Of a stretch of DNA of 64,000 bases, positions 1-64,000 are shown piece by piece (the first letter of the stretch is position 1; every line of letters starts with the position of its first letter). The position numbers were made by a program, and so were the translations under genes. This DNA is from Planctomycetales bacterium. GTDB lineage: Bacteria > Planctomycetota > Planctomycetia > Isosphaerales > Isosphaeraceae. The stretch lies in contig DAIDKV010000058.1 of the NCBI GenBank assembly GCA_027449865.1, positions 1 through 64,000 of the forward strand, in the 5' to 3' direction. The notes under the pieces are model-generated. The model ran no database searches. It worked only from the letters and a program-made list of their open reading frames with translations, and was not told where the DNA came from.

Positions 1-147
1 AAGAAATCGAGTGCCGTTCCGGGGACAGACTGTGAACTCATGGGAGACCTCGGCGCGAACGTGTAAGTTCTCATGGCACAAGAGCTTAGACGCCGAACGA
101 GGTCTACTTATTCGATCCGGGCTGAATAATCCGGGCTAGGCTGGCAA

Positions 148-165
148 CCGATCCTCGACGATCGG
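148..165. terminator. Small inverted repeat downstream of the CAP-like gene
   Basis: A 6-bp perfect stem (CCGATC / GATCGG) closes a 6-nt loop, about 58 nt past the stop codon of the CAP-like gene on the minus strand. There is no T-run after it, so a role as transcription terminator is only a guess. I see no gene in the rest of bases 1-222. Confidence 0.25.
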
Positions 166-222
166 ATCAGGGGCGAGCTTCCATGCCCGCCCATCTCTTC
201 GCCCTGGATCGGGCGATGGGGC

Positions 223-981
223 CTAGTAGGCGTTGAAGGTCCAGTAGGCCCCATAGGCAGCGATGCCAATCCACTGGATCGTCGGGTCCAGGAGCGCGGC
301 GCGGTGCGCTGGCGAATTCATCCACATGGTTTCAATGCCGGGGTAAGCACCCATCGCCGAATTCTGACGGCGGGCGGGCCCCATCACGAAGTGCCCAAGG
401 CCACTCGAGGCCTGCTGGGCGCTGTTCATCGCAGCCCAGTTTTCCAGGTTCGGGTCGTAGCCGACCGGAGAAAGCCCATACGAGGCCCGGGTGGCATTGA
501 GCCATGCCGTAAAGCCGTAGGGATCTCCGGAAGTCGCCGCGGGCGCGGTCGCCGTTGGATTCGTGGCCGCGGTCGTGCTCTCCGAAGCAGGCGCCTCGGT
601 CACCGGAGTGGTCGCCGCCGCCGGCGTGGTCGTCGGCTGGACATAGGTGGTCGGCACGTATTGCGGCTGGGTCGCCGTGGGCTGGGTCGCCGTGGGCGTA
701 TAAGCCGCCTGAGTATAGGTCGGCTGGTAATATTGCGGGGTATACGTTGCCTGATAAACAGGCATCGAATAGCCGGCCTGGTAGGTCTGCGGAGCATACC
801 CGTTCCAGGTAGGCTGAACCGCGTACGTTGCGGGGTAGTAGTAGGCGGGTGCCTGCATGGCACCAGCCGCCGGATAGTAATAGGTCTGTGCCTGGGCCAC
901 CGGGGCGGCCAACATCGCCGCTGCCATCAGACCGAGACCGAAAACGAGGTTCTTCCGCAGGTTGTGCGTCGGGTTCTGCAA
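223..981 (-). CDS. Secreted Tyr/Pro/Thr-rich protein with C-terminal CAP (SCP/PR1-like) domain
   Basis: The 252-residue product has an N-terminal signal peptide (hydrophobic stretch GLGLMAAAMLAA, likely cleavage after AQA near residue 31). A low-complexity middle rich in Tyr, Pro, Gln and Thr follows (YYYP and TATQPT repeats), then about 95 residues resembling a short CAP domain: ASYGLSPV, then GH, then NSPAHRAALL. I chose the TTG start because GGGAG lies 9 nt upstream and the signal peptide begins right after it; longer in-frame starts add an unlikely N-terminus. CAP proteins are secreted and their bacterial role is mostly unknown. The domain is short for the family (usually 120-150 residues), so it may be degenerate. 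The repetitive middle suggests a wall- or surface-associated protein. Confidence 0.7.
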   Translation of the reverse strand: MQNPTHNLRKNLVFGLGLMAAAMLAAPVAQAQTYYYPAAGAMQAPAYYYPATYAVQPTWNGYAPQTYQAGYSMPVYQATYTPQYYQPTYTQAAYTPTATQPTATQPQYVPTTYVQPTTTPAAATTPVTEAPASESTTAATNPTATAPAATSGDPYGFTAWLNATRASYGLSPVGYDPNLENWAAMNSAQQASSGLGHFVMGPARRQNSAMGAYPGIETMWMNSPAHRAALLDPTIQWIGIAAYGAYWTFNAY

Positions 982-1490
982 CGGACAAATCTCCCTGAAG
1001 ACACATGGGCCGGGATCACCACGTGGAATCCCGCTCCTTGCCCTGGGCAACCCGAATCCGGGAAGTCCCTCTCCGGATATCCCGGGCAACCCATGTGAAA
1101 CGACAAGAATGGGATGTTCTTCCCCGGAATGCAACCCTTTTCTGGGATGTTGCAAAAAAACAACATCCGCGAATTTAGACTTGCACTCTGATATTCGAAT
1201 TAAAAAAGACCAGCATACAAATTGGATCATGAAGCAGGCGTGCCCAGCCTTCACGTTCCGCAAATCCAATCGCTTGCCTAGCTAAGCGAGCGGCGGTCTG
1301 TGAGCGACCCGGGTGTTGCGCCTCACGAGACGAGAATGGACCGAGGGGCAGGCACTCGATTTTCACCTGGTCAAATAATAAACGCATACCATGACTTTGT
1401 GAGATTTCAAATCCCGGAGCTTTTTTCGCCGGCGGGGTCGCGCACGGCGATCGTGAATGGGAAGCCGGCTGCCCATTCGATCGGTGATAT
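982..1490. other. 509-bp gene-free region upstream of the CAP-like gene, with a hairpin
   Basis: No convincing ORF lies here. It is the 5' region of the CAP-like gene and the 3' region of the DUF2071 gene, both on the minus strand. Bases 1145-1168 form an inverted repeat (GGATGTTG, 8-nt A-rich loop, CAACATCC). Bases about 1150-1230 are clearly more AT-rich than the surroundings and are the likeliest site of the CAP gene promoter. GGGATGTT also occurs about 34 bp away near 1111. Confidence 0.4.
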
Positions 1491-2318
1491 TCAGGATTGG
1501 TGAGGTTGCCGAGGAGGAAGGTGGGAGGTGACGGGAGGGGTCGAGGGGCTCGATTCGTCGACCTTGCGGATTGGGTAAATCCGAACGTCCACGCCCTGAG
1601 CGAAGTGGGCGATGGGAGGGAGATTGGGGCGGTGGATTCCGGCGGCGGCGAGGAGGGTTTCGTCGAGGGTTGCGACCTCGGCGGCCTGAACGGGATAGGG
1701 TTGGTGGTGGACGCGGCCGAGGTAGAGATGGTCACGGGCCTGGGCGTAGAGGATGTAGCGTTCGATGAGGAAGTGCTCGAGGGTGCCGGGCGTGGCGGGA
1801 TGGGGAGTTCCGTTGGCGAGGGCGCGGATCAGGTACGAGGCGGGCCGGGGATTGGGTGAGACCCGAACGCCCGAGTAGAGGATGGGGGTGGAGGGTTCAG
1901 CCGCGTTCGGAGGGTCGTGCTCCAGGAACATCCGGGCGAAGTGGTACGGGAGATGGTAAGTTCGTCGGGCGAGGGCGACGGCCAGGCGATGGGCGGCGTC
2001 GAGGCTGAAGAACCAGACGCCTGGGTCGCGGCCCTGGTGGTGGACGTAGGTTCGGACGTTGGTCTCGTGAAAATTGGAGAGACCGCGGACCGGAGGCAGG
2101 CCGACGGGTCGGACGCCCTTCATTGTAAAGGGGACCAGGCCGACGTAGGCCGATCCCTGGAACGTGTCGACTTCCAGCCCGGGCGGGATCATTGGCTGAA
2201 GCGATTCGGCCGGGACGGGCCAGTGGAGGAAGAGAAGGTCGCGCCACTTCATCCAGAGGACCTGACGGTCGCGGGGCCTTCGGGTCGGATCGATCCGGTC
2301 GATCTCGGTGCGGGGCAT
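1491..2318 (-). CDS. DUF2071 (YqjF-like) family protein
   Basis: The 275-residue cytosolic protein matches DUF2071/YqjF along its whole length. It has an early Trp/Phe-rich block (MKWRDLLFLHWPVP), then LQPMIPPGLEVDTF, AYVGLVPFTMKGVRP and NFHETNVRTYV, followed by GVWFFSLDA. The family has a beta-rich fold resembling acetoacetate decarboxylase; no reaction is established for it. The gene ends about 500 bp from the CAP-like gene and starts 28 bp from the DUF1559 stop, all on the minus strand, so it could be the last gene of that transcript. The length is typical of the family and no residue looks lost. Confidence 0.85.
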   Translation of the reverse strand: MPRTEIDRIDPTRRPRDRQVLWMKWRDLLFLHWPVPAESLQPMIPPGLEVDTFQGSAYVGLVPFTMKGVRPVGLPPVRGLSNFHETNVRTYVHHQGRDPGVWFFSLDAAHRLAVALARRTYHLPYHFARMFLEHDPPNAAEPSTPILYSGVRVSPNPRPASYLIRALANGTPHPATPGTLEHFLIERYILYAQARDHLYLGRVHHQPYPVQAAEVATLDETLLAAAGIHRPNLPPIAHFAQGVDVRIYPIRKVDESSPSTPPVTSHLPPRQPHQS

Positions 2319-2346
2319 GAGCTTCGGCCCTCTGCTGGGTCGGCGA

Positions 2347-3321
2347 TCAGTAGACCTCGGAGCTCAGCACCTCGGATCCGGCGGCCGTGCTGAGCATTCT
2401 CCAGACGCGGAGGGCGATCGAGTCCTTCACGAAGTGGACCGAGCCATCGACGGTCGCGACGTTGACGCCGCCGGGATGTCGGCTCCGGGCGGCGTACATC
2501 TCCGGGAGTGCGGTGGTCGCCGTTGTGCAGGGAGGGTTGGGCGGCCGATTGACGCAATAGATCGGGCTGAACAGAACGTCGGGAAACGAACTGTTGGGGG
2601 TTGAGTAGGCTTCGAAGGTCGCGGCGTCGCCCCACCAGGAAAATCCTCGGAGGTCCTGTCCCTGTCCGACGACCACCTCGGATAGCAACATCGTCTGGCT
2701 CAGCCCATCCGTGATCCGGGAGAAGGGAACGGTGGACCGCGCGGGCTGGCCGTAGTCGCCGAGCGGCGAGCCCATGTCGACCAGAGGCGCGCCGAGGAAC
2801 GGGACGCCTTGAAAGTCGGCCTGGAGAACGGTCGTATTGCCGAAGTTCGCGGCATAATTCTGGGAGGTGCAGGCGTAGGTCGACCCGTTGATCGTGGCGG
2901 AAATGGGTGCGTTGGTCAGGTCGCTCGGGCAGGTGTAGAGCGAGAGGCGGTGGGAGGTCACCGAAACGTTGGCGGCGCCAAAGTATCGGAAGTCGAGGTC
3001 ATAGGCCGGAGGGACACCGGGCGCATTGATCCCGGACGAGTTCCAGGCGTTGAAGAGCGGCCCCTGCTCGATCGAGGGGAGGACGTAAACCAGCCAGGTT
3101 CCCCAGCAGCACCCCTTTTTGCCGGGTGGGAGTGTTCCAAGAGCCTCGTGATAGAGCTGCATCGCCAGCGCGATCTGCCGGAGGTTTCCCTGGCACTGCG
3201 CTCGCCTGGCCGATTCACGCGCTGACTGAACGGCCGGGAGGAGCATCCCGATCAGGGTGCCGATGATTGCGATGACGACCAGTAGCTCGATCAGGGTGAA
3301 TCCTCGCCCCTGTCGGATCAT
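2347..3321 (-). CDS. DUF1559 prepilin-like secreted protein
   Basis: The 324-residue product starts with a type IV prepilin-type N-terminus ([17 protein letters not shown]) with the processing Gly and the conserved Glu+5 before a hydrophobic helix, then the [22 protein letters not shown] region. It ends in the family block [22 protein letters not shown]1559 proteins are strongly expanded in planctomycetes and are probably pseudopilins or surface filaments; their exact role is unknown. AGGAGGG 9 nt upstream supports the ATG at 3321, and an ATGA overlap with the stop of the lipoprotein gene shows translational coupling. The length is normal for the family. Confidence 0.92.
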
Positions 3322-3791
3322 GGTGACGATCCCTCCTGGGCCGGAACCGCGGCTCCCTGAAGTTGGAGCTGCCAGTGGTTTCGAGAGCCGGCGACGACAT
3401 CGACGCGGAGCGTCGACTGCGAATTGTAAGCCGGAGGGATGCGTTCGACCATCGGCCGACGGGTGTTTGGAGTCTGTCGAGGTCCGGGCGGCTCCTGCTC
3501 GGCCGAGGCGGAATAGATTCGGACACGGTAGGATCCCGGAGTCGGACCCCGGTCGCGACCGATCGCGAATTCTCCGTGTCGGATCGTGGTGCCGGTGAAG
3601 GCTCCACCCTTGTCGGGGAGGAACGGTTCCAGCAGAATCGCGCCGGTGTCGAGCGGGTGCCCGTCGAGTGAAACCGTTCCCGAGACCGATTGCCGGCCCT
3701 CTCGATCCGCCCCCGAGCAACCGAGCAGTCCGATCAGGGCGAGCGCCCCGACGATCGGCTTGCCGGTCCGATAGAAAAAACAGGAGATCAT
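3318..3791 (-). CDS. Small planctomycete lipoprotein with carboxypeptidase-regulatory-like fold
   Basis: The 157-residue protein has a lipoprotein signal (hydrophobic segment, then LIGLLGCSG with the lipobox Cys). A compact beta domain follows, with [20 protein letters not shown] near the start and [11 protein letters not shown] in the middle. This resembles the carboxypeptidase-regulatory-like domains often encoded beside DUF1559 genes in planctomycetes. Its stop codon overlaps the DUF1559 start (ATGA), so the two proteins are made together and probably act together at the cell envelope. The last 25 or so residues run over the ribosome-binding region of the next gene and may be unstructured. 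Confidence 0.8.
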
Positions 3792-3965
3792 CTGCGAGAG
3801 GATATCCGCCGGTTGGGTTGTCCGGGAAGGTGTGGCCGGGAGAAGGCCGGAGCGGATCGGCGTGGGGCGGAAAAAAGTTGAACCCGTGCGGCCCCGATGG
3901 TGCAGTTAGGTAATGAGGCGACCGCGAGGGAGGAGCCCCAAGCGATCGCCGAGGGAGACGGCCGG

Positions 3966-4871
3966 ATGATTAAGTCGCCACCCCGACCCACGGACAGGCA
4001 ACTTCTGGATAGCTACGTGCGGCGAGGCGACGCCTCGGCGTTTCAGGATCTGGTTCGCCGGCACGGTCCGGCGGTGCATCGGGTTTGCCTTGGCGTCTTG
4101 AAGGATGTCCATGAAGCTGAGGATGCCTTTCAGGCGACGTTCATGGTCCTGGCGCGTCGGGCTCCGGAGATCGGCGAGCCGGAGGCCCTCGGCGGATGGC
4201 TGCGTGGTGTGGCGCATCGAGTCTCGATTCGGGAACGTCGGCGCTCGGTCAAGCGACGGGCCGTTGAGAAGACGACCGATGGGATCGCCGCGATGGAGCC
4301 CGAGGCGCCCTCGCGACAGCCGGAGATCGAACTTCGGGAACTGGTCGGCGAGGAATTGAGCCGGCTGCCGGACGAGTACCGCCGTCCGATCCTGTTGTGT
4401 TACCTCGACGGTCTGACACACGAACAGGCGGCGAACCGGCTTGAATGGCCGGTCGGGACCGTGAAGGTGAGACTGGTCCGGGGTCGTCGGCTCCTTCGAG
4501 AGCGGCTCGACCGGCGCGGAGTCGCTCTGGGCGCGGCCTTGCTGGTACTCCTCGGCTCGGGCCGACGCGCTCACGCACGGACTGGAGGGCTGATCGAGGC
4601 GACCGTCCGGAAGGCCGCGATGGAGTCCGCCAGCCGTCGGTCCGCGATCGCCCGTAAATCTCCGGGCGTTTTCCAGGATGTTCCCGGGTCCGAACGCCTC
4701 GGACGACTCTTTCGATACCCCGGTCTCTGGGCCGCGGCGCTGATTCTGGCACTGGCCCTGGGCTTCTCTGGACCCGTCGCGCGTGTCCTGGCCGGTCCAC
4801 CCACGCCGGAAGTCGATCCACTCACCGTTCCGAAAAACCTGGCTGATGTTTTGACGGTTGAGTGCCGCTGA
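3966..4871 (+). CDS. ECF-type sigma-70 factor with C-terminal membrane extension
   Basis: The 301-residue protein carries sigma region 2 at about residues 10-85 ([42 protein letters not shown]). Region 4 lies at about 115-175 ([18 protein letters not shown], then [19 protein letters not shown], the helix-turn-helix). After it come two hydrophobic segments ([11 protein letters not shown] and [14 protein letters not shown]), so the sigma domain is probably tethered to the membrane. Planctomycete ECF factors often have such tails, which may replace a separate anti-sigma factor. I chose the ATG at 3966 because GAGGGAG lies just upstream and the homologous region begins there. No anti-sigma gene is adjacent. 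It is divergent from the lipoprotein/DUF1559 pair. Confidence 0.85.
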
Positions 4872-5199
4872 TGGTTTGTCAAGGAATCGATTTCAGATAT
4901 CAGACTTTGGATTCTACTCACCGTAGCGCCAAACCTGGCTGATGACTTGCTTCCGTTTCCTGGAAGCAGGTTGCCATTCCGACGGTGATGGGGCGAGTGG
5001 ATTTTCGGATCCACCTTGCTTGCTCCGTTCCTGGGATCGGCAGGGGATGTTCACGCCTTCCCTGCACGACCGTTCTTCGTCCGCGCCTTTACGCCAACTC
5101 GGTTGAGACCGGGTTTGGCCTGGGGTTTCTTTTTGATTCATCCGGATCTCCCCGGCCAACCCGGTCGTTCCGACCCTTCCCCTGCATGGAGAAGCATCG
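4872..5199. other. Intergenic region with partial direct repeat and hairpin
   Basis: This 328-bp stretch has no gene. Bases 4916-4944 repeat the end of the sigma gene (4821-4849) with 25 of 29 bases identical. An inverted repeat at 4948-4968 (TGCTTCC, 7-nt loop, GGAAGCA) could end the sigma transcript, although no T-run follows it. The rest should contain the promoter of the ferritin-like gene, but I cannot identify it. Confidence 0.45.
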
Positions 5200-5919
5200 A
5201 TGAATCTCTCTTTCGAGGAGTCGCCTGGAGGATTGTCGAGCCGGCTCGGCCGTCCGGAGATCTGCTCACACTCGGCTCCCGGGCGCCGATCTTTTCTGAA
5301 ACGCGGGGCCGCGGCGTTCGCCGCCGCGACGGCCGCGTTCGCAGGACGCGAGGCGCACGCCACAAATCCCAACTTTCTCCCGAGCCTCTATCCGAACGAG
5401 AATGTCCTGGAATTCCAGACGATCCAGGCCGATGAGCAGGCACACGTGAAGTTCCTGGTAAATGCTTTGGGGGCCAACGCCCGCCCCATGCCAACGTTCC
5501 AGAACCTGGAGATGAACAATCTCCAGCAGTTCGCCCAGGCTTCCCTGGTGTTCGAGAACACCGGTGTCGGAGCTTATCTCGGCGCAGTGGCTTACATCGA
5601 CAACGTGCCGTATCTCGTCGCCGCGGCCACCATCATGGATATCGAGGCCCGGCACGCCGGGTATCTCAATGTTCTGAATAATCGGAAGATGACCCTGAAT
5701 GTGATCGGTCAGACGCCCTCGTTCGAGACACCTCTGACCATTCAGCAGGTTGTCGATCTTGTTTCGCCTTACGTCGTCAGCCTCAACGGCGGACCGCCGC
5801 TGACGTTCTCGACCACCCCCTCGGCCGAGAACGACATCGCCATTCTGAACTTCGCACTCGCGCTCGAGTACCTCGAGATGACCTTTTACAACATCAACGT
5901 GCCGAAGTTCACGGGCTGA
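5200..5919 (+). CDS. Exported ferritin-like protein with permuted helix order
   Basis: The 239-residue product has a twin-arginine-like signal (GRRSFLKRG, hydrophobic Ala-rich stretch to about residue 54). A four-helix ferritin-like domain of the desiccation-related Ferritin_2 type follows. Likely di-metal ligands are all present: E79 and H82 (DEQAHVKFL), E119 (LVFENTGVGAY), E149 and H152 (MDIEARHAGYL), and E223 (ILNFALALEYLEMTFY). In the usual family order the LEYLE helix comes first; here it is the last helix and ends nine residues before the stop. Such proteins may bind iron or manganese or protect against oxidative stress, but function is unproven. It is followed 114 bp later by a PEP-CTERM gene on the same strand. 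Confidence 0.8.
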   Translation: MNLSFEESPGGLSSRLGRPEICSHSAPGRRSFLKRGAAAFAAATAAFAGREAHATNPNFLPSLYPNENVLEFQTIQADEQAHVKFLVNALGANARPMPTFQNLEMNNLQQFAQASLVFENTGVGAYLGAVAYIDNVPYLVAAATIMDIEARHAGYLNVLNNRKMTLNVIGQTPSFETPLTIQQVVDLVSPYVVSLNGGPPLTFSTTPSAENDIAILNFALALEYLEMTFYNINVPKFTG

Positions 5920-6033
5920 GCCTCTGGGGCGACCGAGGCGAGGACGGCGCCTCCTCGAAGACCGCGGTGGTTTGTCGCACTCGCCCCGTCGCGCCTCGAT
6001 CGCGGCCGATCCACAAAAGAAGGAGAGACGACC

Positions 6034-6804
6034 ATGATCCGCAGACTCTTGATCGTCGGCTGGCTTTCGGCCATCGCCGCCGCCGTGTCCCTGTCCGCGA
6101 CTTCCGCGCGGGCCCAGTCATCCGTTGACGAGGCTCAACTGGAGACTTTCCTTGGCCTAACTGCTCCGAGCGGCCTGAACTCCGGCGCCCTGACGGGGCT
6201 GGGAAATGGGCCTGTGACCGACGGCTCGGCCATTCTTCAGACCGTCGTGGTGGGGGCCGGCGGCGCGACCCTCACCTTCGAGGCCGACTTCCTCACCAAC
6301 TCCCCGCCGCCCGGCGCCAACCCGCTCGCCGCGCTCGATCCCTTCGCCTTCTACACTCAGCCGAACCTCACCGATTTCGCCGATAACTTCACCAATTATA
6401 GCGGGAACTCGCTCACCGGCCTGATCGCGGCTCCCTCGCAGACCGGCTTCGCCTACCAGACGGGTTATACCAGCTATTCGGTGAGCCTCTCCCAGGGCAC
6501 CTACAACCTGGGCTTCGGGATCGCCGATGTCTCGGGCAACCTCTACAATTCGGCGCTCCTGATTTCCGACCTCTCCCTTTCCGCCGGGAGCCTCAAGAAT
6601 GGATCGTTCGGAAGCGGAGATTTCTCCGGGTGGTCGACGATCGGAAACACGAGCGTCGTCACATCGGATTTCGGAATCGACCCGCCGGTTGGGACTTACC
6701 AGGCCCTGATCTCAACGGCGAGCGTTCCCGAGCCCTCGGCGTTCGTTCTGATGATGGTCGGCGGCCTGGGAGCCTACGCGATCCGACGTCAACGCACGGC
6801 ATGA
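6034..6804 (+). CDS. PEP-CTERM sorting-signal surface protein
   Basis: The 256-residue exported protein has an N-terminal signal peptide (LIVGWLSAIAAAVSLSATSARA) and a C-terminal PEP-CTERM signal: VPEPSAF, a short hydrophobic helix, then the basic end RRQRTA. The middle is Gly/Ser/Asn-rich and beta-type, without a recognisable enzyme fold (NGSFGSGDFSGWSTIG resembles a carbohydrate-binding-like segment). PEP-CTERM proteins are processed by exosortase and delivered to the surface or extracellular matrix; no exosortase gene lies in this window. AAGGAGAGACGACC before the ATG is a good ribosome-binding site. The ferritin-like gene lies just upstream and a strong hairpin lies just downstream. Confidence 0.88.
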   Translation: MIRRLLIVGWLSAIAAAVSLSATSARAQSSVDEAQLETFLGLTAPSGLNSGALTGLGNGPVTDGSAILQTVVVGAGGATLTFEADFLTNSPPPGANPLAALDPFAFYTQPNLTDFADNFTNYSGNSLTGLIAAPSQTGFAYQTGYTSYSVSLSQGTYNLGFGIADVSGNLYNSALLISDLSLSAGSLKNGSFGSGDFSGWSTIGNTSVVTSDFGIDPPVGTYQALISTASVPEPSAFVLMMVGGLGAYAIRRQRTA

Positions 6805-6832
6805 CCCCGATCGAGACCATCGACAACCCACG

Positions 6833-6861
6833 ACGGCCGGTGTCGCCCGGACATCGGCCGT
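6833..6861 (+). terminator. Hairpin, probable transcription terminator of the PEP-CTERM gene
   Basis: A 12-bp stem containing one G-T pair closes a 5-nt loop (GCCCG): ACGGCCGGTGTC pairs with GACATCGGCCGT. It starts 29 nt after the PEP-CTERM stop and lies between two convergent genes, where a terminator is expected. There is no clear T-tract after it. Bases 6862-7019 hold nothing else I can name. Confidence 0.5.
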
Positions 6862-7019
6862 CCCCTTGCGCGGAGTTTTCTGATTCTGATAAATAGTGGC
6901 TTGAGTGAGCTTGCCATCTGGTCGGCGGCCCGAGACCGGGTTCAACCCCGTGCGGAGGCTTGCCGGAGAACCCCCGCGGTCGTTGAGTGCGATCGGGCCC
7001 CTCGGAGACTCAACCCGGT

Positions 7020-7790
7020 TCAGATGAGCGTTTCGAGGAGGAGTTTGAGCTTGCGGACCTCGACCTCGCGATCAAACGGGTTGTCGGGACGGTCGAGGAT
7101 GGCGACGCTCAGCCCTCGGTTGTAGCCGTGGCGCTGGAGCATGGTGACGATCCGGGCATATTCGACCTGTCCCTGGCCGACGCGGACCTGGAACTCGCCG
7201 GGTGCCTGGCCGGTGTCGCGAAGGTGGACGTTCTGCACGTGGGGAAAGAGCGGGTCGAAGTCGGACTGCGGTCTCGGACTTTGGAGGAAGTGGCTGGGGT
7301 CGAGCGTCAGGCCGAGGCCGGGTAGGGCCTTGCAAAGGTCGAGGGCCGTTTGGGGGTCGCCGGTCAGGGTTTCGGAATGCGTCAGCAGGGCCAGAACCAG
7401 CCCCTCGCGCATCGTGGTGCTGACGAGATGAGTGAGCCGCTGGACCTCGTCGGCCATGGGGGTGCCGAGGGGCGCGGCGTGGATCGTCATCACGGCGATG
7501 CTCAACGACTTGGCGAGCCGGCAAAGGCCGTCGAAGCGTCGACGGGTCACCGGGTCGGACCAGTCGACCGGGCCGAAGTCGATGTGAAGCGACGAGGGAA
7601 CGAGGCTCGGACCACGTCGGAGGCGCTGGAGGGCGGCCTCGGGGTGGTCGCCTGCCTCAGAGGGGCTCATGTGGCCTCCACCCTCGACCAGGGCCAGTTC
7701 GAACTTGTCGAACTCCAGCTCGGCGATCTGCCGGAGGGCGTTCTCCAGCGTTTCGCTCGCGAAGCAGAGCGTGCTACAGGCGACGAACAC
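7020..7790 (-). CDS. Sugar phosphate isomerase/epimerase-like TIM-barrel protein
   Basis: The 256-residue protein resembles the xylose isomerase-like (AP endonuclease 2) TIM-barrel family. Visible pieces are the start FVACSTLCF, the strand with ELALVEGGG, LHIDFGP, AVMTIHAAPLG, LGLTLDPSHF, VQNVHLRD with the typical metal-binding His/Asp region, and an RVGQGQVEYARI segment. Substrates in this family vary widely and cannot be assigned here. It is about 20-30 residues shorter than common members. It is 66 bp from the large glycosidase-like gene and co-directional, so the two may share a transcript. Confidence 0.75.
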   Translation of the reverse strand: MFVACSTLCFASETLENALRQIAELEFDKFELALVEGGGHMSPSEAGDHPEAALQRLRRGPSLVPSSLHIDFGPVDWSDPVTRRRFDGLCRLAKSLSIAVMTIHAAPLGTPMADEVQRLTHLVSTTMREGLVLALLTHSETLTGDPQTALDLCKALPGLGLTLDPSHFLQSPRPQSDFDPLFPHVQNVHLRDTGQAPGEFQVRVGQGQVEYARIVTMLQRHGYNRGLSVAILDRPDNPFDREVEVRKLKLLLETLI

Positions 7791-7856
7791 CCCGAATCCT
7801 CCTTGTCTGCTTCCGGACTCCTCCTCCCGCGCGCCCGGCGCCGGGACGTGATGATC

Positions 7857-10800
7857 TTACCGCAGCTTCCGGTCGGGCGGTAGGGCAGAAGCGGCGGCCT
7901 CCGTGGGCCCGCCAGGGCGTTCTTTTGGCCGATCGACGGCTCGGGCGAGTCGGGCCTCGAGCACGGCGGATTGCTTCACCCAGTGGGAGCCGGCCAGGCG
8001 GGCGAAGTCGGCGTATCGGCGTTCACGATAGGCTTGCAGGGCCGCCAGCATGGTTCGCTGGGCGTTGAGCCGGATCGATTTGCCCGAGCCGTCGCCGCCG
8101 ACGCGTAGCTCGTCGAGCCAGAGGACGCCGGGGGTCATCAACTCGAAGCGAAGCCGGGCGGAGTCGAGGCCGCTCGGCGGAAGGTCGGAGGCGCGAACCG
8201 CCTGGGATTCCCAGGTGCCCGGGACGACCAGCTCGGAGCGTCGGACATACGACTGACCGGCCGACTCTCCCTCGATCCAGACCCGGACTCGTGCATCCGC
8301 GGGCATTGCCCGGAAGAAAGCCCGGATCGTGAGGCTGGACTGCATCCCCGGGACGAAAAGGTCGCTCACGACCGAGGCCGGTGCCAGGGGCGAGGAGAGC
8401 CGGAGGCTGCCCCGACCGGAGTGTGGGTTCTCGGTATCGATCGCGAGATCCGGGCCCGGAGCTTCGGAGCCGGGCGAAGGCTCCAGCCGCCATCCCTGGG
8501 GCGCCGGTGGAGGCGTTCGACGGGCTGGCCCGACGACGCCGGTGGTCGTCACCGAGGGATCCGAAGCCTGTGGAGCCGGAGTTGGTGTCGGAGTCGGTGC
8601 CAGACCGGGCGTGGGCTCGAATCCGGGGTTCGAGGGCTCGGTAGGTCCTTCACCGCCCCCCTGATTCAAGCGAGCCAGCCGCTCGGAAAGTTCGTTGGAC
8701 CGGGCTTGCATTCCGGCCAGGACAGCCTCGGAGGGGTACTCGGTCAGCGAGGCGACGCGTCCTCGGGGCGCTCCGATCCGGATGGCTGAGACACCGAAGG
8801 GAAGCAGGTCCAGCACGAGGTTTCGCCCGCCCGGCACGGCCACGGGCGCCAGGCGGAAGCCGCGGCCCAGGTCCTCGAATTCGGCCTGGCCGGTCGTCTC
8901 GATCAGGCAGGCGATCCGGAGGGGATACGGGGAATCGTTCGCCAGCGAGAGAAACGTCTGATCGCCGATGGATCGCGTGCGGACGACTGTTCCGAACGGC
9001 AGAGTACGGACCTCGTCCGGTCCACCTGGGGCGGCCGACGGCGGACCGGCGGGCAGGGTGCGGAACGCCGAGGCGAACCGATGGAGCCGCTCCTCCTGGC
9101 CGGCCACGGCCGAGGCTGCGAGGAAGATCCAGCGCGGGTCGAGAGCCGCCATCGCATGGCCGGGGATCTCGTCGATGGCGGAGAGGTCGGCGGTCGGCGG
9201 TGCGGCCAGCCGGATCGCGGCCGACTCCTCCGCGGCGCGGGCCGGCGGGGCGACGCCCACGAGCAGGCCCCGCCTTGGGCGGGAGGCCACGATCGTGTCG
9301 AGATCGGAACTGGTCGCCAGGTCGTGCGCCAGGGGGTCGTCGGAGAGCGAGACTCCGCGGAAGACGGCGGGGCCGCCGGTCGCGGTCGGCCAGGTCGAGA
9401 GGTCGAGCCCGAGACTCCGCCAGGCGTGACTGGCCGCGAGCCCGGCGAGGTCGCCCCGGCGTGCCTCGACAGCGGCGGGGCCGGCGTCCAGACCGGGGGT
9501 GACGACCGCGAGCACCGCGTCCGGTCTCGTCTCGCGCGCCGCGGCGTCGAGCTCGGCATAGAGCGAGGTGATGGCCCGGGTGCGCCAGGTCAGCCAGGGC
9601 ATCCGGCCAGCGCCGGTGAGATACTCAAGCCGAACGGCGAACCGATCGGAGCCCTCAGCGCCCAGGCCGGGGACCTCGCGGGCCGTCTCGGGGCTAAACG
9701 TTTCGTGGACGAACCGTTCATACGTGGCGTCGTCGATTCCCGTCTCGGGCGTACCGAGGAGGGTCGGCCCAGATCCCAGCCGAATGATGAGTCCGGCGAC
9801 TCGTCCCGCGGAGGTCGTCTCGCTGAATCGACCGCTTGCGAGGGCCTCGGTGACTCTCCGCCGCATCGCAGCGCGAACCTCGGGGTGAAGCGGATGGTAG
9901 CACGAGCCGTCGGGATGACCGCGACCATCGAGCCGGACGAGTCCTCGTCTCACGGCCTCGTCGGAATCCGGCGGCGGCAGGCCCGGAAGGGCTTCGGTCC
10001 CGTCGAAAACCAGCTCCAGCCAGAGCGCGATTCCATGATGCGCGAGGACACGTCGGAGGATCTCCAGCCGGTCGGGACGCGTCGAGTCTTCCTCGGCTCG
10101 ACCATCCAGCGGTCGCGGTTCGCGCCGGTCGGCGATCGACTCGGGCACGATCACCGCGTCGGCCACGCAGGAGGCCAGATAAGCAGCGAGGTGGTTGGCC
10201 GAGGTCCAGGTCTCGGCCGGGCTCCCGTCCCCGCCAAATCGGTCGAGCGGGCGCGGACCGCCCAGGTAGAGGCCCATGGACCGCGCCGAGGACGGATCGA
10301 CCGGGCGGATGGGGGCCGGAACAGGCGACGGATCAAGCTCCGTCATCGTGATCGACCCCAGGCGGACGGCCGAGTCGGCCCCCCGATTCACCAGGACGAG
10401 CACGGCTTCCGTCGCCCCGGGCCAGACCGGCCACGAGAAGGTGATAGGCGGACCATCCTCCAGAACCGGGGGGCCGGAGGCGCAGGTATCGAGCAGCAGG
10501 CGAGGCCGGGAACCGCCAGGCTCAATCAGCGCGACTCCCAGCGCGGAGGGCTCGCCCTGGTTGACCCGGATCGTCAGGCGATGGGGTCGGTCGGGGTGCG
10601 CCACCTTCAGCCCGACCGCTGACCACGCAAGGCCGGTCGCCGTCGAGGATTCGAGGCGAGATACCTCGGTCTCCGGGCGCTGAAACCATCCGCGAAGGCC
10701 GTCGCGCCCGGCTGGCTCGATCAGGGCCTCGGCGGGGAGCGGCCAGACCGATCGGTCTGCCTCGGACATCGGCGAGCGTCCCGCGGCGAGCGGGCGGTGG

Positions 10801-11774
10801 ACTCTCGACCTCGACAGGTCGACCGAATCGACCACGACCTCTCCCCGTTTTCGATCGCGACCGGAGGCGGATTCGCCGGGTGCCGGGCGCGGTGACGGAG
10901 CCATCGCGATGACTGAGACCCGTCGGATCGCGGTTGTCGTGACCGAGGCCCGACGTCGGCGGATCAGCCGGCCGAGCCGCGTGCCCTCGTGAACGACCGG
11001 TTCCCAGCTCGCCTGGATCTCCAGGACGTAGGCTCCCTCGTCGCGAGGGGCGGGCAGGGTGAGAATGCGGTTGGTCGTCTCGCTCGCGTTGGCCGTGACG
11101 ACTTCCTGGCCGAAGCGCTTCGCGATTTCGTCGCCTCCGCGAGCTGGCCGGAACGTGGCCGAGTATCGGACCGTGACCTCGGCCGGCTCGGGCCAGAGGA
11201 TGTTCAGCCCGATCGTGACTGGAACCTCCGAGCCGGTTGCAACGATTCCCGAGTCGGCGGGTGGAGCGAGCTTGACGTCCAGGCTATCCCAGGCCAGGCG
11301 CTCGACCGAAACCGAGATCGGGGCCGAGGCCGGGGTGCGCTGCGGTCGCTCCAGCACCGCCATCACCGGGACGTTCACGACCTGCGCCCCCTGGCGCAGG
11401 AGGATCGTCGATTCGGAGCGTGCCTCGATCCGGGCTCGCACCCGACCGCGAGGAGCATCGCCGAGCCGCCAGGTGCCGGCCTCGCCCGCGGCCCAGCCAT
11501 TTCGTCGGCCCGAAGCCTCGACCGCCGGCCAGGGGATGGCCTCGATCACCCGGCCCTCGCTGATCTCCAGAGTCACCGACGACCCCGAAGCCTGCGCCGA
11601 GGGCCCAGCAGGTCCGTCTTCCGACTCTCCCCAGGCCACCTCGACGGTCATCCGGATCGGGCCGGATGTGGCCCCTCGACGTTCCGAGGGCGCATCCCAA
11701 CCCCAGGCGCCATCGAGCGCGCCCGCCAGGATCACCGCCGTCATGGATAGGACTCTGCGCCATTCCCTGCGCAT
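7857..11774 (-). CDS. Very large exported protein with family 10-like glycosidase core
   Basis: The 1,305-residue product has an N-terminal signal peptide (MRREWRRVLSMTAVILAGAL) and about 450 residues of beta-sandwich-like sequence. Residues about 500-850 resemble a glycosidase-type TIM barrel: DRLEILRRVLAHHGIALWLE, CYHPLHPEVRAAMRRRV, GRVAGLIIRLGS, AVVTPGLDAGP. A Pro/Thr-rich linker (PTPTPTPAP) leads to a jelly-roll carbohydrate-binding-like region with GRGSLRLSSPLAP and VLWLDELRVGG, then a short Ala/Arg-rich tail. I took the ATG at 11774, where the signal peptide begins; an upstream TTG would add 21 residues. It probably acts on polysaccharide at or beyond the outer membrane. The catalytic acids are not identifiable by eye, so enzymatic activity is an inference. 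Confidence 0.6.
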   Translation of the reverse strand: MRREWRRVLSMTAVILAGALDGAWGWDAPSERRGATSGPIRMTVEVAWGESEDGPAGPSAQASGSSVTLEISEGRVIEAIPWPAVEASGRRNGWAAGEAGTWRLGDAPRGRVRARIEARSESTILLRQGAQVVNVPVMAVLERPQRTPASAPISVSVERLAWDSLDVKLAPPADSGIVATGSEVPVTIGLNILWPEPAEVTVRYSATFRPARGGDEIAKRFGQEVVTANASETTNRILTLPAPRDEGAYVLEIQASWEPVVHEGTRLGRLIRRRRASVTTTAIRRVSVIAMAPSPRPAPGESASGRDRKRGEVVVDSVDLSRSRVHRPLAAGRSPMSEADRSVWPLPAEALIEPAGRDGLRGWFQRPETEVSRLESSTATGLAWSAVGLKVAHPDRPHRLTIRVNQGEPSALGVALIEPGGSRPRLLLDTCASGPPVLEDGPPITFSWPVWPGATEAVLVLVNRGADSAVRLGSITMTELDPSPVPAPIRPVDPSSARSMGLYLGGPRPLDRFGGDGSPAETWTSANHLAAYLASCVADAVIVPESIADRREPRPLDGRAEEDSTRPDRLEILRRVLAHHGIALWLELVFDGTEALPGLPPPDSDEAVRRGLVRLDGRGHPDGSCYHPLHPEVRAAMRRRVTEALASGRFSETTSAGRVAGLIIRLGSGPTLLGTPETGIDDATYERFVHETFSPETAREVPGLGAEGSDRFAVRLEYLTGAGRMPWLTWRTRAITSLYAELDAAARETRPDAVLAVVTPGLDAGPAAVEARRGDLAGLAASHAWRSLGLDLSTWPTATGGPAVFRGVSLSDDPLAHDLATSSDLDTIVASRPRRGLLVGVAPPARAAEESAAIRLAAPPTADLSAIDEIPGHAMAALDPRWIFLAASAVAGQEERLHRFASAFRTLPAGPPSAAPGGPDEVRTLPFGTVVRTRSIGDQTFLSLANDSPYPLRIACLIETTGQAEFEDLGRGFRLAPVAVPGGRNLVLDLLPFGVSAIRIGAPRGRVASLTEYPSEAVLAGMQARSNELSERLARLNQGGGEGPTEPSNPGFEPTPGLAPTPTPTPAPQASDPSVTTTGVVGPARRTPPPAPQGWRLEPSPGSEAPGPDLAIDTENPHSGRGSLRLSSPLAPASVVSDLFVPGMQSSLTIRAFFRAMPADARVRVWIEGESAGQSYVRRSELVVPGTWESQAVRASDLPPSGLDSARLRFELMTPGVLWLDELRVGGDGSGKSIRLNAQRTMLAALQAYRERRYADFARLAGSHWVKQSAVLEARLARAVDRPKERPGGPTEAAASALPPDRKLR

Positions 11775-12177
11775 GCGCCCGAGGCCGCCCCTTCCACCGT
11801 AGCCCGCGACGTGCCGTCCCGCCTCGCGTCCATGCAAGGAGGGACATCGACCGGGATCGGAGCCGCCGTCCTGTCTTCGGAGATTTCCCCGAATCTGCCC
11901 GGCGGCATCCTTCCCTCAGAATCGGATCGGCTCGAAGTGGCTGCTGACTTGAAGTCCTATCGGCAAAACTGGCAAAATTCTGGGAATCGTCAAGCCCAAG
12001 CCCAGGGGGAGCCGGACGTTCGACCCCGTGCGAGAGGGCTGGGTTCACGCCCTATCTTATTTTGGCGTCTGGAATTCCGTCTCGGATTCGCGACCCCGGC
12101 GATGGGCTCTTGATCGAGTGCGAACGGTGTGCGAACCTGAGGCTGGGTCGTGATGGAAATCCACGGAGACGCCTGCC
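11775..12177. other. Divergent intergenic region, 403 bp
   Basis: This region separates the large minus-strand gene from the plus-strand membrane protein and should carry both promoters. The patch around 11955-11990 is AT-richer than its surroundings. I see no ORF with coding character and no clear promoter hexamers. Confidence 0.35.
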
Positions 12178-12960
12178 ATGATCGCGAGCGGACCGGAATC
12201 GGACGACGCGGGGGATCGGGCTCCGTCAGAGGTTGAAGTCCCGCATGTGGACAGGATGGCCCGGCCCGCGCCAGGGCCGCCCGCGTTTCCACTGATTCTC
12301 GCGGCGATTGTTGCCGGGCTGATCGCGGTGGCTGGAGGCGAGGCGGCCAACGAGATCATCCCGCCCGAAAAGGTGCATGTTCACGCGCTCGGGGGCGACC
12401 TCGAGGTGGATTCGCGAGACACGCCGAGGGTCGTCACCCAGACGTCGGCGGTGGCCTTCGGAATGCTCGGGTTATCGCTCGGCCTTCTGTTTGGAATCTC
12501 CGGCGGGCTCGCGCGCCGGCCGTATCGCGGGGGCCGGATCGCGCTGGCCGCGGGATTCGGCGGACTGCTCGGGGCGGGGCTCGGTGTCGCGGTCGCTCTC
12601 GGGCTGGTCCCGATGGTGATGGAGGCTCGACAGAGTTTTAGCGATCCGCCCATCTGGTACGGGATCGTCCATCATCTCACGGCGACGGCCCCGCTTGGAC
12701 TGGTCGCGGGCCTGGCCTTCGCCACCGGATGGGGTGATCGTCGCTGGATCCTTCGAGCCTCGCTGGCCGCGATGGGTGGGGCCATTGCCGGGAGTGTCGC
12801 CGCCGACATTCTCGGCGCGATTGCCTTTCCACTGGCCCGGACGGATTCCCCGCTCGCCGAGACGATGACATCTCGATTCATCCCGCGGCTGCTGGTCACG
12901 ATCGGGACCGCGGCGGCCCTGATCGCGACCCCACTTCCCGAGGAATCCACCCCTTCTTGA
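12178..12960 (+). CDS. Multi-pass membrane protein of unknown function
   Basis: I do not recognise this 260-residue protein. After about 35 polar residues it has a first membrane helix (FPLILAAIVAGLIAVAGG), a periplasmic-type loop, and about five more helices rich in Gly and Ala (LGLSLGLLFGISGGLA, GGLLGAGLGVAVALGLVP, LGLVAGLAFATGWG, AAMGGAIAGSVAADILG, LLVTIGTAAALIATPL). No catalytic motif is visible. GGAG about 10 nt upstream supports the ATG. It stands alone between a divergent gene and the TolC-like gene 204 bp downstream. Confidence 0.65.
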   Translation: MIASGPESDDAGDRAPSEVEVPHVDRMARPAPGPPAFPLILAAIVAGLIAVAGGEAANEIIPPEKVHVHALGGDLEVDSRDTPRVVTQTSAVAFGMLGLSLGLLFGISGGLARRPYRGGRIALAAGFGGLLGAGLGVAVALGLVPMVMEARQSFSDPPIWYGIVHHLTATAPLGLVAGLAFATGWGDRRWILRASLAAMGGAIAGSVAADILGAIAFPLARTDSPLAETMTSRFIPRLLVTIGTAAALIATPLPEESTPS

Positions 12961-13164
12961 CGGGTCTCCCCGGCAGCTCTTCCAGAAAAGCCGCGCATTC
13001 CGCGCAATCGGCACGATCCGACCGGTTCTCACCGCACGTTCGGCCGATCGGTCGCAACGACTCGATCGGGATCATCGGTTGTGCCGAAGAACACCTGCGA
13101 GCGTCGGGAACGGAGTGCCCGGGACTCGCTCGCGGCGAGGATTCGCCGCCGGAGACTGTCAGAG

Positions 13165-14610
13165 ATGAGAGGGATTTCGCAGACCCTGGTGGCGGCGGTC
13201 GCGATGGCGGCCATCCTTGCCACGGGGAACACGACCCGGGGCGAGAACCTGGCTGACGCCTGGTCGATCGCTCTGAGGGTCAATGCCGGGCTGCAATCAC
13301 AGCAGGATCTGACCCTCGCGCAGGGTTTTAACCTCCGCGCGGCGAAGTCGAGCCGATGGCCGACCGTCCGAACCTTCACCTTCAACTCGTTCCTCACCGC
13401 GACGCCCGGCTTCTCGTCCCGGTCGTTTTTCGGTGGCTCGAGCACCGGAACAGGGGCCGGCGGAACGGGAACCGGCGTGGGCGGCGGCTCGGCCGGCGCG
13501 GCGAGCGCCATTCCGTCGACGCTGCCGATTCTTGGTCCTGGTCAGCTCGATCTGCCCGTTTCTCTGACGTTCGCCAGTGTCCCGCTCTACACCGGCGGAC
13601 GTCTGCTCCGAAACATCGACGCGGCCGACGCCCAGATCGGAGCGCAGAAAAGCGAGGAAGTTCGGACCGCGATGGACCTCCGGCTGACTGTCGCCGAGGC
13701 GTATGTCGGCGTTCTGCGGGCGCAAAAAAATCTGGAGGTGGCCCGGAGCAGCGTCGAACAGCTTTCGGCCTTTGCCCGCGATGTGAGCAACCGTCGCGAG
13801 CAGGGCCTGGCGATCCGAAGCGATGACCTGGCCGCGCAGGTTTCGCTGGCGAACGCCCGACTCGCCGAGATTCAGGCGAGGACGGCCCTCGAGGCCGCCT
13901 GGGCGACCTACAACCGATATGTCTGCCGGCCCCTGACGACTCGGGTCGACCTGGAAGAACTGACCGCACTGCCGCTCAAGGCGGACTGGGGCCGGATGGC
14001 CGAGGAGGCGATGCGAGAGATCCCGATCGCCTCGACCGAGAACGAACAGGAAGTCGATGAGCTCACCATGAAGGCGATCAGCTCGCGTCCCGAGCTGATC
14101 GGCCTGGCCCAGCAGGCGCGGGCCTATGCCAACCAGGCCGAGGCGACCCGCGGCGGGGTCCGGCCGCAGGTCGGGTTCTCGATGGCCTTCATCTGGCTCG
14201 GCAACAATAACATGATCCCCCAGGGCATCGGCGCCGCGACGTTCTACGCCGACTGGACGATCACCGACAGCGGAGCCACCCGCCGACGCGCCAACGCGAT
14301 CCAGCAGCAGGAGCGGGCCACGCTCCGCCGCCGCGCGGACACCGCCGCCGACATCGCGCTTCAGGTCCGCACCCGATGGCTCGACGTGGTGCAAGCCCGG
14401 AAGCGTGTCCCGGTCGCAAAGCTTGCGATCATCCAGGCCGAGGAAAACATCAACGTCATCACGGATCGATATCGCCAGCAGCTCAGCACTTACACCGAGG
14501 TTCTCGACGCCGAGACCCGCCGCGTGCAGTCGTTGAACAACTTCTACAACGCCGTCTACGACGAGAGCCTGGCAAACTTCCGGCTGCACCGGGCCGTCGG
14601 CGACCTCTGA
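13165..14610 (+). CDS. TolC-family outer membrane efflux protein
   Basis: The 481-residue exported protein has a signal peptide (MRGISQTLVAAVAMAAILAT) and the TolC/OEP pattern. Helical repeats include ENLADAWSIALRVN near the start, LRLTVAEAYVGVLRAQKNLE and the mirror block VRTRWLDVVQARKRVPVAKL. It ends with RQQLSTYTEVLDAETR and YDESLANFRLHRAVGDL. TolC trimers form channels through the outer membrane and periplasm for efflux or type I secretion. An unusual Gly/Thr-rich insertion (GTGAGGTGTGVGGG) sits near residue 95, where the first beta segment is expected. No HlyD adaptor or inner-membrane pump is adjacent, so its partner is encoded elsewhere. GGAG about 10 nt upstream supports this start. 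Confidence 0.88.
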   Translation: MRGISQTLVAAVAMAAILATGNTTRGENLADAWSIALRVNAGLQSQQDLTLAQGFNLRAAKSSRWPTVRTFTFNSFLTATPGFSSRSFFGGSSTGTGAGGTGTGVGGGSAGAASAIPSTLPILGPGQLDLPVSLTFASVPLYTGGRLLRNIDAADAQIGAQKSEEVRTAMDLRLTVAEAYVGVLRAQKNLEVARSSVEQLSAFARDVSNRREQGLAIRSDDLAAQVSLANARLAEIQARTALEAAWATYNRYVCRPLTTRVDLEELTALPLKADWGRMAEEAMREIPIASTENEQEVDELTMKAISSRPELIGLAQQARAYANQAEATRGGVRPQVGFSMAFIWLGNNNMIPQGIGAATFYADWTITDSGATRRRANAIQQQERATLRRRADTAADIALQVRTRWLDVVQARKRVPVAKLAIIQAEENINVITDRYRQQLSTYTEVLDAETRRVQSLNNFYNAVYDESLANFRLHRAVGDL

Positions 14611-14617
14611 GCCGCCC

Positions 14618-15247
14618 TCAACGGGCGTCGAGCGTCTCGGTGACATCGACCGAAAAACCGGGCAGGAGGCGTGACGTCGCCCTCTGCCCGCGGACAAAAG
14701 TCCCGTGCTCGATGTACTCGCGGCCTTCCAGCGTCAGGACGACGATCCGCTCTTCCTGCGGGTCGACCATCCAGTACTCGGTGATACCGGCCCGGGCGTA
14801 CTCCGCCCGCTTCTCGACCAGGTCGCGATGACGATCGGTCTCACCTTTGCTGACGACCTCGATCACAAGGTCCGCGCCGTCGGAGCATTCCTCGGCGAGC
14901 CGGTCCGTGTTCTCGGCCCGCACGAAGACGACATCCGGCTCGCGATACTTGCCCGGCCAGAGCCGGACCTTGTACGGAGCGATGACAACCCGCCCCAGCC
15001 CCCTCGCCATCACGAACTCTCGGAGCAGACTCTGGAGCATCATGACAATGAGCTGGTGGCTGAGGGTGGGTATGGCCGGAAACTCGAGGTAGCCGTCGGA
15101 GAACTCCACGAAGAGATTGGTATCCAGCTCGAGGTACTCGCGCTCGGTCCAGCATCCCTGGGCGGGGTAGAGACGGGCGATCTCCCAGACGGGTTCGCCG
15201 TACATCAAACCGGCCGGGGGGTGAGACTTCTCGGGCGCAGTGCTCAT
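14618..15247 (-). CDS. Uma2-family PD-(D/E)XK nuclease-like protein
   Basis: The 209-residue protein fits the Uma2 (DUF820) family. It has WTEREYLEL early, HQLIVMMLQSLLREFV, KVRLWPGKYREPDVVFV with the conserved Asp, then DLVIEVVSKGETDRHRDL, the ExxSK variant of the PD-(D/E)XK core. YARAGITEYWMVDP completes the signature. The fold is that of restriction-type nucleases, and the family is greatly expanded in cyanobacteria and planctomycetes, but its biological role is not settled. The ATG at 15247 is where family similarity begins. It ends 7 bp from the convergent TolC stop and lies 43 bp downstream of the FAH gene on the same strand. Confidence 0.88.
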   Translation of the reverse strand: MSTAPEKSHPPAGLMYGEPVWEIARLYPAQGCWTEREYLELDTNLFVEFSDGYLEFPAIPTLSHQLIVMMLQSLLREFVMARGLGRVVIAPYKVRLWPGKYREPDVVFVRAENTDRLAEECSDGADLVIEVVSKGETDRHRDLVEKRAEYARAGITEYWMVDPQEERIVVLTLEGREYIEHGTFVRGQRATSRLLPGFSVDVTETLDAR

Positions 15248-15290
15248 CGGACGGCGCTCTCCATGGGAGCCGACGGACCATCGGTCTTTC

Positions 15291-16166
15291 TTAACGCGAG
15301 ATCGCCCCCTCGGCGACGACCGGGTTTCGCAGCGTCCCCAGTCGCTCGATCTCGACCTCGACCACGTCGCCGGGCTTGAGCCAGACGGGCGGCTTGCGGG
15401 CCATGCCGACACCCGGCGGCGTCCCGGTGAAGATCAGGTCGCCTGGCTCGAGGGTAAAGACCTGCGAGCAGTACGAGATCAGGACGTCGATCCCGAAGAT
15501 AAGCTGTTTCGTGCTCGAATCCTGCATCGTCTGGCCGTTGAGCCGGAGGCGGATGGCGAGGTTGTGCGGATCGCCGACCTCGTCGGGCGTGACCAGTTCG
15601 GGGCCGATCGGAGCGAAGGTGTCGAATGTCTTGCCGGCCATCCACTGTTTACCGGGCTTGTTCAACTGCCAGTCGCGGGCCGAGACGTCGTGTCCGACCG
15701 CGTAACCGCCGACGTGCTCCATCGCCCGCTCGCGCGGGATGTGCCGTCCGCCCCGGCCGATCACGGCCACCAGTTCGGCCTCGTAGTCGACCTGATTGCT
15801 GACGCTCGGGATCTGAATAGCCGTGCCGTGGCCGATCAGCGCCGATGGGTACTTGCTGAAGAGAACCGGCTCCTCGGGCGCGGGGACGCCGCTCTCGGCG
15901 GCGTGGTCGCTGTAGTTCAGGCCGATGCAGATGATCTTGCGGGGATCGGGGATGGGGGCCAGAAGCTGGACGTTCGCCGGGTCGTGCCGGACGACCCCTC
16001 TGGGGAGTGCCGACCAGGCCTTTCGCTCCCAGTCTCGGCCGAGTTCCAGCAGCTCGCGGAGGCTCGTCGGCATCTCGGGATCGGCTGCGTTGACGTCGAC
16101 GTACTCACCCTGATAGACCCCGCAGACGCGTGGGCCCTCCTTCGCCGCCACGGTCACCCATCGCAT
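15291..16166 (-). CDS. Fumarylacetoacetate hydrolase family protein
   Basis: The 291-residue protein is a typical FAH-family member. It has an N-terminal cap (about residues 1-75), then KIICIGLNYSDHAAESG, LFSKYPSALIGHG, and the metal-site motif DYEAELVAVIG followed by GYAVGHDVSARDWQ. GKTFDTFAPIGPELV and LIFTGTPPGVGMA complete the core. The family includes 2-keto-4-pentenoate hydratases, acylpyruvases and oxaloacetate decarboxylases, all dependent on a divalent cation; the exact substrate cannot be told. The start at 16166 is the ATG at the beginning of similarity. It lies between export-type genes and Uma2 without an obvious pathway link. Confidence 0.9.
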   Translation of the reverse strand: MRWVTVAAKEGPRVCGVYQGEYVDVNAADPEMPTSLRELLELGRDWERKAWSALPRGVVRHDPANVQLLAPIPDPRKIICIGLNYSDHAAESGVPAPEEPVLFSKYPSALIGHGTAIQIPSVSNQVDYEAELVAVIGRGGRHIPRERAMEHVGGYAVGHDVSARDWQLNKPGKQWMAGKTFDTFAPIGPELVTPDEVGDPHNLAIRLRLNGQTMQDSSTKQLIFGIDVLISYCSQVFTLEPGDLIFTGTPPGVGMARKPPVWLKPGDVVEVEIERLGTLRNPVVAEGAISR

Positions 16167-16294
16167 CGTCGCCGCCCTCTCGTTCGAGTCGCCCGGCATC
16201 GGATCGGGAACGGTCGAGGGGCGGCGGCCCGATCCGACGCATCGACGCCGCCCCGATCGCTCCACTCTATCGCCGGGTCGGGATCGTGGCGAGA

Positions 16295-17653
16295 TCAGGC
16301 CCCGTCGTCGGCGGGCGGCGAGGCGGGTGGGGCCGAGGTGTCGAATGGGTCGCCATCGGGTGGCATCGGAAGGGGCGGTCGCCCACGGCGCGGCGCATCG
16401 GGGACAACGTGTCTCGGCGCCGGGGGCCTGGCTTCCCCGGACTGTCTGGCAAGCGACTGGCGGATCATCACAGTCAGCTCGTTCAGCTTGCCTTCGAGCG
16501 CCGCGATTCGATCCTCGGGCGCGGGCCCCGGCTTCGGCCGATTCTTGCCGGTTGCCGCGATGAGCTGGTCGAGCTTTTTCTCCATCTCGTCGATCCGCTT
16601 CGTCAGGTCTTCGGTGGCCTTCTGCGAGGAGGCGTCGGAGAAGTCCCGGTCGAAGTAGAGGGACGGGGCCGGCCGCTGGGGACGCGGTCGCGCGGCCTGC
16701 ATCAGCGGCTTCGCCCGACCCTCGCCCGCGCGGACCGGCTGACCCGTCGAGGCGCCGGGCACGACCAGTCGATCGTAGGGGAGAATCGCGTAGTTGGTCG
16801 ACGAATCAGTTCCCATCGCGATTTCGTCGTAATTGATCGGCAGGATCTTCGGTGGCGAGCCCTTGGGGAAGCTTCGGATGAGGCGGATATGAGCCCGATC
16901 GGCGGTCGGCATCAGGCCGCCGGCGTACTGGATCAGGTCCAGCACGTGATCGCCGCCTGTGTAAGGAAGCCGGCCTGGGTACTGGACATCGCCCAGGATA
17001 TAGTACGTCGCGCTGTTGTATGCGGTCACGTCAACGAAGACGCGATCGGTTTCCTTCGGGTCGATCACGTGGGGCCGGCCCTGCGCGTCTCGCATGGGCT
17101 CATTTGTCTCGTCGTCGATCGCGAGGAGTCCGAGCGTCTCATCGTTGAGGTATTTTCTGAGGTGCAGGACGATCCGCTCCTTGATTTGCGGGATGGTGAG
17201 GCCGGCGACGGGCAGCTCACCGTAGAAGCCCAGGCTGATCCGCCCGTCAGGACGGACCAGCCGCTCGCCCGAGATCGGCCGGCCCGGCAGGGCCTCCAGC
17301 ACCTCGACGAGGATCAGGTCGGGCGGCTCGACGACATACTCGGGGCGGTTCACCGCGGCGGGGTTCGATCGAGGCGTCTCCGGGGCTTCCTCCGCGGGTG
17401 CCTCGGCCTCCGCGGGCTCGCTGATTTGAGGCGGAATCTCGCGATACGACTTCTTCGCCTCCTCGGAGAGCCCCGGCGGTCCGACAAAGGCATCGCCATC
17501 GGGCCCGGTCGGTGGGGCAGGAATGATCGCCGATGGCTGCTCCGCTTTCGGGACGGGAGGCTGACTGTCGGATCGTTGCCGCGCCCTGACGTCTGTCATC
17601 GCAAAGCAGGCGACGACAGACCCGATCGCGACCATCCTGAGGGGAACTCTCAT
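16295..17653 (-). CDS. Wza-like polysaccharide export protein with SLBB domain and coiled coil
   Basis: The 452-residue exported protein has a signal peptide (MVAIGSVVACFAMTDVRA), a Pro/Glu/Ala-rich stretch, and a Poly_export domain from about residue 105 (YVVEPPDLILVEVLEALPG). An SLBB-type domain at about 215-300 (TYYILGDVQYPGRLPYTGG) follows. A predicted coiled coil at about 345-370 (RIDEMEKKLDQLIAATG) leads into a Pro/Arg-rich tail. Wza-type proteins form outer-membrane channels for capsule or exopolysaccharide. An extra loop of about 30 residues (NEPMRDAQGRP) splits the export domain. It is a close paralogue of the C-terminal half of the sigma fusion encoded 131 bp upstream. No Wzc or Wzx/Wzy gene is nearby. 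Confidence 0.85.
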   Translation of the reverse strand: MRVPLRMVAIGSVVACFAMTDVRARQRSDSQPPVPKAEQPSAIIPAPPTGPDGDAFVGPPGLSEEAKKSYREIPPQISEPAEAEAPAEEAPETPRSNPAAVNRPEYVVEPPDLILVEVLEALPGRPISGERLVRPDGRISLGFYGELPVAGLTIPQIKERIVLHLRKYLNDETLGLLAIDDETNEPMRDAQGRPHVIDPKETDRVFVDVTAYNSATYYILGDVQYPGRLPYTGGDHVLDLIQYAGGLMPTADRAHIRLIRSFPKGSPPKILPINYDEIAMGTDSSTNYAILPYDRLVVPGASTGQPVRAGEGRAKPLMQAARPRPQRPAPSLYFDRDFSDASSQKATEDLTKRIDEMEKKLDQLIAATGKNRPKPGPAPEDRIAALEGKLNELTVMIRQSLARQSGEARPPAPRHVVPDAPRRGRPPLPMPPDGDPFDTSAPPASPPADDGA

Positions 17654-17784
17654 GGCCGTGCGCTCTCCGAGGGGTTCGAGGACGTGCGCAATCCTTCGGG
17701 ACGAACCGGTCTATTTTCGACTCGTCTCACTTTATCGATCACGAAGATCGGGTGCGATGGGGTGATGGTTCCTTGCGTACACTT

Positions 17785-19599
17785 TTAGTGTTCGCGACGT
17801 TCAAGAGCTTCGAGGATGCGGTCCAGTTTCTGCTCGACGGCGTCGAGCCGGGACTCCAGCGATCGGAGCATCGATCGAGTGGGGCCTTGTTCAGGAATTT
17901 GCGGGCTACTGGATGATCGCGGTGGGGTCAGGCGGTGAGGTTGCGACTCGGGCGCCGGCCTCGCTGATTCCGGCCTGGGCCGGTCTGGGGTCGCGGCAGT
18001 GGGATCGATGGCGGGCTCTCCGGTTCGCCCCACGACGAGCCGATCCCCGGGCCTGAGCTGGTAGTTCGTGCTGGGGTCGTCGCCGATCGTGATCGAATCG
18101 ACGTCGATCGGCATTTTTTTCAGCGTCCCGTCCGGCTGCGGGCGATACAGGACCACCCCCTGATGGTTCGCGTCGGGCGCCAGCCCTCCGACATTGTTGA
18201 GCGCGTCCAGCACCGTCTCGTGTCCGGTGATGGGCAATCGGCCGGGAACAGCGACCGCCCCCTGCACATAGTAAACCTTGCTGTTATAAGCGGTGACGTC
18301 CACGAAAATGCGATCGGTATCCTTGAAGTCCTTGATCAGAACCTGCCGCCCTTCCTTGTCATACTTCGGCTCGTTGGTCTCCTCGTCGATCTCGACCAGC
18401 CCGAGTATCTCGTCGTTGACGTACTTGCGAAGGTGCTCGACGATCACGGCCTTCGCCTCCATGATCGTGAGACCGGCGAGGTAGACCTCGCCGTAGAATC
18501 CCAGGCTGATCTTGCCGTCGGGACGGACCAGCCGCTCGCCCGAGATCGGCCGGCCCGGCAGAGCCTCCAGCACCTCGACAAGGATCAGGTCGGGCGGCTC
18601 GATGATGTAATCGGGCATCGTTTGCAACGCGGGCTGGACCTTCTTCGTGGCTGTACTGGGAGCCCGCACCGGATCGCGGTGAATCGCCCTGGCTCGCGGC
18701 GCGGGGCGTTGCTTCGCGGCCTGCGGTGCCGCCAGGATCACCCCGGCGGCCCCGGAACCGATCAGCATCAGACACAAGGCGGTTGTTTTCAGTTTCATGA
18801 CAAGCATTCCCTTCAACGTTTTATGAACCAGGAAAGCCACCGGCGCCGACGCGGCGACGGTTGTTGCAAGATTCCCCCCGGCCGCGGCCTGGGCCGCCGC
18901 GGTGACCCACGCCGAGGGCACGGCGACCGTCGGCGGGACGATCGCGGCAAGGTCGAGCCCGCTCGCCGACGCGACGACCATCGGCGCGATTCCCCGGCGG
19001 GTCAATCGTCGATGCAGGAGGTCGCGAGCCCGGGCGATCCGGCTCCGGATCGTCCCGAGAGGACAACCCAGTTGCGCCGCCGCTTGCTCGTGGGTGAGAC
19101 CCTCCCAGTAGCAGAGCACCACCGCCGTCCGGTATTTCTCCGGGAGGCGGTCGACCTCCTCCTGCACGATCGGGGCGAGGGCTTCGCGATCGATCGCGTC
19201 GGTGTGATTGGGCTCAACCGCCTCGACCACCCGGAGCGCAGCGAGCCCCTCGATCTTCCGCCGACGTGCCGACTCGACCCGCGCCCGCGCCGAGACCCGG
19301 CACGCGACGCCGTAGAGCCAGCCGCCGAGTGAATCGAGCTTCCCCAGCGCCCCGGCCCGACGGACCAGGACGAGAAACGTCGCCTGAAACGCGTCGTGGG
19401 CGTCGTCGGCACCGAGCCCCGCCCCCCGGCAAACCCGAGCGACCATCGGACCGTGCCGACGGACCAGTACCTCGAACGCCGACGCATCTCGATGATCGGC
19501 GAACCGGTCGAGTAACTGACGATCGGTGAGCCCGATCGCGGTCCCCTCGCCGAACAGGATCTGCATCTCTCGCGTGGCGGCAAACGGTTTCGCGGCCAT
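17785..19599 (-). CDS. ECF sigma factor fused to a Wza-like polysaccharide export protein
   Basis: The 604-residue ORF combines two normally separate proteins. Residues about 15-190 are a complete ECF sigma factor (FEVLVRRHGPMVARVC, HDAFQATFLVLVRR, LGGWLYGVACRVSARAR, then LPEKYRTAVVLCYWEGLT and the helix-turn-helix HEQAAAQLGCPLGTIRSRI). An Ala-rich linker reaches a signal-peptide-like segment at about 268-291 (MKLKTTALCLMLIGSGAAG). After it come Poly_export (from about 332), an SLBB domain (about 440-510) and a short coiled coil at the end. The ATG at 18798 before MKLKTT has AAGGGA upstream, so a separate exported protein may be made from inside the gene. GGGGAG 9 nt upstream supports the main start at 19599. 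Membrane tethering of the sigma domain is an inference. Confidence 0.82.
   Translation of the reverse strand: MAAKPFAATREMQILFGEGTAIGLTDRQLLDRFADHRDASAFEVLVRRHGPMVARVCRGAGLGADDAHDAFQATFLVLVRRAGALGKLDSLGGWLYGVACRVSARARVESARRRKIEGLAALRVVEAVEPNHTDAIDREALAPIVQEEVDRLPEKYRTAVVLCYWEGLTHEQAAAQLGCPLGTIRSRIARARDLLHRRLTRRGIAPMVVASASGLDLAAIVPPTVAVPSAWVTAAAQAAAGGNLATTVAASAPVAFLVHKTLKGMLVMKLKTTALCLMLIGSGAAGVILAAPQAAKQRPAPRARAIHRDPVRAPSTATKKVQPALQTMPDYIIEPPDLILVEVLEALPGRPISGERLVRPDGKISLGFYGEVYLAGLTIMEAKAVIVEHLRKYVNDEILGLVEIDEETNEPKYDKEGRQVLIKDFKDTDRIFVDVTAYNSKVYYVQGAVAVPGRLPITGHETVLDALNNVGGLAPDANHQGVVLYRPQPDGTLKKMPIDVDSITIGDDPSTNYQLRPGDRLVVGRTGEPAIDPTAATPDRPRPESARPAPESQPHRLTPPRSSSSPQIPEQGPTRSMLRSLESRLDAVEQKLDRILEALERREH
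18796..18798 (-). promoter_or_regulatory. Possible internal translation start for the export half of the sigma fusion
   Basis: An in-frame ATG at 18798 begins a textbook signal peptide (MKLKTTALCLMLIGSG) inside the fusion gene. It is preceded by GAAGGGAATGCTTGTC, which offers AAGGGA as a ribosome-binding site. Initiation here would give about 337 residues, much like the neighbouring stand-alone export protein. Confidence 0.4.
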
Positions 19600-19847
19600 C
19601 CGGTCCGGCTCCCCTGGTGATCGCCCGATCGCGGTTTCTACAGGGAATGCCGCGAACCGCGTCGAGCTATCCACAATTCTCCGGAGACGGCCGATTCCCG
19701 AGAAGGGCATCAATCGATCGATGGCGACAACAAGGCGGGGTCGCTGCTAGATTCCGTGCGTCAATGACAATACAATTGTGCTTCAGGGAAACCGAATTGG
19801 GAGATGAGCCCACCACCTCTCCACGGTTCTTTTGAGGAACCCTAACG

Positions 19848-20927
19848 ATGACGGCCCTTTCGATCGCGGTTCTCGTTCTGGCCGGCGGGCTGGCAGGCCA
19901 GGCACCCCCGGCGTCGGCGGGTTGGCAGTCGCTGAGCATCGAAAACGGGGCGATGCGGATCCGCTTCCCCGGCGTGCCGGAGAGGAATAGCGCGCCCCTG
20001 GCGAACCCGGAAGGAGCGATCCAGCACACGAGCTATTTCTTCATAAGCGGAGGAACTTACTACGGCGTGCAGCACTTCCGATATCCCCGCGCCTTTCCCG
20101 ATGCGCAGGTTCCGGCGCGGCTCGATGCCGAGAGGAAGGTGTGGCTCCAGCGTCAGGGCCAGGGCCTGATCGATCAGAAGAACCTGGAGATCGACGGGAT
20201 CCAGGGCGGGGAATTCCGGGCCAAGGGGCCTTCGCCGCTCGGCGAAGGAATGGTCATCAGATGGACTCGGTATTTTTTCAAGGGCGTGAATCAATACACA
20301 ATCACGGTGATGTCGCCGCCGGACCAGCCCCTGCCCGACGAGGCCGAGCGGTTCATGGGATCGATCCACTTCCAGCAGGCGGAACCGCAGGTGGCCGCAA
20401 GGGTTCGACCCTCGATGAAAGGGCATCCCGCGACGAGGGGCCGTCCCGGAAACAGCGCCCGAGTACGGGACCACGCCCGGTCCGGTGCCGGCGACAGGGA
20501 CAAGGAAGGCCCGCTGCCGGCCGCCGATACCCCCGAAGCCGCGCTCCGTTCGTTCATGATCGCGCTGATCGCCAACGACGAGCCGGCGCTAAAGGCCCTG
20601 ACGCTGCCAGTCCCCAAACCGTACCTGGCCGAACTCCTCAAGAACATTTCGGTGCCGGCCGACCAGTTTGAGCAGGCTCGGACCTTCTTCTGGACGATGA
20701 AGATCCAGACGCTCCAACCGGGGGATCGCGTCGAGCTGCCGGGTGGCCGGACGACGACGATTCGCCCCACCGAGGTGACGGAGACGGACGCCGTGCTGAT
20801 ACCCGAGGGCGCGCCGCTACCGACGCGATTGCGGAAGGTCCAGGGCCGCTGGCGGGTCGACGCCCGGCCTTTCACCGCCGGCCGCAGGACCGCCGACGAG
20901 GCAAGGAAGAAGGACGAGGGACGCTGA
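19848..20927 (+). CDS. Exported protein of unknown function
   Basis: I do not recognise this 359-residue protein. It has a signal peptide (MTALSIAVLVLAGGLAGQAPPASA) and an N-terminal beta-rich domain to about residue 185 (WQSLSIENGAMRIRFPGVPE, YYGVQHFRYPRAF, FFKGVNQYTITVMSPP). A charged, probably disordered linker follows. The C-terminal domain from about residue 225 (TPEAALRSFMIALIANDEPAL to VQGRWRVDARPF) looks like the NTF2/DUF4878-like fold used in secreted lumenal proteins, which is a weak call. It is divergent from the sigma-export fusion gene 248 bp away and ends 20 bp before the receiver-like gene on the other strand. Confidence 0.65.
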   Translation: MTALSIAVLVLAGGLAGQAPPASAGWQSLSIENGAMRIRFPGVPERNSAPLANPEGAIQHTSYFFISGGTYYGVQHFRYPRAFPDAQVPARLDAERKVWLQRQGQGLIDQKNLEIDGIQGGEFRAKGPSPLGEGMVIRWTRYFFKGVNQYTITVMSPPDQPLPDEAERFMGSIHFQQAEPQVAARVRPSMKGHPATRGRPGNSARVRDHARSGAGDRDKEGPLPAADTPEAALRSFMIALIANDEPALKALTLPVPKPYLAELLKNISVPADQFEQARTFFWTMKIQTLQPGDRVELPGGRTTTIRPTEVTETDAVLIPEGAPLPTRLRKVQGRWRVDARPFTAGRRTADEARKKDEGR

Positions 20928-20947
20928 AGCGGTGCAACCCGCGAGGC

Positions 20948-21351
20948 TCAGAGCCCCAGCATTTCCCGAACGACGGAGCCCCAGTACGCCTCGATCCAGT
21001 GTTCCCGATCGGGGCGACGCGACGATATCGCCAGCCACCAAGCTCGAACTCGCCGATCATCCAGTCCGACCGCGTGCCATTGCTGCTGTGGACAATCACC
21101 GGGCAGGCCGGTGGACGTGAGGCCAGGAACGGGGCGACGTCGATTCCGTCTCCCGGCTCATCCTCACCCTCGGTCGGTTCGAGGTCATGATCGAGGGAGA
21201 TGAGGCGGGCGGAGGACAGCAGAGGCTCGACCTCGCGGATCATCCGGGGCTCGCTCCACGAGACGATCAGCGGGTTCGTCGGCGCGATCACCTGAAGCGT
21301 CGCCGTGAAGCGATCGATCCGCTCGCGGTCGTCTTCCAGCATCAGGATCAT
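20948..21351 (-). pseudogene. Receiver-like protein (cREC type), frameshifted near its 3' end
   Basis: The N-terminal 115 residues are a compact response-regulator-like fold: MILMLEDDRERIDRF with an acidic pocket, LISLDHDLEP, PVIVHSSNGTRSDWM, and GGWRYRRVAPIG. This pattern fits the 'cyclic-phosphate processing receiver' (cREC) family known from comparative genomics; the activity is predicted, not proven. At the GGG at 21004-21006 the frame shifts: one missing base would restore the family-like end EHWIEAYWGSVVREMLGL and a stop at 20948. As written, translation runs on to 20872 with an Arg-rich tail that overlaps the convergent gene. It is the last gene of a four-gene operon. It may be a real lesion or a base-calling error. 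Confidence 0.7.
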
Positions 21352-21372
21352 GTCGACGCCGCGGATCGACGA

Positions 21373-21951
21373 TCAGAACCAGTCGGCGGTCGTCACAGGA
21401 ACCGGCTTCGGCTTCCAGCTTTCCTCAATGAACGCACAGAGTTCCCGGGCCTGCCGGCTCTTCGCCTTGAGCTTGTCGAGGTCGAACGGCCGATCGGCCG
21501 TCCAGTCCCCGATCCTCGCGGCCAGCATTCTGAGGTTATCGCGCTCGATCCTTGCTCGCTCTTCGGAATCCGAGGTTAATTCAGGATGCTGATGGATCTT
21601 CTCATATTCCTCGCGGACATGATCGTCGACCAGGGCCCAGGCCTTCAGTGTGGGTATAGCCAGGGCGAGATGCCAACGGTCGCTCGACGACGGGACGTTG
21701 CTCTCGATCCTTCGTCGACTCTCATCGTCAATCTCGCGGATCCTTTCCGGGTCCTCGCTCCAGGTCTCCAGAACGACCGCGATGGGCCGGTCCGGATTCA
21801 GCAGCAGGAATGTCCAGGCGGAGGCGAGGGTAGAATCTTCCAGGACGTAATTGCCAACTCGGACTTTGTCATTGAATCTCTGGAGAATCGCTGTCAGTAG
21901 ATAATGCTCCTGGCAGATGCCGGCCGTCAGGACAGGAAGCAAATTCGCCAC
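21373..21951 (-). CDS. Unknown protein in a nuclease/receiver operon
   Basis: The 192-residue product has no firm family match. AGGAGG 5 nt upstream of the GTG at 21951 fixes the start. Visible are an N-terminal block (VANLLPVLTAGICQEHYLL), a strand with acidic residues (PIAVVLETWSEDPERI), a helix-rich middle, then LALAIPTLKAWALVDDHV and a charged C-terminal helical region. The IPTLKAWALVDD segment recalls the 'AI.ELEAWLLAD' motif of DUF4276/TOPRIM-like proteins found with nucleases, but the resemblance is weak. It lies 11 bp after the damaged nuclease gene and 21 bp before the receiver-like gene, so it is cotranscribed with both. Confidence 0.6.
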   Translation of the reverse strand: MANLLPVLTAGICQEHYLLTAILQRFNDKVRVGNYVLEDSTLASAWTFLLLNPDRPIAVVLETWSEDPERIREIDDESRRRIESNVPSSSDRWHLALAIPTLKAWALVDDHVREEYEKIHQHPELTSDSEERARIERDNLRMLAARIGDWTADRPFDLDKLKAKSRQARELCAFIEESWKPKPVPVTTADWF

Positions 21952-21962
21952 CGGGACCTCCT

Positions 21963-22592
21963 TCAATCGGCCAGGAGAGCCTCTGGAACCGAGACATCCG
22001 GCCTGCCGGATTTGAGGGCCAGCCGCCATTTCCAACGCACTAATTCGAGCATGTCCAGAGGCCGTTCACGCGTCAATGCCCAGTTCATTTCTGGGACTCG
22101 AAAAAGGAGGATTCGTATTGGCCGCAAATCCTTGATGAGTTCCTCCGCGGCCGGCGAATACTTACTGGCGAAGAACAGACCGAGGGTCCCCTCGGGCCGA
22201 CGACCCACCTGAAGATGAAGTCGTGCGATGGGCTCGAAGGGTATGGCTTTGTTCTCCAGCTTGGTCTGTAGCAGGAACCCTTGCCAGCCCAGGGTCACCA
22301 ATCCGTCGACTTCCTCCTTGGGCCGCTCGTTCGACTCCATCGGCACAGTGAACGGGCCGATGACGTGGTCGGTCGGAGCCGTAACGACCTGTCGAAATGC
22401 CGAGCAGACCCAATGCTCGAACACCCATCCGGCTTGCTGAGGATTGAGGGCTTGCCCCTGGAATCGTCGAGGGAGCTCGGAGCCGTGGTATTCCGGGAAC
22501 AGCTCCCGCCAGGCATTGAGGAGATCCTCGACGCCAGCGGGAGTTCAGAGGCGAATCTGATCGGGAGTGAGGTCCTCGGCCGGGGCTTCCAT
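21963..22592 (-). pseudogene. PD-(D/E)XK restriction-endonuclease-like gene with an in-frame stop codon
   Basis: Read as 209 codons from the ATG at 22592, the gene gives MEAPAEDLTPDQIRL, a TGA at 22547-22545, then family-like sequence in the same frame (WRELFPEYHGSELPRRF, then ALNPQQAGWVFEHWVCSAF). The nuclease core follows: EVDGLVTL with an Asp, then FLLQTKLENK in the place of the usual ExK, and GLFFASKYSPAAEELI. 'NPQQ-G--FE' at the start is the usual N-terminal helix of this restriction-endonuclease family, so the intact gene began upstream of the stop. A GTG at 22424 could start a 153-residue remnant, but it lacks a ribosome-binding site. The first ATG is 4 nt after the histidine kinase stop. 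Confidence 0.7.
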
Positions 22593-22596
22593 CGCC

Positions 22597-23523
22597 TCAC
22601 GCCGCTCCCTGCCGCGGCTCGGCGGCGACCGGCGGGCAGGTCGGGAGGATCAGCGTGAAGGTCGAGCCCTGCCCCAGGCGGCTCTCCGCGCGAAGGCGGC
22701 CGTGGTGCGCCTCGACAATGTCGCGGCAGACCGCCAGGCCAAGACCCGTTCCGCCCTGGCCGGCGGCGTCGGGGGTCGTCTTCGTCGAGTAGAACGGCTC
22801 GAAGATCCGTCGCAGGTCGGCCGCCGCGATCCCAACGCCTGTGTCCGAGACGCTCAGCTCGGCGCGTCGGCCCGTGGCGTCCGTGCCAAGGCGGACACGG
22901 ACCGTCCCCCCCTCGGGCATCGCCTGTCGTGCGTTGATCAGAAGGTTCAAGAGCACCTGCTGGATCTGCGCGGGGTGGACCCGAGCCCAGGGATCGCCCG
23001 TGATCGTGACCTCCAGCCGGACCCGGTGCCTCGAAAGGTCCTTTTCGACCAGCGAGAGAATTTCGCGCACCAGTCGGGTGAGTTCGATCGGCTCGCGGTG
23101 GTCGAGGCTCTCGCCCGGGCGCGAGAGACCCAGAAGACTCCTCGTGATCGTTGCGGCGCGCTGGGCGGCGTCGAGGATTTGCGAGAGAGCCCGCTCGCGA
23201 TAGGCGGGGTCGGGATTGCGCAGGCCGAGCTTCGCATAGCTGAGAATCGGCGTCAGGGCGTTGTTCAGCTCGTGGAAGACCCCGCCAGCCAGGACACCCA
23301 GGCTACTGATCCGCTGCAAGGCGAGAACCTGGCGCCGGAGCGCCTCAATCGCCGCGGCGGCCTCGTCGCCCTCGACCGTCGGGGCCGGCGCGACCGTCGG
23401 GACCGACTCCTTCGCCGACCGCCTGGCCCTCGGCGCGGGGGCCGTGGAACTTGCGGAGGATTCTGGGGCCGTCGACGCCGACGACACGACCGCCGCAGCC
23501 CGTCTCTTCTCCGAGGTCGTCAT
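22597..23523 (-). CDS. Soluble sensor histidine kinase
   Basis: The 308-residue protein starts with a low-complexity Ala/Ser/Pro-rich segment of about 60 residues and has no membrane helix. The phosphoacceptor H-box is GGVFHELNNALTPI with His at about residue 84. The HATPase domain shows every box: NLLINARQAM (N), VSDTGVGI (G1), FEPFYSTK (F) and GTGLGLAV (G2). It therefore looks active and resembles the NtrB/AtoS-like HELNN group. No sensory domain or normal response regulator is adjacent; the only receiver-like gene nearby is the damaged one three genes downstream. Its stop is 4 nt before the nuclease remnant, so it heads that operon. The ATG at 23523 has GGGAGGG about 12 nt upstream. Confidence 0.88.
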   Translation of the reverse strand: MTTSEKRRAAAVVSSASTAPESSASSTAPAPRARRSAKESVPTVAPAPTVEGDEAAAAIEALRRQVLALQRISSLGVLAGGVFHELNNALTPILSYAKLGLRNPDPAYRERALSQILDAAQRAATITRSLLGLSRPGESLDHREPIELTRLVREILSLVEKDLSRHRVRLEVTITGDPWARVHPAQIQQVLLNLLINARQAMPEGGTVRVRLGTDATGRRAELSVSDTGVGIAAADLRRIFEPFYSTKTTPDAAGQGGTGLGLAVCRDIVEAHHGRLRAESRLGQGSTFTLILPTCPPVAAEPRQGAA

Positions 23524-23818
23524 CACTTGCGTAGCCCTCCCTGGCGCGTCGTCCACGATCGACCCAGACCCTGGTTCCCGGAAAGATCATCACCACGTAT
23601 CGGCCGGCTCGTTCGGAAGGATTGAGGCTGTCGCCCCTCCGAAGCGCAGGTCGTGACCGCGGTGCGGGATCCGTTGAGTCGTCGGGCGCCCTCGGAACGG
23701 ATATCATGGAGAAAGGGAAACCGACCGCGTCGACTCGGAAGGATCGTCGTGCGGCCGGTGCCCGGGAAAGCTGCGCGTCAGGGAGAGGATCCACGACCCG
23801 AACCGGAGAGACCGTATC

Positions 23819-24472
23819 ATGTCCGAGCCGATCTCACGCCGATCGTTTAGCTCGATGACCGCGGGGGCCGTGGTGGGCTCTGCTGGAGCCGCTGGAGCCG
23901 CCGAGGATACACCGAAGACGGCCTCGCCGACTTCCGCCGGCCCGGTCGAATCGCCGTTCACCCGCGACTATCCCGCCCCCTCCTTCCGGCCCTCGTGGAA
24001 AAAACAACAGGTCAATCGCCTGATGGCGCAGGATTTCGTGATCTTCGCTCATTCCGACCTGGAAATGACGAGGAAACTCCTCGACCGCGAGCCGGCGCTC
24101 CTCAACGCGGCCATCGACTGGGGCGGTGGCGACTGGGAGACTGGCCTCGGCGGTGCCTCGCACATGGGCCGGCGCGATATCGTCTCGTTGCTCCTGGAGC
24201 GAGGCGCCCGGATCGACCTCTTTTGCGCCGCGATGCTGGGACGACTCGATGCCGTGAAATCGTTCCTGACGCTCGAGCCCCGGCTGATCGACGCCCGGGG
24301 CCCGCACGGCTTCACCCTCCACTTCCACGCGCAGGTTGGTGGGAAGGAGGCCGAGCCGGTTCTGGCCTACCTGCAATCGGTGAAGGAGATCAAGCTGGGC
24401 CCGAACCCATTTTTGAAGTCGACTCACGGGGGCGGGGCGAATCCGCATGCGAAGGACGGCTCGGCGAAGTGA
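23819..24472 (+). CDS. Exported ankyrin-repeat protein
   Basis: The 217-residue protein opens with a twin-arginine-type signal (SRRSFSSMTAGAVVGSAGAAG). Three or so ankyrin-like repeats follow at about residues 75-165: ARKLLDREPALLNAA-type helices read here as MTRKLLDREPALLNAAID, HMGRRDIVSLLLERGARIDL, and LGRLDAVKSFLTLEPRLIDA. Such proteins mediate protein binding; the ligand is unknown. The C-terminal end is polar and Gly-rich. The gene is divergent from the histidine kinase (295 bp apart), and its last 83 bp overlap the convergent SGNH hydrolase gene. Confidence 0.8.
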   Translation: MSEPISRRSFSSMTAGAVVGSAGAAGAAEDTPKTASPTSAGPVESPFTRDYPAPSFRPSWKKQQVNRLMAQDFVIFAHSDLEMTRKLLDREPALLNAAIDWGGGDWETGLGGASHMGRRDIVSLLLERGARIDLFCAAMLGRLDAVKSFLTLEPRLIDARGPHGFTLHFHAQVGGKEAEPVLAYLQSVKEIKLGPNPFLKSTHGGGANPHAKDGSAK

Positions 24473-26234
24473 CCGAGGCGGGCGATGACGGGGCGTCAAT
24501 CGGCCAGCCTGGGATACCGGCCAATGCCGGATCGACGCCCGACTCGATCTGCTGGCGCGCCCAAAGATAATCGGCCTCGCGACCGAGTCGGAATTCGGGG
24601 TCGTGGCGGATGAAGGCGACAGCGCCATGGAACGCCGCCTCGCGCCGGCAGATCTCTGACCACCGCGACCGATCGAGGCGAAAATGGCGGGCGCATGGCT
24701 CGACGTCGATCGTCGGCGGCTCAACCCCTTCCGGCCAGCCGAACGCTCGACGCTCGCGAAGCTGGGCCAGCAGGTCTCGCGCCAGCTCGACATAGCCGCG
24801 AAGGTTCGGATGCTGGGCGTCGTGGAAGAATCGGTCGCCGGGAAGACCGTGCGGGTCGGCCCGTTCCAGCACGATCGGGGAGTCGACCAGGACGACCGAC
24901 GGGTACCTCGCGGCGATCTCACGATAGATCCGGCGGAGGTCTTCGCGCATCCGAAGCGGCATCCCGTCGCGTTCGCGGGCCTCGACATAGTGAGCCCGAG
25001 CCTCATCCCACTCGCCCCGCCGCTCGAGCAGTCGGGCCATCCGATACTGGACCTCGGCGAACTCGGGATGACGCGCAACCAGTTCACGATCCAGTTCAAG
25101 TGCGGCGTCTGGATCGGATTCCTCCAGCATCCGGACGCGCTCCACCTCGCGCGCGAAGGCCGCGCGCTCGGCCCTCGAGGTTGACGGCGCGAGGGCCGAG
25201 CGGCTTGGGTCGAAATCGACGTCATTCGAGACCGGCATGATGAGGATCGGCAGAATGCCGGCCCGCTCGGAGCCCGCGACGATCGCTTCGAGGCGGGCGG
25301 CGAACTCCTCGCGGATCGCCGTCGCCTCCTCGGTCATGAACGCCGGACGATCGACCAGCTCGCGAGTCGGGAACCGGGGTGGGCGGACGTGAATCCGCTG
25401 CCGGTCCCAAGCGGAGAGCGCCAGCCGGCAGGCTGGGGAGTATCGAAGGACGCTCGTTAACGACCCAGGCGAGAGAAGCGTGGGCATCTCGTCGTCGTAA
25501 TAGTTTCCCGGCTCACGCATCCAGGGGAATCGCGAGGCGAACTCGTTGTGGCCGACGCAGACGATCAGGGCGTCAGGCCGTCTTGCGATTCCCTCCAATT
25601 GTTTGTCGAGGTTCCGGATCATGGCGCCGCCCTGGGCGCGGATGTCTACCCGGATCGCCCGTCCCGGAAAGACGGATTTTAACGCCCATCCTGCGATCTG
25701 TGCGGCGGAGAGCCAGGGCGCGTAGGGTTCGCCCCTTGCGCTCGACTCGCCGACGACGACCAGCTCGATCGAGTCGTCCCCCTCGGATTTCGCCGTGCTC
25801 TTCCATGGGATCGGCTGGAGGTTCGGCGGCCAATCGCCCCGCTTCGACGTCCAGATCGTGGAGCCCAGGTCGAGAGTCGCCAGGCTGCCGAGCAGGATGA
25901 TCCCAGGCGCGAGCAGGCGGATTTGTCGACGCCGTCGGAGCCTGGGTTCCGCTCGCGAAAGGAGGCCGACCACGAACCCCCCGAAGATCATCCCGATCGA
26001 AATGGCCGCCGCGATCGCGTAGCCGTTGAGAATCGCGTCGATATAAAGGAGGGTCGCGCGGAGGCGGACTTCCTCCGGCAAGGAGACCCAGGCGGTTTCC
26101 AGTCGGCTGGAGGCCAGCTCGAAGAGTGCGGGGCCGAGGATCCAGCCCGTCGCGATCGCGACGGCGGCGACGATCGCCAGCACCGTCCTGAAGGCTCTCC
26201 AGACGATTGAGGGAACAGGGAGTGCCGATCTCAT
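24390..26234 (-). CDS. Membrane-anchored SGNH hydrolase with TPR-like segment
   Basis: The 614-residue protein begins with two membrane regions (VLAIVAAVAIATGWILGP, AIAAAISIGMIFGGFVVG) and a third hydrophobic helix near residue 110. The SGNH hydrolase core follows: VVVGESSARGEPY replaces the usual GDSxxxG nucleophile block, VCVGHNEFASRF gives the GxxxN block, and FFHDAQHPNLRGY supplies the catalytic Asp-x-x-His. Residues about 385-430 (VQYRMARLLERRGEWDEARA) look like a TPR pair. SGNH proteins of this layout are esterases or acyltransferases acting at the periplasmic face, often on polysaccharide or lipid. GGAGG 5 nt upstream supports the ATG at 26234. The C-terminus is Ser/Pro-rich. It is divergent from xseA. 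Confidence 0.75.
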   Translation of the reverse strand: MRSALPVPSIVWRAFRTVLAIVAAVAIATGWILGPALFELASSRLETAWVSLPEEVRLRATLLYIDAILNGYAIAAAISIGMIFGGFVVGLLSRAEPRLRRRRQIRLLAPGIILLGSLATLDLGSTIWTSKRGDWPPNLQPIPWKSTAKSEGDDSIELVVVGESSARGEPYAPWLSAAQIAGWALKSVFPGRAIRVDIRAQGGAMIRNLDKQLEGIARRPDALIVCVGHNEFASRFPWMREPGNYYDDEMPTLLSPGSLTSVLRYSPACRLALSAWDRQRIHVRPPRFPTRELVDRPAFMTEEATAIREEFAARLEAIVAGSERAGILPILIMPVSNDVDFDPSRSALAPSTSRAERAAFAREVERVRMLEESDPDAALELDRELVARHPEFAEVQYRMARLLERRGEWDEARAHYVEARERDGMPLRMREDLRRIYREIAARYPSVVLVDSPIVLERADPHGLPGDRFFHDAQHPNLRGYVELARDLLAQLRERRAFGWPEGVEPPTIDVEPCARHFRLDRSRWSEICRREAAFHGAVAFIRHDPEFRLGREADYLWARQQIESGVDPALAGIPGWPIDAPSSPASVTSPSRPSHADSPRPRESTSKMGSGPA

Positions 26235-26385
26235 GACCGCCTCCACGCGACCGAAGGCCGATCCGCGGGCGCCCGCGCTTCCCGCGCCCGGCCCTCATCA
26301 GTATACTGCGAACCGCCCCGGGGAGGGATCGGCCGACCGTCATCCCCGGCCGACGTTCCCCGCTCGCGACGAGGTCCGTACGCGC

Positions 26386-27564
26386 ATGCCCCCCGCCGAC
26401 GAACTTTTCGGTCCCGATATCGAGACGGTCTCCGAGCTGACCGCCCGGATCAAGGAATGCCTTGCATCGCAGTTCGACGAGGTCGCGATCCAGGGTGAGG
26501 TTTCGAACGTCGCACGGCCGAAATCCGGGCACGTTTACTTCACACTCAAGGACGACACTGCCTCGATCCGGGCTGTGCTCTGGCGGAATGAGGCACGCCG
26601 GCTCACCTTCGATCTCATCGACGGCCTCGCGGTTCGCGGCTTCGGCAGCGTGACCGTTTACGAGCCGAGGGGCGAGTATCAGCTTGTCGTCCGGCGAATG
26701 GAGCCGGAAGGCATCGGGGCGCTGGAGCTGGCGTTTCGACAGAGGTTTGCCCGGCTCGCGGCCGAGGGTCTTTTCGAGGCGGGCCGCAAGCGTCGGCTCC
26801 CCGAGTTCCCCAGGCGGATCGCCATTGTCTCCAGCCCGACCGGGGCCGCGGTTCGCGACGTCTTGCAGGTCACCGGCCGTCGATGGCCGCTCGCCGATGT
26901 CCTGATCGTCCCGACCCGCGTCCAGGGCGAGGGAGCCGACGTCGAGGTCGTCACCGCCATGGCGATGGCGAACCGCGTCGCCGATGTCGACGTTCTGATC
27001 ATCGCCCGGGGCGGCGGCAGTCTGGAGGACCTGTGGACCTTCAATGAGGAAACGGTCGTCCGCGCGATCGCGGCGTCTCGGGTGCCGGTCGTCTCGGCGA
27101 TCGGCCACGAGATCGACGTGACGCTCGCCGACCTCGTTGCCGACCGGCGTGCCCTGACTCCCAGCGAGGCGGGCGAGATCGTGGTTCCAGATGCCCGAGA
27201 GGTCGCGCAGCACCTTGACCACCTCGCCGGCCGGCTCCGGTCGGCTGGCCGTTCTCGCCTGGCCGACGCCCGGGTCCAGCTCGATCGCCTCGGAGATCGC
27301 GCCCGACAGGCTCTTCGACAGATGGCGAACCACCGGAGGGTTCGCCTTGCCCGGCTCGCCGCCGGTCTCGAAGCGATGAGCCCTCTGGCCGTCCTCGGGC
27401 GCGGGTACAGTCTCACTCTCCGCGACGATGATGTCTCGCTCATCCAATCCGCCGGTGAGATACGGGTCGGAGATCGGATTCACACACGACTCGCCCACGG
27501 TCGCCTCGTCAGCCGGGTCGAGTTGATCGACCCCGCCGACGATCGCCGGCTGGAACGAGCCTGA
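26386..27564 (+). CDS. xseA: Exodeoxyribonuclease VII large subunit
   Basis: The 392-residue protein carries the XseA layout: an N-terminal OB fold (LTARIKECLASQFDEVAIQG, HVYFTLKDD), then the catalytic region with RRIAIVSSPTGAAVRDVL, IIARGGGSLEDLWTFNEE and AIGHEIDVTLADLVADRRA. A coiled-coil segment and the C-terminal LGRGYSLTL follow. With XseB it degrades single-stranded DNA from both ends into oligonucleotides. I placed the start at the ATG before PPADELFG, where similarity begins. The coiled-coil part is shorter than in E. coli XseA (about 450 residues). It heads an operon with xseB, ispA, dxs and nadK. Confidence 0.96.
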   Translation: MPPADELFGPDIETVSELTARIKECLASQFDEVAIQGEVSNVARPKSGHVYFTLKDDTASIRAVLWRNEARRLTFDLIDGLAVRGFGSVTVYEPRGEYQLVVRRMEPEGIGALELAFRQRFARLAAEGLFEAGRKRRLPEFPRRIAIVSSPTGAAVRDVLQVTGRRWPLADVLIVPTRVQGEGADVEVVTAMAMANRVADVDVLIIARGGGSLEDLWTFNEETVVRAIAASRVPVVSAIGHEIDVTLADLVADRRALTPSEAGEIVVPDAREVAQHLDHLAGRLRSAGRSRLADARVQLDRLGDRARQALRQMANHRRVRLARLAAGLEAMSPLAVLGRGYSLTLRDDDVSLIQSAGEIRVGDRIHTRLAHGRLVSRVELIDPADDRRLERA

Positions 27565-27603
27565 CTCGGACGATCCCACCGGACTCTGGAGCCCCGGACC
27601 ACC

Positions 27604-27945
27604 ATGCCCGAACCGCCGCCACCCCGTTTCGAGGAAGCCCTGGACCAGATCGAGCGGATCGTCGCCGATCTCGAGCGAGGCGAGCCCTCGCTCAACGCCG
27701 CGCTCGGGAAGTACGAGGAGGGCGTCCGTCTACTTCGAGACTGCTATGAGCTGCTTGAGCAGGCCGAGCGGTCCGTCGCCCTTCTGACCGGTGTGGACAG
27801 CCAGGGAACCCCCGAGACCGCCCCGTTCGACGCGACGGCCACCTCGGCCGATTCCGGAACCTCCCGAGGCAAAACACGCGACCGACGGTCCGCGGCCCCT
27901 CCGACCGCATCCGGCCCCTCCGAGATCGACGATCTCCCCTTTTGA
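27604..27945 (+). CDS. xseB: Exodeoxyribonuclease VII small subunit
   Basis: The 113-residue protein has the XseB core in its first 65 residues: PRFEEALDQIERIVADLERG, LNAALGKYEEGVRLLRDCYE and LLEQAERSV. It binds several-fold to the XseA coiled coil to form active exonuclease VII. The remaining 45 residues are a Pro/Ser/Thr-rich tail not found in the compact versions of the family. The gene starts 39 bp after xseA on the same strand. Confidence 0.95.
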   Translation: MPEPPPPRFEEALDQIERIVADLERGEPSLNAALGKYEEGVRLLRDCYELLEQAERSVALLTGVDSQGTPETAPFDATATSADSGTSRGKTRDRRSAAPPTASGPSEIDDLPF

Positions 27946-28244
27946 TGGGCCTCGGGTGTCCGGTCCAACCCTTCGAAACCGCCCCGCTCGCCCCCCGACG
28001 CCGGAAGAGGCCTATCCAGCTCCCCTAGACTCACTTTATCTTGTAAAGGAGACGCGGGTCCTCTGTGGACAATCGCGCGGGGAATGCCCACAATAACTCC
28101 GCCTGACCGGTCGATCGGCGACGATGGGATCGGTGGGCGGGGCGTGGCTAGTCGGGCTCGTTGAGCGGAAGTCTCGGGACGGCCACGGATTACGGGCAAA
28201 GCCGGGCCATCGGCACGCGGTACAGGACGATGACGACGGGGACC

Positions 28245-29177
28245 ATGACGAGTTCTGCGACGCGAGCGATCGGGCCATCGGGTTTGGATGAATACCTTCA
28301 CCGGGCCCGTCGGGTCGTGGAGGAAGCGCTGGCGGCCTCTCTTCCGCTTGTGGAGGAGGGCCCCGACACAGCCTGTCCCTCTCGGCTGGCCGGGGCGATG
28401 CAATATAGCCTGCTCGGCGGCGGCAAGCGGCTGCGGCCGGTCCTCTGCCTGATGGCGGCCGAAGCCTGCGGCGCCGACCCGTCAGCGGCGATCCCGGCAG
28501 CGTGTGCCCTGGAAATGGTGCACACTTATTCGTTGATTCATGATGACTTGCCGGCGATGGACGACGACGATCTTCGGCGTGGTCGTCCGACGTGTCACAA
28601 GGCGTTTGACGAGGCCACGGCGATTCTGGCTGGCGACGGGCTTTTGACACTGGCGTTTGAGGTGATTGCCCGGGAGGTCCAGCCGCCGCTTGCGGCGTTG
28701 CGGTGTATCCGGATTCTTGCGGAAGCGGCCGGACCGCTGGGGATGGTCGCCGGTCAGATGGCCGACCTTGAGGCGGAGGGGCGACTGGAGGACGGGACGC
28801 TTGCCGAACTCGAGGCGATCCATCGCCGGAAGACGGGGGCTCTGCTCCGGGCTCCGCTGCGGATGGGTGCCGCGATCGCCGGGGCCGATGACGAGCGGGC
28901 CGAGGCCCTCGACCGTTACGGCAAGGCGGTCGGGCTCGCCTTCCAGATCGTCGACGACCTGCTCGACGTGCAGGGAGACGAGGCGAAGCTGGGCAAGCGC
29001 GTGGGCAAGGATTCCGAGCTGGGCAAATGGACGTACCCCCGGTTCCTGGGTGTCGACGGCAGCCGCCGCCGCGCCCGGCAACTGGCCGAGGAGGCAGTTG
29101 CGGCCCTGGAGCCGCTCGGCGATCGTGCCGATGGCCTTCGCGGGCTGGCGCTGGCACTTTTGGAAAGGGACCGTTGA
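28245..29177 (+). CDS. ispA: Polyprenyl (farnesyl/geranylgeranyl) diphosphate synthase
   Basis: The 310-residue enzyme has all trans-prenyltransferase marks: MQYSLLGGGKRLRP, the first Asp-rich motif IHDDLPAMDDDDLRRG, GDGLLTLAF, GQMADLEAEG, and the second Asp-rich motif FQIVDDLLD followed by GKRVGKD. It condenses isopentenyl diphosphate with allylic diphosphates; the DDLPAMDDDD form with two extra residues is typical of bacterial short-chain (C15-C20) enzymes. The exact start is uncertain: ATG codons at 28230 and 28245 are both possible, and no ribosome-binding site decides. Its stop overlaps the dxs start (TGATG). Bases 27946-28244 hold no other gene; an AT-richer patch near 28030-28050 could be an internal promoter. 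Confidence 0.93.
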   Translation: MTSSATRAIGPSGLDEYLHRARRVVEEALAASLPLVEEGPDTACPSRLAGAMQYSLLGGGKRLRPVLCLMAAEACGADPSAAIPAACALEMVHTYSLIHDDLPAMDDDDLRRGRPTCHKAFDEATAILAGDGLLTLAFEVIAREVQPPLAALRCIRILAEAAGPLGMVAGQMADLEAEGRLEDGTLAELEAIHRRKTGALLRAPLRMGAAIAGADDERAEALDRYGKAVGLAFQIVDDLLDVQGDEAKLGKRVGKDSELGKWTYPRFLGVDGSRRRARQLAEEAVAALEPLGDRADGLRGLALALLERDR

Positions 29178-31177
29178 TGCAGCTTCCGGACTCGGTGCTC
29201 GGTCGCGTCCACTCGCCGGCCGACTTGAAGGGGCTCTCCGACGCCGAACTCGAGCAACTCGCCGCCGATATGCGAGCCGAGTTGATCGATGTGGTCGGAC
29301 GGCGATCGGCGCACTTCGCCAGTAATCTTGGTGTCGTCGAACTCTGCCTGGCGCTGCACCTGTCCTTCGATTTCACCCAGGACCGGCTGATCTGGGACAC
29401 CGGCCACCAGATCTACCCGCACAAGCTCATCACCGGCCGCGCCGCTCAGCTCAAGACGATCCGGACGAAGGGCGGCCTGATGGGCTACCCCAACCCGGCC
29501 GAGAGCCCGTATGACCTCTTCATGACGGGCCATGCCGGATGCGCTCCGTCGACGGCCCTGGGGCTGAAGGCGGGCGACGAGCTTGTCGGAGAGCCGCACC
29601 GGCATTCGGTCGCGGTGATCGGCGACGGAGCCTTACCCTCGGGCATCGTCTTCGAGGCGTTCAACCACGCCGGCGGGCTGAAGCAGAAGTTGCTCGTCAT
29701 TCTGAATGACAACAAGATGTCGATCTGCCCCCGCGTCGGCGGCGTGGCGGAGTATCTCGACCGAGCCCGGATGTCCAGCACGTACAACGACTGGAACCGC
29801 CGGGTGAAGTGGCTCCTGCCGAACATTCCGCTCGTCGGCGAGCACGCCGAGCGGCTTCTGCAGCAGTTCAAGGACGGGATCAAGGCGTCGCTCCATCATG
29901 GGATGCTCTTCGAGGAGATGGGCCTGGTTTACCTGGGCCCGATCGATGGGCACGACATCAAGACGCTGCGCACCTATCTCGAACGGGTCAAGGATATGGA
30001 CGGGCCCGTCTTGCTCCATGTCCTGACGAACAAGGGGCACGGCTTCGAGCCGGCCGTCAAGGATCCGGTCAAGTATCACGCCCCGGCTCCTTTCCAGCAG
30101 GCGGGCGACGGCATCGTTCCGCTCAAGACCTCGACGAGCCGAACCTACACCGACGCCGTCAGTGACGCGCTTTATGACGCCTGCTCACGCGACCCGAAGG
30201 TCGCCGTGATCACCGCCGCGATGTGCGAGGGGAACAAGCTTCAGCGCATCCGGGAAGACTTTCCGTCGCAGTTCTTCGACGTCGGTATTTGCGAGAGCCA
30301 CGCGGTGGCCTTCGCTGGTGGGATGGCGAAATCCGGCGCCCGGCCGGTGGTCGACATCTACAGCACGTTCCTCCAGCGCTCCTACGACCAGATCTTCCAG
30401 GAAGTCGCGCTTCAAAACCTACCGGTGGTCTTCTGCCTCGACCGCGCCGGGCTGGTCGGTGCCGACGGCCCAACTCACCACGGGTCGTATGATCTGGCTT
30501 ACATGCGGGTTTTCCCCAACATGACCGTGATGGCCCCCGGCGACGAGAGCGACATCGGACCGATGTTCGCCTTCGCCTTTGGGCACGACGGCCCGGTCGC
30601 GATGCGATATCCCCGCGCCAAGCTCGACATCATCGAGCGCGACGTCCAGCCGGTGGAGCTCGGCCAGGCCGAAATTCTCGACTGGGAGACCGACGGGATG
30701 CTGATCGCCTGCGGCGGGATGGTGGGGACCTGCCTCCGCGTCGCCGAGCGACTCAAGAGCCTGTACGGGCTAAGGGTCGGAGTGATCAACGCCCGGTTCA
30801 TCAAGCCTCTCGACCGCGAGACAATCCTCAAGGCCATCGAGGAATGCGGCTTCGTGCTGACGGTCGAAGAGGGTTGCCTGCCAGGCGGCTTCGGCTCGGC
30901 CGTGCTTGAAGCCGCCAACGACGCCGGACTGCCGACATCGCATATCCGCCGCCTGGGGCTCCCAGATCGCTACGTCATGCACGCCGAGCGCGACGAGCAG
31001 CTTGCCGAGGTCGGTCTCGATGTCGAGGGAATCACCCGCGCGGCGATGGACCTCGCCCGGTCGGTCGGCCTCTCGATCGCCGAACCGTCAAAGGGAATCG
31101 CAGGCAACGGTAACGGCAACGGCAACGGACCGACACCAGGCGCGATGGTCGGGAACTCGGCGGCCGGCGTCCACTGA
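29177..31177 (+). CDS. dxs: 1-deoxy-D-xylulose-5-phosphate synthase
   Basis: The 666-residue enzyme condenses pyruvate and glyceraldehyde 3-phosphate using thiamine diphosphate, the first step of the MEP isoprenoid pathway. Visible are HFASNLGVVELCLALH and WDTGHQIYPHKLITGR. The ThDP/Mg site is IGDGALPSGIVFEAFNHAG to LNDNKMSI. The transketolase Pyr domain has FFDVGICESHAVAFAGGMA with the catalytic Glu and FCLDRAGLVGADGPTHHG, and a C-terminal domain completes it. The ATG overlaps the ispA stop in TGATG, so the two precursor-supply enzymes are translationally coupled. The C-terminus has an unusual GNGNGNGNG tract encoded by a hexanucleotide repeat at 31103-31126. Confidence 0.96.
   Translation: MQLPDSVLGRVHSPADLKGLSDAELEQLAADMRAELIDVVGRRSAHFASNLGVVELCLALHLSFDFTQDRLIWDTGHQIYPHKLITGRAAQLKTIRTKGGLMGYPNPAESPYDLFMTGHAGCAPSTALGLKAGDELVGEPHRHSVAVIGDGALPSGIVFEAFNHAGGLKQKLLVILNDNKMSICPRVGGVAEYLDRARMSSTYNDWNRRVKWLLPNIPLVGEHAERLLQQFKDGIKASLHHGMLFEEMGLVYLGPIDGHDIKTLRTYLERVKDMDGPVLLHVLTNKGHGFEPAVKDPVKYHAPAPFQQAGDGIVPLKTSTSRTYTDAVSDALYDACSRDPKVAVITAAMCEGNKLQRIREDFPSQFFDVGICESHAVAFAGGMAKSGARPVVDIYSTFLQRSYDQIFQEVALQNLPVVFCLDRAGLVGADGPTHHGSYDLAYMRVFPNMTVMAPGDESDIGPMFAFAFGHDGPVAMRYPRAKLDIIERDVQPVELGQAEILDWETDGMLIACGGMVGTCLRVAERLKSLYGLRVGVINARFIKPLDRETILKAIEECGFVLTVEEGCLPGGFGSAVLEAANDAGLPTSHIRRLGLPDRYVMHAERDEQLAEVGLDVEGITRAAMDLARSVGLSIAEPSKGIAGNGNGNGNGPTPGAMVGNSAAGVH
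31103..31126 (+). repeat. GGCAAC hexanucleotide repeat in the 3' end of dxs
   Basis: Four consecutive copies of GGCAAC (one reads GGTAAC) encode alternating Gly-Asn. The tract lies after the last conserved domain, in a tail that should tolerate changes in repeat number. Confidence 0.7.
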
Positions 31178-31193
31178 TCGATCGGGGAAACGG

Positions 31194-32126
31194 ATGGGAA
31201 CGCCCGAGACCACGGCCGAATCCTCGGCGGGCTCATCGCCGGTGCCCCATCCCGGCTCGATGCGCCTGGCGCTTCTGGGCAATGGGACGAAGCGAGCGGT
31301 CCACGCGGTGGCCGACGCGCTCCGCGTCGCGATCGAGGAGACGCCCGGTCTGGAGCTCTCGGGGGTCGACCTCTCGGCCGATTCCCGATTGGTCGACCTG
31401 CCGGCCGACGTCGCGGTGGTTCTCGGCGGCGACGGGACGGTCCTGCACACAGCGCGTCGGATGGAGGACCGTCCGACGCCGGTCCTCGGCGTGAACCTCG
31501 GCCGGCTGGGCTTTCTCGCCGACCTGACTCCGGCGGAGTTCACCCACCGGATGGCCGACCTGGCCGTCCGACAGTACACGATTGAAAACTTGATGGCATT
31601 TGAATGCACGCTGACGCCGCGTCAGGGCCCGACGCGGACGTTTCGCGGGCTGAACGATGCAGTGATCCGGGCGGCGCCGATGTTTCACCTGGTCGAGATT
31701 GGCCTATCGATCGATGGTGAGAGCGTGATGACCTACCGGGTGGACGGCCTGATCCTGGCCACGCCGGTCGGCTCGACGGCGCACAGTCTCTCGGCGGGCG
31801 GTCCGATTTTGCCACCGAACGCGCACATGTTCGTGGTGACGCCGATTTGCCCGCACACCCTGACCCAGCGCCCACTGGTGGACAGTGCCCACAAGGTTTA
31901 CGAGGCGACGGTGCGAGGCGAACGGGTCTCGACGATGCTGGTGATCGACGGCCAGGTGCAGGTCCCGCTACGATCGGGCGATCGAGTGACGGTCCGTCGA
32001 GGCCGAACGCCGTTCCCGATGGTCCGCCTGCCGGGTCACAGCTTCTACCGGACCCTTCGCGCCAAGCTCGGCTGGGGCGCCCTGCCCCGCCCCGACGGCA
32101 GCCTCTCGGATCATGAGAGCGGCTGA
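31194..32126 (+). CDS. nadK: NAD kinase
   Basis: The 310-residue enzyme phosphorylates NAD to NADP. The ATP/polyphosphate-binding GGDGTVLHTAR motif lies at about residue 80, followed by VLGVNLGRLGFLADLTP, the FRGLNDAVI segment that replaces the usual NE-type motif, and YRVDGLILATPVGSTAHSLS with the NAD-binding Asp and Thr/Gly loop. SAGGPILPPNAHMFVVTPICPH matches the C-terminal beta domain. GGGGAA lies about 5 nt before the ATG at 31194, 16 bp after the dxs stop, so it belongs to the isoprenoid operon. NADPH demand by the MEP pathway gives a plausible reason for the linkage. Confidence 0.94.
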   Translation: MGTPETTAESSAGSSPVPHPGSMRLALLGNGTKRAVHAVADALRVAIEETPGLELSGVDLSADSRLVDLPADVAVVLGGDGTVLHTARRMEDRPTPVLGVNLGRLGFLADLTPAEFTHRMADLAVRQYTIENLMAFECTLTPRQGPTRTFRGLNDAVIRAAPMFHLVEIGLSIDGESVMTYRVDGLILATPVGSTAHSLSAGGPILPPNAHMFVVTPICPHTLTQRPLVDSAHKVYEATVRGERVSTMLVIDGQVQVPLRSGDRVTVRRGRTPFPMVRLPGHSFYRTLRAKLGWGALPRPDGSLSDHESG

Positions 32127-32353
32127 GCGAGCCGGATCGTTCGGAAGGCGATGAGTGATCCTTCTCGATTCGGGGCCACAAACCCAGGCTGAAAAATGTG
32201 CCCTGGCACGCCCTCTGGAGGGGGCAAGGAGGGAAGAGTGCTCCGGTTCCCCTCAAGTCCCGGGGAGAAACCGGTCGCCTGCTAGAATTGGCCCGTCCTA
32301 GAGGATAGACATGGCTTCGAGCACGATCGGACGGGTCGTGAGCCTGACCCTGG
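32127..32353. other. Gene-free stretch after nadK
   Basis: No gene is visible here. It lies between the nadK stop and the fragment of a DUF4058-like gene. The sequence is slightly less GC-rich than the coding regions, and no clear terminator stands out. Confidence 0.35.
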
Positions 32354-32445
32354 ATATCCCCACACCGCTGGAGACGACCTACTAGCAAGCCTTGGCCGAC
32401 TTCCCGGCGGTGCTTCATGGCGCTCATCGAGCCGACAGGACGTGG
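32354..32445 (+). pseudogene. 3' fragment of a DUF4058-like gene with a stop codon
   Basis: Read in one frame, this fragment gives DIPTPLETTY, a TAG, then QALADFPAVLHG. The intact gene at 38118-38855 has YIPAPLEATYQQAWADFPAVLQG at its C-terminus. Bases 32398-32416 (the ACTTCCCGGCGGTGCTTCA stretch) are identical between the two copies, and the stop arises from a CAG-to-TAG change. There is no sign of the rest of the gene upstream. It is a relic of another copy of this family. Confidence 0.7.
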
Positions 32446-32494
32446 TTGTGAGGGCCCCGCTGCGCGGGCGTTTGGGACCCTCTCTGTCCAATTC

Positions 32495-33220
32495 CTAAAG
32501 ATAGGGTACTTCCTGGGATTCCTTCTGTGCCTCGTTGCTCGAAGGTACGGGAGGCGCCGGAGGTGCTTCCTCGTCGGGCGGTACGCGCAGATCGACGTTT
32601 GGGAGATCGTCCGTCGACGGCGAGGCCCGCACTGGTGCCATCGGGGCCGGGACGGCGTGAGGGAAGGTTTCATCCACGGGAGGAACCTGTTCATCCTCGA
32701 AAGGCGGGCGTACGTCGGGCTGGGCAGGGCCGTCGAGTTTCACCAGTGCGACAAAGTATCGGTAGCGGTTTCCGGCGTCATAACCGCTGATCAGGATTTC
32801 CTGGCCGGGCCATAGAGACCGCATTGCCCGTCCCAGATCATTGTGATTCCGGATTCGCCAGGATCGTCCGGTCCCACGCTCGACGACCCAGGTGACGATA
32901 TCGCCGGAGGTCAGCTGGGTCGGAGGGCTGTAGATGGGCGTTCCGGACGGAACGAGGCGTCGGACCCTGATGCGAGCCGCGGGCGAAGACGGGTCGACAC
33001 GGAGAACCCTCACGCCGCAGACCCGACCGTTGTCGAAGTTGCCCGCCATGATCCCCAATCGAGGCGGTGGTATCTTCTGGACATACGTTTGTGCACGATT
33101 AATAGTGCCGTGTGCATTTTCGGCCTCCTGTGCGAACAATCCACCCGGACCGGCCATCCCGAGGATCGCCGCGAGGATGAGCGGAGGGATCGGGGCGCGG
33201 CCCCGGCGCATCGCGAACAT
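32495..33220 (-). CDS. Exported protein with PDZ-like domain
   Basis: The 241-residue product has a signal peptide (APIPPLILAAILGMAGPGGLFAQ) and a central domain of about 110 residues that looks PDZ-like: RLGIMAGNFDNGRVCGVRVL, VDPSSPAARIRV, QLTSGDIVTWVVERG, and RAMRSLWPGQEILI. A Pro-rich, acidic tail follows (PPDEEAPPAPPVP). AAGGAG 8 nt upstream fixes the ATG at 33220. PDZ domains bind protein C-termini, often in proteolysis or scaffolding; no protease domain is present here. It lies 202 bp downstream of a small Cys-rich exported protein on the same strand. Confidence 0.65.
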   Translation of the reverse strand: MFAMRRGRAPIPPLILAAILGMAGPGGLFAQEAENAHGTINRAQTYVQKIPPPRLGIMAGNFDNGRVCGVRVLRVDPSSPAARIRVRRLVPSGTPIYSPPTQLTSGDIVTWVVERGTGRSWRIRNHNDLGRAMRSLWPGQEILISGYDAGNRYRYFVALVKLDGPAQPDVRPPFEDEQVPPVDETFPHAVPAPMAPVRASPSTDDLPNVDLRVPPDEEAPPAPPVPSSNEAQKESQEVPYL

Positions 33221-33422
33221 TTTGATCGCTCCTTGTGGAAGTGAGGTAGGGCGGCGCGCCGGTCGTCCTCGCCGTCCGGGAGACGCTCCGGACTCGTCCG
33301 CGAGCCTCGGTCTCGCCGCGCTCGCCTCTGTCATCCGAGGATGACTCGGCCCGGCATCGCCGCCTCGACGCCGGGCACGTGGCCTTCAGCATCGAAAGTA
33401 GGGAACGTTCGAGGCGAGACGA

Positions 33423-33725
33423 TCAGGCAGCGTAATAGAGATACTCGACCACGTAAGCCTTCTTGCCGGCGACCAGCGGGTTCGCGTCGGCCCCTTCCTT
33501 GGTGAAGTACCGCTGAACGATCTCGGCGGCGCCGGTCACGGGATTGGTCTGGTAGACGTGCCACACCCGGTAGGTGTTGTAGTAAGTCGGATAGACCCAC
33601 TCACAGGTATAGTAACAGGGGTAGCACGTGTAGGTGACGCACGCCTTGTGGCAGGCGCTGGCCTTGCCGCTGTTACCCAGCATCATCGCCACGCCGAACA
33701 GTGCCGACAGGATTGCCTTACGCAT
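33423..33725 (-). CDS. Small exported Cys- and Tyr-rich protein
   Basis: The 100-residue product has a signal peptide (AILSALFGVAMMLGNSGKASA) followed by a short domain with clustered cysteines (CHKACVTYTCYPCYYTC) and many aromatic residues. The C-terminal half is a likely small beta unit (VYQTNPVTGAAEIVQRYFTKEGADA). The Cys-Tyr pattern occurs in small secreted planctomycete proteins, whose function is unknown; disulfide cross-linking or metal binding would fit. A good ribosome-binding site (GAAGGAGCTCCGAG) precedes the ATG. Bases 33726-33875 between this gene and the kinase stop hold no further gene. Confidence 0.75.
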   Translation of the reverse strand: MRKAILSALFGVAMMLGNSGKASACHKACVTYTCYPCYYTCEWVYPTYYNTYRVWHVYQTNPVTGAAEIVQRYFTKEGADANPLVAGKKAYVVEYLYYAA

Positions 33726-33875
33726 CTCGGAGCTCCTTCATCGAAGTGTGGGCATACCCAGGGACGTGAGGGCGCCGTCCGCCGATGGGCGACGCCTCCC
33801 ATTTTCATCGCGTCCCACATAGAGAGAGCCCCGAGACGGCCAAATGAAGCGCGGAATTACTCGGGTTTTTCTGGA

Positions 33876-36800
33876 TCACGGGGCGACCTGGAAATCCCTC
33901 GCTCTGGGCGCGGCTCCATCGGCCCGCCTCGTCGGCCAGAGGGCCATTTCGGTCGTCCCGATTGGTGACATGGCGGTGCTCGCCATCGTCATGCCGTTGG
34001 GCGAGAACCGGACCTGCTTCACCGGACCGGAATGACCTTTCAACGAGGTCAATCTCCGGCCCGTGGCGACGTCCCACAGGGTCACCTGGCGGTTCTCGTC
34101 GCCCGAGGCCAGCGTCCGGCCCTCGGGCGCGAAGGCCAGGGAATTCACCCGCGTCGATCGTTCTGTCGTGCTCCAGAGCGGCTCCAGCGTCGCCGCGTCC
34201 CAGACGACAATCCTTCCTCGGTCGTCCCCCGTCGCAAGCCTCGCGCCATCGAAGGAAACCGCCTGGCAGGTGATCTCACGACCGTGGACCTCGGCCGCAC
34301 GCGAGACAACACGCGGATCGTGAGGAGACGGCACGACCCCGTCACCGGGGCGGGCTGGCCTGGCTCCCTCGCGCAGCCGGCCATCGGGCAAGCTCCATGT
34401 TCGGGATTCATGCGAGGCCGATTCGGTCACCAGCCATCGAGCATCCTCCGAGAGCTCGGTCCGGACGACGGACGAGCCATCGTCGAGCCGAAGTTCCGTC
34501 TTCCGATGTCCGTCGTGCGTGTCGTGAATCCAGACCCAGCCCCGGTCGTCGGCGGTTGTCACTTCCGAACCGTCTGGTGAGAACGCGATCTCGACGGGTG
34601 AGCGAGTCGGGAGCGAGATCGCGATTCGCGGATCATCAAGCGGCAGTTTCCAGAGCCTGACCGCCCCGTCCATTCCCGTCGTCAGGAGAGATCGACCATC
34701 GGGCCGGAAGAGGATGCACCACATGTGGCCATGCCCGGTCACGATCGATGAGATGGCGGTCGTCTCGGGATCGATGAGGTGAATCACACCCTGATTGCCG
34801 ACCGCGGCGAGAATCCGATCGTCGGGCGAGAAGGTGACCCCCTCGATGGTGTCCTGGTCCATTTCCAGGCGGGCAGCGAGGGACCAATCAGCGGTCCTCC
34901 ACAGTCTCACGAACTGTTTCGGCCCGGCCGCTGCCAGAAGCCGACCATCGTGCGAGAAGGCGATACAATTCACGTCGCGGCCGCCGGGTTGGGCCAGGAT
35001 TCGCTGCCGACGCGTGGGCAAATCGACGAGGAGAATCCCACGCCCCGCGATGGCCAGTGTCGCTCCGTCGGGGGAAATGGCCAGGCCCTCGAGCCTGGGC
35101 CCGTTGGGCGCCTGGAACGAGCGTAATGGGCTCCAGGTATCGGTGTCCCAGACGATCACCTTCCCCTTGCGAGAGGCCGAGATCAACCGGCGGCCATCCG
35201 GCGTGAAGATGGCACCAACGACCTCATCGGCATGACCGAGGAGCGTGGCGATTTCCCGGTGAGCGTGGAGGTCCCAGATCCTCACGGACTGGTCGTCGCT
35301 CGCCGAGGCCAGCAGGCGGCCGTCCGGGGAAAAGGCCACCGAGGCGACCTCGTTCGTATGTCCGTCGAGGTCCGGCGCATCCTCCCCGTGAATCGAATCC
35401 CGGAGCTGGATCGTCCGATCCTGGCCGGCTGTCGCGAAGACGGTTCCGTCGGGGGAGTAGGCCGCACAGTAGACCGCGCCGAGATGGAACGCGAAGTTCG
35501 GTCGGTCGATCGACACCAGCCGATCCAGGAATCGGCACGCGTAGCCGCGATGGTCCGGCTCGCCGGGTGATGGGCGATAGCGTTCGAGGATAAGCCGGAC
35601 CCGTTCGATCAGGCCCTTGTCCCTGGCATCGAAGCCCTCCGCCAGGTCGCGGGCGAATCGGTCGTCGGCCAGGGCCTGGGCCTGTCGGCGTGCCTCTTCG
35701 TTCCGCCGGGCTTGCTCGCGGACTTCCAGGAGTCCCGTGACCGCGACGGCGATCAGCACCACGGCCACCATCGACGTCTTCGGATGTCGCCGGGCGAGCC
35801 GCCACGATCGGCCGATCGGCCCGATCCGTCGCGCCCGGATCGGTCGGCCTTGCCGCCATCGGTCGAGATCCTCGGCCAGTTCGGCGGCCGTCGGGTATCG
35901 GTCTCCCGGCGCCTTTTGCAGGCACTTCAGGCAGATCGTCTCCAGGTCGCGAGGGATCGAGCGGCGGATCGATCGGGGCGGCCTGGGAATCTGATCTCGC
36001 ACCTCCACAAGCTTATCCAGCGCGGTCCGGCCACGGAACGGCAGCCGGCCCGTCAGCAGGACGTAGAGGATTGTTCCCAGGCCGTGGATGTCCGTCGCCG
36101 TCGTGATGGCGTGGCGGCCGACGACCTGCTCGGGAGCCATGTACGAGGGCGTCCCCGGTGCCTCGCCGGTGCTTGTCAGGGCCTCGTCGCCGCGCGAGAC
36201 CAGCATCGCCAGGCCGAAGTCGACCACCCTCGGCTCGCCCCAGCCGTCGACAAGGATATTGGTCGGCTTCAGGTCGCGATGGAGGATCCCCTGTTCATGA
36301 GCGTGCTGGATCGCACGGGCGACCTTCGCCATCAGATCCGCGGTGGCGTGGAGATCGTCGAGGTCGTCGGCCAGCCGACTCGCCAGGCTCCCTCCGTCGA
36401 CACGCTCCATGCTGAAATAGAGGTGCCCCTCGTGGTCGCCGATCTCGTAGACCGGGACGATGTTCGGATGGGAGCGGCGGGCGATGGTCTGGGCCTCGCG
36501 ACGGAACCGGATCAGGTCTTTCGGCGTCGCAGTCGGCCCGGACCGGAGCATCTTCAAAGCCACTCGACGGCCAAGGCTCCGCTGCCTCGCCTCGTAAACG
36601 ATCCCCATCCCGCCCCAGCCAAGAATCCCCAGGATCTCGTAGTCGCCCACAATCCGCCCGGCCTCGATCGTCTGCGGGGGCGGAGGAGTTGGCCTGGCGT
36701 CGTCGACATCGGGCGTCGAGACCCCGGCATCCCGGAACTGCCCGGCGATCCGATGCAGCCGATCCTGATCGTCGAGGAACGCGATCAGGTCGGTGGCGTA

Positions 36801-36932
36801 CTCCGGGTAGGCGGCGGCGATTGACTCACGATCGATCGCCTCGCCGCGGCGGAACTTTTCGAGGCAAGCGGCCAGTAGATCGTCGAGTCGCGCCTCGTGA
36901 TCGGCGTGGTCCGACTCGGTTTTGGCAGGCAT
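33876..36932 (-). CDS. Membrane serine/threonine kinase with C-terminal WD40 propellers
   Basis: The 1,018-residue protein has a short N-terminal region common to planctomycete kinases, then a Hanks-type kinase at about residues 95-365. All key motifs are present: GWGGMGIVYEA (Gly loop), VALKML (Lys), HRDLKPTNIL (catalytic Asp), VDFGLAML (DFG), and GTPSYMAPEQ. One membrane helix follows (TSMVAVVLIAVAVTGLLEV, about 385-405). Around 12-14 WD40 repeats fill the rest (VAFSPDGRLLASASDDQS and similar), enough for two propellers outside the membrane. The gene starts 19 bp after an ECF sigma factor gene on the same strand. In planctomycetes such pairs probably form a signalling unit in which the kinase controls the sigma factor, but that is inferred. 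Confidence 0.95.
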   Translation of the reverse strand: MPAKTESDHADHEARLDDLLAACLEKFRRGEAIDRESIAAAYPEYATDLIAFLDDQDRLHRIAGQFRDAGVSTPDVDDARPTPPPPQTIEAGRIVGDYEILGILGWGGMGIVYEARQRSLGRRVALKMLRSGPTATPKDLIRFRREAQTIARRSHPNIVPVYEIGDHEGHLYFSMERVDGGSLASRLADDLDDLHATADLMAKVARAIQHAHEQGILHRDLKPTNILVDGWGEPRVVDFGLAMLVSRGDEALTSTGEAPGTPSYMAPEQVVGRHAITTATDIHGLGTILYVLLTGRLPFRGRTALDKLVEVRDQIPRPPRSIRRSIPRDLETICLKCLQKAPGDRYPTAAELAEDLDRWRQGRPIRARRIGPIGRSWRLARRHPKTSMVAVVLIAVAVTGLLEVREQARRNEEARRQAQALADDRFARDLAEGFDARDKGLIERVRLILERYRPSPGEPDHRGYACRFLDRLVSIDRPNFAFHLGAVYCAAYSPDGTVFATAGQDRTIQLRDSIHGEDAPDLDGHTNEVASVAFSPDGRLLASASDDQSVRIWDLHAHREIATLLGHADEVVGAIFTPDGRRLISASRKGKVIVWDTDTWSPLRSFQAPNGPRLEGLAISPDGATLAIAGRGILLVDLPTRRQRILAQPGGRDVNCIAFSHDGRLLAAAGPKQFVRLWRTADWSLAARLEMDQDTIEGVTFSPDDRILAAVGNQGVIHLIDPETTAISSIVTGHGHMWCILFRPDGRSLLTTGMDGAVRLWKLPLDDPRIAISLPTRSPVEIAFSPDGSEVTTADDRGWVWIHDTHDGHRKTELRLDDGSSVVRTELSEDARWLVTESASHESRTWSLPDGRLREGARPARPGDGVVPSPHDPRVVSRAAEVHGREITCQAVSFDGARLATGDDRGRIVVWDAATLEPLWSTTERSTRVNSLAFAPEGRTLASGDENRQVTLWDVATGRRLTSLKGHSGPVKQVRFSPNGMTMASTAMSPIGTTEMALWPTRRADGAAPRARDFQVAP

Positions 36933-36951
36933 TGTCCGCTCGCTCCGCGAT

Positions 36952-37506
36952 TCACTGCAACGCTCGACGGAGGGACCGTCCCCCTCGAAAGATCAATCCA
37001 GCGACCGACGACGGAGTCCGTCCCATTCTCGCCGAGACCTCGGTCAACGAAAGGGACTGGAAATGATGCAGCTCGATTGCCGTCCGCTGGTCGCGTGGCA
37101 GCAACTCCATCGCGGCGGCGAGCCGGAGCAACTCCTCGGCCCGGCCCGCACTCTCACTCGGCGACGTATCCTCAGCGACCATCGCCATCCATGGATCCGC
37201 GATCGAACAACCGGACCTCATCTCCTCGGGAGCGATCCGATCGCGTCGGCGGTCCATCGACCGTCGCAACGCCCGTCCCAGGGCGCGCCGGAGGATCGTC
37301 CGGAGCCAGGCTCGGAACTCAGCGTTCGTCGTCCCACGGAACTGATCGACCTTGGCGCAGGCGATCAATAAGGTCTGCTGGACCAGGTCCGACGGGTCCA
37401 GAATCCCCCGCAGCTCCGGCGCGATTCGAGCGCGGGCCATCCTCCGCAATTCCTGCGCATAGTGCGGCAGCGCACGCGGCTGATCGGCGCCATTCGACCA
37501 AATCAT
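36952..37506 (-). CDS. ECF sigma factor linked to a Ser/Thr kinase
   Basis: The 184-residue protein has sigma region 2 (LRGILDPSDLVQQTLLIACA and FRAWLRTILRRALGRALRR) and region 4 with the recognition helix (LPRDQRTAIELHHFQSLSLT, then EVSARMGRTPSSVAGLIFRG). It belongs to the compact planctomycete ECF type usually encoded directly before a WD40- or TPR-bearing Ser/Thr kinase, as here (19 bp gap). No membrane segment or anti-sigma factor is present, so control probably goes through the kinase. The target promoters are unknown. Confidence 0.9.
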   Translation of the reverse strand: MIWSNGADQPRALPHYAQELRRMARARIAPELRGILDPSDLVQQTLLIACAKVDQFRGTTNAEFRAWLRTILRRALGRALRRSMDRRRDRIAPEEMRSGCSIADPWMAMVAEDTSPSESAGRAEELLRLAAAMELLPRDQRTAIELHHFQSLSLTEVSARMGRTPSSVAGLIFRGGRSLRRALQ

Positions 37507-37592
37507 TGTTGTTCCTTCCCGGTTTCAGCCTCCCCCCGATGCCAGCCAGGAAGGTCGTATCGTAGCAAGCGGATATTGGCTCGACAAGAACC

Positions 37593-37930
37593 TCAAATTG
37601 GGTTCAAGAATGGTTCGGCGAACTCTTTCCACATCAATGGGATACGATTCCGGGTCGCCTCGGTGAGCCGGACGCGATCGGCGATTCGGTGGCCGACGAC
37701 CCACACGATTCCCAATTGGTCGCAAAGGATCGGCGTGAGGGCTCGCCGGTCGCGTGGGACGTTCCGGCCTCGGAAGAAGTCGGCGAGTGGCTGGCTTCGT
37801 CCACCCATCCCTAGCGGCTCGAACCGATCTCCGAGCCTCGGACTTCGGACGATCAGCGGCGGGACCAGGCGGTCGCGATCGATGACCTCGTCGCCCGCCT
37901 CACCGCCGACGACGATCCGGCCGCTCCGCC
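37593..37930 (-). pseudogene. Duplicated 3' fragment of tilS
   Basis: This stretch encodes the last roughly 110 residues of TilS without a start. Bases 37651-37927 match 38945-39221 of intact tilS at an offset of 1,294 bp with only scattered differences. The last residues differ from the intact copy (NRIPLMWKEFAEPF versus ERIGLGWNGFERIP). The fragment has lost the whole ATP-binding part, so it cannot be an active ligase. Confidence 0.85.
37651..37927 (+). repeat. Direct repeat, copy A (tilS 3' end)
   Basis: A near-identical direct repeat of about 277 bp has its second copy at 38945-39221. The two copies flank the DUF4058-like gene. Differences include an AC-to-AT change in CCCACAC versus CCCATAC and a few changes in the last 60 bp. 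Confidence 0.85.
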
Positions 37931-38117
37931 CAGTCGATCGCAGCCCCGCCGGTGGCTCCGAGTCGGAATTGGCTCAAGGTTTCGTCAGATGCGCGTCTCG
38001 TCGCGATGGCGATCGACGTGGGCCCAGGCGTTGGCGAGGTCCTCTGGAGGAGGCAGTCGCTCGGCGACTCTACGGATCTTGGTATGCTAGAACGGAGCTC
38101 AAACGAGGAGGTTCATC
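37931..38117. other. Upstream region of the DUF4058-like gene
   Basis: I see no gene here. With the tilS fragment it makes up a region of about 610 bp (37507-38117) that lacks an intact gene. GAGGAGG at 38105-38111 serves as ribosome-binding site for the DUF4058-like gene. Confidence 0.4.
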
Positions 38118-38855
38118 ATGCCCATTCACGATTGGACGCGGGTCCAGGCTGGAGATTTCCACCATTTCCACCAGTGCTGGGCGGTCGCGATGGGAAGTGC
38201 CCTGAATCGCGGCCTCTTGCCGCCGGGCTACCTGGCAATGGTGGAGCAGGTCACCGGGCGACCGATCCCGGACGTCGTCACGCTCCAGGGCCGCGAGACC
38301 CAGGAAGCGCCGGAAGGCGGGATCGCCGTGGCAGTCGCCCCTCCTGCAGCGCGGGTGATCTCCAGGCTCGAACGAATCAACTATGCGAAGCGAGCTGATC
38401 GCATCGTGATCCGCCATGGGCGAGGCCAGGTCGTCGCCATCATCGAGATCGTTTCGCCGGGGAACAAGGAGAGCCGCCATGCGCTCCGATCGTTCGTCGA
38501 GAAGGCGGCGGAGATCCTCAACCAGGGCGTGAATCTGTTCATCGTCGACCTCTTCCCACCGACGCCCCGCGATCCCCACGGCATTCACAAGGCGATCTGG
38601 GACGAGTTCGCCGACGAGCCTTTCGACCAGCCCGAAGGCAAGCCCCTGATCGTCGCCTCCTACATCGGAGGCGAGACCCCAACCGCTTATGTGGAATCGG
38701 TCGGGGTTGGTGATGAACTGCCGGCGCTGCCGATCTTCCTCTCCGAGACCCGATACATCCCCGCACCGCTAGAGGCGACCTACCAGCAAGCCTGGGCTGA
38801 CTTCCCGGCGGTGCTTCAGGGACTCGTCGAGGAGCCGTCCGCCGAATCCCGATAG
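38118..38855 (+). CDS. DUF4058-like 'MPIHDWTRV' family protein
   Basis: The 245-residue protein begins with the hallmark MPIHDWTRVQAGDFHHFH, followed by ALNRGLLPPGYLAMVEQ. The middle has a conserved strand block (RVISRLERINYAKRADRIVI, VVAIIEIVSPGNKESRHAL) with an ExxSxxNK pattern that recalls PD-(D/E)XK nucleases such as Uma2. LNQGVNLFIVDLFPPTPRDP and YIPAPLEATYQQAWADFP follow. The family occurs in many copies in planctomycetes and its function is unknown; the nuclease resemblance is my inference. It sits between two copies of the tilS 3' end, and a relic of another family member lies at 32354-32445. Confidence 0.8.
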   Translation: MPIHDWTRVQAGDFHHFHQCWAVAMGSALNRGLLPPGYLAMVEQVTGRPIPDVVTLQGRETQEAPEGGIAVAVAPPAARVISRLERINYAKRADRIVIRHGRGQVVAIIEIVSPGNKESRHALRSFVEKAAEILNQGVNLFIVDLFPPTPRDPHGIHKAIWDEFADEPFDQPEGKPLIVASYIGGETPTAYVESVGVGDELPALPIFLSETRYIPAPLEATYQQAWADFPAVLQGLVEEPSAESR

Positions 38856-38895
38856 GGCGTCATCGGCATCAAAATCTGCTGCGTCAGGCTCGATC

Positions 38896-40284
38896 CTACC
38901 CCGGTATCCGTTCGAATCCGTTCCATCCCAGGCCGATTCGCTCACGGGTCGCCTCGGTGAGCCGGACGCGATCGGCGATTCGGTGGCCGACGACCCATAC
39001 GATTCCCAATTGGTCGCAAAGGATCGGCGTGAGGGCTCGCCGGTCGCGTGGGACGTTCCGGCCTCGGAAGAAGTCGGCGAGTGGCTGGCTTCGTCCACCC
39101 ATCCCTAGCGGCTCGAACCGATCTCCGGGTCTCGGACTTCGGACGATCAGCGGCGGGACCAGGCGGTCGCGATCGATGACCTCGTCGCCCGACTCACTGC
39201 CGACGACGATCCGGCCGCCCGCCCAGGGGATCACTGCCTCACCAGGGCATTCCAGCGGGATCGGGTCGAACTCGGTTGGGCGGTCGGGCTCGGTACGACG
39301 GAGGACCAGCGAACGGCCCTCCGTAGTCGCCGAGACTCCGCCGCCGATCGCGACGCCCGACGCCTCGCCGCCCCGGGCCAACCGCGCCAGACGCCTCCAT
39401 CGGCGGGCCGACATCCCCTGCTCCGGCCACCCGGCGCGTCGCCAGGCACTTCGGATCATCTCGGAGCGAAGGAACGCCGGCAGGGCGCGCGTGGCCTCGC
39501 GATCGATCTCCACGCGATCGAGATCGACACTCGCGGCCCAATTCAGGGCGCGGAGCTGGGCCTCGTGCGCCTTTTCCGACGACCGCGCCAGGCCGCCGAG
39601 CCGGACGATCGCGGCGGCGACGTCGGGGTTGTCGTCGCGGGCGAGCATCGGCAAAAGGACATGGCGGATGCGGGCGCGAGTCCGGGTGATGTCGGCATTG
39701 GTCGCGTCGTCGCGGAAGGGCTGGCCGTTCGTCGCGAGATAGGCGCGGATCTCGTCGCGGGAGACGTCGAGCATCGGGCGGATCAGGTCGATCGGCGGGT
39801 CGTCGGCGAGGCGACGTCGGCGCGGCATCCCCGCGAGCCCGCGCAATCCGGTGCCGCGGACGATCCGGTGCAGGATCGTCTCGGCCTGGTCGTCGCGCGT
39901 CTGGCCGACCGCGACGACGCCGGCGCCCCGACGTCGGGCGACCTCGATCAGCCAGTCGTACCGGGCGCGTCGGGCGTCGGCCGCGAAGTGGCCGGCGCGG
40001 GTGGGACGCCACTGGCCGAGGTCGAACGGGCAGTCGAGAGATTCGGCCAGCTCGACGACGAACGCGGCGTCGGCCTGGGAGGCCTCCCCCCGGGAGCCAT
40101 GGTCAAGGTGGGCGATGGAGAAGGTCAGGCCGCAAGTTGGGGCCAGGTGGTGGAGCACGCGAAGCATCCCGACGCTATCGCCGCCACCGGAAACCGCGAC
40201 CACCCAGTCGCCCGAAAGCCCTCGGGCTCGCCATCGTGCCATCCGTTGGGCCAGTCGATCAATCCAGGATCTCGCCTCGGGCAT
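38896..40284 (-). CDS. tilS: tRNA(Ile)-lysidine synthase
   Basis: The 462-residue enzyme converts C34 of the CAU-anticodon isoleucine tRNA to lysidine, an essential step for reading AUA. The PP-loop SGGGDS is at residues 32-37, followed by FSIAHLDHGSRGEASQADA, VAVGQTRDDQAETILHRIVR (the HxxDDxxET-like core) and GMPRRRRL. The C-terminal TilS domain (RSPRPGDRFEPLGMGGRSQ, LADFFRGRNVPRDRR) is complete. The start at 40284 is the ATG before PEARSW. The 3' 280 bp also occur as a fragment 1.3 kb away. It is divergent from the methyltransferase gene (88 bp). Confidence 0.95.
   Translation of the reverse strand: MPEARSWIDRLAQRMARWRARGLSGDWVVAVSGGGDSVGMLRVLHHLAPTCGLTFSIAHLDHGSRGEASQADAAFVVELAESLDCPFDLGQWRPTRAGHFAADARRARYDWLIEVARRRGAGVVAVGQTRDDQAETILHRIVRGTGLRGLAGMPRRRRLADDPPIDLIRPMLDVSRDEIRAYLATNGQPFRDDATNADITRTRARIRHVLLPMLARDDNPDVAAAIVRLGGLARSSEKAHEAQLRALNWAASVDLDRVEIDREATRALPAFLRSEMIRSAWRRAGWPEQGMSARRWRRLARLARGGEASGVAIGGGVSATTEGRSLVLRRTEPDRPTEFDPIPLECPGEAVIPWAGGRIVVGSESGDEVIDRDRLVPPLIVRSPRPGDRFEPLGMGGRSQPLADFFRGRNVPRDRRALTPILCDQLGIVWVVGHRIADRVRLTEATRERIGLGWNGFERIPG
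38945..39221 (+). repeat. Direct repeat, copy B (inside tilS)
   Basis: This is the second copy of the roughly 277-bp repeat also found at 37651-37927, in the same orientation, and it lies inside the 3' part of intact tilS. Confidence 0.85.
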
Positions 40285-40372
40285 GATCTCCTCGGTATCG
40301 TGGGAGGGTCGATCGCCCCGGCCGATTGAATGCAAGCCGGAGCCCGCCCCCTGAAGGACGACGACCGAGCCC

Positions 40373-41329
40373 ATGAGCCCTGACCTCGTCTCGATGCTAC
40401 GATGCCCCCGATGCCGGGGCGAACTGTCGATTGCCGAACCGCCGACGCGCCTTGTCTGCCGGTCGTGTTCCCAACTGTATCCGATTGCCGAGGGCGTGCC
40501 GAGGCTCGCAGGCGAGTCTTATGTCGCGAGCTTCGGCCGGCAGTGGAACCGGTACGACGTGATGCGCCCCGAGGAGGACGAGGCGACGTTCCGGGTCAAG
40601 ACGGGCGTCGACCCGCGTGACCTCTCCGGCCGGCTGGTCCTCGACGCCGGATGCGGAGGAGGCCGATACGCCCGCCTGATCGCGGCCCACGGCGCCCGGG
40701 TGATCGGCGTCGATCTGAGCACGGCCGTCGACAAGGCCGCCGCCCTCTGCGCCGAGTTCTCCGACGCCCTGATCGTGCAGGCGGACCTGCTTGACCTGCC
40801 GGTCGTCGCGGGGGTGTTTGACCTGGTGTATTCGATCGGGGTCTTGCACCACACTCCCGATCCTCGAGGAGCGTTCGCCCAGATCGCGCGCCGGGTGAAG
40901 CCGGGCGGGCGGCTCTCGGTCTGGCTCTATCGCCGGAACACCCCACCGCAGGAATGGCTGAACTCGGCTCTCCGCGCCGCGACCACCCGCCTGCCCGCGA
41001 CGGTCCTCGAACCGATCTGCGCCGCCATGAGCCTGCTAGGCGATATACCGGTTTTGAACCGGACGCTCAACAAGATCGCCAACTTCTCAAGCCACCCCGA
41101 CCGCGTCCTGCGAGTCTGCGACAACTTCGACTGGTATGCCCCGCAGTATCAGTCGCACCATTCGCTCGATGAGTTGAAGCGGTGGTTCGTTGATGAGGGT
41201 TTTGGCGAAGTTGCCGAATTGCCGCCCGCGAAGGCAGGCCGGCTCTACGACTGGACCTATCGCCACAATCTCATCATCGGCAGCGGAGTGAATGTGACGG
41301 GGGTTCGAGTGGGATCCGAGCAGTCTTGA
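40373..41329 (+). CDS. Class I SAM methyltransferase with Trm112-like zinc ribbon
   Basis: The 318-residue protein starts with a Trm112-type zinc ribbon (LRCPRCRGELS, then VCRSCSQLYPIAEGVPRL). A Rossmann methyltransferase follows: VLDAGCGGGRYARLIAAHG (SAM-binding motif I), GVDLSTAVDKAA, DLLDLPVVAGVFDLVYSIGV and LHHTPDPRGAFAQIARRVKP. A helical C-terminal part resembles lipid- or natural-product-type methyltransferases rather than RNA ones. The substrate is unknown. It resembles the methyltransferase at 61585-62442 in having the same ribbon plus methyltransferase layout. Confidence 0.85.
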   Translation: MSPDLVSMLRCPRCRGELSIAEPPTRLVCRSCSQLYPIAEGVPRLAGESYVASFGRQWNRYDVMRPEEDEATFRVKTGVDPRDLSGRLVLDAGCGGGRYARLIAAHGARVIGVDLSTAVDKAAALCAEFSDALIVQADLLDLPVVAGVFDLVYSIGVLHHTPDPRGAFAQIARRVKPGGRLSVWLYRRNTPPQEWLNSALRAATTRLPATVLEPICAAMSLLGDIPVLNRTLNKIANFSSHPDRVLRVCDNFDWYAPQYQSHHSLDELKRWFVDEGFGEVAELPPAKAGRLYDWTYRHNLIIGSGVNVTGVRVGSEQS

Positions 41330-41399
41330 AGTCCCGAGAGCAGTTCGTCGGCGTGGCGAGGTCCCCGACACCTTTCCAGTATCGATCACCCCGCCCGGA

Positions 41400-42416
41400 T
41401 CAGCTCGCGAGCGCCTCGGCGATCGACTCGGCGGCTGGGGGATGGATCAGGCCAAAGCATTGGTCGGCCCGTCGGCCGTCGACGTGGAGCCGGAGGAAGC
41501 CGCCGGCGACGAACGGGCCCGAGAGGTTGGGAATCCATCGACGGAGCATCGGAGCCCACAATTCGGCCGCGGCGCCGAGGGGGCGCTCCCATCGGTCGGG
41601 GATCGCGATCACGCGGCGAGGTCGACCGGCGATCGTCGCGACCAGTCGTGCCAGGTCGGGATAGCTAAGGTACTCGCCGACGACCGCGAAGCGCTCGCCC
41701 CGGCCGCCCGCGACCAGGGCCCGGCGGTGGGCTGTTGCCAGGACGCGGGCATCCACGATCGGGATGCCGCCCGTCGGCACCACCACGACCGGGTAGCGGG
41801 CCATCGTCCGGACCATCAGAGTCGACGTCGGCTTGAGGTCGCGCCGGCCCATGACCATCCCCGGGCAGATCGCGAGCGTCGAGAGTCCCTCACCGTTCGC
41901 CGAGAGGACCAGCCGCTCGGCCTCACGCTTCGTCTTCGTGTAGGCGGATTCGACGCGGGACAGGTTCCAGGGCGTGGATTCGTCCGCAGGATGCTCGGCG
42001 GTGCCGGCGGCGAGCGTGTAGAGCGTCGAGGTGTAGAGGAACCGCTCGATACCCGAGGCACGGGCGTCGTCGAGCAGGCGGGCCGTCATCTCCACGTTGA
42101 TCGTTCGGCTCTGGTCGTCAGGGTCGAGGCCCAGGCTCACCCAGCTCGCCGCATGGATCACGCCGCGGACGCCCTCGACCGACCGGCGCCGGATCTTGGC
42201 GTCGCGGAGGTCGCCGATGATCCAGTCGATCAGTGGGTCGTCGGGCTCGACGGCGGGAGGGCGTCGGGTCAGGCCTCGCACGGGGTGGCCCAACGCGGCG
42301 AGGTGGCGCGCGATCTGGCCGCCGACAAAGCCGCCGGCGCCCGTCACCAGGACCGGCCAGTCGGACGGCTCGGGGTCGCGGCCGTTCCATGGGATTGACG
42401 CCCCCGGATCGATCAT
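41400..42416 (-). CDS. NAD-dependent epimerase/dehydratase (extended SDR)
   Basis: The 338-residue protein has the extended SDR nucleotide site VLVTGAGGFVGGQIARHL, then DWIIGDLRDAKI, VIHAASWVSLG, the catalytic Ser region FLYTSTLYTLA, and Tyr-x-x-x-Lys (YTKTKREAERL). PGMVMGRRDLKPT follows. The family contains sugar-nucleotide epimerases, dihydroflavonol reductase-like and 3-beta-hydroxysteroid dehydrogenase-like enzymes; the second half here is nearer to the latter two. Its ATG overlaps the sppA stop (ATGA), so the two are coupled, but no functional link is evident. Confidence 0.85.
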   Translation of the reverse strand: MIDPGASIPWNGRDPEPSDWPVLVTGAGGFVGGQIARHLAALGHPVRGLTRRPPAVEPDDPLIDWIIGDLRDAKIRRRSVEGVRGVIHAASWVSLGLDPDDQSRTINVEMTARLLDDARASGIERFLYTSTLYTLAAGTAEHPADESTPWNLSRVESAYTKTKREAERLVLSANGEGLSTLAICPGMVMGRRDLKPTSTLMVRTMARYPVVVVPTGGIPIVDARVLATAHRRALVAGGRGERFAVVGEYLSYPDLARLVATIAGRPRRVIAIPDRWERPLGAAAELWAPMLRRWIPNLSGPFVAGGFLRLHVDGRRADQCFGLIHPPAAESIAEALAS

Positions 42417-43537
42417 CGGGCACCCGTGCGGGGGAGGGTCGGGTCGGGCTGCCAGAGGTAGAGGAACGTCGGCAGCCGGGACCGGTCGAGGCCCGGATAG
42501 CTCATCGGGATTGACTCGCTGAGCGGGGCGGGGCTCGGGGTGATCGCGTAGATCGAGTGCGCCGGGTATCCCGAGCGGTGGAACAAAACGACCTCGGCGC
42601 CCGAGGTTCCGGCGGCGCGTTCGGCCTCGGCGATCGCGTCGTCGACGTAGCCGAGGCGGTCGACCAGGTGCATCGCGAGCGCCTGTGAGGCCAGCACGAC
42701 GCGGCCATCGGCGAGGGACTGGCGGTCCTTCTCCGTCATCGCAGGTCGCCGGCGTTTGACCAGGTTTTGCAGGTGGTCGCGATAGGCGTCAGCCATCTGC
42801 TGGATCAGGGAGCGGGTCGCGTCGTCGAGGGGCGCGGTGACGGTTCCCATGTCGATCTTCTCGCCGGCCTTGACCGGGTCGGTCGTCACGTTGAGTTGCG
42901 CCATCGCGTCCTGCAAGTTGAAATGATTGAACAGGACGCCGAGTCCGCCGGTCAGGCCGGTCGGGTGGGCGACGATCCGGTCGGCCTCGGCCGCGACGAG
43001 GTAGGCGCCCGAGGTCGCCACGTCCATCAGCGAGGCGATCACCGGCCTGTGCGTTTGGGCCCGGAAGCGGCGAAGCTCCTCGGCCATCACGTCGGAAGCC
43101 GTCACGCTCCCGCCTGGGCTGTTGACGCGGAGCACGACCGCCACGACCCGCGGATCGCGTGCCGCCGCGTCGAGCTTGTCGCGGAATGAGGCCAGGGGGT
43201 TGTCGCCGACGGCATAGAGGTTGCCATAATTCTGATTCAGCAGGATGCCGTCGAGGTCGACCACCGCGATCCTCGGCGATGTCCCTTCGCCCCGCCCCGG
43301 ACGGACGACCGAGGCGACCATTTCGCCCGGGTCCGCAGCGGTGGGGAGCTTGACCTCGACCGGAGGCAGCTTGATATCGACGCCGCCTCGCAGGTTCGCG
43401 TCGGCCGAGATCCCCGCCCCACCTCGGAAGGTGGCTGCGATCGGGATCGCGTGCCCGCATCCGGAGGCCGCGGCCGTTGCCGCGATCGCCAGAATCCGGG
43501 AGAATCGCCGGGGTCGTCGCTCGCGTCCCTGCCGCAT
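42413..43537 (-). CDS. sppA: Signal peptide peptidase SppA-like S49 protease, predicted lipoprotein
   Basis: The 374-residue protein begins with a lipoprotein-type signal (ILAIAATAAASGCGHA). It has the S49 fold in its middle: IAVVDLDGILLNQN, AVVLRVNSPGGSVTASD, then the nucleophile region VIASLMDVATSGAYLVAAEA with Ser, and TTDPVKAGEKIDMG with the catalytic Lys. DGRVVLASQALAMHLVDRLG completes the core. SppA degrades leftover signal peptides or other membrane-associated peptides. GAGGGA about 5 nt upstream supports the ATG at 43537. The long upstream in-frame region is not counted as coding. Confidence 0.85.
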   Translation of the reverse strand: MRQGRERRPRRFSRILAIAATAAASGCGHAIPIAATFRGGAGISADANLRGGVDIKLPPVEVKLPTAADPGEMVASVVRPGRGEGTSPRIAVVDLDGILLNQNYGNLYAVGDNPLASFRDKLDAAARDPRVVAVVLRVNSPGGSVTASDVMAEELRRFRAQTHRPVIASLMDVATSGAYLVAAEADRIVAHPTGLTGGLGVLFNHFNLQDAMAQLNVTTDPVKAGEKIDMGTVTAPLDDATRSLIQQMADAYRDHLQNLVKRRRPAMTEKDRQSLADGRVVLASQALAMHLVDRLGYVDDAIAEAERAAGTSGAEVVLFHRSGYPAHSIYAITPSPAPLSESIPMSYPGLDRSRLPTFLYLWQPDPTLPRTGAR

Positions 43538-43667
43538 GGTGGTCCCTCGATCCCTCGAAGCCCCGCGATCCCGCCTCGAAACTTTTATCGACCCCCGGAC
43601 GCCAAAACTTGGCCCCAAAATCGCTACGAGGGGCCCCGTCGGCACAACCCGAAAGGAGCGAACCCGC

Positions 43668-44561
43668 ATGAAGGCTCTGATCCTCACGTTCGTTATTTCG
43701 TCGCTGGGGCTGGGAGAACGTCTCGAAATCGAGCCCGCGCACACACGCAACGCCGTCTACACGGCGCTTCTCGGCGAGGGATTCTCGGCCGACGGAGCCA
43801 CCGTCCGACTCCCCGCCCCGACCGTTCGCGACGACCAGGACGCCGACGCCCAGCGCGCGGCACTCCGAGAGGTCGCCGGCTCGGACCGAAAGCTCGACGA
43901 ACTGCTGCGGAAGTCCGTTGCGGCGCCTTTCATCCTCAAGGTCCGCGACGCGAAGGCCCGGGGTGCGACTCTGCGCGTGGTCGACCTCTGGTTCGTCGTT
44001 CACGCCGAAATGACGGACGTCGACCCGGCGAAGGAGGCACGCAAGGCCCACGGACAGGAGGTTGGAGCGGGGAACATGACCACGCGCACCGAGTTCCTCG
44101 ACGAGGCGGCCCTGCGCGCCGCCGGGATCGAGCGGCCCTCGGCCGGGACGGGCAACGGCCCCGAGACCTGGTACGCGAGGGTCCACGGCCGGCTCCTCGA
44201 TCGGATCGCCTTCGTGACCACCAGCCAGGCCGTTGCGACCCGGTCGAAAGATTCCATCGTGGTCGCCTCGCGGACCGAGCCGGCCTTCGACAAACCGGGC
44301 GTGTCCGCCAACGCCTGGCAGCCGGCCGCCGGCGGCGAGGCCCGGCCCTATCGTGGTGGCGTCAGCTACGCGAAGATCAGCCGGCTGGCAATCGCTCCCG
44401 GCGCCCTGCTCGTCGAGATGCACGGCGCCTTCGAAGAGCCGGACGGCTGGTTCCAGGGCGCCCCAATCCTCCGGTCGAAGTTCGGCGTCGTGGCGCAAGA
44501 CCAGATCCGACGGCTACGCCGAAAGGCCGAGAAGCGAGGGAACGGGCATGCAGGATCTTGA
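43668..44561 (+). CDS. Exported protein of unknown function
   Basis: I do not recognise this 297-residue protein. It has a short N-terminal hydrophobic segment (MKALILTFVISSLGLG), which may be a weak signal peptide, and a mixed alpha/beta body (HTRNAVYTALLGEGFSADG, LDELLRKSVAAPFILKVRD, LRVVDLWFVVHAEM). The last part (YRGGVSYAKISRLAIAPGAL, LVEMHGAFEEPDGWFQG) resembles a beta-rich domain. AAGGAG upstream of the ATG at 43668 fixes the start. It is divergent from sppA (130 bp apart) and lies 102 bp before the phosphate-uptake pair. Confidence 0.65.
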   Translation: MKALILTFVISSLGLGERLEIEPAHTRNAVYTALLGEGFSADGATVRLPAPTVRDDQDADAQRAALREVAGSDRKLDELLRKSVAAPFILKVRDAKARGATLRVVDLWFVVHAEMTDVDPAKEARKAHGQEVGAGNMTTRTEFLDEAALRAAGIERPSAGTGNGPETWYARVHGRLLDRIAFVTTSQAVATRSKDSIVVASRTEPAFDKPGVSANAWQPAAGGEARPYRGGVSYAKISRLAIAPGALLVEMHGAFEEPDGWFQGAPILRSKFGVVAQDQIRRLRRKAEKRGNGHAGS

Positions 44562-44663
44562 GGAATCAGAATTTCTTTTAATTGTCAATACTGAATATTA
44601 TAAATAGTAGATTGAACATTGCAATAACTTACGGCCTAGAGAACAACCGACGGGAGGGGACCC
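44562..44663 (+). promoter_or_regulatory. AT-rich island before the DUF47-Pit operon
   Basis: Between about 44565 and 44635 the sequence is strikingly AT-rich against the GC-rich surroundings, with TATTATAAATA near 44596-44606 and TTGTCA at 44582-44587. The hexamers are too close together to form a standard sigma-70 promoter, so I name no exact promoter. The island is the obvious place for transcription initiation of the phosphate uptake genes. Confidence 0.4.
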
Positions 44664-45308
44664 ATGTGGATCGATCGGGTCGTCCGGTGGCTCCTGCCCA
44701 GGGAGGACAGGTTCTTCGACCTCCTGGAGCGGGGCGCGGCGCTGGCGAGCGAGGTCAGTGGGCTACTGGTCGAGTGCTGCTCGGCTGGGCTTGAGGATCG
44801 AGAGCCGCTCGTCGCCCGGATGCACCAGCTCGAACACGAGTCCGACGCTGTGATCGCCGAGGTCTACGAGGCGCTGAACTCCACGTTCGTCACGCCCATG
44901 GATCGGTCCGACATCTATCAGCTCGCCTCGGCGCTCGAAGGGATCGTCGACGATGTCTTCGCGGTGGCGCTTCAGTTTGTCGTTCACGCGATGGACGACC
45001 TGCCGCAAGGGACTTGCGAGATGGCCGACCTGATCAATCGCGCGTGCGAGGCGGTTGACGCGGGTGTCCGCGAACTCCGCGATTTGAAACACTCCGACCG
45101 AATCCGCGAGCAGTGCGGAGTCTTGAACCGGTTGGAGAGCGAGGGCGATCGAATCTTCCGAATGAACATCGCTCGAATGTTCCGCGAGGAATCCGACGCG
45201 ATCCGGCTTATCAAGCACAAGGAGTTTCTTGAAGGGCTCGAAGAAACACTCGACGCCTGCGACGACGTCGGTAATGCCCTTCGGTCCATCGTGATCAAGA
45301 ACGCCTGA
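44664..45308 (+). CDS. DUF47 (PhoU-like) protein, Pit accessory
   Basis: The 214-residue helical protein belongs to DUF47: LLPREDRFFDLLERGAAL, MHQLEHESDAVIAEVYEALN, TFVTPMDRSDIYQLASALEG, RLESEGDRIFRMNIARMF and LEETLDACDDVGNALRSIV. The four-helix repeats resemble PhoU and the acidic residues probably bind metal. DUF47 genes are nearly always next to pit genes, and the protein is thought to regulate or assist the transporter. CGGGAGGGG upstream supports the ATG; pit follows after 25 bp. Confidence 0.93.
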   Translation: MWIDRVVRWLLPREDRFFDLLERGAALASEVSGLLVECCSAGLEDREPLVARMHQLEHESDAVIAEVYEALNSTFVTPMDRSDIYQLASALEGIVDDVFAVALQFVVHAMDDLPQGTCEMADLINRACEAVDAGVRELRDLKHSDRIREQCGVLNRLESEGDRIFRMNIARMFREESDAIRLIKHKEFLEGLEETLDACDDVGNALRSIVIKNA

Positions 45309-45333
45309 CCGACCCCAGGGGGCCCGATAAACC

Positions 45334-46353
45334 ATGAGCGGAGCGCTGGTGATCCTCGTTCTGATCGTCATCGCCGGGCTGGCGTTTGATTACATCAACG
45401 GCTTCCACGACGCCGCGAATGCCGTGGCGACCGTCGTCAGCACGGGGGTGCTCCCGCTCCGCACGGCCGTGTTGATGGCCGCCGTCCTGAACTTCGTCGG
45501 GGCCTTCACCGGGACCGAGGTCGCCAAAACCATCGGCGAGGGCCTCATCAAGCCCGAGGAGATCACCCAGGTGGTCGTCCTCTCGGCGCTGATCGGGGCG
45601 ATCCTCTGGAACCTGTCAACGTGGTATCTCGGTCTGCCGTCGTCGTCGTCGCACGCGATGGTCGGCGGGATGATCGGCGCCTCGATGGCCCACGCCGGGA
45701 CGCGATCGATCCACGGCGAGGGTGTCATGAAAGTGGTCGAGAGCCTGGTCATCAGTCCGATCATCGGGCTGTTTCTCGGCTTCGCGGCGATGCTCGCCAT
45801 CTACTGGACCTGTCGACGTGTGCATCCGTCGAGGCTGGATCGGGTCTTTCGGAAACTCCAGGTCGCATCCTCGGCGCTGATGGCGCTCTCGCACGGCAGC
45901 AACGACGCACAGAAGACCATGGGGATCATCGCGATGGCACTGGCGAACCACGCGGGGAGTTCGGGGGCTCGTCGGGGGGATTTCGAGGTGCCGACCTGGG
46001 TAATCGCCGCGTGTGCTCTGGCGATGGCCGCCGGGACGATGACCGGCGGCAAGCGGATCATCAAGACGATGGGCCGGAAGATCATCGACCTGCACCCGGT
46101 CCAGGGTTTCGCCGCCGAGACCTCGTCGGCGGCGACGATCCTGACCGCCTCGCATTTCGGCTTACCCGTCTCGACGACGCACGTGGTGAGCGGGTCGATC
46201 ATGGGGGTGGGAGCCAGCCGACGGGTCTCGGCGGTCCGATGGGGCGTGGCCGCCCGAATCGCCTGGGCCTGGGTGCTGACCATCCCAATCACCGCGGCCG
46301 TCTCGTGGACCTGCTATCACCCGATGGCCCGGGCGCTCGCGACGCTGAGGTGA
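45334..46353 (+). CDS. pit: Low-affinity inorganic phosphate transporter of the Pit family
   Basis: The 339-residue membrane protein has the Pit/PiT signature repeats: FDYINGFHDAANAVATVVST in the first half and LMALSHGSNDAQKTMG in the second. About ten membrane helices include PSSSSHAMVGGMIGASMAH and LPVSTTHVVSGSIMGVG. It moves metal-phosphate complexes using the proton gradient (or sodium in some members). It is co-transcribed with the DUF47 gene. The length is at the short end of the family but no repeat is missing. Confidence 0.95.
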   Translation: MSGALVILVLIVIAGLAFDYINGFHDAANAVATVVSTGVLPLRTAVLMAAVLNFVGAFTGTEVAKTIGEGLIKPEEITQVVVLSALIGAILWNLSTWYLGLPSSSSHAMVGGMIGASMAHAGTRSIHGEGVMKVVESLVISPIIGLFLGFAAMLAIYWTCRRVHPSRLDRVFRKLQVASSALMALSHGSNDAQKTMGIIAMALANHAGSSGARRGDFEVPTWVIAACALAMAAGTMTGGKRIIKTMGRKIIDLHPVQGFAAETSSAATILTASHFGLPVSTTHVVSGSIMGVGASRRVSAVRWGVAARIAWAWVLTIPITAAVSWTCYHPMARALATLR

Positions 46354-46384
46354 CGGTGCAACCTTCCTCTTCCCGACCCGCAAT

Positions 46385-47401
46385 TCATCTTGCCGAGAGC
46401 GATCGTCGCGCCGTCCGCGAGGAGGCACGGCCCGCGGCCGTTGCGGCGTCGGCCGGTTTGCTGTCGAAGAGGATCTTTCGCATTCGCTTCTCGAAATCGG
46501 CCGTCTCGACCTGGTTGGGATGGCGGGCGATCGTGACGATCTGCTCGCCGAGCGTTTTTTCGCCCTTGGTCGTCAGCGTTTCGCCGGGCGGTAGCATCCG
46601 CATGGCGAACGTCCACGAATAGGGGACCGTGCCGAAGAGGATCTTCTTCGCCTGCACGTCGACCGCGCAGTTGTAGATCGTCCGTGGCGCCACCCGGACC
46701 ACGAACGGCGGCGGAGGCTGGCTGACATCGCCCGGCCACATCGTCCAGGCGCCGACTTTCAACTGCCCGGTCGCCGAGTCCACGCAGAAAGCATAATAGA
46801 GGTCGACCTTTCGGTGCTTTCCCTGCACCAGCAACAGCGCGGGCGATCTCAGCAGTGCGAAGGTTGAGGTGTACGCAATAATCCGAGACTCGGCCAACTC
46901 GGCCTCGGCCGCCTCCAGAACCATCTTCTCAACGGTTGATAGCCGGAGGCTCATCGCCTGCACACGGTCGGCACTGACCACAATATCTTCCTTCTTGCCA
47001 TCGCGCGACGGGATGCAGATTCCCAGTCCAACCCGGCGCAATACATATTGCTTGTCCAGAGCGAGTGGCTGCACGTCCGCCAGCATCGTCGTGTGAAACA
47101 TGGTCGCCGTTCTGGTGGCGAAATCTGGAAGCGTGTCCAGATCGCCCGATTCCAACGCGGGAATGGATTTGATGACCAGATGCGTCCACCCCTCCGGCGC
47201 CTTGTCACCAACCCGGGTCGCCGGCGCCAGTTGCACCAGCCCCGGCTTCGCCCCCAACATGGCGACCGCCGCCGTCCACGGTCCGATCGTTGCCGCCGCA
47301 CTTCGGGGTGATCCGGCTGTCAGAATGGTGATCGGCACCAGAATTGCGAGAAATTTTTTCGTGTGCATCGACGCACGGCTCCCGACGGCCTTACGCATCA
47401 T
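46385..47401 (-). CDS. Exported protein of unknown function
   Basis: The 338-residue protein has a signal peptide (KFLAILVPITILTAGSPRSAAA) and no family I recognise. The body is mixed alpha/beta: GWTHLVIKSIPALESGDL, VLRRVGLGICIPSRDGKK, SLRLSTVEKMVLEAAEAELA, KVDLYYAFCVDSATGQLKVG. The final 25 residues are Ala/Arg-rich and probably disordered. AGGAGG 9 nt upstream of the ATG is a strong ribosome-binding site. It is convergent with pit (31 bp) and divergent from the megasynthase operon. Confidence 0.65.
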   Translation of the reverse strand: MMRKAVGSRASMHTKKFLAILVPITILTAGSPRSAAATIGPWTAAVAMLGAKPGLVQLAPATRVGDKAPEGWTHLVIKSIPALESGDLDTLPDFATRTATMFHTTMLADVQPLALDKQYVLRRVGLGICIPSRDGKKEDIVVSADRVQAMSLRLSTVEKMVLEAAEAELAESRIIAYTSTFALLRSPALLLVQGKHRKVDLYYAFCVDSATGQLKVGAWTMWPGDVSQPPPPFVVRVAPRTIYNCAVDVQAKKILFGTVPYSWTFAMRMLPPGETLTTKGEKTLGEQIVTIARHPNQVETADFEKRMRKILFDSKPADAATAAGRASSRTARRSLSAR

Positions 47402-47773
47402 CGTCCCCTACCTCCTGAGAGGCTCGCCCGAGTCGTGATCCTCCCTGACCATCGTCCGTGACGTGCCTGATGATCGATCGGTTGCAATCCCGATGCCATC
47501 GAACGACCCGGCCGATGGAGGCCCCGGACGCGTCCACCGCGCGGATTTTCTCCACAATGGCCGCAATCTATACCACGGACCCGCCCCGGGCACATCCGCA
47601 AATTTCGTGTAATCGATACCCGATACTCCAGGTCGCTGCTGACCCTTCCCGTTACCTGCTTATCTCGTCTGGCAAAACGTAATGTCCTTGCCCCCGACCC
47701 CGGGAAATCCGATTACTTTCCCCGCATCGGGTATATTACCTAGATAGTGCAATCAACGGGGAGGAGCCACGCG
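47402..47773 (+). promoter_or_regulatory. Upstream region of the megasynthase operon
   Basis: This 372-bp region between divergent genes holds no ORF with coding character. It should contain the promoter of the whole lipid operon. A TATATT at 47732-47737 is a possible -10 element, but no good -35 element lies at the right distance. GGGGAGGAG at 47757-47765 is the ribosome-binding site that decides the GTG start at 47774. Confidence 0.4.
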
Positions 47774-50700
47774 GTGACGAAGAGCCTATCCACGAAGCTT
47801 CTGGTGATCGCACCTCGGGGCATCGAGGGGACCGGAGTCGTTGCGGCGGCGGGCCGGGCCTCGGCGCTGGGATTTCTCGACTGCGGTTCGACAGCGCCCA
47901 GGGATTCCGTTCCGTTCGCCCGGATTCGGCGCTGGACGAGTGCTCCCTTCGGTTTGCGAATCTCCGGACGTGCGTTGATGGAGAGTCGAACGGCCTGGGA
48001 ATCCGCCGAGGGCTTGCAGGTCGTTTGCCTGCCGGAAGGGATCGACGAGGGGCCAGGAATTGAGGCGGCGGTCATCGCGGTTCGTGGGACGAGCCGGATC
48101 GTCCTGGCCGAGGTCTTCGATCGTTCGGGAATCCGGCGAGCGGAGGCGGCTGGGGTTGACGGGTTAATCGTCTCGGGGAACGAGGCGGGAGGGTGGTGCG
48201 GATCAGACTCGTCGTTCGTGCTGCTCCAGGCGGCGCTGGCGACTTCGAAGTTGCCGGTCTGGGTACGGGGCGGAATCGGTGAGCGAGTCGCGGCCGGGGC
48301 GGTTGCGGCTGGGGCTTCGGGCGTCGTGCTCGACGGGGCCCTCCTGCTCGCCCGGGAGTCGTCGATCGGCGAGGACTGGCGCGATCGGATGGCCCGGTGG
48401 GATGGCACCGAGACGGTCGCCGTGATGCCGGTCGAAGGACCGGGTGTCCGCGTTTTCGCACGGCCCGGATCCGCGGAGATGACCCGGCTCCGTGAGTCAC
48501 CCTCGCCCGACCTGATCGGATGGAGCGACGGTCAGTGCCCACCGGTCGGTCAGGATGCGGCCCTCGCGTCGAAGCTGGCGAGAAAGTACGTGACGGTTGG
48601 AGGGATCGTGCAAGCTGTCGATCGGGCGATCGGCGAGGGCATTGCAGCAGCGCAGGCGACGCGGCCTATGGCCGCGGGCTCGCCGATGGCCATCGAGCTG
48701 GGGACTCAATACCCCATTCTACAGGGCCCGATGACCCGCGTGAGTGACGTTGCCGCGTTTGCCGAGGCTGTCGCTCGCGAGGGAGCCGTGCCATTCGTCG
48801 CGATGGCGATGCTCCATGGTCCTGAGGCACTTCGACTGCTCGATGAGACGGCCACCCGTCTGAATGGGCGGCCATGGGGCGTCGGTATCCTTGGGTTTGT
48901 CTCCCCCGAGCTGAGGGCCGAGCAACTTGAGGCGGTCGCCAGGGTGCGCCCACCCTGGGCGCTGATCGCGGGAGGACGGCCCGACCAGTCGGCCACGCTC
49001 GAACGCCAGGGGATCAGAACTTTCCTGCACGTCCCCTCGCCGGGCCTGCTGGAGCAGTACCTTCGCGAGGGATGCCGGCGGTTCGTCCTGGAGGGACGCG
49101 AGTGTGGCGGGCATGTCGGACCCCGATCGAGCTTTGTCCTGTGGGAGCAGGCCGTAGCCGTCGTCGCCGAGGCGATCGATCGCGGAATTCCGGCGAATGA
49201 GATAGCCCTCGCGTTTGCCGGGGGTATCCACGACGCCCGATCCTCGGCGATGGTCGCCGGACTGGCTGGACCCATCGCGGCACGTGGGGTGAAGGTTGGA
49301 GCCCTGATCGGGACCGCTTACCTGTTCACGCGAGAAGCCGTTGAGACAGGCGCGATCGTCCAGCGATTCCAGCAGGAAGCCATCCGCTGCCAGTCGACGG
49401 TTCTGCTCGAATCGGGTCCGGGGCACCTGGTGCGCGTGAGCCCTTCCCCGTTCGCAGGCCGGTTCAATGAGGAGCGTCGTCGGATGATCGCCGAGGGTCG
49501 TCCCACCGACGAGGTCCGCGAGGCTCTCGAAGGGCTGAACGTCGGAAGGCTTCGGGTGGCCGCCAAGGGAATCGAGCGACATAACGGTTCGCCGCCCGCG
49601 CCGGTCGACGATGACTACCAGAAGGACAACGGCCTTTACATGCTCGGCCAGGCCGCCACTCTTCGCGACACGACCACCACGATGGAAAAGCTCCACCGCG
49701 AGATCGCCACCGACGCAACCGCGCTCGTCGATCGCATCGACGCCCTGGCGAATGAAGCTGAGAAAACCTCCAAACCCTCGGATATCGCGATCGTCGGGAT
49801 GGCCTCGGTCTTTCCCGGAGCGGGGGACGTGCAGAGCTTCTGGTCGAACACGCTCCGAGGAATTGACGCGATCACCGAGGTCCCAACGGACCGCTGGGAC
49901 TGGCGGCTGTACTACGACTCCGATCCGAAGGCACCCGACAAGATCATCTCGAAGTGGGGCGGGTTCGTGCCCGACGTCCCCTTCGACCCACTCCGCTACG
50001 GGATGCCGCCTTCAAGCCTCCCCTCGATCGAGCCAGCCCAACTCCTGGCACTGGAGGTCGTGCGAAGGGCCATCGACGACGCCGGATATGCCGATCGACC
50101 GTTTGCTCGAGAGCGGACGGCCGTCGTGCTGGGAATGGGCGGCGGAGCGGCACAACTGGCAATGGGATACGCCTTCCGCTCGTACCTGCCGATGCTCGAC
50201 ACCGTGATCCCCGGCGGTGGTGGCGCCGCGGTTGAGGCGTGCAAGGGGCAGCTTCCCGAGTGGACCGAAGATTCCTTCCCCGGCTTCCTCCTCAACGTGA
50301 CGGCCGGTCGGATCGCCAACCGGCTCAACCTGGGTGGAGCCAACTATACAGTAGACGCGGCCTGTGGATCGTCGCTGGCCGCGGCCTCGCTGGCGGTTCG
50401 CGAACTGGAGACCGGCGCGGCCGACGTGGTGGTTCTCGGCGGCGTGGATACAGTTCAAAATCCTTTCACGTACTTGGCGTTTAGTAAAACTCAGGCGTTC
50501 TCGCCGAGGGGGCGATGCCGGCCGTTCGACGTTGGAGCCGATGGGATCGTCATCAGCGAAGGCGTGGCGGCCGTGGTGCTGAAGCGTTTGGCCGACGCTG
50601 AGCGGGACGGCGACCGAATCTACGCCGTGATCAAGGGTGTGGGTGCCTCCAGCGACGGCCGGGCCCGCGGTCTGACGGCGCCCGTGGTCGAGGGGCAGAT

Positions 50701-53700
50701 GCGGGCGATCGAGCGGGCCTATGCCAGGGCGGGCGTTTCGCCGACGACGGTCGGCTACGTCGAGGCCCACGGAACCGGCACGGCGCTCGGCGACGTTGTC
50801 GAGTTCGAATCACTGAGCCGGGTCTTCCGCGACTCCGGCACGGCGCCGGGCACCGCGGTGGTCGGCTCGGTCAAGTCGATGATCGGTCACACGAAATGCG
50901 CTGCTGGGCTTGCGGGGCTGATTAACGCATCGATGGCGCTTTATCAAAAGGTCAAGCCGCCGACGATTGGGATCGAGACACCGAACCCGAAACTCGATCT
51001 GCGGGATGGCCCGTTCCGGCTCGGCCCGAAGGCCGAGCCCTGGCTCCATTCTGGCTCCGAAACACCGAGGCGAGCGGGCGTGAGTGCCTTTGGATTCGGC
51101 GGGACCAATTTTCATGCCGTCCTCGAGGAGTATCGCGGCAACACGACCCCGCCGCCGGCCTCGGGCCTGGCCGACTGGCCCTCGGAACTCTTCGTGCTGG
51201 ACGCCGAGAAGCCCGCTGGATTGGTCGCCGCGATGGATCGACTGGCGGCCCCGCTCCGCGTCGGCGCCCGGCCCCCGCTCCGAGACCTCTCACATACCGT
51301 GAACCGTGTGAGTGGGAAGCTTCCGAGAGATCGGGCCGTCCTCGCGATCGTGGCGGAATCGCATGAGGATTTGATCGAAAAGTTGCGAGTCGCGCGGGAG
51401 GCGATTGACGGCGGTTGCGAGGCGATCGAAGACGCTCGCGGAGTTTACTACGCGGCAAGGTCGGCCTGGGCTGGGGCCAAGGTTGCGTTTCTCTTCCCCG
51501 GGCAGGGATCGCAGTTTCCGGGAATGCTCCGCGAGATGGCAGTCGCTTTCCCAGAAATCCGCGAGTCGTTCGAGGAGTTTGACCGGGCTGTGATCGCTTC
51601 TGGGGGGACGGCTCCTGGTCCGCTTGTCTTCCCTCCACCGGCCTTCGATGACACGGCACGCCGTGAATCCTGGAGTCGGCTTGCCCGGACCGACGTGGCC
51701 CAACCAGCGGTCGGGGCTGGTTGCGTTGGGATGCTTCGGCTCTTTCGCTCGCTCGGGCTCTCGCCCGACATGGTCGCGGGGCATAGCTTCGGCGAACTGG
51801 TGGCTTTACACGCCGCAAATGCGTTGGATTCCGAGAACCTGGCCTTGCTCTCCTCAGAGCGCGGGCAATTGATGCTCGATGCGGGCCGAGGCGAGGCCGG
51901 CGCGATGGCCGCGATTCTGGCCCCGCCCGAGTCGGTCGCCCGGTTGCTGGTCGAGGTCCCTGACGTTCGGATCGCCAACGAGAACGGCCCCCGGCAGACG
52001 GTTGTGGCCGGGCTCGCTGGGTCCGTCGAGCGTCTGCTGTGCCTCGCGGCCGGGCGTGGGGTCGAGGCTCGGCGATTGAACGTTTCGTCGGCCTTTCATT
52101 CGCCGATGGTGGCTGCCGCCCGCCAACCGTTTGCAGAACGCGCGGCCCGATCCCTGCAACGATTGCCGGACCGTCCGGTCTATTCGAACATCGACGCTGG
52201 GCCTCATCCGTCGGATCTTGTGGCGATCGCGAATCGGTTGGGCGAGCATATCGCCAGCCCCGTCCGGTTCGCCGCCATGATTGAGGCCATGTATCGTGAC
52301 GGAGCGAGAGTCTTTGTTGAGGTCGGGCCTGGTGCCGTTCTGACGCCGATGATCGGCTCGATCCTGGAGGATCAGCCGCACCTCGCGGTCTCGTCCGATG
52401 CCTCACCAACACCTGGCCTGTCGGCGTTTCTCCGTCGGCTGGCGCGGCTGGTCGTCGCTGGCGTCTCAATCCGGCTCGACCGGCTGACCGAAGGGCGGTC
52501 GTCGAACCGCCTTGACCTCGATCGCCTGCCGCCTGGCCCGTTTGCCGAGCCTCCATCGGCATCAACCTGGCTGGTGAACGGCAGTCGGTCCCGGCCGATC
52601 GCGGCACCTGAGCCCAGGCGGCTTGGCACCGGCCAGGCGCTTCCGATTCCGTCGGTCGCACCTCCGCCTTCACCCGCGCGGGAAGCCCCCGTCGCACCGG
52701 CGTTTCCTCGACACGATCAAGGCCGTGGCCACCGCAACGGAAAGCCGAGTCCCTCCATGACGAACCAACATGCAGCTCTTCCAAAGGCCCCCACGCCAGG
52801 GGCGGCCGACCCGGTTCTCGAGTCGTTTCAGAAGACGATGCAGGTCTTCCTTGAGGTTCAGAAGGCGACCATGCTCGCCTACCTGAACGGCCGCGGTGGT
52901 GCCCCTGGATCGGGATATTTGGCCTCCTCACCCAACGGCTCCATTCCCCACGTGACGCCCGCATCCGCTCCTTATCGGAATGGTGAGGCGATTATCCCCG
53001 AGCCGAGAGATCCTCGCGACGTTGCCACTTCAGAGCATCGGCCGAAACCGCCGTCCGCTCCGGTCCGGGAACACACTTTTGGGAACGGCCAGGCCCCAAC
53101 GGTCTCCTCGTCGCCTGCCGCGCCGGATCGCGAGTCCATCACGACAAGGCTCCTGGAGATTGTACGCGACCGCACCGGCTACCCCATGGAAACCCTGGGC
53201 CTTGAACTCGATATCGAAGCAGACCTCGGCATCGATTCGATCAAGCGTGTCGAAATTCTAGGTAAGCTCCGGGATGAATTTCCGGGGATCCGGCCACCCT
53301 CCGACTCCTCCGACGCAATGGATGCCCTTGCCCGGGCTCGCACCCTGGGGGCGATCGTCGATCGGATGCTGGCGATGTCGGGATCGCCGCGTGAGCGTTC
53401 GGTCTCTCCATCGCAAACGGAAACCTTGCCAATTCCTGATGTTCCCAGGGTTGAGGTCATCGAGCGCCGGGTACTGGAGATCGTCGAGGCACCGCTGCCC
53501 ACGGATCGTGGCGGACTGATGCCCGGTGGTCGGGTGGTTCTCACCGATGACGGACGAGGGATCGCGGTCGAACTGGCCAGGCGGCTGGAGTCGGAAGGAG
53601 TCGAGTCCACGTTGCTGAAGGGTGTCGACTGGACGTCGCCAGACTCGATCGAAATCGCGATGGACGAGGTCCGCGCGAGTGGTCCCATCGCGGGGATCGT

Positions 53701-55045
53701 CCATGCGATGCCGATGGGGGCCTCCTCCGGTGACGGTTCTGGTATCGGTGACTGGGCAGACCGAATCGATCGAGAGGTGAAGGGTCTGTTCCTGCTGGCG
53801 AGGGCCTCGGCGCCTGACCTGGAGACCGCGGCCAGTTCTGGAGGGGCCTGCCTGGTCGCCGCGACATCAATGGGCGGACGATTCGGAACGAGTGGTGATC
53901 GGCCGTTTTTCCCCGGACACGGCGGGATCGCCGGGCTGGTCAAGACTTTGGCCCGCGAATGGCCGAACGTGAGGTGCCGGCTGGTGGACCTCGATCCAGC
54001 CGACACGATTGATGGTAAGGTTAGCCGGCTCGCCGATGAGGTGCTGGCGCTCGATGGCTGGGCGGAGGTTGGTTACGACCAGGGACGTCGCGTCCGGCTA
54101 CAGTCGGTTGCGCGGGCCCTTGTCCGGCGTCCGAGCGAGATCGAACTGGCTCCTGGCGAGCCGGTTCTGATCACGGGAGGAGCACGCGGGATCACGGGGC
54201 TGGTCGCCGCGGAGCTGGCCCAGGCCTGGCGGCCGACTCTCCTGATTGTCGGAACGACGCCCGAGCCGGTCGAGCCGGAGCCCGATGAAACCCGATCTTT
54301 GGTCGGCGAGGCCGAGCTAAAGGCAGCCCTTCATCTGCGGATGAGGAGCGAGCGTCGACCCGCGGGACCCGCCGAGATCGAGGCCGCCTATCAATCGCTT
54401 CGGCGGGCTCGAGAGGTCCGCGAAAACCTCGAAAGGCTCCGGGCGACTGGTGCCAGAGTCGAATATGCTCGGGCCGATGTCCGCGATCCGTCGGCTCTCT
54501 CGGCGGCCCTGGGCGGCTGGCGGGCTCGTTACGGAGATCCGGTCGGCCTGATCCACGGCGCCGGTCTGATCAAGGACAAGCTCATCCGCGAGAAATCCCC
54601 CGATTCGTTCGACCGCGTGCTGGGGACGAAGGTCCAGGGCGCATTGAATCTCGTCCGCCTGGTTCGCCCCGATTCGCTGAAATTCACCGCGCTTTTTTCC
54701 TCGATCGCGGGACGGTTTGGCAACGTCGGTCAGTCGGACTACGCGGCGGCGAACGAGTTCCTCAGCAAGCTGGCGCACTGGCTCGATCGGAAATGGCCAG
54801 GGCGCGTCGTCTCGGTGATCTGGGGGCCGTGGTCGGGCGTGGGAATGGTCTCTCAACTGGAGGGGCATCTCGGCCGTCGTGGGCTGGGGATGATCGCCCC
54901 CGAAATCGGTCGAGGGCTCCTTCTTGAGGAGTTGCGATCGGGCCGCAAGGGAGACGTCGAGGTAATCTACGCGGGTGGTCTCGGAACCCTCGAAGACCCC
55001 TTGCCGATCATCGCGGAAGGGCCAATCGCGGAGGTTGTTCGATGA
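47774..55045 (+). CDS. PUFA-synthase-like megasynthase: NPD-NPD-KS-AT-ACP-KR
   Basis: The 2,423-residue protein has, in order: two nitronate-monooxygenase/PfaD-like enoylreductase domains (about 1-285 and 290-615); KS (about 668-1120) with Cys864 in VDAACGSSL and His999 and His1039 in VEAHGTGT and IGHTKCAAG; AT (about 1235-1565) with Ser1338 in AGHSFGEL and a malonyl-type SAFHSP; a linker with a helix at about 1678-1706; one ACP with Ser1822 in LGIDSIKRVEIL; and KR (about 1890-2410) with ITGGARGITG and Tyr2323 in QSDYAAANE. DSIKRVEIL is the carrier signature of PUFA synthases. It extends, ketoreduces and enoylreduces a chain, with dehydration supplied by the next protein. Only one ACP is present, against four to nine in Pfa systems. 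The GTG start has GGAGGAG 7 nt upstream. Confidence 0.9.
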   Translation: MTKSLSTKLLVIAPRGIEGTGVVAAAGRASALGFLDCGSTAPRDSVPFARIRRWTSAPFGLRISGRALMESRTAWESAEGLQVVCLPEGIDEGPGIEAAVIAVRGTSRIVLAEVFDRSGIRRAEAAGVDGLIVSGNEAGGWCGSDSSFVLLQAALATSKLPVWVRGGIGERVAAGAVAAGASGVVLDGALLLARESSIGEDWRDRMARWDGTETVAVMPVEGPGVRVFARPGSAEMTRLRESPSPDLIGWSDGQCPPVGQDAALASKLARKYVTVGGIVQAVDRAIGEGIAAAQATRPMAAGSPMAIELGTQYPILQGPMTRVSDVAAFAEAVAREGAVPFVAMAMLHGPEALRLLDETATRLNGRPWGVGILGFVSPELRAEQLEAVARVRPPWALIAGGRPDQSATLERQGIRTFLHVPSPGLLEQYLREGCRRFVLEGRECGGHVGPRSSFVLWEQAVAVVAEAIDRGIPANEIALAFAGGIHDARSSAMVAGLAGPIAARGVKVGALIGTAYLFTREAVETGAIVQRFQQEAIRCQSTVLLESGPGHLVRVSPSPFAGRFNEERRRMIAEGRPTDEVREALEGLNVGRLRVAAKGIERHNGSPPAPVDDDYQKDNGLYMLGQAATLRDTTTTMEKLHREIATDATALVDRIDALANEAEKTSKPSDIAIVGMASVFPGAGDVQSFWSNTLRGIDAITEVPTDRWDWRLYYDSDPKAPDKIISKWGGFVPDVPFDPLRYGMPPSSLPSIEPAQLLALEVVRRAIDDAGYADRPFARERTAVVLGMGGGAAQLAMGYAFRSYLPMLDTVIPGGGGAAVEACKGQLPEWTEDSFPGFLLNVTAGRIANRLNLGGANYTVDAACGSSLAAASLAVRELETGAADVVVLGGVDTVQNPFTYLAFSKTQAFSPRGRCRPFDVGADGIVISEGVAAVVLKRLADAERDGDRIYAVIKGVGASSDGRARGLTAPVVEGQMRAIERAYARAGVSPTTVGYVEAHGTGTALGDVVEFESLSRVFRDSGTAPGTAVVGSVKSMIGHTKCAAGLAGLINASMALYQKVKPPTIGIETPNPKLDLRDGPFRLGPKAEPWLHSGSETPRRAGVSAFGFGGTNFHAVLEEYRGNTTPPPASGLADWPSELFVLDAEKPAGLVAAMDRLAAPLRVGARPPLRDLSHTVNRVSGKLPRDRAVLAIVAESHEDLIEKLRVAREAIDGGCEAIEDARGVYYAARSAWAGAKVAFLFPGQGSQFPGMLREMAVAFPEIRESFEEFDRAVIASGGTAPGPLVFPPPAFDDTARRESWSRLARTDVAQPAVGAGCVGMLRLFRSLGLSPDMVAGHSFGELVALHAANALDSENLALLSSERGQLMLDAGRGEAGAMAAILAPPESVARLLVEVPDVRIANENGPRQTVVAGLAGSVERLLCLAAGRGVEARRLNVSSAFHSPMVAAARQPFAERAARSLQRLPDRPVYSNIDAGPHPSDLVAIANRLGEHIASPVRFAAMIEAMYRDGARVFVEVGPGAVLTPMIGSILEDQPHLAVSSDASPTPGLSAFLRRLARLVVAGVSIRLDRLTEGRSSNRLDLDRLPPGPFAEPPSASTWLVNGSRSRPIAAPEPRRLGTGQALPIPSVAPPPSPAREAPVAPAFPRHDQGRGHRNGKPSPSMTNQHAALPKAPTPGAADPVLESFQKTMQVFLEVQKATMLAYLNGRGGAPGSGYLASSPNGSIPHVTPASAPYRNGEAIIPEPRDPRDVATSEHRPKPPSAPVREHTFGNGQAPTVSSSPAAPDRESITTRLLEIVRDRTGYPMETLGLELDIEADLGIDSIKRVEILGKLRDEFPGIRPPSDSSDAMDALARARTLGAIVDRMLAMSGSPRERSVSPSQTETLPIPDVPRVEVIERRVLEIVEAPLPTDRGGLMPGGRVVLTDDGRGIAVELARRLESEGVESTLLKGVDWTSPDSIEIAMDEVRASGPIAGIVHAMPMGASSGDGSGIGDWADRIDREVKGLFLLARASAPDLETAASSGGACLVAATSMGGRFGTSGDRPFFPGHGGIAGLVKTLAREWPNVRCRLVDLDPADTIDGKVSRLADEVLALDGWAEVGYDQGRRVRLQSVARALVRRPSEIELAPGEPVLITGGARGITGLVAAELAQAWRPTLLIVGTTPEPVEPEPDETRSLVGEAELKAALHLRMRSERRPAGPAEIEAAYQSLRRAREVRENLERLRATGARVEYARADVRDPSALSAALGGWRARYGDPVGLIHGAGLIKDKLIREKSPDSFDRVLGTKVQGALNLVRLVRPDSLKFTALFSSIAGRFGNVGQSDYAAANEFLSKLAHWLDRKWPGRVVSVIWGPWSGVGMVSQLEGHLGRRGLGMIAPEIGRGLLLEELRSGRKGDVEVIYAGGLGTLEDPLPIIAEGPIAEVVR

Positions 55046-58000
55046 CCGCCGATCGCCGACTCGCGATCGTCGGAATGGCCTGGCGCGAGCCGATCGCACC
55101 GTCGATTTTTTCCGCGACCCAGGGTGACATCCTCAGTGCCGCGCTCGAGGACGCAGGGATCGCAATCGGCGAGACTTCGAGGATCGCCTCGCTGCCTGTC
55201 GCCCTTGAATCGCTCGCGGACGGACGGGCCGATCGCGTGATTGTTGGCGATGAAGGCACGGCCCTCGTCCTGAAGCGCCACGGCGACGCCGAGCGTGATG
55301 GCGATCGGATCTATGCCGTGATCCTCGGGCGCCTGGATGACCTCGCGATCGACGACGTCCCCATCGTCACTGGGACAGGGCTTCCGGTGTGGATTCGCGC
55401 GGCCTTATCCCTCTTCCATCGCGTGCATCCCGCGGATCTTGACGCTGCCCGCCCCTGGATTCATGCTGGCCACAGGCCGAGGCGCGTGCGGGTCGAGGGC
55501 TCCATTCTCCTGGAAGAGCACTCCGATTCGGCCGACGGCCCTCATCCTGGCGGCCTGATCCCATGGGATACTGAGGCGATCCTGCTTTCCGCCCCCGATC
55601 GCGAGAGCCTGGCCAAGCGCGTTCGCTCCATTCGCGATTGGCTTGTTGAACATCCCAGCGAATCGCTCAAGGACATCGCCTGGACGCTCAACGGTACGGA
55701 TGGAGTCCGTAGGAACGGCATGCGATTGGGCCTGGTCGCCACCTCGGTTGAGGATCTCACGGAGCGGCTTGGCGCGATCCTGAGCCGGCTGGAAGACGCA
55801 GCAAAGCCGCCGATTGGCGATGGACGGGGCGTCTACCACTGGGACGATCCGCCTGGGAGATCGGGCGGGCTGGCCTTTCTGTTCCCCGGTGAGGGCTCAC
55901 AGTATCCGGGGATGCTCGCGGATTTGTGTCTCCATTTCCCCGAGGTCCGGCGACAGTTCGATATCGCCGACCGAATCGCGATCGACCAGGGCGACGCGAT
56001 CCGTCCGAGCGATCAACTCTTCGGTGGTGAGGCTCTCTGGACCGCGACGACCGCCGTTAACTTGATTCTTAACGCGCAGTGGGCCATTTATCAGTTGCTG
56101 ACACGATTGGGGCTCGCACCCGACGCTGTCGCCGGCCACAGCAGCGGTGAAATCCTCGCTCTGGCGGCAGCCGGCGTTCTTCTTGCGGATGAGCAACTCG
56201 AGCGCCAGCTCGGTCGGCTCGGCGCCATCTTCCGGGGGCTGGAGACGGCCGGAGAGATGCCCGAAGCCCGGTTGGTTGCTATCGCCGCCGATCGAGATCG
56301 GGCCGAGGCTGCCTGCCAGGCGGTCGGTACCGATCGGGTCGCGGTGGCGATCGACAATTGCCCGCATCAGGTCGTCCTGGCCGGGCCGAGGGAGGATGTC
56401 GATCGGGTGGTCGATCACCTTCGCGCGGCAAATATCCTCGTCGAGGACTTGCCCTTCGACCGGCCCTATCACACGCCCGAGTTCGCCACGGTACTGGAGC
56501 CAATCGCCGAGTCGTTCGCACGGCTGACCTTTCACCAGCCGAGACTTCCGGTCTACTCCTGCGCGAGCCGCGACCGGATGCCCGAAGATCCCGAGTCGAT
56601 CCGCCTTCTCGCCGTCTCGCAGTGGACACGCACGGTCGCCTTTCGTGAGACGATCGAGACGATGTATGCTGACGGGTTAAGGGTCTTTGTGGACGTCGGC
56701 GCTCGGGGGAACCTGGCCGGTTTCGTGCAGGACATCCTCCGTGGACGCCCCGCGTTTGCGATCGCGGCCAACCTTCCACGTCGGAGCGGTACGACGCAAC
56801 TGAATCACCTGGTCGCCGCGCTTTTCGCTCAGGGGATCGACATTCGACCCGGGTTCCTCCACGCCCGCCGTCGCCCGAGTCGGATCGAGGCGCTTCTGGA
56901 AACGCCAGCGCGGTTGATTGTTTCCCTCGACGAGCTTTTGCCCCTTGATACGGAAGTCCCGCGGACGACCGAGCCCTTGCTCCACCATCGACCCTTGATC
57001 GAAACAGCACCCTGGCCGCTCGAGACGCGATTTCGATTCCTGGTTGAGGAGGACGTGGCATCGGCGCCGAGTCCTGAGGTCGACACGACGATGCTCGCCT
57101 TCCAGGAGACGATGCGTGCGTTTCTGGAGACGCAGAGGGCCATCCTGGGTGCCTATCTGGGCGAGCCGATCCACCATGACGAAACGAACCCAATCCAAGA
57201 GCCTGGCCCCTGGCTGGGGAAGGTTCGTCGGCTGGTTCCTGCCTCGGAAGTCGAGTCGCTTCACGTCCTGGATCTCGATCGCGATCCCATCGCCGAGCAT
57301 CATACGCTGGGCGGACGCAAGGTCTCGGCGATCGACCCGGGCCTGAAAGGTCTTCCGGTCTTGCCGTTCGCCGTGATGGCCGAAATGGCGGCCGAGGCCG
57401 GGGCGATGATTGTATCGCCAGGGCTTGTTCTGGTGAGACTCCTGCAAGTGAAGGCCCATAAATGGGTCCGATATGAGGACGAGCCGGTCGTTATCGAGAT
57501 ACGAGCCTGGCGAGAGTTATCCGACGATCCGGCCGAGGAGCGCGCTCGAATCGCGCTATATAATCGCGGGCCGGGTGGACGATCGGAGGCGCCTCGACCG
57601 GTTTTCGAGGCGGTTGCCGTGTTCGGTCTGGCGACTCCCGAGTCGCCGATGGCAGAGCCCTGGGTACTGGAAGAGGCCCGAGCCTCTCGTTTCACGGCGT
57701 CCTCGATCTACGAAGAACAATGGCTCTTTCACGGGCCGGCGATGCAGGCGGTAACGGAGGTCGGGCGCATCTCGGCGAGCGGGATCGAGGGCAAGCTCCG
57801 AGTTCTGCCCTGGGAGCCGCTGATCCATCCGGATTGCGGTCGATCGGCCCGACTGCACACCGATGCGATTGTCCTCGACAGCTTCACGCATCTGCTTGGC
57901 TGCTGGGGCCTGGATGAACTCGCCGATCGCGGCGACGTGGTGTTTCCACTCCACCTCGACGATCTGCAAATCTACGGAGATCGGCCGGAGGTAGGCACCG

Positions 58001-58815
58001 AGGTCGTTTGCCGGATCGCCATCCGCGAGCTTCAGCGCCACCGGCTGCGTGTGGACGTGGAGATTGTCCGGCCCGATGGCACGGTCTGGATGCGGCTGCG
58101 CGACTGGGAGGACTGGCGGTTTCACTGGCCGGGCCGGTATCGCGACGTCTTCCGTCAACCCCGTGACTACTTCATTGGCGAGGAATGGCCGCTCGAAGGA
58201 GCGGGCCGCGGACTTCGGGCTGTCTGGCTGGCGCCGCCTTCCGACATGGGCCGCCCTGTCTGGCGTGATGTTCTCGAACAGACCCAGCTTGCACCCACGG
58301 AACTGGCCAGGCACCTCGCCGACGGCGGGTCGGAAGACATCCGATCGCGACGCGTCTGGGGACGGATCGCCGCCAAGGAAGCCGCTCGTCGCCTCTGGCT
58401 CGATCAGGGGCAAGCACCGACCTACCCGGCCGATCTGGCCGTTGTCGAGGCGACCGAACGTCTCGTACTGACCCGCATCGACCGGCCCGAAGATCGATCG
58501 CTCCCATCCATCGCGATCGCCGATGCCGATGGAGTCGCCGTTGCCCTGGCGGCACTGGATCCCGCAACACGATTGGGAGTTGCGATCGAAGCCATCGCCG
58601 ACGGCGAGGAATGGGCCGCCCGACGAACCTGTGCCCGTGAGGCCGCCTCTCGAGCGATTGGATCTCCATTCGTTGAAATCGTGGGTGACGACAGCTCGAC
58701 CGGGGTCGTGCTGGCTCGGGGGGTGGAGCACCACTCGTCAACGTTTCGCGTCGCGACCGGTCGGCGGGGCGAGCATGTTTGGGCCTGGATCGCCATCGAA
58801 GGAGCCGAATCATGA
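55042..58815 (+). CDS. Partner synthase: collapsed KS, AT, dehydratase, PPTase-like domain
   Basis: The 1,257-residue protein is coupled to the first synthase by an ATGA overlap. Residues 1-175 keep the edges of a ketosynthase (RLAIVGMAW, then DEGTALVLKRHGDAERDGDR) but lack its Cys and both His. AT follows (about 275-565) with Ser367 in AGHSSGEI. A helix at about 679-707 matches one in the first synthase. A double-hotdog dehydratase (about 735-1060) has His753/754 in AEHHTLGG and Asp946 in VLDSFTH. The C-terminus (about 1100-1257) looks like a phosphopantetheinyl transferase, with RRVWGRIAAKEAARRLW and YPADLAVVEA, but its metal site reads GVAIE instead of G(I/V)D(I/V)E. It supplies dehydration and perhaps a second loading function. 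Confidence 0.82.
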   Translation: MTADRRLAIVGMAWREPIAPSIFSATQGDILSAALEDAGIAIGETSRIASLPVALESLADGRADRVIVGDEGTALVLKRHGDAERDGDRIYAVILGRLDDLAIDDVPIVTGTGLPVWIRAALSLFHRVHPADLDAARPWIHAGHRPRRVRVEGSILLEEHSDSADGPHPGGLIPWDTEAILLSAPDRESLAKRVRSIRDWLVEHPSESLKDIAWTLNGTDGVRRNGMRLGLVATSVEDLTERLGAILSRLEDAAKPPIGDGRGVYHWDDPPGRSGGLAFLFPGEGSQYPGMLADLCLHFPEVRRQFDIADRIAIDQGDAIRPSDQLFGGEALWTATTAVNLILNAQWAIYQLLTRLGLAPDAVAGHSSGEILALAAAGVLLADEQLERQLGRLGAIFRGLETAGEMPEARLVAIAADRDRAEAACQAVGTDRVAVAIDNCPHQVVLAGPREDVDRVVDHLRAANILVEDLPFDRPYHTPEFATVLEPIAESFARLTFHQPRLPVYSCASRDRMPEDPESIRLLAVSQWTRTVAFRETIETMYADGLRVFVDVGARGNLAGFVQDILRGRPAFAIAANLPRRSGTTQLNHLVAALFAQGIDIRPGFLHARRRPSRIEALLETPARLIVSLDELLPLDTEVPRTTEPLLHHRPLIETAPWPLETRFRFLVEEDVASAPSPEVDTTMLAFQETMRAFLETQRAILGAYLGEPIHHDETNPIQEPGPWLGKVRRLVPASEVESLHVLDLDRDPIAEHHTLGGRKVSAIDPGLKGLPVLPFAVMAEMAAEAGAMIVSPGLVLVRLLQVKAHKWVRYEDEPVVIEIRAWRELSDDPAEERARIALYNRGPGGRSEAPRPVFEAVAVFGLATPESPMAEPWVLEEARASRFTASSIYEEQWLFHGPAMQAVTEVGRISASGIEGKLRVLPWEPLIHPDCGRSARLHTDAIVLDSFTHLLGCWGLDELADRGDVVFPLHLDDLQIYGDRPEVGTEVVCRIAIRELQRHRLRVDVEIVRPDGTVWMRLRDWEDWRFHWPGRYRDVFRQPRDYFIGEEWPLEGAGRGLRAVWLAPPSDMGRPVWRDVLEQTQLAPTELARHLADGGSEDIRSRRVWGRIAAKEAARRLWLDQGQAPTYPADLAVVEATERLVLTRIDRPEDRSLPSIAIADADGVAVALAALDPATRLGVAIEAIADGEEWAARRTCAREAASRAIGSPFVEIVGDDSSTGVVLARGVEHHSSTFRVATGRRGEHVWAWIAIEGAES

Positions 58816-59096
58816 CGACCATCCCGGATCGCGCCGCGATCCTTCGCGAGGTCTCTTCTGTACTGGCGCATGAGCTGGGCGTCTCACCGACCATGCCGAT
58901 CGACGAGCGGACCCGCTTCTTCGCCGACCTTGGCCTCGCGTCCATCGACGCCGTCGTGCTCAGCGAAGCCCTGCAGCGACATTTCGGCCGCACCCTACCC
59001 TTCCACGACCTGATGGCCGAGATCGGCCGACGGACCGATCGCGACCTTGCGATCGGGGAACTAGTCTCGTTCCTTGTGGAGAACTTGAAATTGTAA
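58812..59096 (+). CDS. Free-standing acyl carrier protein
   Basis: The 94-residue protein has a single ACP fold with the phosphopantetheine-accepting Ser44 in FFADLGLASIDAVVL. The usual Asp before the Ser is replaced by Ala (LAS instead of LDS), which is uncommon but also seen in type II carriers. Its ATG overlaps the stop of the partner synthase (ATGA), so it is produced with the megasynthases. It may shuttle the finished chain to the hydrolase or methyltransferases, or act as a starter carrier. It does not resemble the housekeeping fatty-acid ACP closely. Confidence 0.88.
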   Translation: MTTIPDRAAILREVSSVLAHELGVSPTMPIDERTRFFADLGLASIDAVVLSEALQRHFGRTLPFHDLMAEIGRRTDRDLAIGELVSFLVENLKL

Positions 59097-59158
59097 GCAG
59101 ATTTTCAAAGTTTGCATTTTGAAATTCAAGGAATTCAAAAGGCTGATCGAGGTCTGAC
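59097..59158 (+). promoter_or_regulatory. AT-rich inverted repeat inside the lipid operon
   Basis: The 62 bp between the ACP and the hydrolase genes are AT-rich in an otherwise GC-rich operon. TTTCAAA at 59103-59109 pairs with TTTGAAA at 59118-59124 around an 8-nt loop. It could be an internal promoter, an attenuator or an mRNA processing site; nothing in the sequence decides. Confidence 0.4.
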
Positions 59159-60013
59159 ATGCCAAGGATTCGCGCCAACGATTTGAGCTTTCACTACCAG
59201 CAAACGGGCGACGGACCCGACGTGCTGTTGATTCACGGAGTGACCGGCGACCTTTCGGTCTGGCTCCTCAGCCGGACGATGGAGATTCTTGGGCGCTCCT
59301 TCCGGACCACGGCGTACGATCTCCGCGGCCATGGCTACAGCGATGTTCCACCGTCGGGGTATACCTCGGCCGATCAGGCGGGCGACACGATCGCGATCAT
59401 GGACGCGATGGGGATCGACCGGGCCATGCTGGTCGGCCACAGTTTCGGCGGAGTGATCGCGATGCACGCCGCGGCGCTCTATCCGGATCGGATTGAGGCC
59501 CTGGTTCTCTCCGATCCGAGCTTCGCGGCACTTCGGCATCTTGAAGACCTCGGCCGATGGGGCCACTGGGAAGATTTTCGTGACGAGGCCGCCGAGGCTG
59601 GCGTGGCGCTCTCGGCTGAATACTGGTATGACCTCGCGAAGTTCTTCGACCAGGTGATGCATCTTGACGGCGAGCAGCTCCTCCGCTTTCGCCAGGCCGT
59701 GGGGCTCCCGGGTCTCAACCGGTTGCTCCGGCTCGGAAAGACCACCTGCGGCGACGACGCGCAGTCAGTCGCGGGGCTCACCGAAGAGGTTATTTGCAGT
59801 GTGACGCAGCCGGTCCTGGCGATTTTCGGAGAGTTCTCACCGTTCCTCGCGACGGCCGACTACCTCGACCGGAACCTCCGGAATTGTGTCGGGGCTCGTG
59901 TCTCGGGCGCCAAGCACCGGGCTCCCGAAGAAAACTCCGAGGGATTTGTCGACCGGGTAAACCGCTTCCTGCTGGAGACCTCGGCCTCGACACTGACGGG
60001 GGTGAGGTCATGA
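59159..60013 (+). CDS. Alpha/beta hydrolase, possible chain-release enzyme
   Basis: The 284-residue protein has the classical fold: VLLIHGVTGDLSVW with the oxyanion HG, AYDLRGHGYSD, and the nucleophile elbow MLVGHSFGGVIAMHAAAL. A cap domain and a C-terminal GAKHRAPEENSEGF with the likely catalytic His follow. The position of the acidic residue holds Glu (AIFGEFSP) rather than Asp, which the fold tolerates. Neither megasynthase has a thioesterase domain, so this enzyme is a good candidate to release the chain; this is an inference from position. Its stop overlaps the start of the SDR gene (ATGA). Confidence 0.85.
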   Translation: MPRIRANDLSFHYQQTGDGPDVLLIHGVTGDLSVWLLSRTMEILGRSFRTTAYDLRGHGYSDVPPSGYTSADQAGDTIAIMDAMGIDRAMLVGHSFGGVIAMHAAALYPDRIEALVLSDPSFAALRHLEDLGRWGHWEDFRDEAAEAGVALSAEYWYDLAKFFDQVMHLDGEQLLRFRQAVGLPGLNRLLRLGKTTCGDDAQSVAGLTEEVICSVTQPVLAIFGEFSPFLATADYLDRNLRNCVGARVSGAKHRAPEENSEGFVDRVNRFLLETSASTLTGVRS

Positions 60014-60798
60014 GCTTGGACCGGAAACCCACGGTTTTGCTGACCGGCGCCGCACACGGGATTGGGCGCGCAACAGCCCTCGCGCTGGTCGATCGCAATA
60101 CGCCGATGGCACTGATCGATCGGGACGAGTCCGCGCTCGCCGAGGTCACCGGCGAGCTCAGGGCCAGAGGGGCGACGGTTGCCCAGGCCGTGGCCGACGT
60201 TACCGATCGCGAGGGTCTGGCCGCTGCCGTTGCGACACTCGAAAAAGCCGTTGGACCGATCGAGGTTCTGCTCGCCTGCGCAGGGATCGGGTCCCTGACG
60301 ATCGTTCCCGAGCTCGATACGCCAATGCTCCGCAAGACGCTCGAGGTGAATCTGCTCGGCGTGGCTCACTCAATCGAGGCGGTCTTGCCGGGTATGATCG
60401 AGCGACGGCGCGGACATCTCGTCGGTGTCGCGAGCGTTGCCGGATACCGCGGCTTCCCCTGGATGATCTCTTACTCGGCGTCCAAGGCGGGTCTGATTGC
60501 CTATCTTGAAGGAATCCGTCCGGGCCTCCGACGTCGGGGCATCACGGTCACCACGGTCTGCCCAGGATTTGTCCGAACGCAAATGTCAACCTCCGTGCCC
60601 TATCAACATCCGGTCAAGATGATTGAGCCAGAGGCCGCGGCACGGTATCTGGTCCGGGCGATCGAGCGACGTCCACGGAATTGCATCTTCCCGTGGGACA
60701 TGCGCATCAGCCTCGCCGTATTGAAATACATGCCCGATAGCCTCTTTGATCGTTTGATGCGCTGGGTCGGTCCCAGAGCGCTGCACGTCGAATTCTAA
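60010..60798 (+). CDS. Short-chain dehydrogenase/reductase
   Basis: The 262-residue classical SDR has the nucleotide-binding TGAAHGIGRATALAL, a LLACAGIGS (NNAG-like) strand, the catalytic Ser in GVASVAGYRG, and Tyr-x-x-x-Lys in YSASKAGLIAYLEG. VCPGFVRTQM follows, and a C-terminal tail with a hydrophobic, possibly membrane-associated end (MRISLAVLKYMPDSLFDRLM). Such tails occur in SDRs acting on lipids. It may reduce a keto group or the released product. It overlaps the hydrolase gene by 4 nt. Confidence 0.88.
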   Translation: MSLDRKPTVLLTGAAHGIGRATALALVDRNTPMALIDRDESALAEVTGELRARGATVAQAVADVTDREGLAAAVATLEKAVGPIEVLLACAGIGSLTIVPELDTPMLRKTLEVNLLGVAHSIEAVLPGMIERRRGHLVGVASVAGYRGFPWMISYSASKAGLIAYLEGIRPGLRRRGITVTTVCPGFVRTQMSTSVPYQHPVKMIEPEAAARYLVRAIERRPRNCIFPWDMRISLAVLKYMPDSLFDRLMRWVGPRALHVEF

Positions 60799-60819
60799 TC
60801 AGCGAATAGGAGTCGCGTC

Positions 60820-61566
60820 ATGGGAGAGGAGGCGACCGCGATGCAGGATACTGCCGCTTCCGGCGCGGGCATACGCGACGCCATTGGTCCCCTCATCGGA
60901 CGCAATCGGATCGCCGCCGATTTCTACGACGGCCCGGGATGGCCGAGGTTCCGCCGTTGGGAGCAGGGTTTTTTGATGTTTGGTGGCGGGGTCCGACACG
61001 CCCGAATGGAGATCGTTCGGCATGTTTTGGATATCCGCAAGACGAATGCGATGGGCCTGGAAGTGGGCATCGGCGATGGAGAGAACCTGGCGCTCCTGCC
61101 TCGGGGCTGGGAGGTTCACGGTGTCGACGTCGCACGAACCCGGCTGGAAGTGTGCCTGGCGCGGTATCCGTCGATCTCGGGACGACTGGCATGGGCCGAG
61201 GGCGAGGCTCTTCCGTACGAGGATGCGACGTTCGACGCCTGCTGGAGCATCGGCGGGTTCAATTACTTCCGGGATCATGAGGCGGCCCTCCGCGAAATGC
61301 AGCGTGTCACGCGTCGCGGCGGGCCCCTGGTCGTGGCGGATGAGGTGCCGGGTCTCCATCGTGCGGGGATCGGACACCTGATCGGCCTCCCCTGGATCGA
61401 TGCGTACTGGCTCCGCGCGCTGGGGCTCGATCGAGCGTTCGTCGAGATGGTGCTCTCCTTCGACGTCGATCTGGATGGACTGGTCGCGCGGGTCTGGCCT
61501 GGAGCGAGGCGATATCGGATCTGGCGCGGAATGGGCTACTGCTGGGTTTCTCGGAACGAGTACTGA
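60820..61566 (+). CDS. SAM-dependent methyltransferase of the lipid operon (no zinc ribbon)
   Basis: The 248-residue protein has a class I methyltransferase core: GLEVGIGDGENLALLPRGW (motif I), VHGVDVARTRLEVC, and LPYEDATFDACWSIGGFNYF. A shared N-terminal block (RIAADFYDGPGWPRFRRWE) is also found in the next gene. VADEVPGLHRAGIGH and the C-terminal RRYRIWRGMGYCW match too, so the two are paralogues. Substrates are unknown; the linkage suggests C- or O-methylation of the lipid or polyketide product. AGGAG 7 nt upstream supports the ATG. Confidence 0.85.
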   Translation: MGEEATAMQDTAASGAGIRDAIGPLIGRNRIAADFYDGPGWPRFRRWEQGFLMFGGGVRHARMEIVRHVLDIRKTNAMGLEVGIGDGENLALLPRGWEVHGVDVARTRLEVCLARYPSISGRLAWAEGEALPYEDATFDACWSIGGFNYFRDHEAALREMQRVTRRGGPLVVADEVPGLHRAGIGHLIGLPWIDAYWLRALGLDRAFVEMVLSFDVDLDGLVARVWPGARRYRIWRGMGYCWVSRNEY

Positions 61567-61584
61567 TCGATGCGGAGGCGAGTC

Positions 61585-62442
61585 ATGTCCACGACGAGTC
61601 CAAAGGCGGTCGAGACGTCGCGATGGCAGCAAGACTGGGACATCTGGCGGTGCCCGTCATGCCGTGGGGATCTCTCGGCGACCGGCGAGGCCGCGCTCGA
61701 TTGCCCCGAGTGCGGCGGTCATTACCGGATCGATGATGGATTGCTCATATTCCGGGATAAGACCGAGGCCAACAACAGCGTCGCGCAGGAGTTCTACGAC
61801 AGCCCACTCTGGCCGAAGTTCCGCTTCTGGGAGAAGTTCACCTGGGTCGTCAACGGCGGCGAACGCCGGGCGCGTAATGCTGTTTTGCGGCACTTGCCAG
61901 ATCGTCCGCAGCTCGACCTGCTCGACGTCGCGATCGGCGATGGCGTCTACCTCGACTGGCTCCCGCGCGGCTGGCGGATCGCGGGAGTGGATATCTCTCG
62001 GTCGCAGCTCGACGCCTGCCGGCGAAGGGCCGAGGCCGCCGGGCGCGACGTCCGCCTGGCTCAGTGTGAGGCCGAGGCGCTGCCGATCGACGACCATCGG
62101 TTTGATGCTGTGCTAAGCATTGGCGCGTTCAACTATTTCAATGATCCTGAGGCGTCACTCCGAGAGATGGCACGGGTGGCCCGCCCCGGCGCCCCGATCG
62201 TCGTTTCCGATGAGATGCCCGATCTCACCGACCGGATGATCGGCCACAAGATTGGAATCCCGGCGCTTGATCGATGGATCGTCTCTCGGCTGATGCACCT
62301 GGGCGACTCCTTCACCGAGATGGTCGAGCGGCATCGCGACCTCGATGTCTTGACGATCACCCGGCGCGTGCTGCCGGACGCCGAACTGTTCCCGGTCTGG
62401 CGGGGAGTCGGGTACGTTGTGGTCGGCCACGCGCCGGCGTGA
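61585..62442 (+). CDS. SAM-dependent methyltransferase with zinc ribbon, lipid operon
   Basis: The 285-residue protein adds a Trm112-like ribbon at the front (WRCPSCRGDLS, then DCPECGGHYRIDDG) to a methyltransferase core. The core has EFYDSPLWPKFRFWEKF, DLLDVAIGDGVYLDWLPRGW, AGVDISRSQLDACRR and LPIDDHRFDAVLSIGAFNYF. The last block is nearly the same as in the preceding gene. GGAGG 7 nt upstream decides the ATG at 61585. The pair probably arose by duplication and then lost or gained the ribbon. It could act at a different position or stage from its paralogue. Confidence 0.87.
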   Translation: MSTTSPKAVETSRWQQDWDIWRCPSCRGDLSATGEAALDCPECGGHYRIDDGLLIFRDKTEANNSVAQEFYDSPLWPKFRFWEKFTWVVNGGERRARNAVLRHLPDRPQLDLLDVAIGDGVYLDWLPRGWRIAGVDISRSQLDACRRRAEAAGRDVRLAQCEAEALPIDDHRFDAVLSIGAFNYFNDPEASLREMARVARPGAPIVVSDEMPDLTDRMIGHKIGIPALDRWIVSRLMHLGDSFTEMVERHRDLDVLTITRRVLPDAELFPVWRGVGYVVVGHAPA

Positions 62443-62472
62443 GGGAGTAGGTTGGGACGGAGACGGCTCGCC

Positions 62473-63597
62473 ATGCGCTTCATCACCTTGATCGGAAAGA
62501 ATGTGGTTCATCGACCGATGAGATCGGCGCTGACGGCGCTTGGGCTCTCGGTGGCGATCGCGGCGGTGATCGTGCTGGTGGGGATCTCGTGGAACTTCGA
62601 GCGGTCGTTCCTGGCAATCTACCGATCCAAGGGAATCGACATGGTGATCGTTCACGCTGGGAGCAGCAATCAGCTTTCCAGCAGCCTCGATGTCGGGATG
62701 GTCGACCGGCTCCGCCGGATCGAGGGCGTGGCGGACGCTGCCCCGACGCTGGTCGACACCGTCGCTTTCGAGGATCAGAACCTGGCCAGTGTCCTCGTGG
62801 ACGGGTGGGAACCGGATAGCCTGCTTTTCAAGGGGATACGGATTCTCTCGGGGCGTTCTCTGCGCCCGGGCGATGATCGATCGGTCTTGCTTGGCCGGGT
62901 ACTGGCGCTGAACCTTGGAAAAAAGGTCGACGACCCGATTCAGGTATCGGGGGAATCGTTTCGCGTGGTCGGAATCTTTGAGAGCGATAGCCTGTTTGAG
63001 AACGGCGCGCTGGTGTTGCCGTTGCCGGACCTACAGAAGATGATGGGCCGCGAGGGGCAGGCGACCGGTATCGTGGTCTCGGCGACCTCGTCCGATGCCA
63101 CGTTTCTCGACGGCCTCCGGCGCCGGATTGAGAGTGAGATCCCGGCCGTTGCAGCAACACCCGCGCGGGATTACGTTGTCGCCGACACGCAGATACGGCT
63201 GGCGAAGGCGATGTCGTGGACGACGGGACTGATCGCGATGGTGATGGGGGCGCTGGGGATGCTCAACACGATGTTGATGTCGATCTTCGAGCGGACACGC
63301 GAGATCGGCATCCTTCGAGCGGTCGGCTGGCGTCGGCGTCGGGTTCTGGTTCTGGTGCTGGGCGAGGCACTTTTGATCGCGACGGCCGGGATTTTGATCG
63401 GAGGCGTGCTGGCCGTCGTGGGGATGCGGGCCCTGATGTTCTCGCCAACGGCCCGGGGATTCATCGACCCGAGCATCCCGATCGAGGTGCTGGGCCTGGC
63501 TGTACTGATGGGGATCGGGCTGAGCTTGCTCGGCGGCCTGTATCCCGCGGCGCGGGCCGCGGCGCTCGACCCGACGGAGGCCCTTCGCCATGAGTGA
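62473..63597 (+). CDS. ABC transporter permease, MacB/LolCE (FtsX-like) type
   Basis: The 374-residue protein has one N-terminal membrane helix (ALTALGLSVAIAAVIVLVG) and a periplasmic MacB-type core domain (about 45-235). Three C-terminal helices (TTGLIAMVMGALGMLNTML, LVLGEALLIATAGILIG, VLGLAVLMGIGLSLLGGLYP) include the ERTREIGILRAVGW coupling motif. This layout moves lipids or lipoproteins out of the inner membrane rather than importing solutes. It overlaps the ATPase gene by 8 bp and follows the methyltransferases directly, so it may export the product of the pathway. Confidence 0.9.
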   Translation: MRFITLIGKNVVHRPMRSALTALGLSVAIAAVIVLVGISWNFERSFLAIYRSKGIDMVIVHAGSSNQLSSSLDVGMVDRLRRIEGVADAAPTLVDTVAFEDQNLASVLVDGWEPDSLLFKGIRILSGRSLRPGDDRSVLLGRVLALNLGKKVDDPIQVSGESFRVVGIFESDSLFENGALVLPLPDLQKMMGREGQATGIVVSATSSDATFLDGLRRRIESEIPAVAATPARDYVVADTQIRLAKAMSWTTGLIAMVMGALGMLNTMLMSIFERTREIGILRAVGWRRRRVLVLVLGEALLIATAGILIGGVLAVVGMRALMFSPTARGFIDPSIPIEVLGLAVLMGIGLSLLGGLYPAARAAALDPTEALRHE

Positions 63598-64000
63598 TGT
63601 CGACGGCGCCCCGATCCTCCGCGCCGAGGGGTTGGTGAAGTACTATGCCGACGGGAATGTCCAGGCATTGCGCGGGGTTTCGCTGGAGGTTCGCAACGGC
63701 GAGTTCGTGGCGATCACCGGCCCGAGCGGTTGCGGCAAGAGCACGCTCCTTCACCTGCTGGGCGGCCTGGATCGACCCGACTCAGGCGAGGTCCAGTTCC
63801 GCGGCGAGCCGATGGCGAAGCTCGACCTCGACGCCTTCCATGCTCGCCGGGTCGGGTTCGTCTTCCAGTCGTTCTACCTGCTGCCCACGCTGACGGCCGC
63901 CGAGAACGTGCAGGTGCCGATGTTCGAGGGGCCCTGGCCGCGATCGGAGCGCGCTGGTCGAGCCTCGAAGCTACTGGAGGAGGTCGGACTCTCGCACCGG
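63590..64000 (+). CDS. ABC transporter ATP-binding protein, MacB/LolD type (partial, runs off the right edge)
   Basis: The visible 137 residues include QALRGVSLEVRNGEFVAITG, the Walker A motif GPSGCGKSTLLHLLGG, DRPDSGEVQFRG and the Q-loop VFQSFYLLPTLTAAENV. The signature and Walker B motifs lie beyond the end of the window. It is closest to LolD/MacB ATPases that pair with FtsX-like permeases, and the ATG at 63590 overlaps the permease gene by 8 bp. The operon may continue further. Confidence 0.92.
   Translation, partial: MSDVDGAPILRAEGLVKYYADGNVQALRGVSLEVRNGEFVAITGPSGCGKSTLLHLLGGLDRPDSGEVQFRGEPMAKLDLDAFHARRVGFVFQSFYLLPTLTAAENVQVPMFEGPWPRSERAGRASKLLEEVGLSHR

Follow-up and report, generated by a model that had tools for sequence, protein, structure and literature searches.

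Four-helix bundles of the ferritin-like type rank with the most ancient and most widely used metal folds, and family models take the order of their helices as fixed. One gene in the window, i.e. the whole 64,000-nt stretch of DNA analyzed here, part of contig 58 of an 8.48-Mb planctomycete draft genome in 278 contigs, raises the question of whether nature has changed this order and kept the metal site. The initial annotation of this gene (positions 5200–5919, plus strand) held that helix A, which opens the canonical domain, stands last in the product, after B, C, and D, and that all six expected metal ligands are retained. The open reading frame and the positions of the proposed ligands are as described there: the gene runs from ATG to TGA, stop codon included, and its translation has 239 aa.

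The protein opens with a Tat-like signal region (aa 1–54; 5200–5361), in which a twin arginine, R29–R30, is followed by a hydrophobic stretch. Generic Tat models match this region only below their cut-offs, and both arginines are unchanged across 27 aligned homologues. Helix limits were inferred from the alignment and are approximate for B, C, and D. Helix B (aa 66–89; 5395–5466), where the match to PF13668 (Ferritin_2) proceeds from profile position 33 onward, carries E79 (5434–5436) and H82 (5443–5445), helix C (aa 105–130; 5512–5589) carries the ligand E119 (5554–5556) and Y126, and helix D (aa 137–161; 5608–5682) the ligands E149 (5644–5646) and H152 (5653–5655). These are followed by a tail helix, alpha-5 (aa 180–195, TIQQVVDLVSPYVVSL; 5737–5784), a linker (aa 196–210; 5785–5829), and the relocated C-terminal helix A (aa 211–238; 5830–5913), with the ligand E223 (5866–5868), an invariant E226, and Y230; all these features lie on the plus strand, and the last helix in the translation reads SAENDIAILNFALALEYLEMTFYNINVPKFTG. 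Alpha-5 serves as a connector here and is C-terminal in canonical proteins. It aligns with the tail of the Ramazzottius varieornatus metabolite phosphatase RvFeMP-1 (RvY_06210, PDB 8KCE) in the PDB sequence alignment, and canonical proteins align to the profile of the permuted family only to about position 174, i.e. the end of this helix. Since alpha-5 sits between D and A, the full order is B-C-D-alpha5-A, which extends the anatomy first proposed.

Comparison with PF13668 finds the domain in two pieces in swapped order. The protein scores 103.4 bits with hmmscan (curated cut-off 24.7), and the match falls into two stretches, the best of which pairs aa 53–159 with profile positions 33–135 of 138. 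The second, recovered by a profile search of the genome at 5830–5913 (about aa 211–238), corresponds to profile positions 1–28 (E = 1.2e-4). The two together span nearly the whole domain, with 33–135 preceding 1–28 here and in 40 of 40 homologues. We therefore file the protein as a permuted sister branch rather than as a canonical PF13668 member. When aa 208–239 are placed before helix B in silico, the rotated sequence gives a single continuous match to positions 1–135 with 114.9 bits. Similarly, in a structure search the natural sequence finds RvFeMP-1, whose chains are the solved relatives retrieved by sequence, only weakly (E = 0.11), while the rotated one finds it over the whole domain (E = 8.3e-4). 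Both the match to profile positions 1–28 and the alignment to alpha-1 of RvFeMP-1 identify the last helix as the homologue of the canonical first helix. AlphaFold2 run on three near-identical sequences (the window protein, L003, and L004) returned an unusable model with a pLDDT of 36.6, and scans of viral contigs yielded no relatives suited to such a prediction.

The reverse comparison gives the mirror image. An HMM built from the permuted family covers permuted proteins as one domain (3–218) and splits nearly all canonical proteins, which match with helix A (approximately 187–212) first and then with B-C-D-tail (approximately 40–174); the canonical set came from Thermus, Haladaptatus, Methylobacterium, Mesorhizobium, Miltoncostaea, Acidisarcina, Sphingomonas, and the planctomycete genome G340. 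Pfam places ten such proteins in canonical order, each with one match running from near profile position 1 to 134–137. One protein (L082:221-1066) gives a single match to the permuted HMM (7–173) with no separate A piece, and is canonical by Pfam (profile 1–134). The 40 permuted proteins, from three families, each show one domain match, with the moved helix present only once, and all 40 have the arrangement Tat signal-B-C-D-tail-A. The order B-C-D-A is thus borne out by the Pfam pieces, the in silico rotation, the reciprocal HMM order, the alignment to RvFeMP-1, and the survey of homologues.

A wrong start could have hidden an upstream helix A, which the initial annotation had named as a way for its reading to fail. 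The preceding stop is separated from the ATG by only 21 in-frame codons, the host genome has no PF13668 match besides ORF 5200–5919, and in all 27 aligned homologues a Tat-like RR motif comes first, with helix B directly after it; an overlooked helix is thereby ruled out. The recurrence of the order in 40 homologues likewise rules out a frameshift or an assembly error. That the protein is canonical and has an additional A-like helix at its end was also considered and rejected, as no permuted protein has an N-terminal A match.

The gene has at least 40 permuted copies in three families of one planctomycete class, Planctomycetia. By our count from the tables, 26 of 45 genomes of Isosphaeraceae, the family to which the window belongs, carry an intact permuted copy, and a class-wide draw of 397 genomes added 12 more genomes from two further families. 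Beyond the class, two phylum-wide draws yielded no permuted copies, and the only clear carrier of Ferritin_2 among them is G340, which has a canonical tandem pair. The other Pfam matches in these draws are mostly weak (20–37 bits) and roughly colinear, which rejects them as permutants, and they look like other ferritin-like proteins of the rubrerythrin or bacterioferritin type. Other phyla were surveyed through plasmid records, none of which covered 80% of the query; Aquisphaera gave the sole near match. Degraded permuted remnants with in-frame stops or short frames occur in two genomes (G026 C137 84560-84667 and G020 C120 2663-2913).

A maximum-likelihood tree was built from the B-C-D-tail part of 58 proteins, and a single branch, supported at 100/99, sets the 40 permuted rows apart. 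Canonical copies from two Isosphaeraceae genomes, one of which (G040) has only the canonical form and the other (G011) both, fall outside this clade. With a single permuted clade, one event suffices, and the tree suggests that the circular permutation was a single ancient event. Canonical order is seen in archaea and several bacterial phyla, and the PF13668 family reaches plants, fungi, and tardigrades (PMC11616004), so the permuted order is most simply read as the derived state.

The permuted gene is under strong purifying selection. Specifically, dN/dS of the mature part is 0.12–0.13 against two congeners (87–88% identical), which rules out a pseudogene, and helix A shows zero replacements among the congeners compared. 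Separately, the DNA of the last 40 codons (5800–5919, the linker end plus helix A) is nearly identical in three congeners, where pS falls from 0.26–0.29 over the mature part to 0.045 across the final 33 codons; synonymous divergence at this 3' end is below what purifying selection on the protein alone would lead one to expect. A 37-nt imperfect direct repeat (81%) with the core AAACCTGGCTGATG is also present at 4817–4853, in the end of the upstream sigma factor gene, and at 4913–4949, in the intergenic region between that gene and the ferritin-like gene. The genome has no other copy of this core, which is also absent from the close relatives L003 and L004.

The claim that all six ligands are kept holds up across homologues, with E79, H82, E119, E149, H152, and E223 unchanged in the 27 aligned at first and then in all 40. 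Together with Y230, they are invariant in an alignment of the 40 permuted and 17 canonical proteins, in which Y126 is present in 39/40 and 17/17 and E226 in 40/40 and 16/17, respectively. The protein thus has the PF13668 ligand set of E (A), ExxH (B), E (C), and ExxH (D). Spacing from the C ligand to the D ligand is 30–33 residues in permuted and 30–34 in canonical proteins, with a mode of 30 in both. When chain positions of the PDB alignment are read as RvFeMP-1 residue numbers minus three, which is our reading, E223 corresponds to Glu51, E79 to Glu90, H82 to His93, E119 to Glu132, E149 to Asp162, and G122 to Asp135. The RvFeMP-1 structure, at 1.05 Å, has Glu51, Glu90, His93, and Asp162 as ligands of M1 and Glu90, Glu132, Asp135, and Asp162 as ligands of M2, and Asp135 is needed for activity (PMC11616004). 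DRB0118 has Gly at the Asp135 position and is still a phosphatase, for which an alpha-1 glutamate has been suggested as compensating (PMC11616004); E226 could fill that role here. On these sequence comparisons, the protein is very probably a conserved natural circular permutant with a retained metal site.

Two neighbors of the gene are conserved, both on the plus strand. Upstream, an ECF sigma-70 factor gene (3897–4871; PF08281/PF04542) encodes a product with a hydrophobic C-terminal segment, and downstream lies a gene for a protein with a PEP-CTERM sorting signal (6034–6804; PF07589, 24.6 bits, above cut-off). By our count from BLAST, a same-strand sigma homologue lies upstream of the permuted gene in 15 Isosphaeraceae loci and a PEP-CTERM homologue adjoins the permuted gene in 12 Isosphaeraceae genomes, several contigs being too short to tell. 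The Aquisphaera locus has divergent sigma and anti-sigma genes, and a gene annotated as PEP-CTERM follows the permuted gene.

A different partner recurs elsewhere. In the planctomycete family f101, a DUF4394 protein is encoded directly upstream in 6 of 7 permuted loci (three confirmed by Pfam). On a Haladaptatus plasmid DUF4394 is fused to a canonical Ferritin_2 domain (WP_266080846.1). The canonical Ferritin_2 genes of G011 and G040 each have a DUF4394 gene no more than about 250 bp away. In the window genome, DUF4394 gives no match. In both archaea and planctomycetes, DUF4394 is thus found repeatedly as a fusion partner or neighbor of Ferritin_2 in either helix order (L117:1834-3360, from Haladaptatus; L089:1878-4169; G011 C1 6953400-6955203; G040 C1 208658-210476), a putative functional link. 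Because both branches keep this partner, it argues for a related function of permuted and canonical proteins.

What, then, does the protein do? Like the characterized PF13668 proteins, it is probably a dinuclear-metal enzyme working outside the cytoplasm. Our best single guess at its activity, a tentative one, is that of a metal-dependent phosphatase on small metabolites; redox or peroxide chemistry is about as likely. The adjoining PEP-CTERM and sigma genes give no pointer to phosphatase activity. The protein may instead be an envelope peroxidase or catalase-like enzyme, a ferroxidase, or a metal sensor under ECF sigma control, a serious possibility if somewhat short of an even chance, which competes with the activity assigned and leaves the permutation untouched. 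Its conserved sigma and PEP-CTERM envelope-protein neighbors speak for such a job, and E/ExxH/E/ExxH ligands are typical of redox ferritin-like proteins. Moreover, the window genome has no match to PF00210 (ferritin, bacterioferritin, and Dps), for which the same search was positive in 14 of 14 control genomes. Against this stands that the characterized PF13668 proteins we found are phosphatases, with metal-dependent activity demonstrated for RvFeMP-1, RvFeMP-2, and DRB0118 (PMC11616004).

Whatever the activity, the rotated chain is predicted to rebuild the canonical bundle of a Tat-exported dinuclear-metal protein. The topology of the canonical ferritin bundle is up-down-down-up. Helix D would end opposite the start of A, so the two must be bridged by a connector of some 50 residues that includes alpha-5, and the protein has one. 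H152 and E223 are 66–74 residues apart in all 40 permuted homologues, leaving room for alpha-5 and a crossover. A tether of about 70 residues from the D ligand could also let helix A reach a neighboring subunit and complete the partner's bundle, in which case the metal site would form only in a dimer or oligomer, and the canonical proteins RvFeMP-1 and DRB0118 are indeed dimers (PMC11616004). We consider such a swap unlikely, as the connector includes alpha-5 and is conserved in length, and no sequence feature demands an exchange between subunits.

As for its origin, an ancestral A-B-C-D-alpha5 domain would have been opened in the A-B loop, where the new termini lie, and the old ends would have been joined through alpha-5 and a linker of about 15 residues to give Tat signal-B-C-D-alpha5-A. 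We infer that two canonical genes standing in tandem were fused and that the outer portions were then lost. Canonical genes stand in tandem at most plasmid loci viewed as well as in G340, so this classical fusion-and-trimming route is available; no A-B-C-D-A intermediate was seen among the proteins examined. Adjacent same-strand pairs of canonical Ferritin_2 genes occur at seven loci from several phyla (L082, L084, L085, L086, L087, L088, and L106), and their members are strongly divergent, which suggests a heteromeric or paired function. The same tandem pairs offer a route to a less orderly outcome, a fragment in which the first A is gone and a spare one remains and which would now be a degenerate protein or scaffold with no working site, and the degraded remnants in two relatives would suit it. 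However, no ligand varies among the 40 homologues from three families, dN/dS is low, and the permuted clade is old and widespread within its class, all of which makes this very improbable. That the permuted order is an assembly or start-site artefact of a contig from a fragmented draft is practically inconceivable, and indeed refuted, given that dozens of independent genomes show the same order, one example being the complete plasmid pOJF2_1 of Aquisphaera giovannonii.

The locus thus encodes a common fold that nature appears to have permuted, apparently a single time; what is new is the helix order, the fold itself being already known. A natural and functionally conserved permutant would mean that fold and site tolerate the moving of helix A, and the coexistence of both gene forms in Isosphaeraceae makes this a traceable case of how circular permutation arises. 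It also calls for caution, because profile searches can report permuted proteins as fragments, and it provides a testable stress-type gene set comprising an ECF sigma factor, a putatively exported permuted ferritin-like protein, and a PEP-CTERM protein. We found no published natural circular permutant of a ferritin-like protein in the open-access literature, and we lean toward regarding this one as the first described in the superfamily: a monophyletic planctomycete family with a B-C-D-A bundle, two long crossovers (B-C and D-A), termini at the A-B hairpin, and an intact dinuclear site.

Among known systems, the closest are the PF13668 proteins PCC13-62, DRB0118, Rds1, and RvFeMP-1, which have in common with the permuted form the helices, the invariant E and ExxH ligands, the spacing from C to D ligand, a secretory signal, and the tail helix alpha-5. 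They differ in order, A-B-C-D-alpha5 as opposed to B-C-D-alpha5-A, and the permuted form has no A-B loop and an added conserved connector from D to A. RvFeMP-1, for example, aligns with the permuted protein at five ligands, but it is unpermuted, has Asp135 where the permuted protein, like DRB0118, has Gly (Gly122), and contains an Ig-like domain that the permuted protein lacks. The Haladaptatus protein resembles the permuted genes of f101 in its link to DUF4394, but is fused to it and canonical in order. Nearest to home, the canonical Ferritin_2 proteins of G011 and G040 belong to the same bacterial family and share the domain, whereas they keep the canonical order, have a long A-B insert, and branch outside the permuted clade.

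What the first reader, a model, noticed from the sequence alone, without database searches (positions are those of the whole stretch)
17785..19599. Sigma factor fused in frame to a Wza-like polysaccharide export protein
A complete ECF sigma factor (regions 2 and 4) is joined, through an Ala-rich linker and a signal-peptide-like helix, to Poly_export and SLBB domains that act outside the membrane. A single polypeptide would put a transcription factor inside and an export channel part outside, so proteolysis could turn export status into gene expression. Planctomycete sigma factors with extra domains are known, but I know of no described case with this partner.
Basis: partly seen in the sequence, partly recalled or inferred. 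Interest (0 to 1): 0.75.

Follow-up and report, generated by a model that had tools for sequence, protein, structure and literature searches.

The report
Sigma factor–exporter fusion with internal start
Planctomycete bacteria have repeatedly joined a gene-switching sigma factor to a sugar-export channel part in one membrane-spanning protein, and a conserved ribosome-binding site hidden between the two halves suggests that the same gene also makes the export part alone.

Summary
The ORF 19599..17785 (-, 604 aa) has ECF sigma regions 2 and 4, an Ala-rich linker, one hydrophobic helix, Poly_export + SLBB (Wza fold, class-3 OPX type) and a C-terminal helix. It is not an artefact: the same in-frame fusion occurs in over 20 genomes of the family, including Singulisphaera acidiphila, Aquisphaera and Paludisphaera. 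AU and sigma trees indicate that it arose several times. It belongs to a large ECF57-like set (about 27 in this genome) whose tails include CarboxypepD_reg, WD40, HlyD, OEP/TolC, M16 and redoxin.
New result: in these genes a Shine-Dalgarno sequence and a Met lie just before the hydrophobic helix, and the nucleotides themselves are under selection. GGAG precedes the pre-TM Met in 82/110 non-redundant genes, against 20 expected from synonymous recoding (9.6% for other internal Mets; 2.7% for Mets before other internal TMs). The linker Gly is GGA 55, GGG 10, GGC 0. I infer internal translation initiation: one gene gives a membrane-tethered sigma-OPX protein and a sigma-free OPX with its own signal peptide. 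Proteolytic release of sigma is plausible but untested. In the window copy the SD is GAAGGGA (-9.3 kcal/mol; alone p=0.08).

The parts
17785..19599 (-). Fusion gene, 604 aa: ECF sigma - linker - TM - Poly_export/SLBB - C-terminal helix
19609..19614 (-). Shine-Dalgarno GGGGAG of the canonical start (gap 9 nt)
19285..19467 (-). Sigma-70 region 2 (with Cys57 of the protein)
   Evidence: PDB relatives SigE/SigH/RpoE
19021..19167 (-). Sigma-70 region 4 (with Cys163)
18814..18987 (-). Ala-rich linker ending in the conserved segment before the helix
18808..18814 (-). Putative internal Shine-Dalgarno GAAGGGA (duplex with anti-SD -9.3 kcal/mol); homologues mostly have (A)AGGAG here
18796..18798 (-). 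Putative internal start codon ATG (MKLKTTALC...), 9 nt after the SD
18727..18777 (-). Hydrophobic helix: TM anchor of the full-length protein, signal-peptide-like for the internal product
17785..18798 (-). Putative second product, 337 aa: signal peptide + Pro-rich + Poly_export + SLBB + helix
   Evidence: inferred
18412..18621 (-). Poly_export domain (PF02563)
18031..18276 (-). Single SLBB domain (PF22461/PF10531)
17791..17880 (-). C-terminal 30-residue charged amphipathic helix (coiled-coil-like), recurrent in the fusions
16295..17653 (-). Neighbouring stand-alone Poly_export+SLBB paralogue (452 aa) with its own signal sequence

Best explanation
A membrane-anchored ECF57-like sigma factor whose periplasmic half is a class-3 type OPX (Wza-fold) protein. 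Shown: the frame, the domains, the single hydrophobic helix, conservation and repeated origin of the fusion, and nucleotide-level conservation of an SD + ATG directly before the helix. Inferred: (a) ribosomes starting at the sigma ATG make the full-length N-in/C-out protein, which holds sigma at the membrane; (b) ribosomes starting at the internal ATG make a sigma-free OPX protein that enters the Sec pathway by the same helix, now acting as a signal peptide; (c) tethered and free OPX copies sit in, or bind the substrate of, the same envelope complex, perhaps joined by their C-terminal helices, so the state of that complex reaches the tethered sigma, which is then freed, most likely by regulated proteolysis near the helix.
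For: Fusion in more than 20 genomes and named strains. One helix in the linker of nearly every homologue, with a positively charged N-side (net charge +1 or more in 98% of 90). GGAG before the pre-TM Met in 82/110 genes vs 20.2 +/- 3.8 under synonymous recoding, AGGAG 53 vs 6.7 +/- 2.1; export-fusion subset 21/24 vs 4.8. Background 9.6% of other internal Mets and 2/73 Mets before internal TMs of other genes. Linker Gly codon GGA 55, GGG 10, GGC 0, against GGA 5/58, 4/58 and 1/23 at conserved sigma Gly sites. Codon identity at -6/-5 is 0.91/0.90 vs 0.61 background over 42 independent pairs, p=3e-4 for -6..-4, not conditioned on the SD. GGAG gap of 11 nt (55 genes) or 7-8 nt is close to these genes' own canonical starts, gap 8-12 with peak 9-10. 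The family 16S ends in a canonical anti-SD. Also in other families, 15/31 vs 6%. The 3 genes with a TM but almost no domain after it lack the site. Wza fold.
Against: No expression, ribosome or proteome data. The window's own SD is GAAGGGA, not GGAG, and alone is not significant (p=0.08). [AVST]xA cleavage motifs are only mildly enriched (0.77 vs 0.63 shuffled), so the internal product might stay anchored. No anti-sigma domain or dedicated protease is seen, and no polysaccharide gene cluster is conserved around the fusion.
Confidence: 0.55

Rival explanations
1. Only the full-length fusion is made; it is a membrane-tethered sigma with an OPX-derived sensor, and the SD-like sequence is a ribosome pause that helps insertion of the helix or folding of sigma.
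For: The frame is always continuous; sigma-TM-sensor proteins are known (ECF52, IutY; PMC8999054). SD-like sequences inside genes have been proposed to slow ribosomes (own knowledge).
Against: The motif is tied to a conserved ATG at start-codon spacing, and pre-TM Mets of other genes lack it (2/73). A pause before the helix is made has no obvious use.
Confidence: 0.2
2. A polyprotein: signal peptidase cuts after the helix, so sigma (with a membrane stub) and a free OPX protein arise from one translation product.
For: The helix has signal-peptide anatomy and often an A-x-A-like site. OEP and HlyD tails, which normally act away from the inner membrane, occur in the same set.
Against: It does not explain the conserved internal SD; the A-x-A enrichment is weak. 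It may act together with internal initiation.
Confidence: 0.12
3. The SD stimulates a programmed frameshift that ends translation near the helix and frees a soluble sigma factor.
For: SD-like stimulators lie at a similar distance in dnaX-type -1 frameshifting (own knowledge). The +1 frame meets a stop soon after the Met.
Against: No slippery sequence is conserved. The +1 stop frequency is near the null value (0.84 vs 0.79) and the -1 frame is open longer than expected.
Confidence: 0.04
4. Assembly or annotation artefact, a lost stop codon, or a chance ORF.
For: None found.
Against: Conserved in more than 20 genomes, including complete genomes of cultured strains; no split pairs found.
Confidence: 0.01

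Closest known systems
ECF57 sigma factors of Planctomycetes (Singulisphaera example WP_015250107.1; PMC8999054)
   Same: Planctomycete ECF sigma with long C-terminal extension; a Cys in sigma2 (57) and in sigma4 (163), as described for ECF57
   Different: ECF57 is described with WD40-like repeats and a protein-interaction mechanism; the OPX tail and the internal ribosome-binding site are not mentioned
Class-3 OPX proteins (Poly_export-SLBB only; WzaX/S/B of Myxococcus, PMC9603273)
   Same: Poly_export + SLBB, no Wza_C or GfcC domain, Wza fold
   Different: Fused behind a sigma factor; extra charged C-terminal helix; no conserved export gene cluster seen around it
Sigma factors carrying their own membrane regulator (IutY, ECF52 SCO4117; PMC8999054)
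   Same: Sigma - TM - extracytoplasmic domain in one polypeptide; ECF52 even has a Pro-rich region and a carbohydrate-binding domain
   Different: No zinc-finger or FecR-like anti-sigma domain found here; unrelated sigma group; internal start
In-frame internal starts in bacterial genes (general phenomenon, own knowledge)
   Same: One ORF with a second, in-frame start giving an N-terminally shortened protein
   Different: Here the second start coincides with a signal-peptide-like helix and recurs across a whole sigma family with changing tails

Membership tests
ECF57 sigma factors | ECF sigma regions 2 and 4 only | tested here: met
   Pfam/NCBIfam, (region 2 at 22.5 bits, slightly below its cut-off)
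ECF57 sigma factors | Conserved Cys in sigma2 and in sigma4 | tested here: met
   VCRGAGLG Cys57 and VVLCYW Cys163 read in the sequence; feature as described in PMC8999054
ECF57 sigma factors | Match to the published group model | not testable with these tools
   No ECF group models and no copy of the classification paper
ECF57 sigma factors | WD40-like C-terminal extension (prevalent, not universal) | tested here: not met
   Tail is Poly_export/SLBB; paralogues of the same genome do include WD40
Class-3 OPX | Poly_export followed by at least one SLBB | tested here: met
Class-3 OPX | No Wza_C and no GfcC domain | tested here: met
   No PF18412 or PF06251 at E<=0.1
Class-3 OPX | Works in polysaccharide secretion with a beta-barrel partner | not testable with these tools
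   No conserved neighbouring cluster; needs genetics
Sigma factors activated by regulated intramembrane proteolysis | Transmembrane helix between sigma and extracytoplasmic domain | tested here: met
   Hydropathy in the window and homologues; prediction only
Sigma factors activated by regulated intramembrane proteolysis | Recognisable anti-sigma domain in the extension | tested here: not met
   None in the Pfam scan
Sigma factors activated by regulated intramembrane proteolysis | Release of sigma by proteases | not testable with these tools
   needs experiment
Genes with internal translation initiation | SD + start codon in frame, under selection beyond the protein | tested here: met
   for the family; window copy alone inconclusive
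Genes with internal translation initiation | Shorter protein detected | not testable with these tools
   needs proteomics or ribosome profiling

The most novel reading that the evidence does not exclude
A general planctomycete signalling design: dozens of ECF57-like genes per genome each encode two proteins from one frame, a membrane-tethered sigma factor bearing an envelope module and, from a conserved internal ribosome-binding site, the same module alone with a signal peptide. The module (OPX, HlyD, TolC-like, STN, protease, adhesive repeat) is swapped in evolution, so each envelope machine part carries its own transcription switch, set by competition or co-assembly of the tethered and free copies.
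Probability: 0.45. Interest if true: 0.85.

Novelty: new variant of a known kind. Interest (0 to 1): 0.72.

Why it matters
Planctomycetes hold very many ECF sigma factors whose signals are unknown. A sigma factor physically attached to an export-machine part names a candidate signal source. A shared internal start would mean that gene catalogues miss one protein per such gene, and it gives a cheap test (synonymous SD mutation) of how these switches work. Repeated independent capture of the same export domain argues for function rather than accident.

Tried and rejected
Exact 16S-tail patterns missed because the family has GGTTGGATCACCTCC, not GGCTGG, and the own genome bin shows no 16S end at all; resolved from relatives. 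Conserved gene neighbourhood: none beyond the genus. Frameshift: no slippery site, stop distances near null. Single-gene anti-SD energy test: weak per gene because E/Q-G codons pair well in any spelling, so codon-level counts are used instead. Gene-fission pairs (sigma and export as adjacent separate ORFs): none found. Key papers on ECF classification and planctomycete sigma factors are not held. In one search the window gene entered several pairs through duplicate loci; redone without duplicates.

Full report
Observation. The minus-strand frame 19599..17785 is open for 604 codons. The start ATG has GGGGAG 9 nt upstream. Pfam places sigma region 2 (22.5 bits, below its cut-off of 24), region 4 (59 bits), Poly_export (51.5 bits) and SLBB_2 (37 bits) in that order, and NCBIfam sigma70-ECF is above cut-off. 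A 17-19 residue hydrophobic helix separates the halves.

Not an artefact. Searching relatives with the export part and re-reading the loci showed the same in-frame order, sigma - linker - hydrophobic helix - Poly_export (mostly with SLBB) - usually a charged C-terminal helix, in more than 20 other genomes of the family (27 fusion ORFs including the window). Named cases: Singulisphaera acidiphila DSM 18658 (L142), Singulisphaera sp. GP187 (L143), Aquisphaera insulae (L122), Paludisphaera soli (L148). No split pair was found. Outside the family only stand-alone export genes appeared in this sample.

Origin. The fused export domains do not form one clade: holding them together costs 82 log-likelihood units, p-AU 0.0007, and several lie next to stand-alone genes, some from the same genome assembly, for example L055 with L131, L047 with L123 and L054 with L138. 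The sigma halves are also scattered; starred branches force at least 6 changes. Repeated fusion is the simplest reading, though gene conversion between fused and stand-alone copies could contribute. The window's own lineage is the largest set (11 of 12 rows carry the export tail). In the window genus a stand-alone paralogue lies next to the fusion (16295..17653 here; also L036, L039, L041).

Wider set. The genome has about 27 close sigma relatives, nearly all with a post-sigma hydrophobic helix and a long tail. Tails include CarboxypepD_reg (6), WD40, HlyD/CusB, OEP (TolC-like), Peptidase_M16_C, AhpC/Redoxin and Tricorn_C1. Across 68 tails from other genomes: CarboxypepD_reg 10, STN (secretin/TonB N-terminal) 4, OEP 2, redoxin 2. 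The sigma half has a Cys in sigma2 and one in sigma4, as reported for ECF57 (PMC8999054); formal group assignment could not be tested.

The export part. AlphaFold (27 sequences, mean pLDDT 81) gives a Poly_export/SLBB body and a 30-residue C-terminal helix. The best PDB matches are Wza proteins (TM-score 0.78 by target for 7xfd; also 2j58, 2w8i and the class-3 OPX WzaB 9n9a; sequence profile E 1e-22 to 2e-25 for Wza chains). There is no Wza_C or GfcC domain, so it fits class-3 OPX (PMC9603273), which need a separate outer-membrane barrel. The charged C-terminal helix is more likely a coiled coil than a pore helix (inference from sequence).

Hidden second start. While testing whether the helix could be an internal signal peptide, I found that a Met almost always lies just before it and that GGAG often lies 7-12 nt upstream. 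On 110 genes less than 75% identical, GGAG is present in 82, against 20.2 +/- 3.8 (maximum 30 of 300) when codons are redrawn synonymously from each gene's own usage; AGGAG is 53 against 6.7 +/- 2.1; GC-rich control words are not enriched. Other internal Mets of the same genes have GGAG in 9.6%, and Mets before internal TMs of other genes in 2 of 73. The linker Gly is spelled GGA 55, GGG 10, GGC 0, while conserved Gly residues of the sigma domain in the same genes are GGA 5/58, 4/58 and 1/23, so shared descent or codon taste does not explain it. In 42 independent gene pairs anchored without regard to the SD, codons -6 and -5 are identical in 91% and 90% against 61% background. GGAG most often ends 11 nt before the Met (55 genes) or 7-8 nt, close to the canonical sigma starts of the same genes (8-12 nt, peak 9-10). 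The 16S rRNA of the family ends ...GGATCACCTCCTTTCT, a normal anti-SD. The site extends to other planctomycete families (15/31 against 6%), and the few genes with a helix but almost no domain after it lack it (0 of 3; small number). The stretch from the Met has signal-peptide anatomy: net positive N-region in 98%, hydrophobic core ending about 25 residues in; A-x-A sites are only mildly enriched.

In the window the site is GAAGGGA, 9 nt, ATGAAACTGAAAACAACC (18814..18781). GAAGGGA can pair with the anti-SD over 7 bases including one G-U (-9.3 kcal/mol), but taken alone it is not significant (p=0.08); the inference for this copy rests on the family. The product would be 337 aa, with the same layout as the stand-alone paralogue next door.

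Mechanism. Shown: architecture, conservation, selection on the SD. Inferred: dual products; N-in/C-out tethering of sigma; a sensing role of the OPX half. Proteolytic release has precedent in IutY (PMC8999054) but no direct support here. The internal site predicts a ratio of tethered to free OPX set by translation, and hence co-assembly or competition as a way to read the state of an envelope complex.

Novelty. ECF sigma factors with long tails are known in planctomycetes; the OPX partner, its repeated capture, and an internal ribosome-binding site in this sigma set were not found in the open literature searched. Key papers on ECF classification and planctomycete sigma factors could not be read, so prior mention is possible.

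Limits. Genes are ORFs, not experimental products. The 110 genes are related paralogues, though synonymous sites should be close to saturated at these distances. The site test anchors on pre-TM Mets chosen by hydropathy; two searches were designed to remove that bias.

Noticed in passing
window 3882-4868 (+): A second ECF57-type sigma factor in the window with a hydrophobic helix but only about 29 residues after it; it lacks the pre-helix Met and the internal SD.
   Followed up: partly
L091, L093 (own genome): Same sigma type fused to a HlyD/CusB membrane-fusion protein (L091) and to an OEP/TolC-like domain (L093): further export-machine parts on sigma factors.
   Followed up: partly
alignment A3 (68 tails): Four sigma tails carry an STN domain (secretin/TonB N-terminus), the signalling domain type of FecA-like receptors.
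   Followed up: no
window 16295-17653 (-): Stand-alone Poly_export paralogue next to the fusion, with a lipobox-like VVAC in its signal sequence.
   Followed up: partly
L064:3550-8480 and L174:3755-8685: Four Poly_export genes in tandem in one genome (G034).
   Followed up: no
L057:3470-7861: A 1464-codon frame carrying the export domain without this sigma type.
   Followed up: no
L124, L125, L128, L183: Records titled Candidatus Kuenenia stuttgartiensis hold planctomycete (three of them Isosphaeraceae-like) export genes; the MAG titles look wrong.
   Followed up: no
sigma linker position -1: The base just before the internal ATG is C in 40 of 55 genes (20.6 expected), with no explanation yet.
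   Followed up: no
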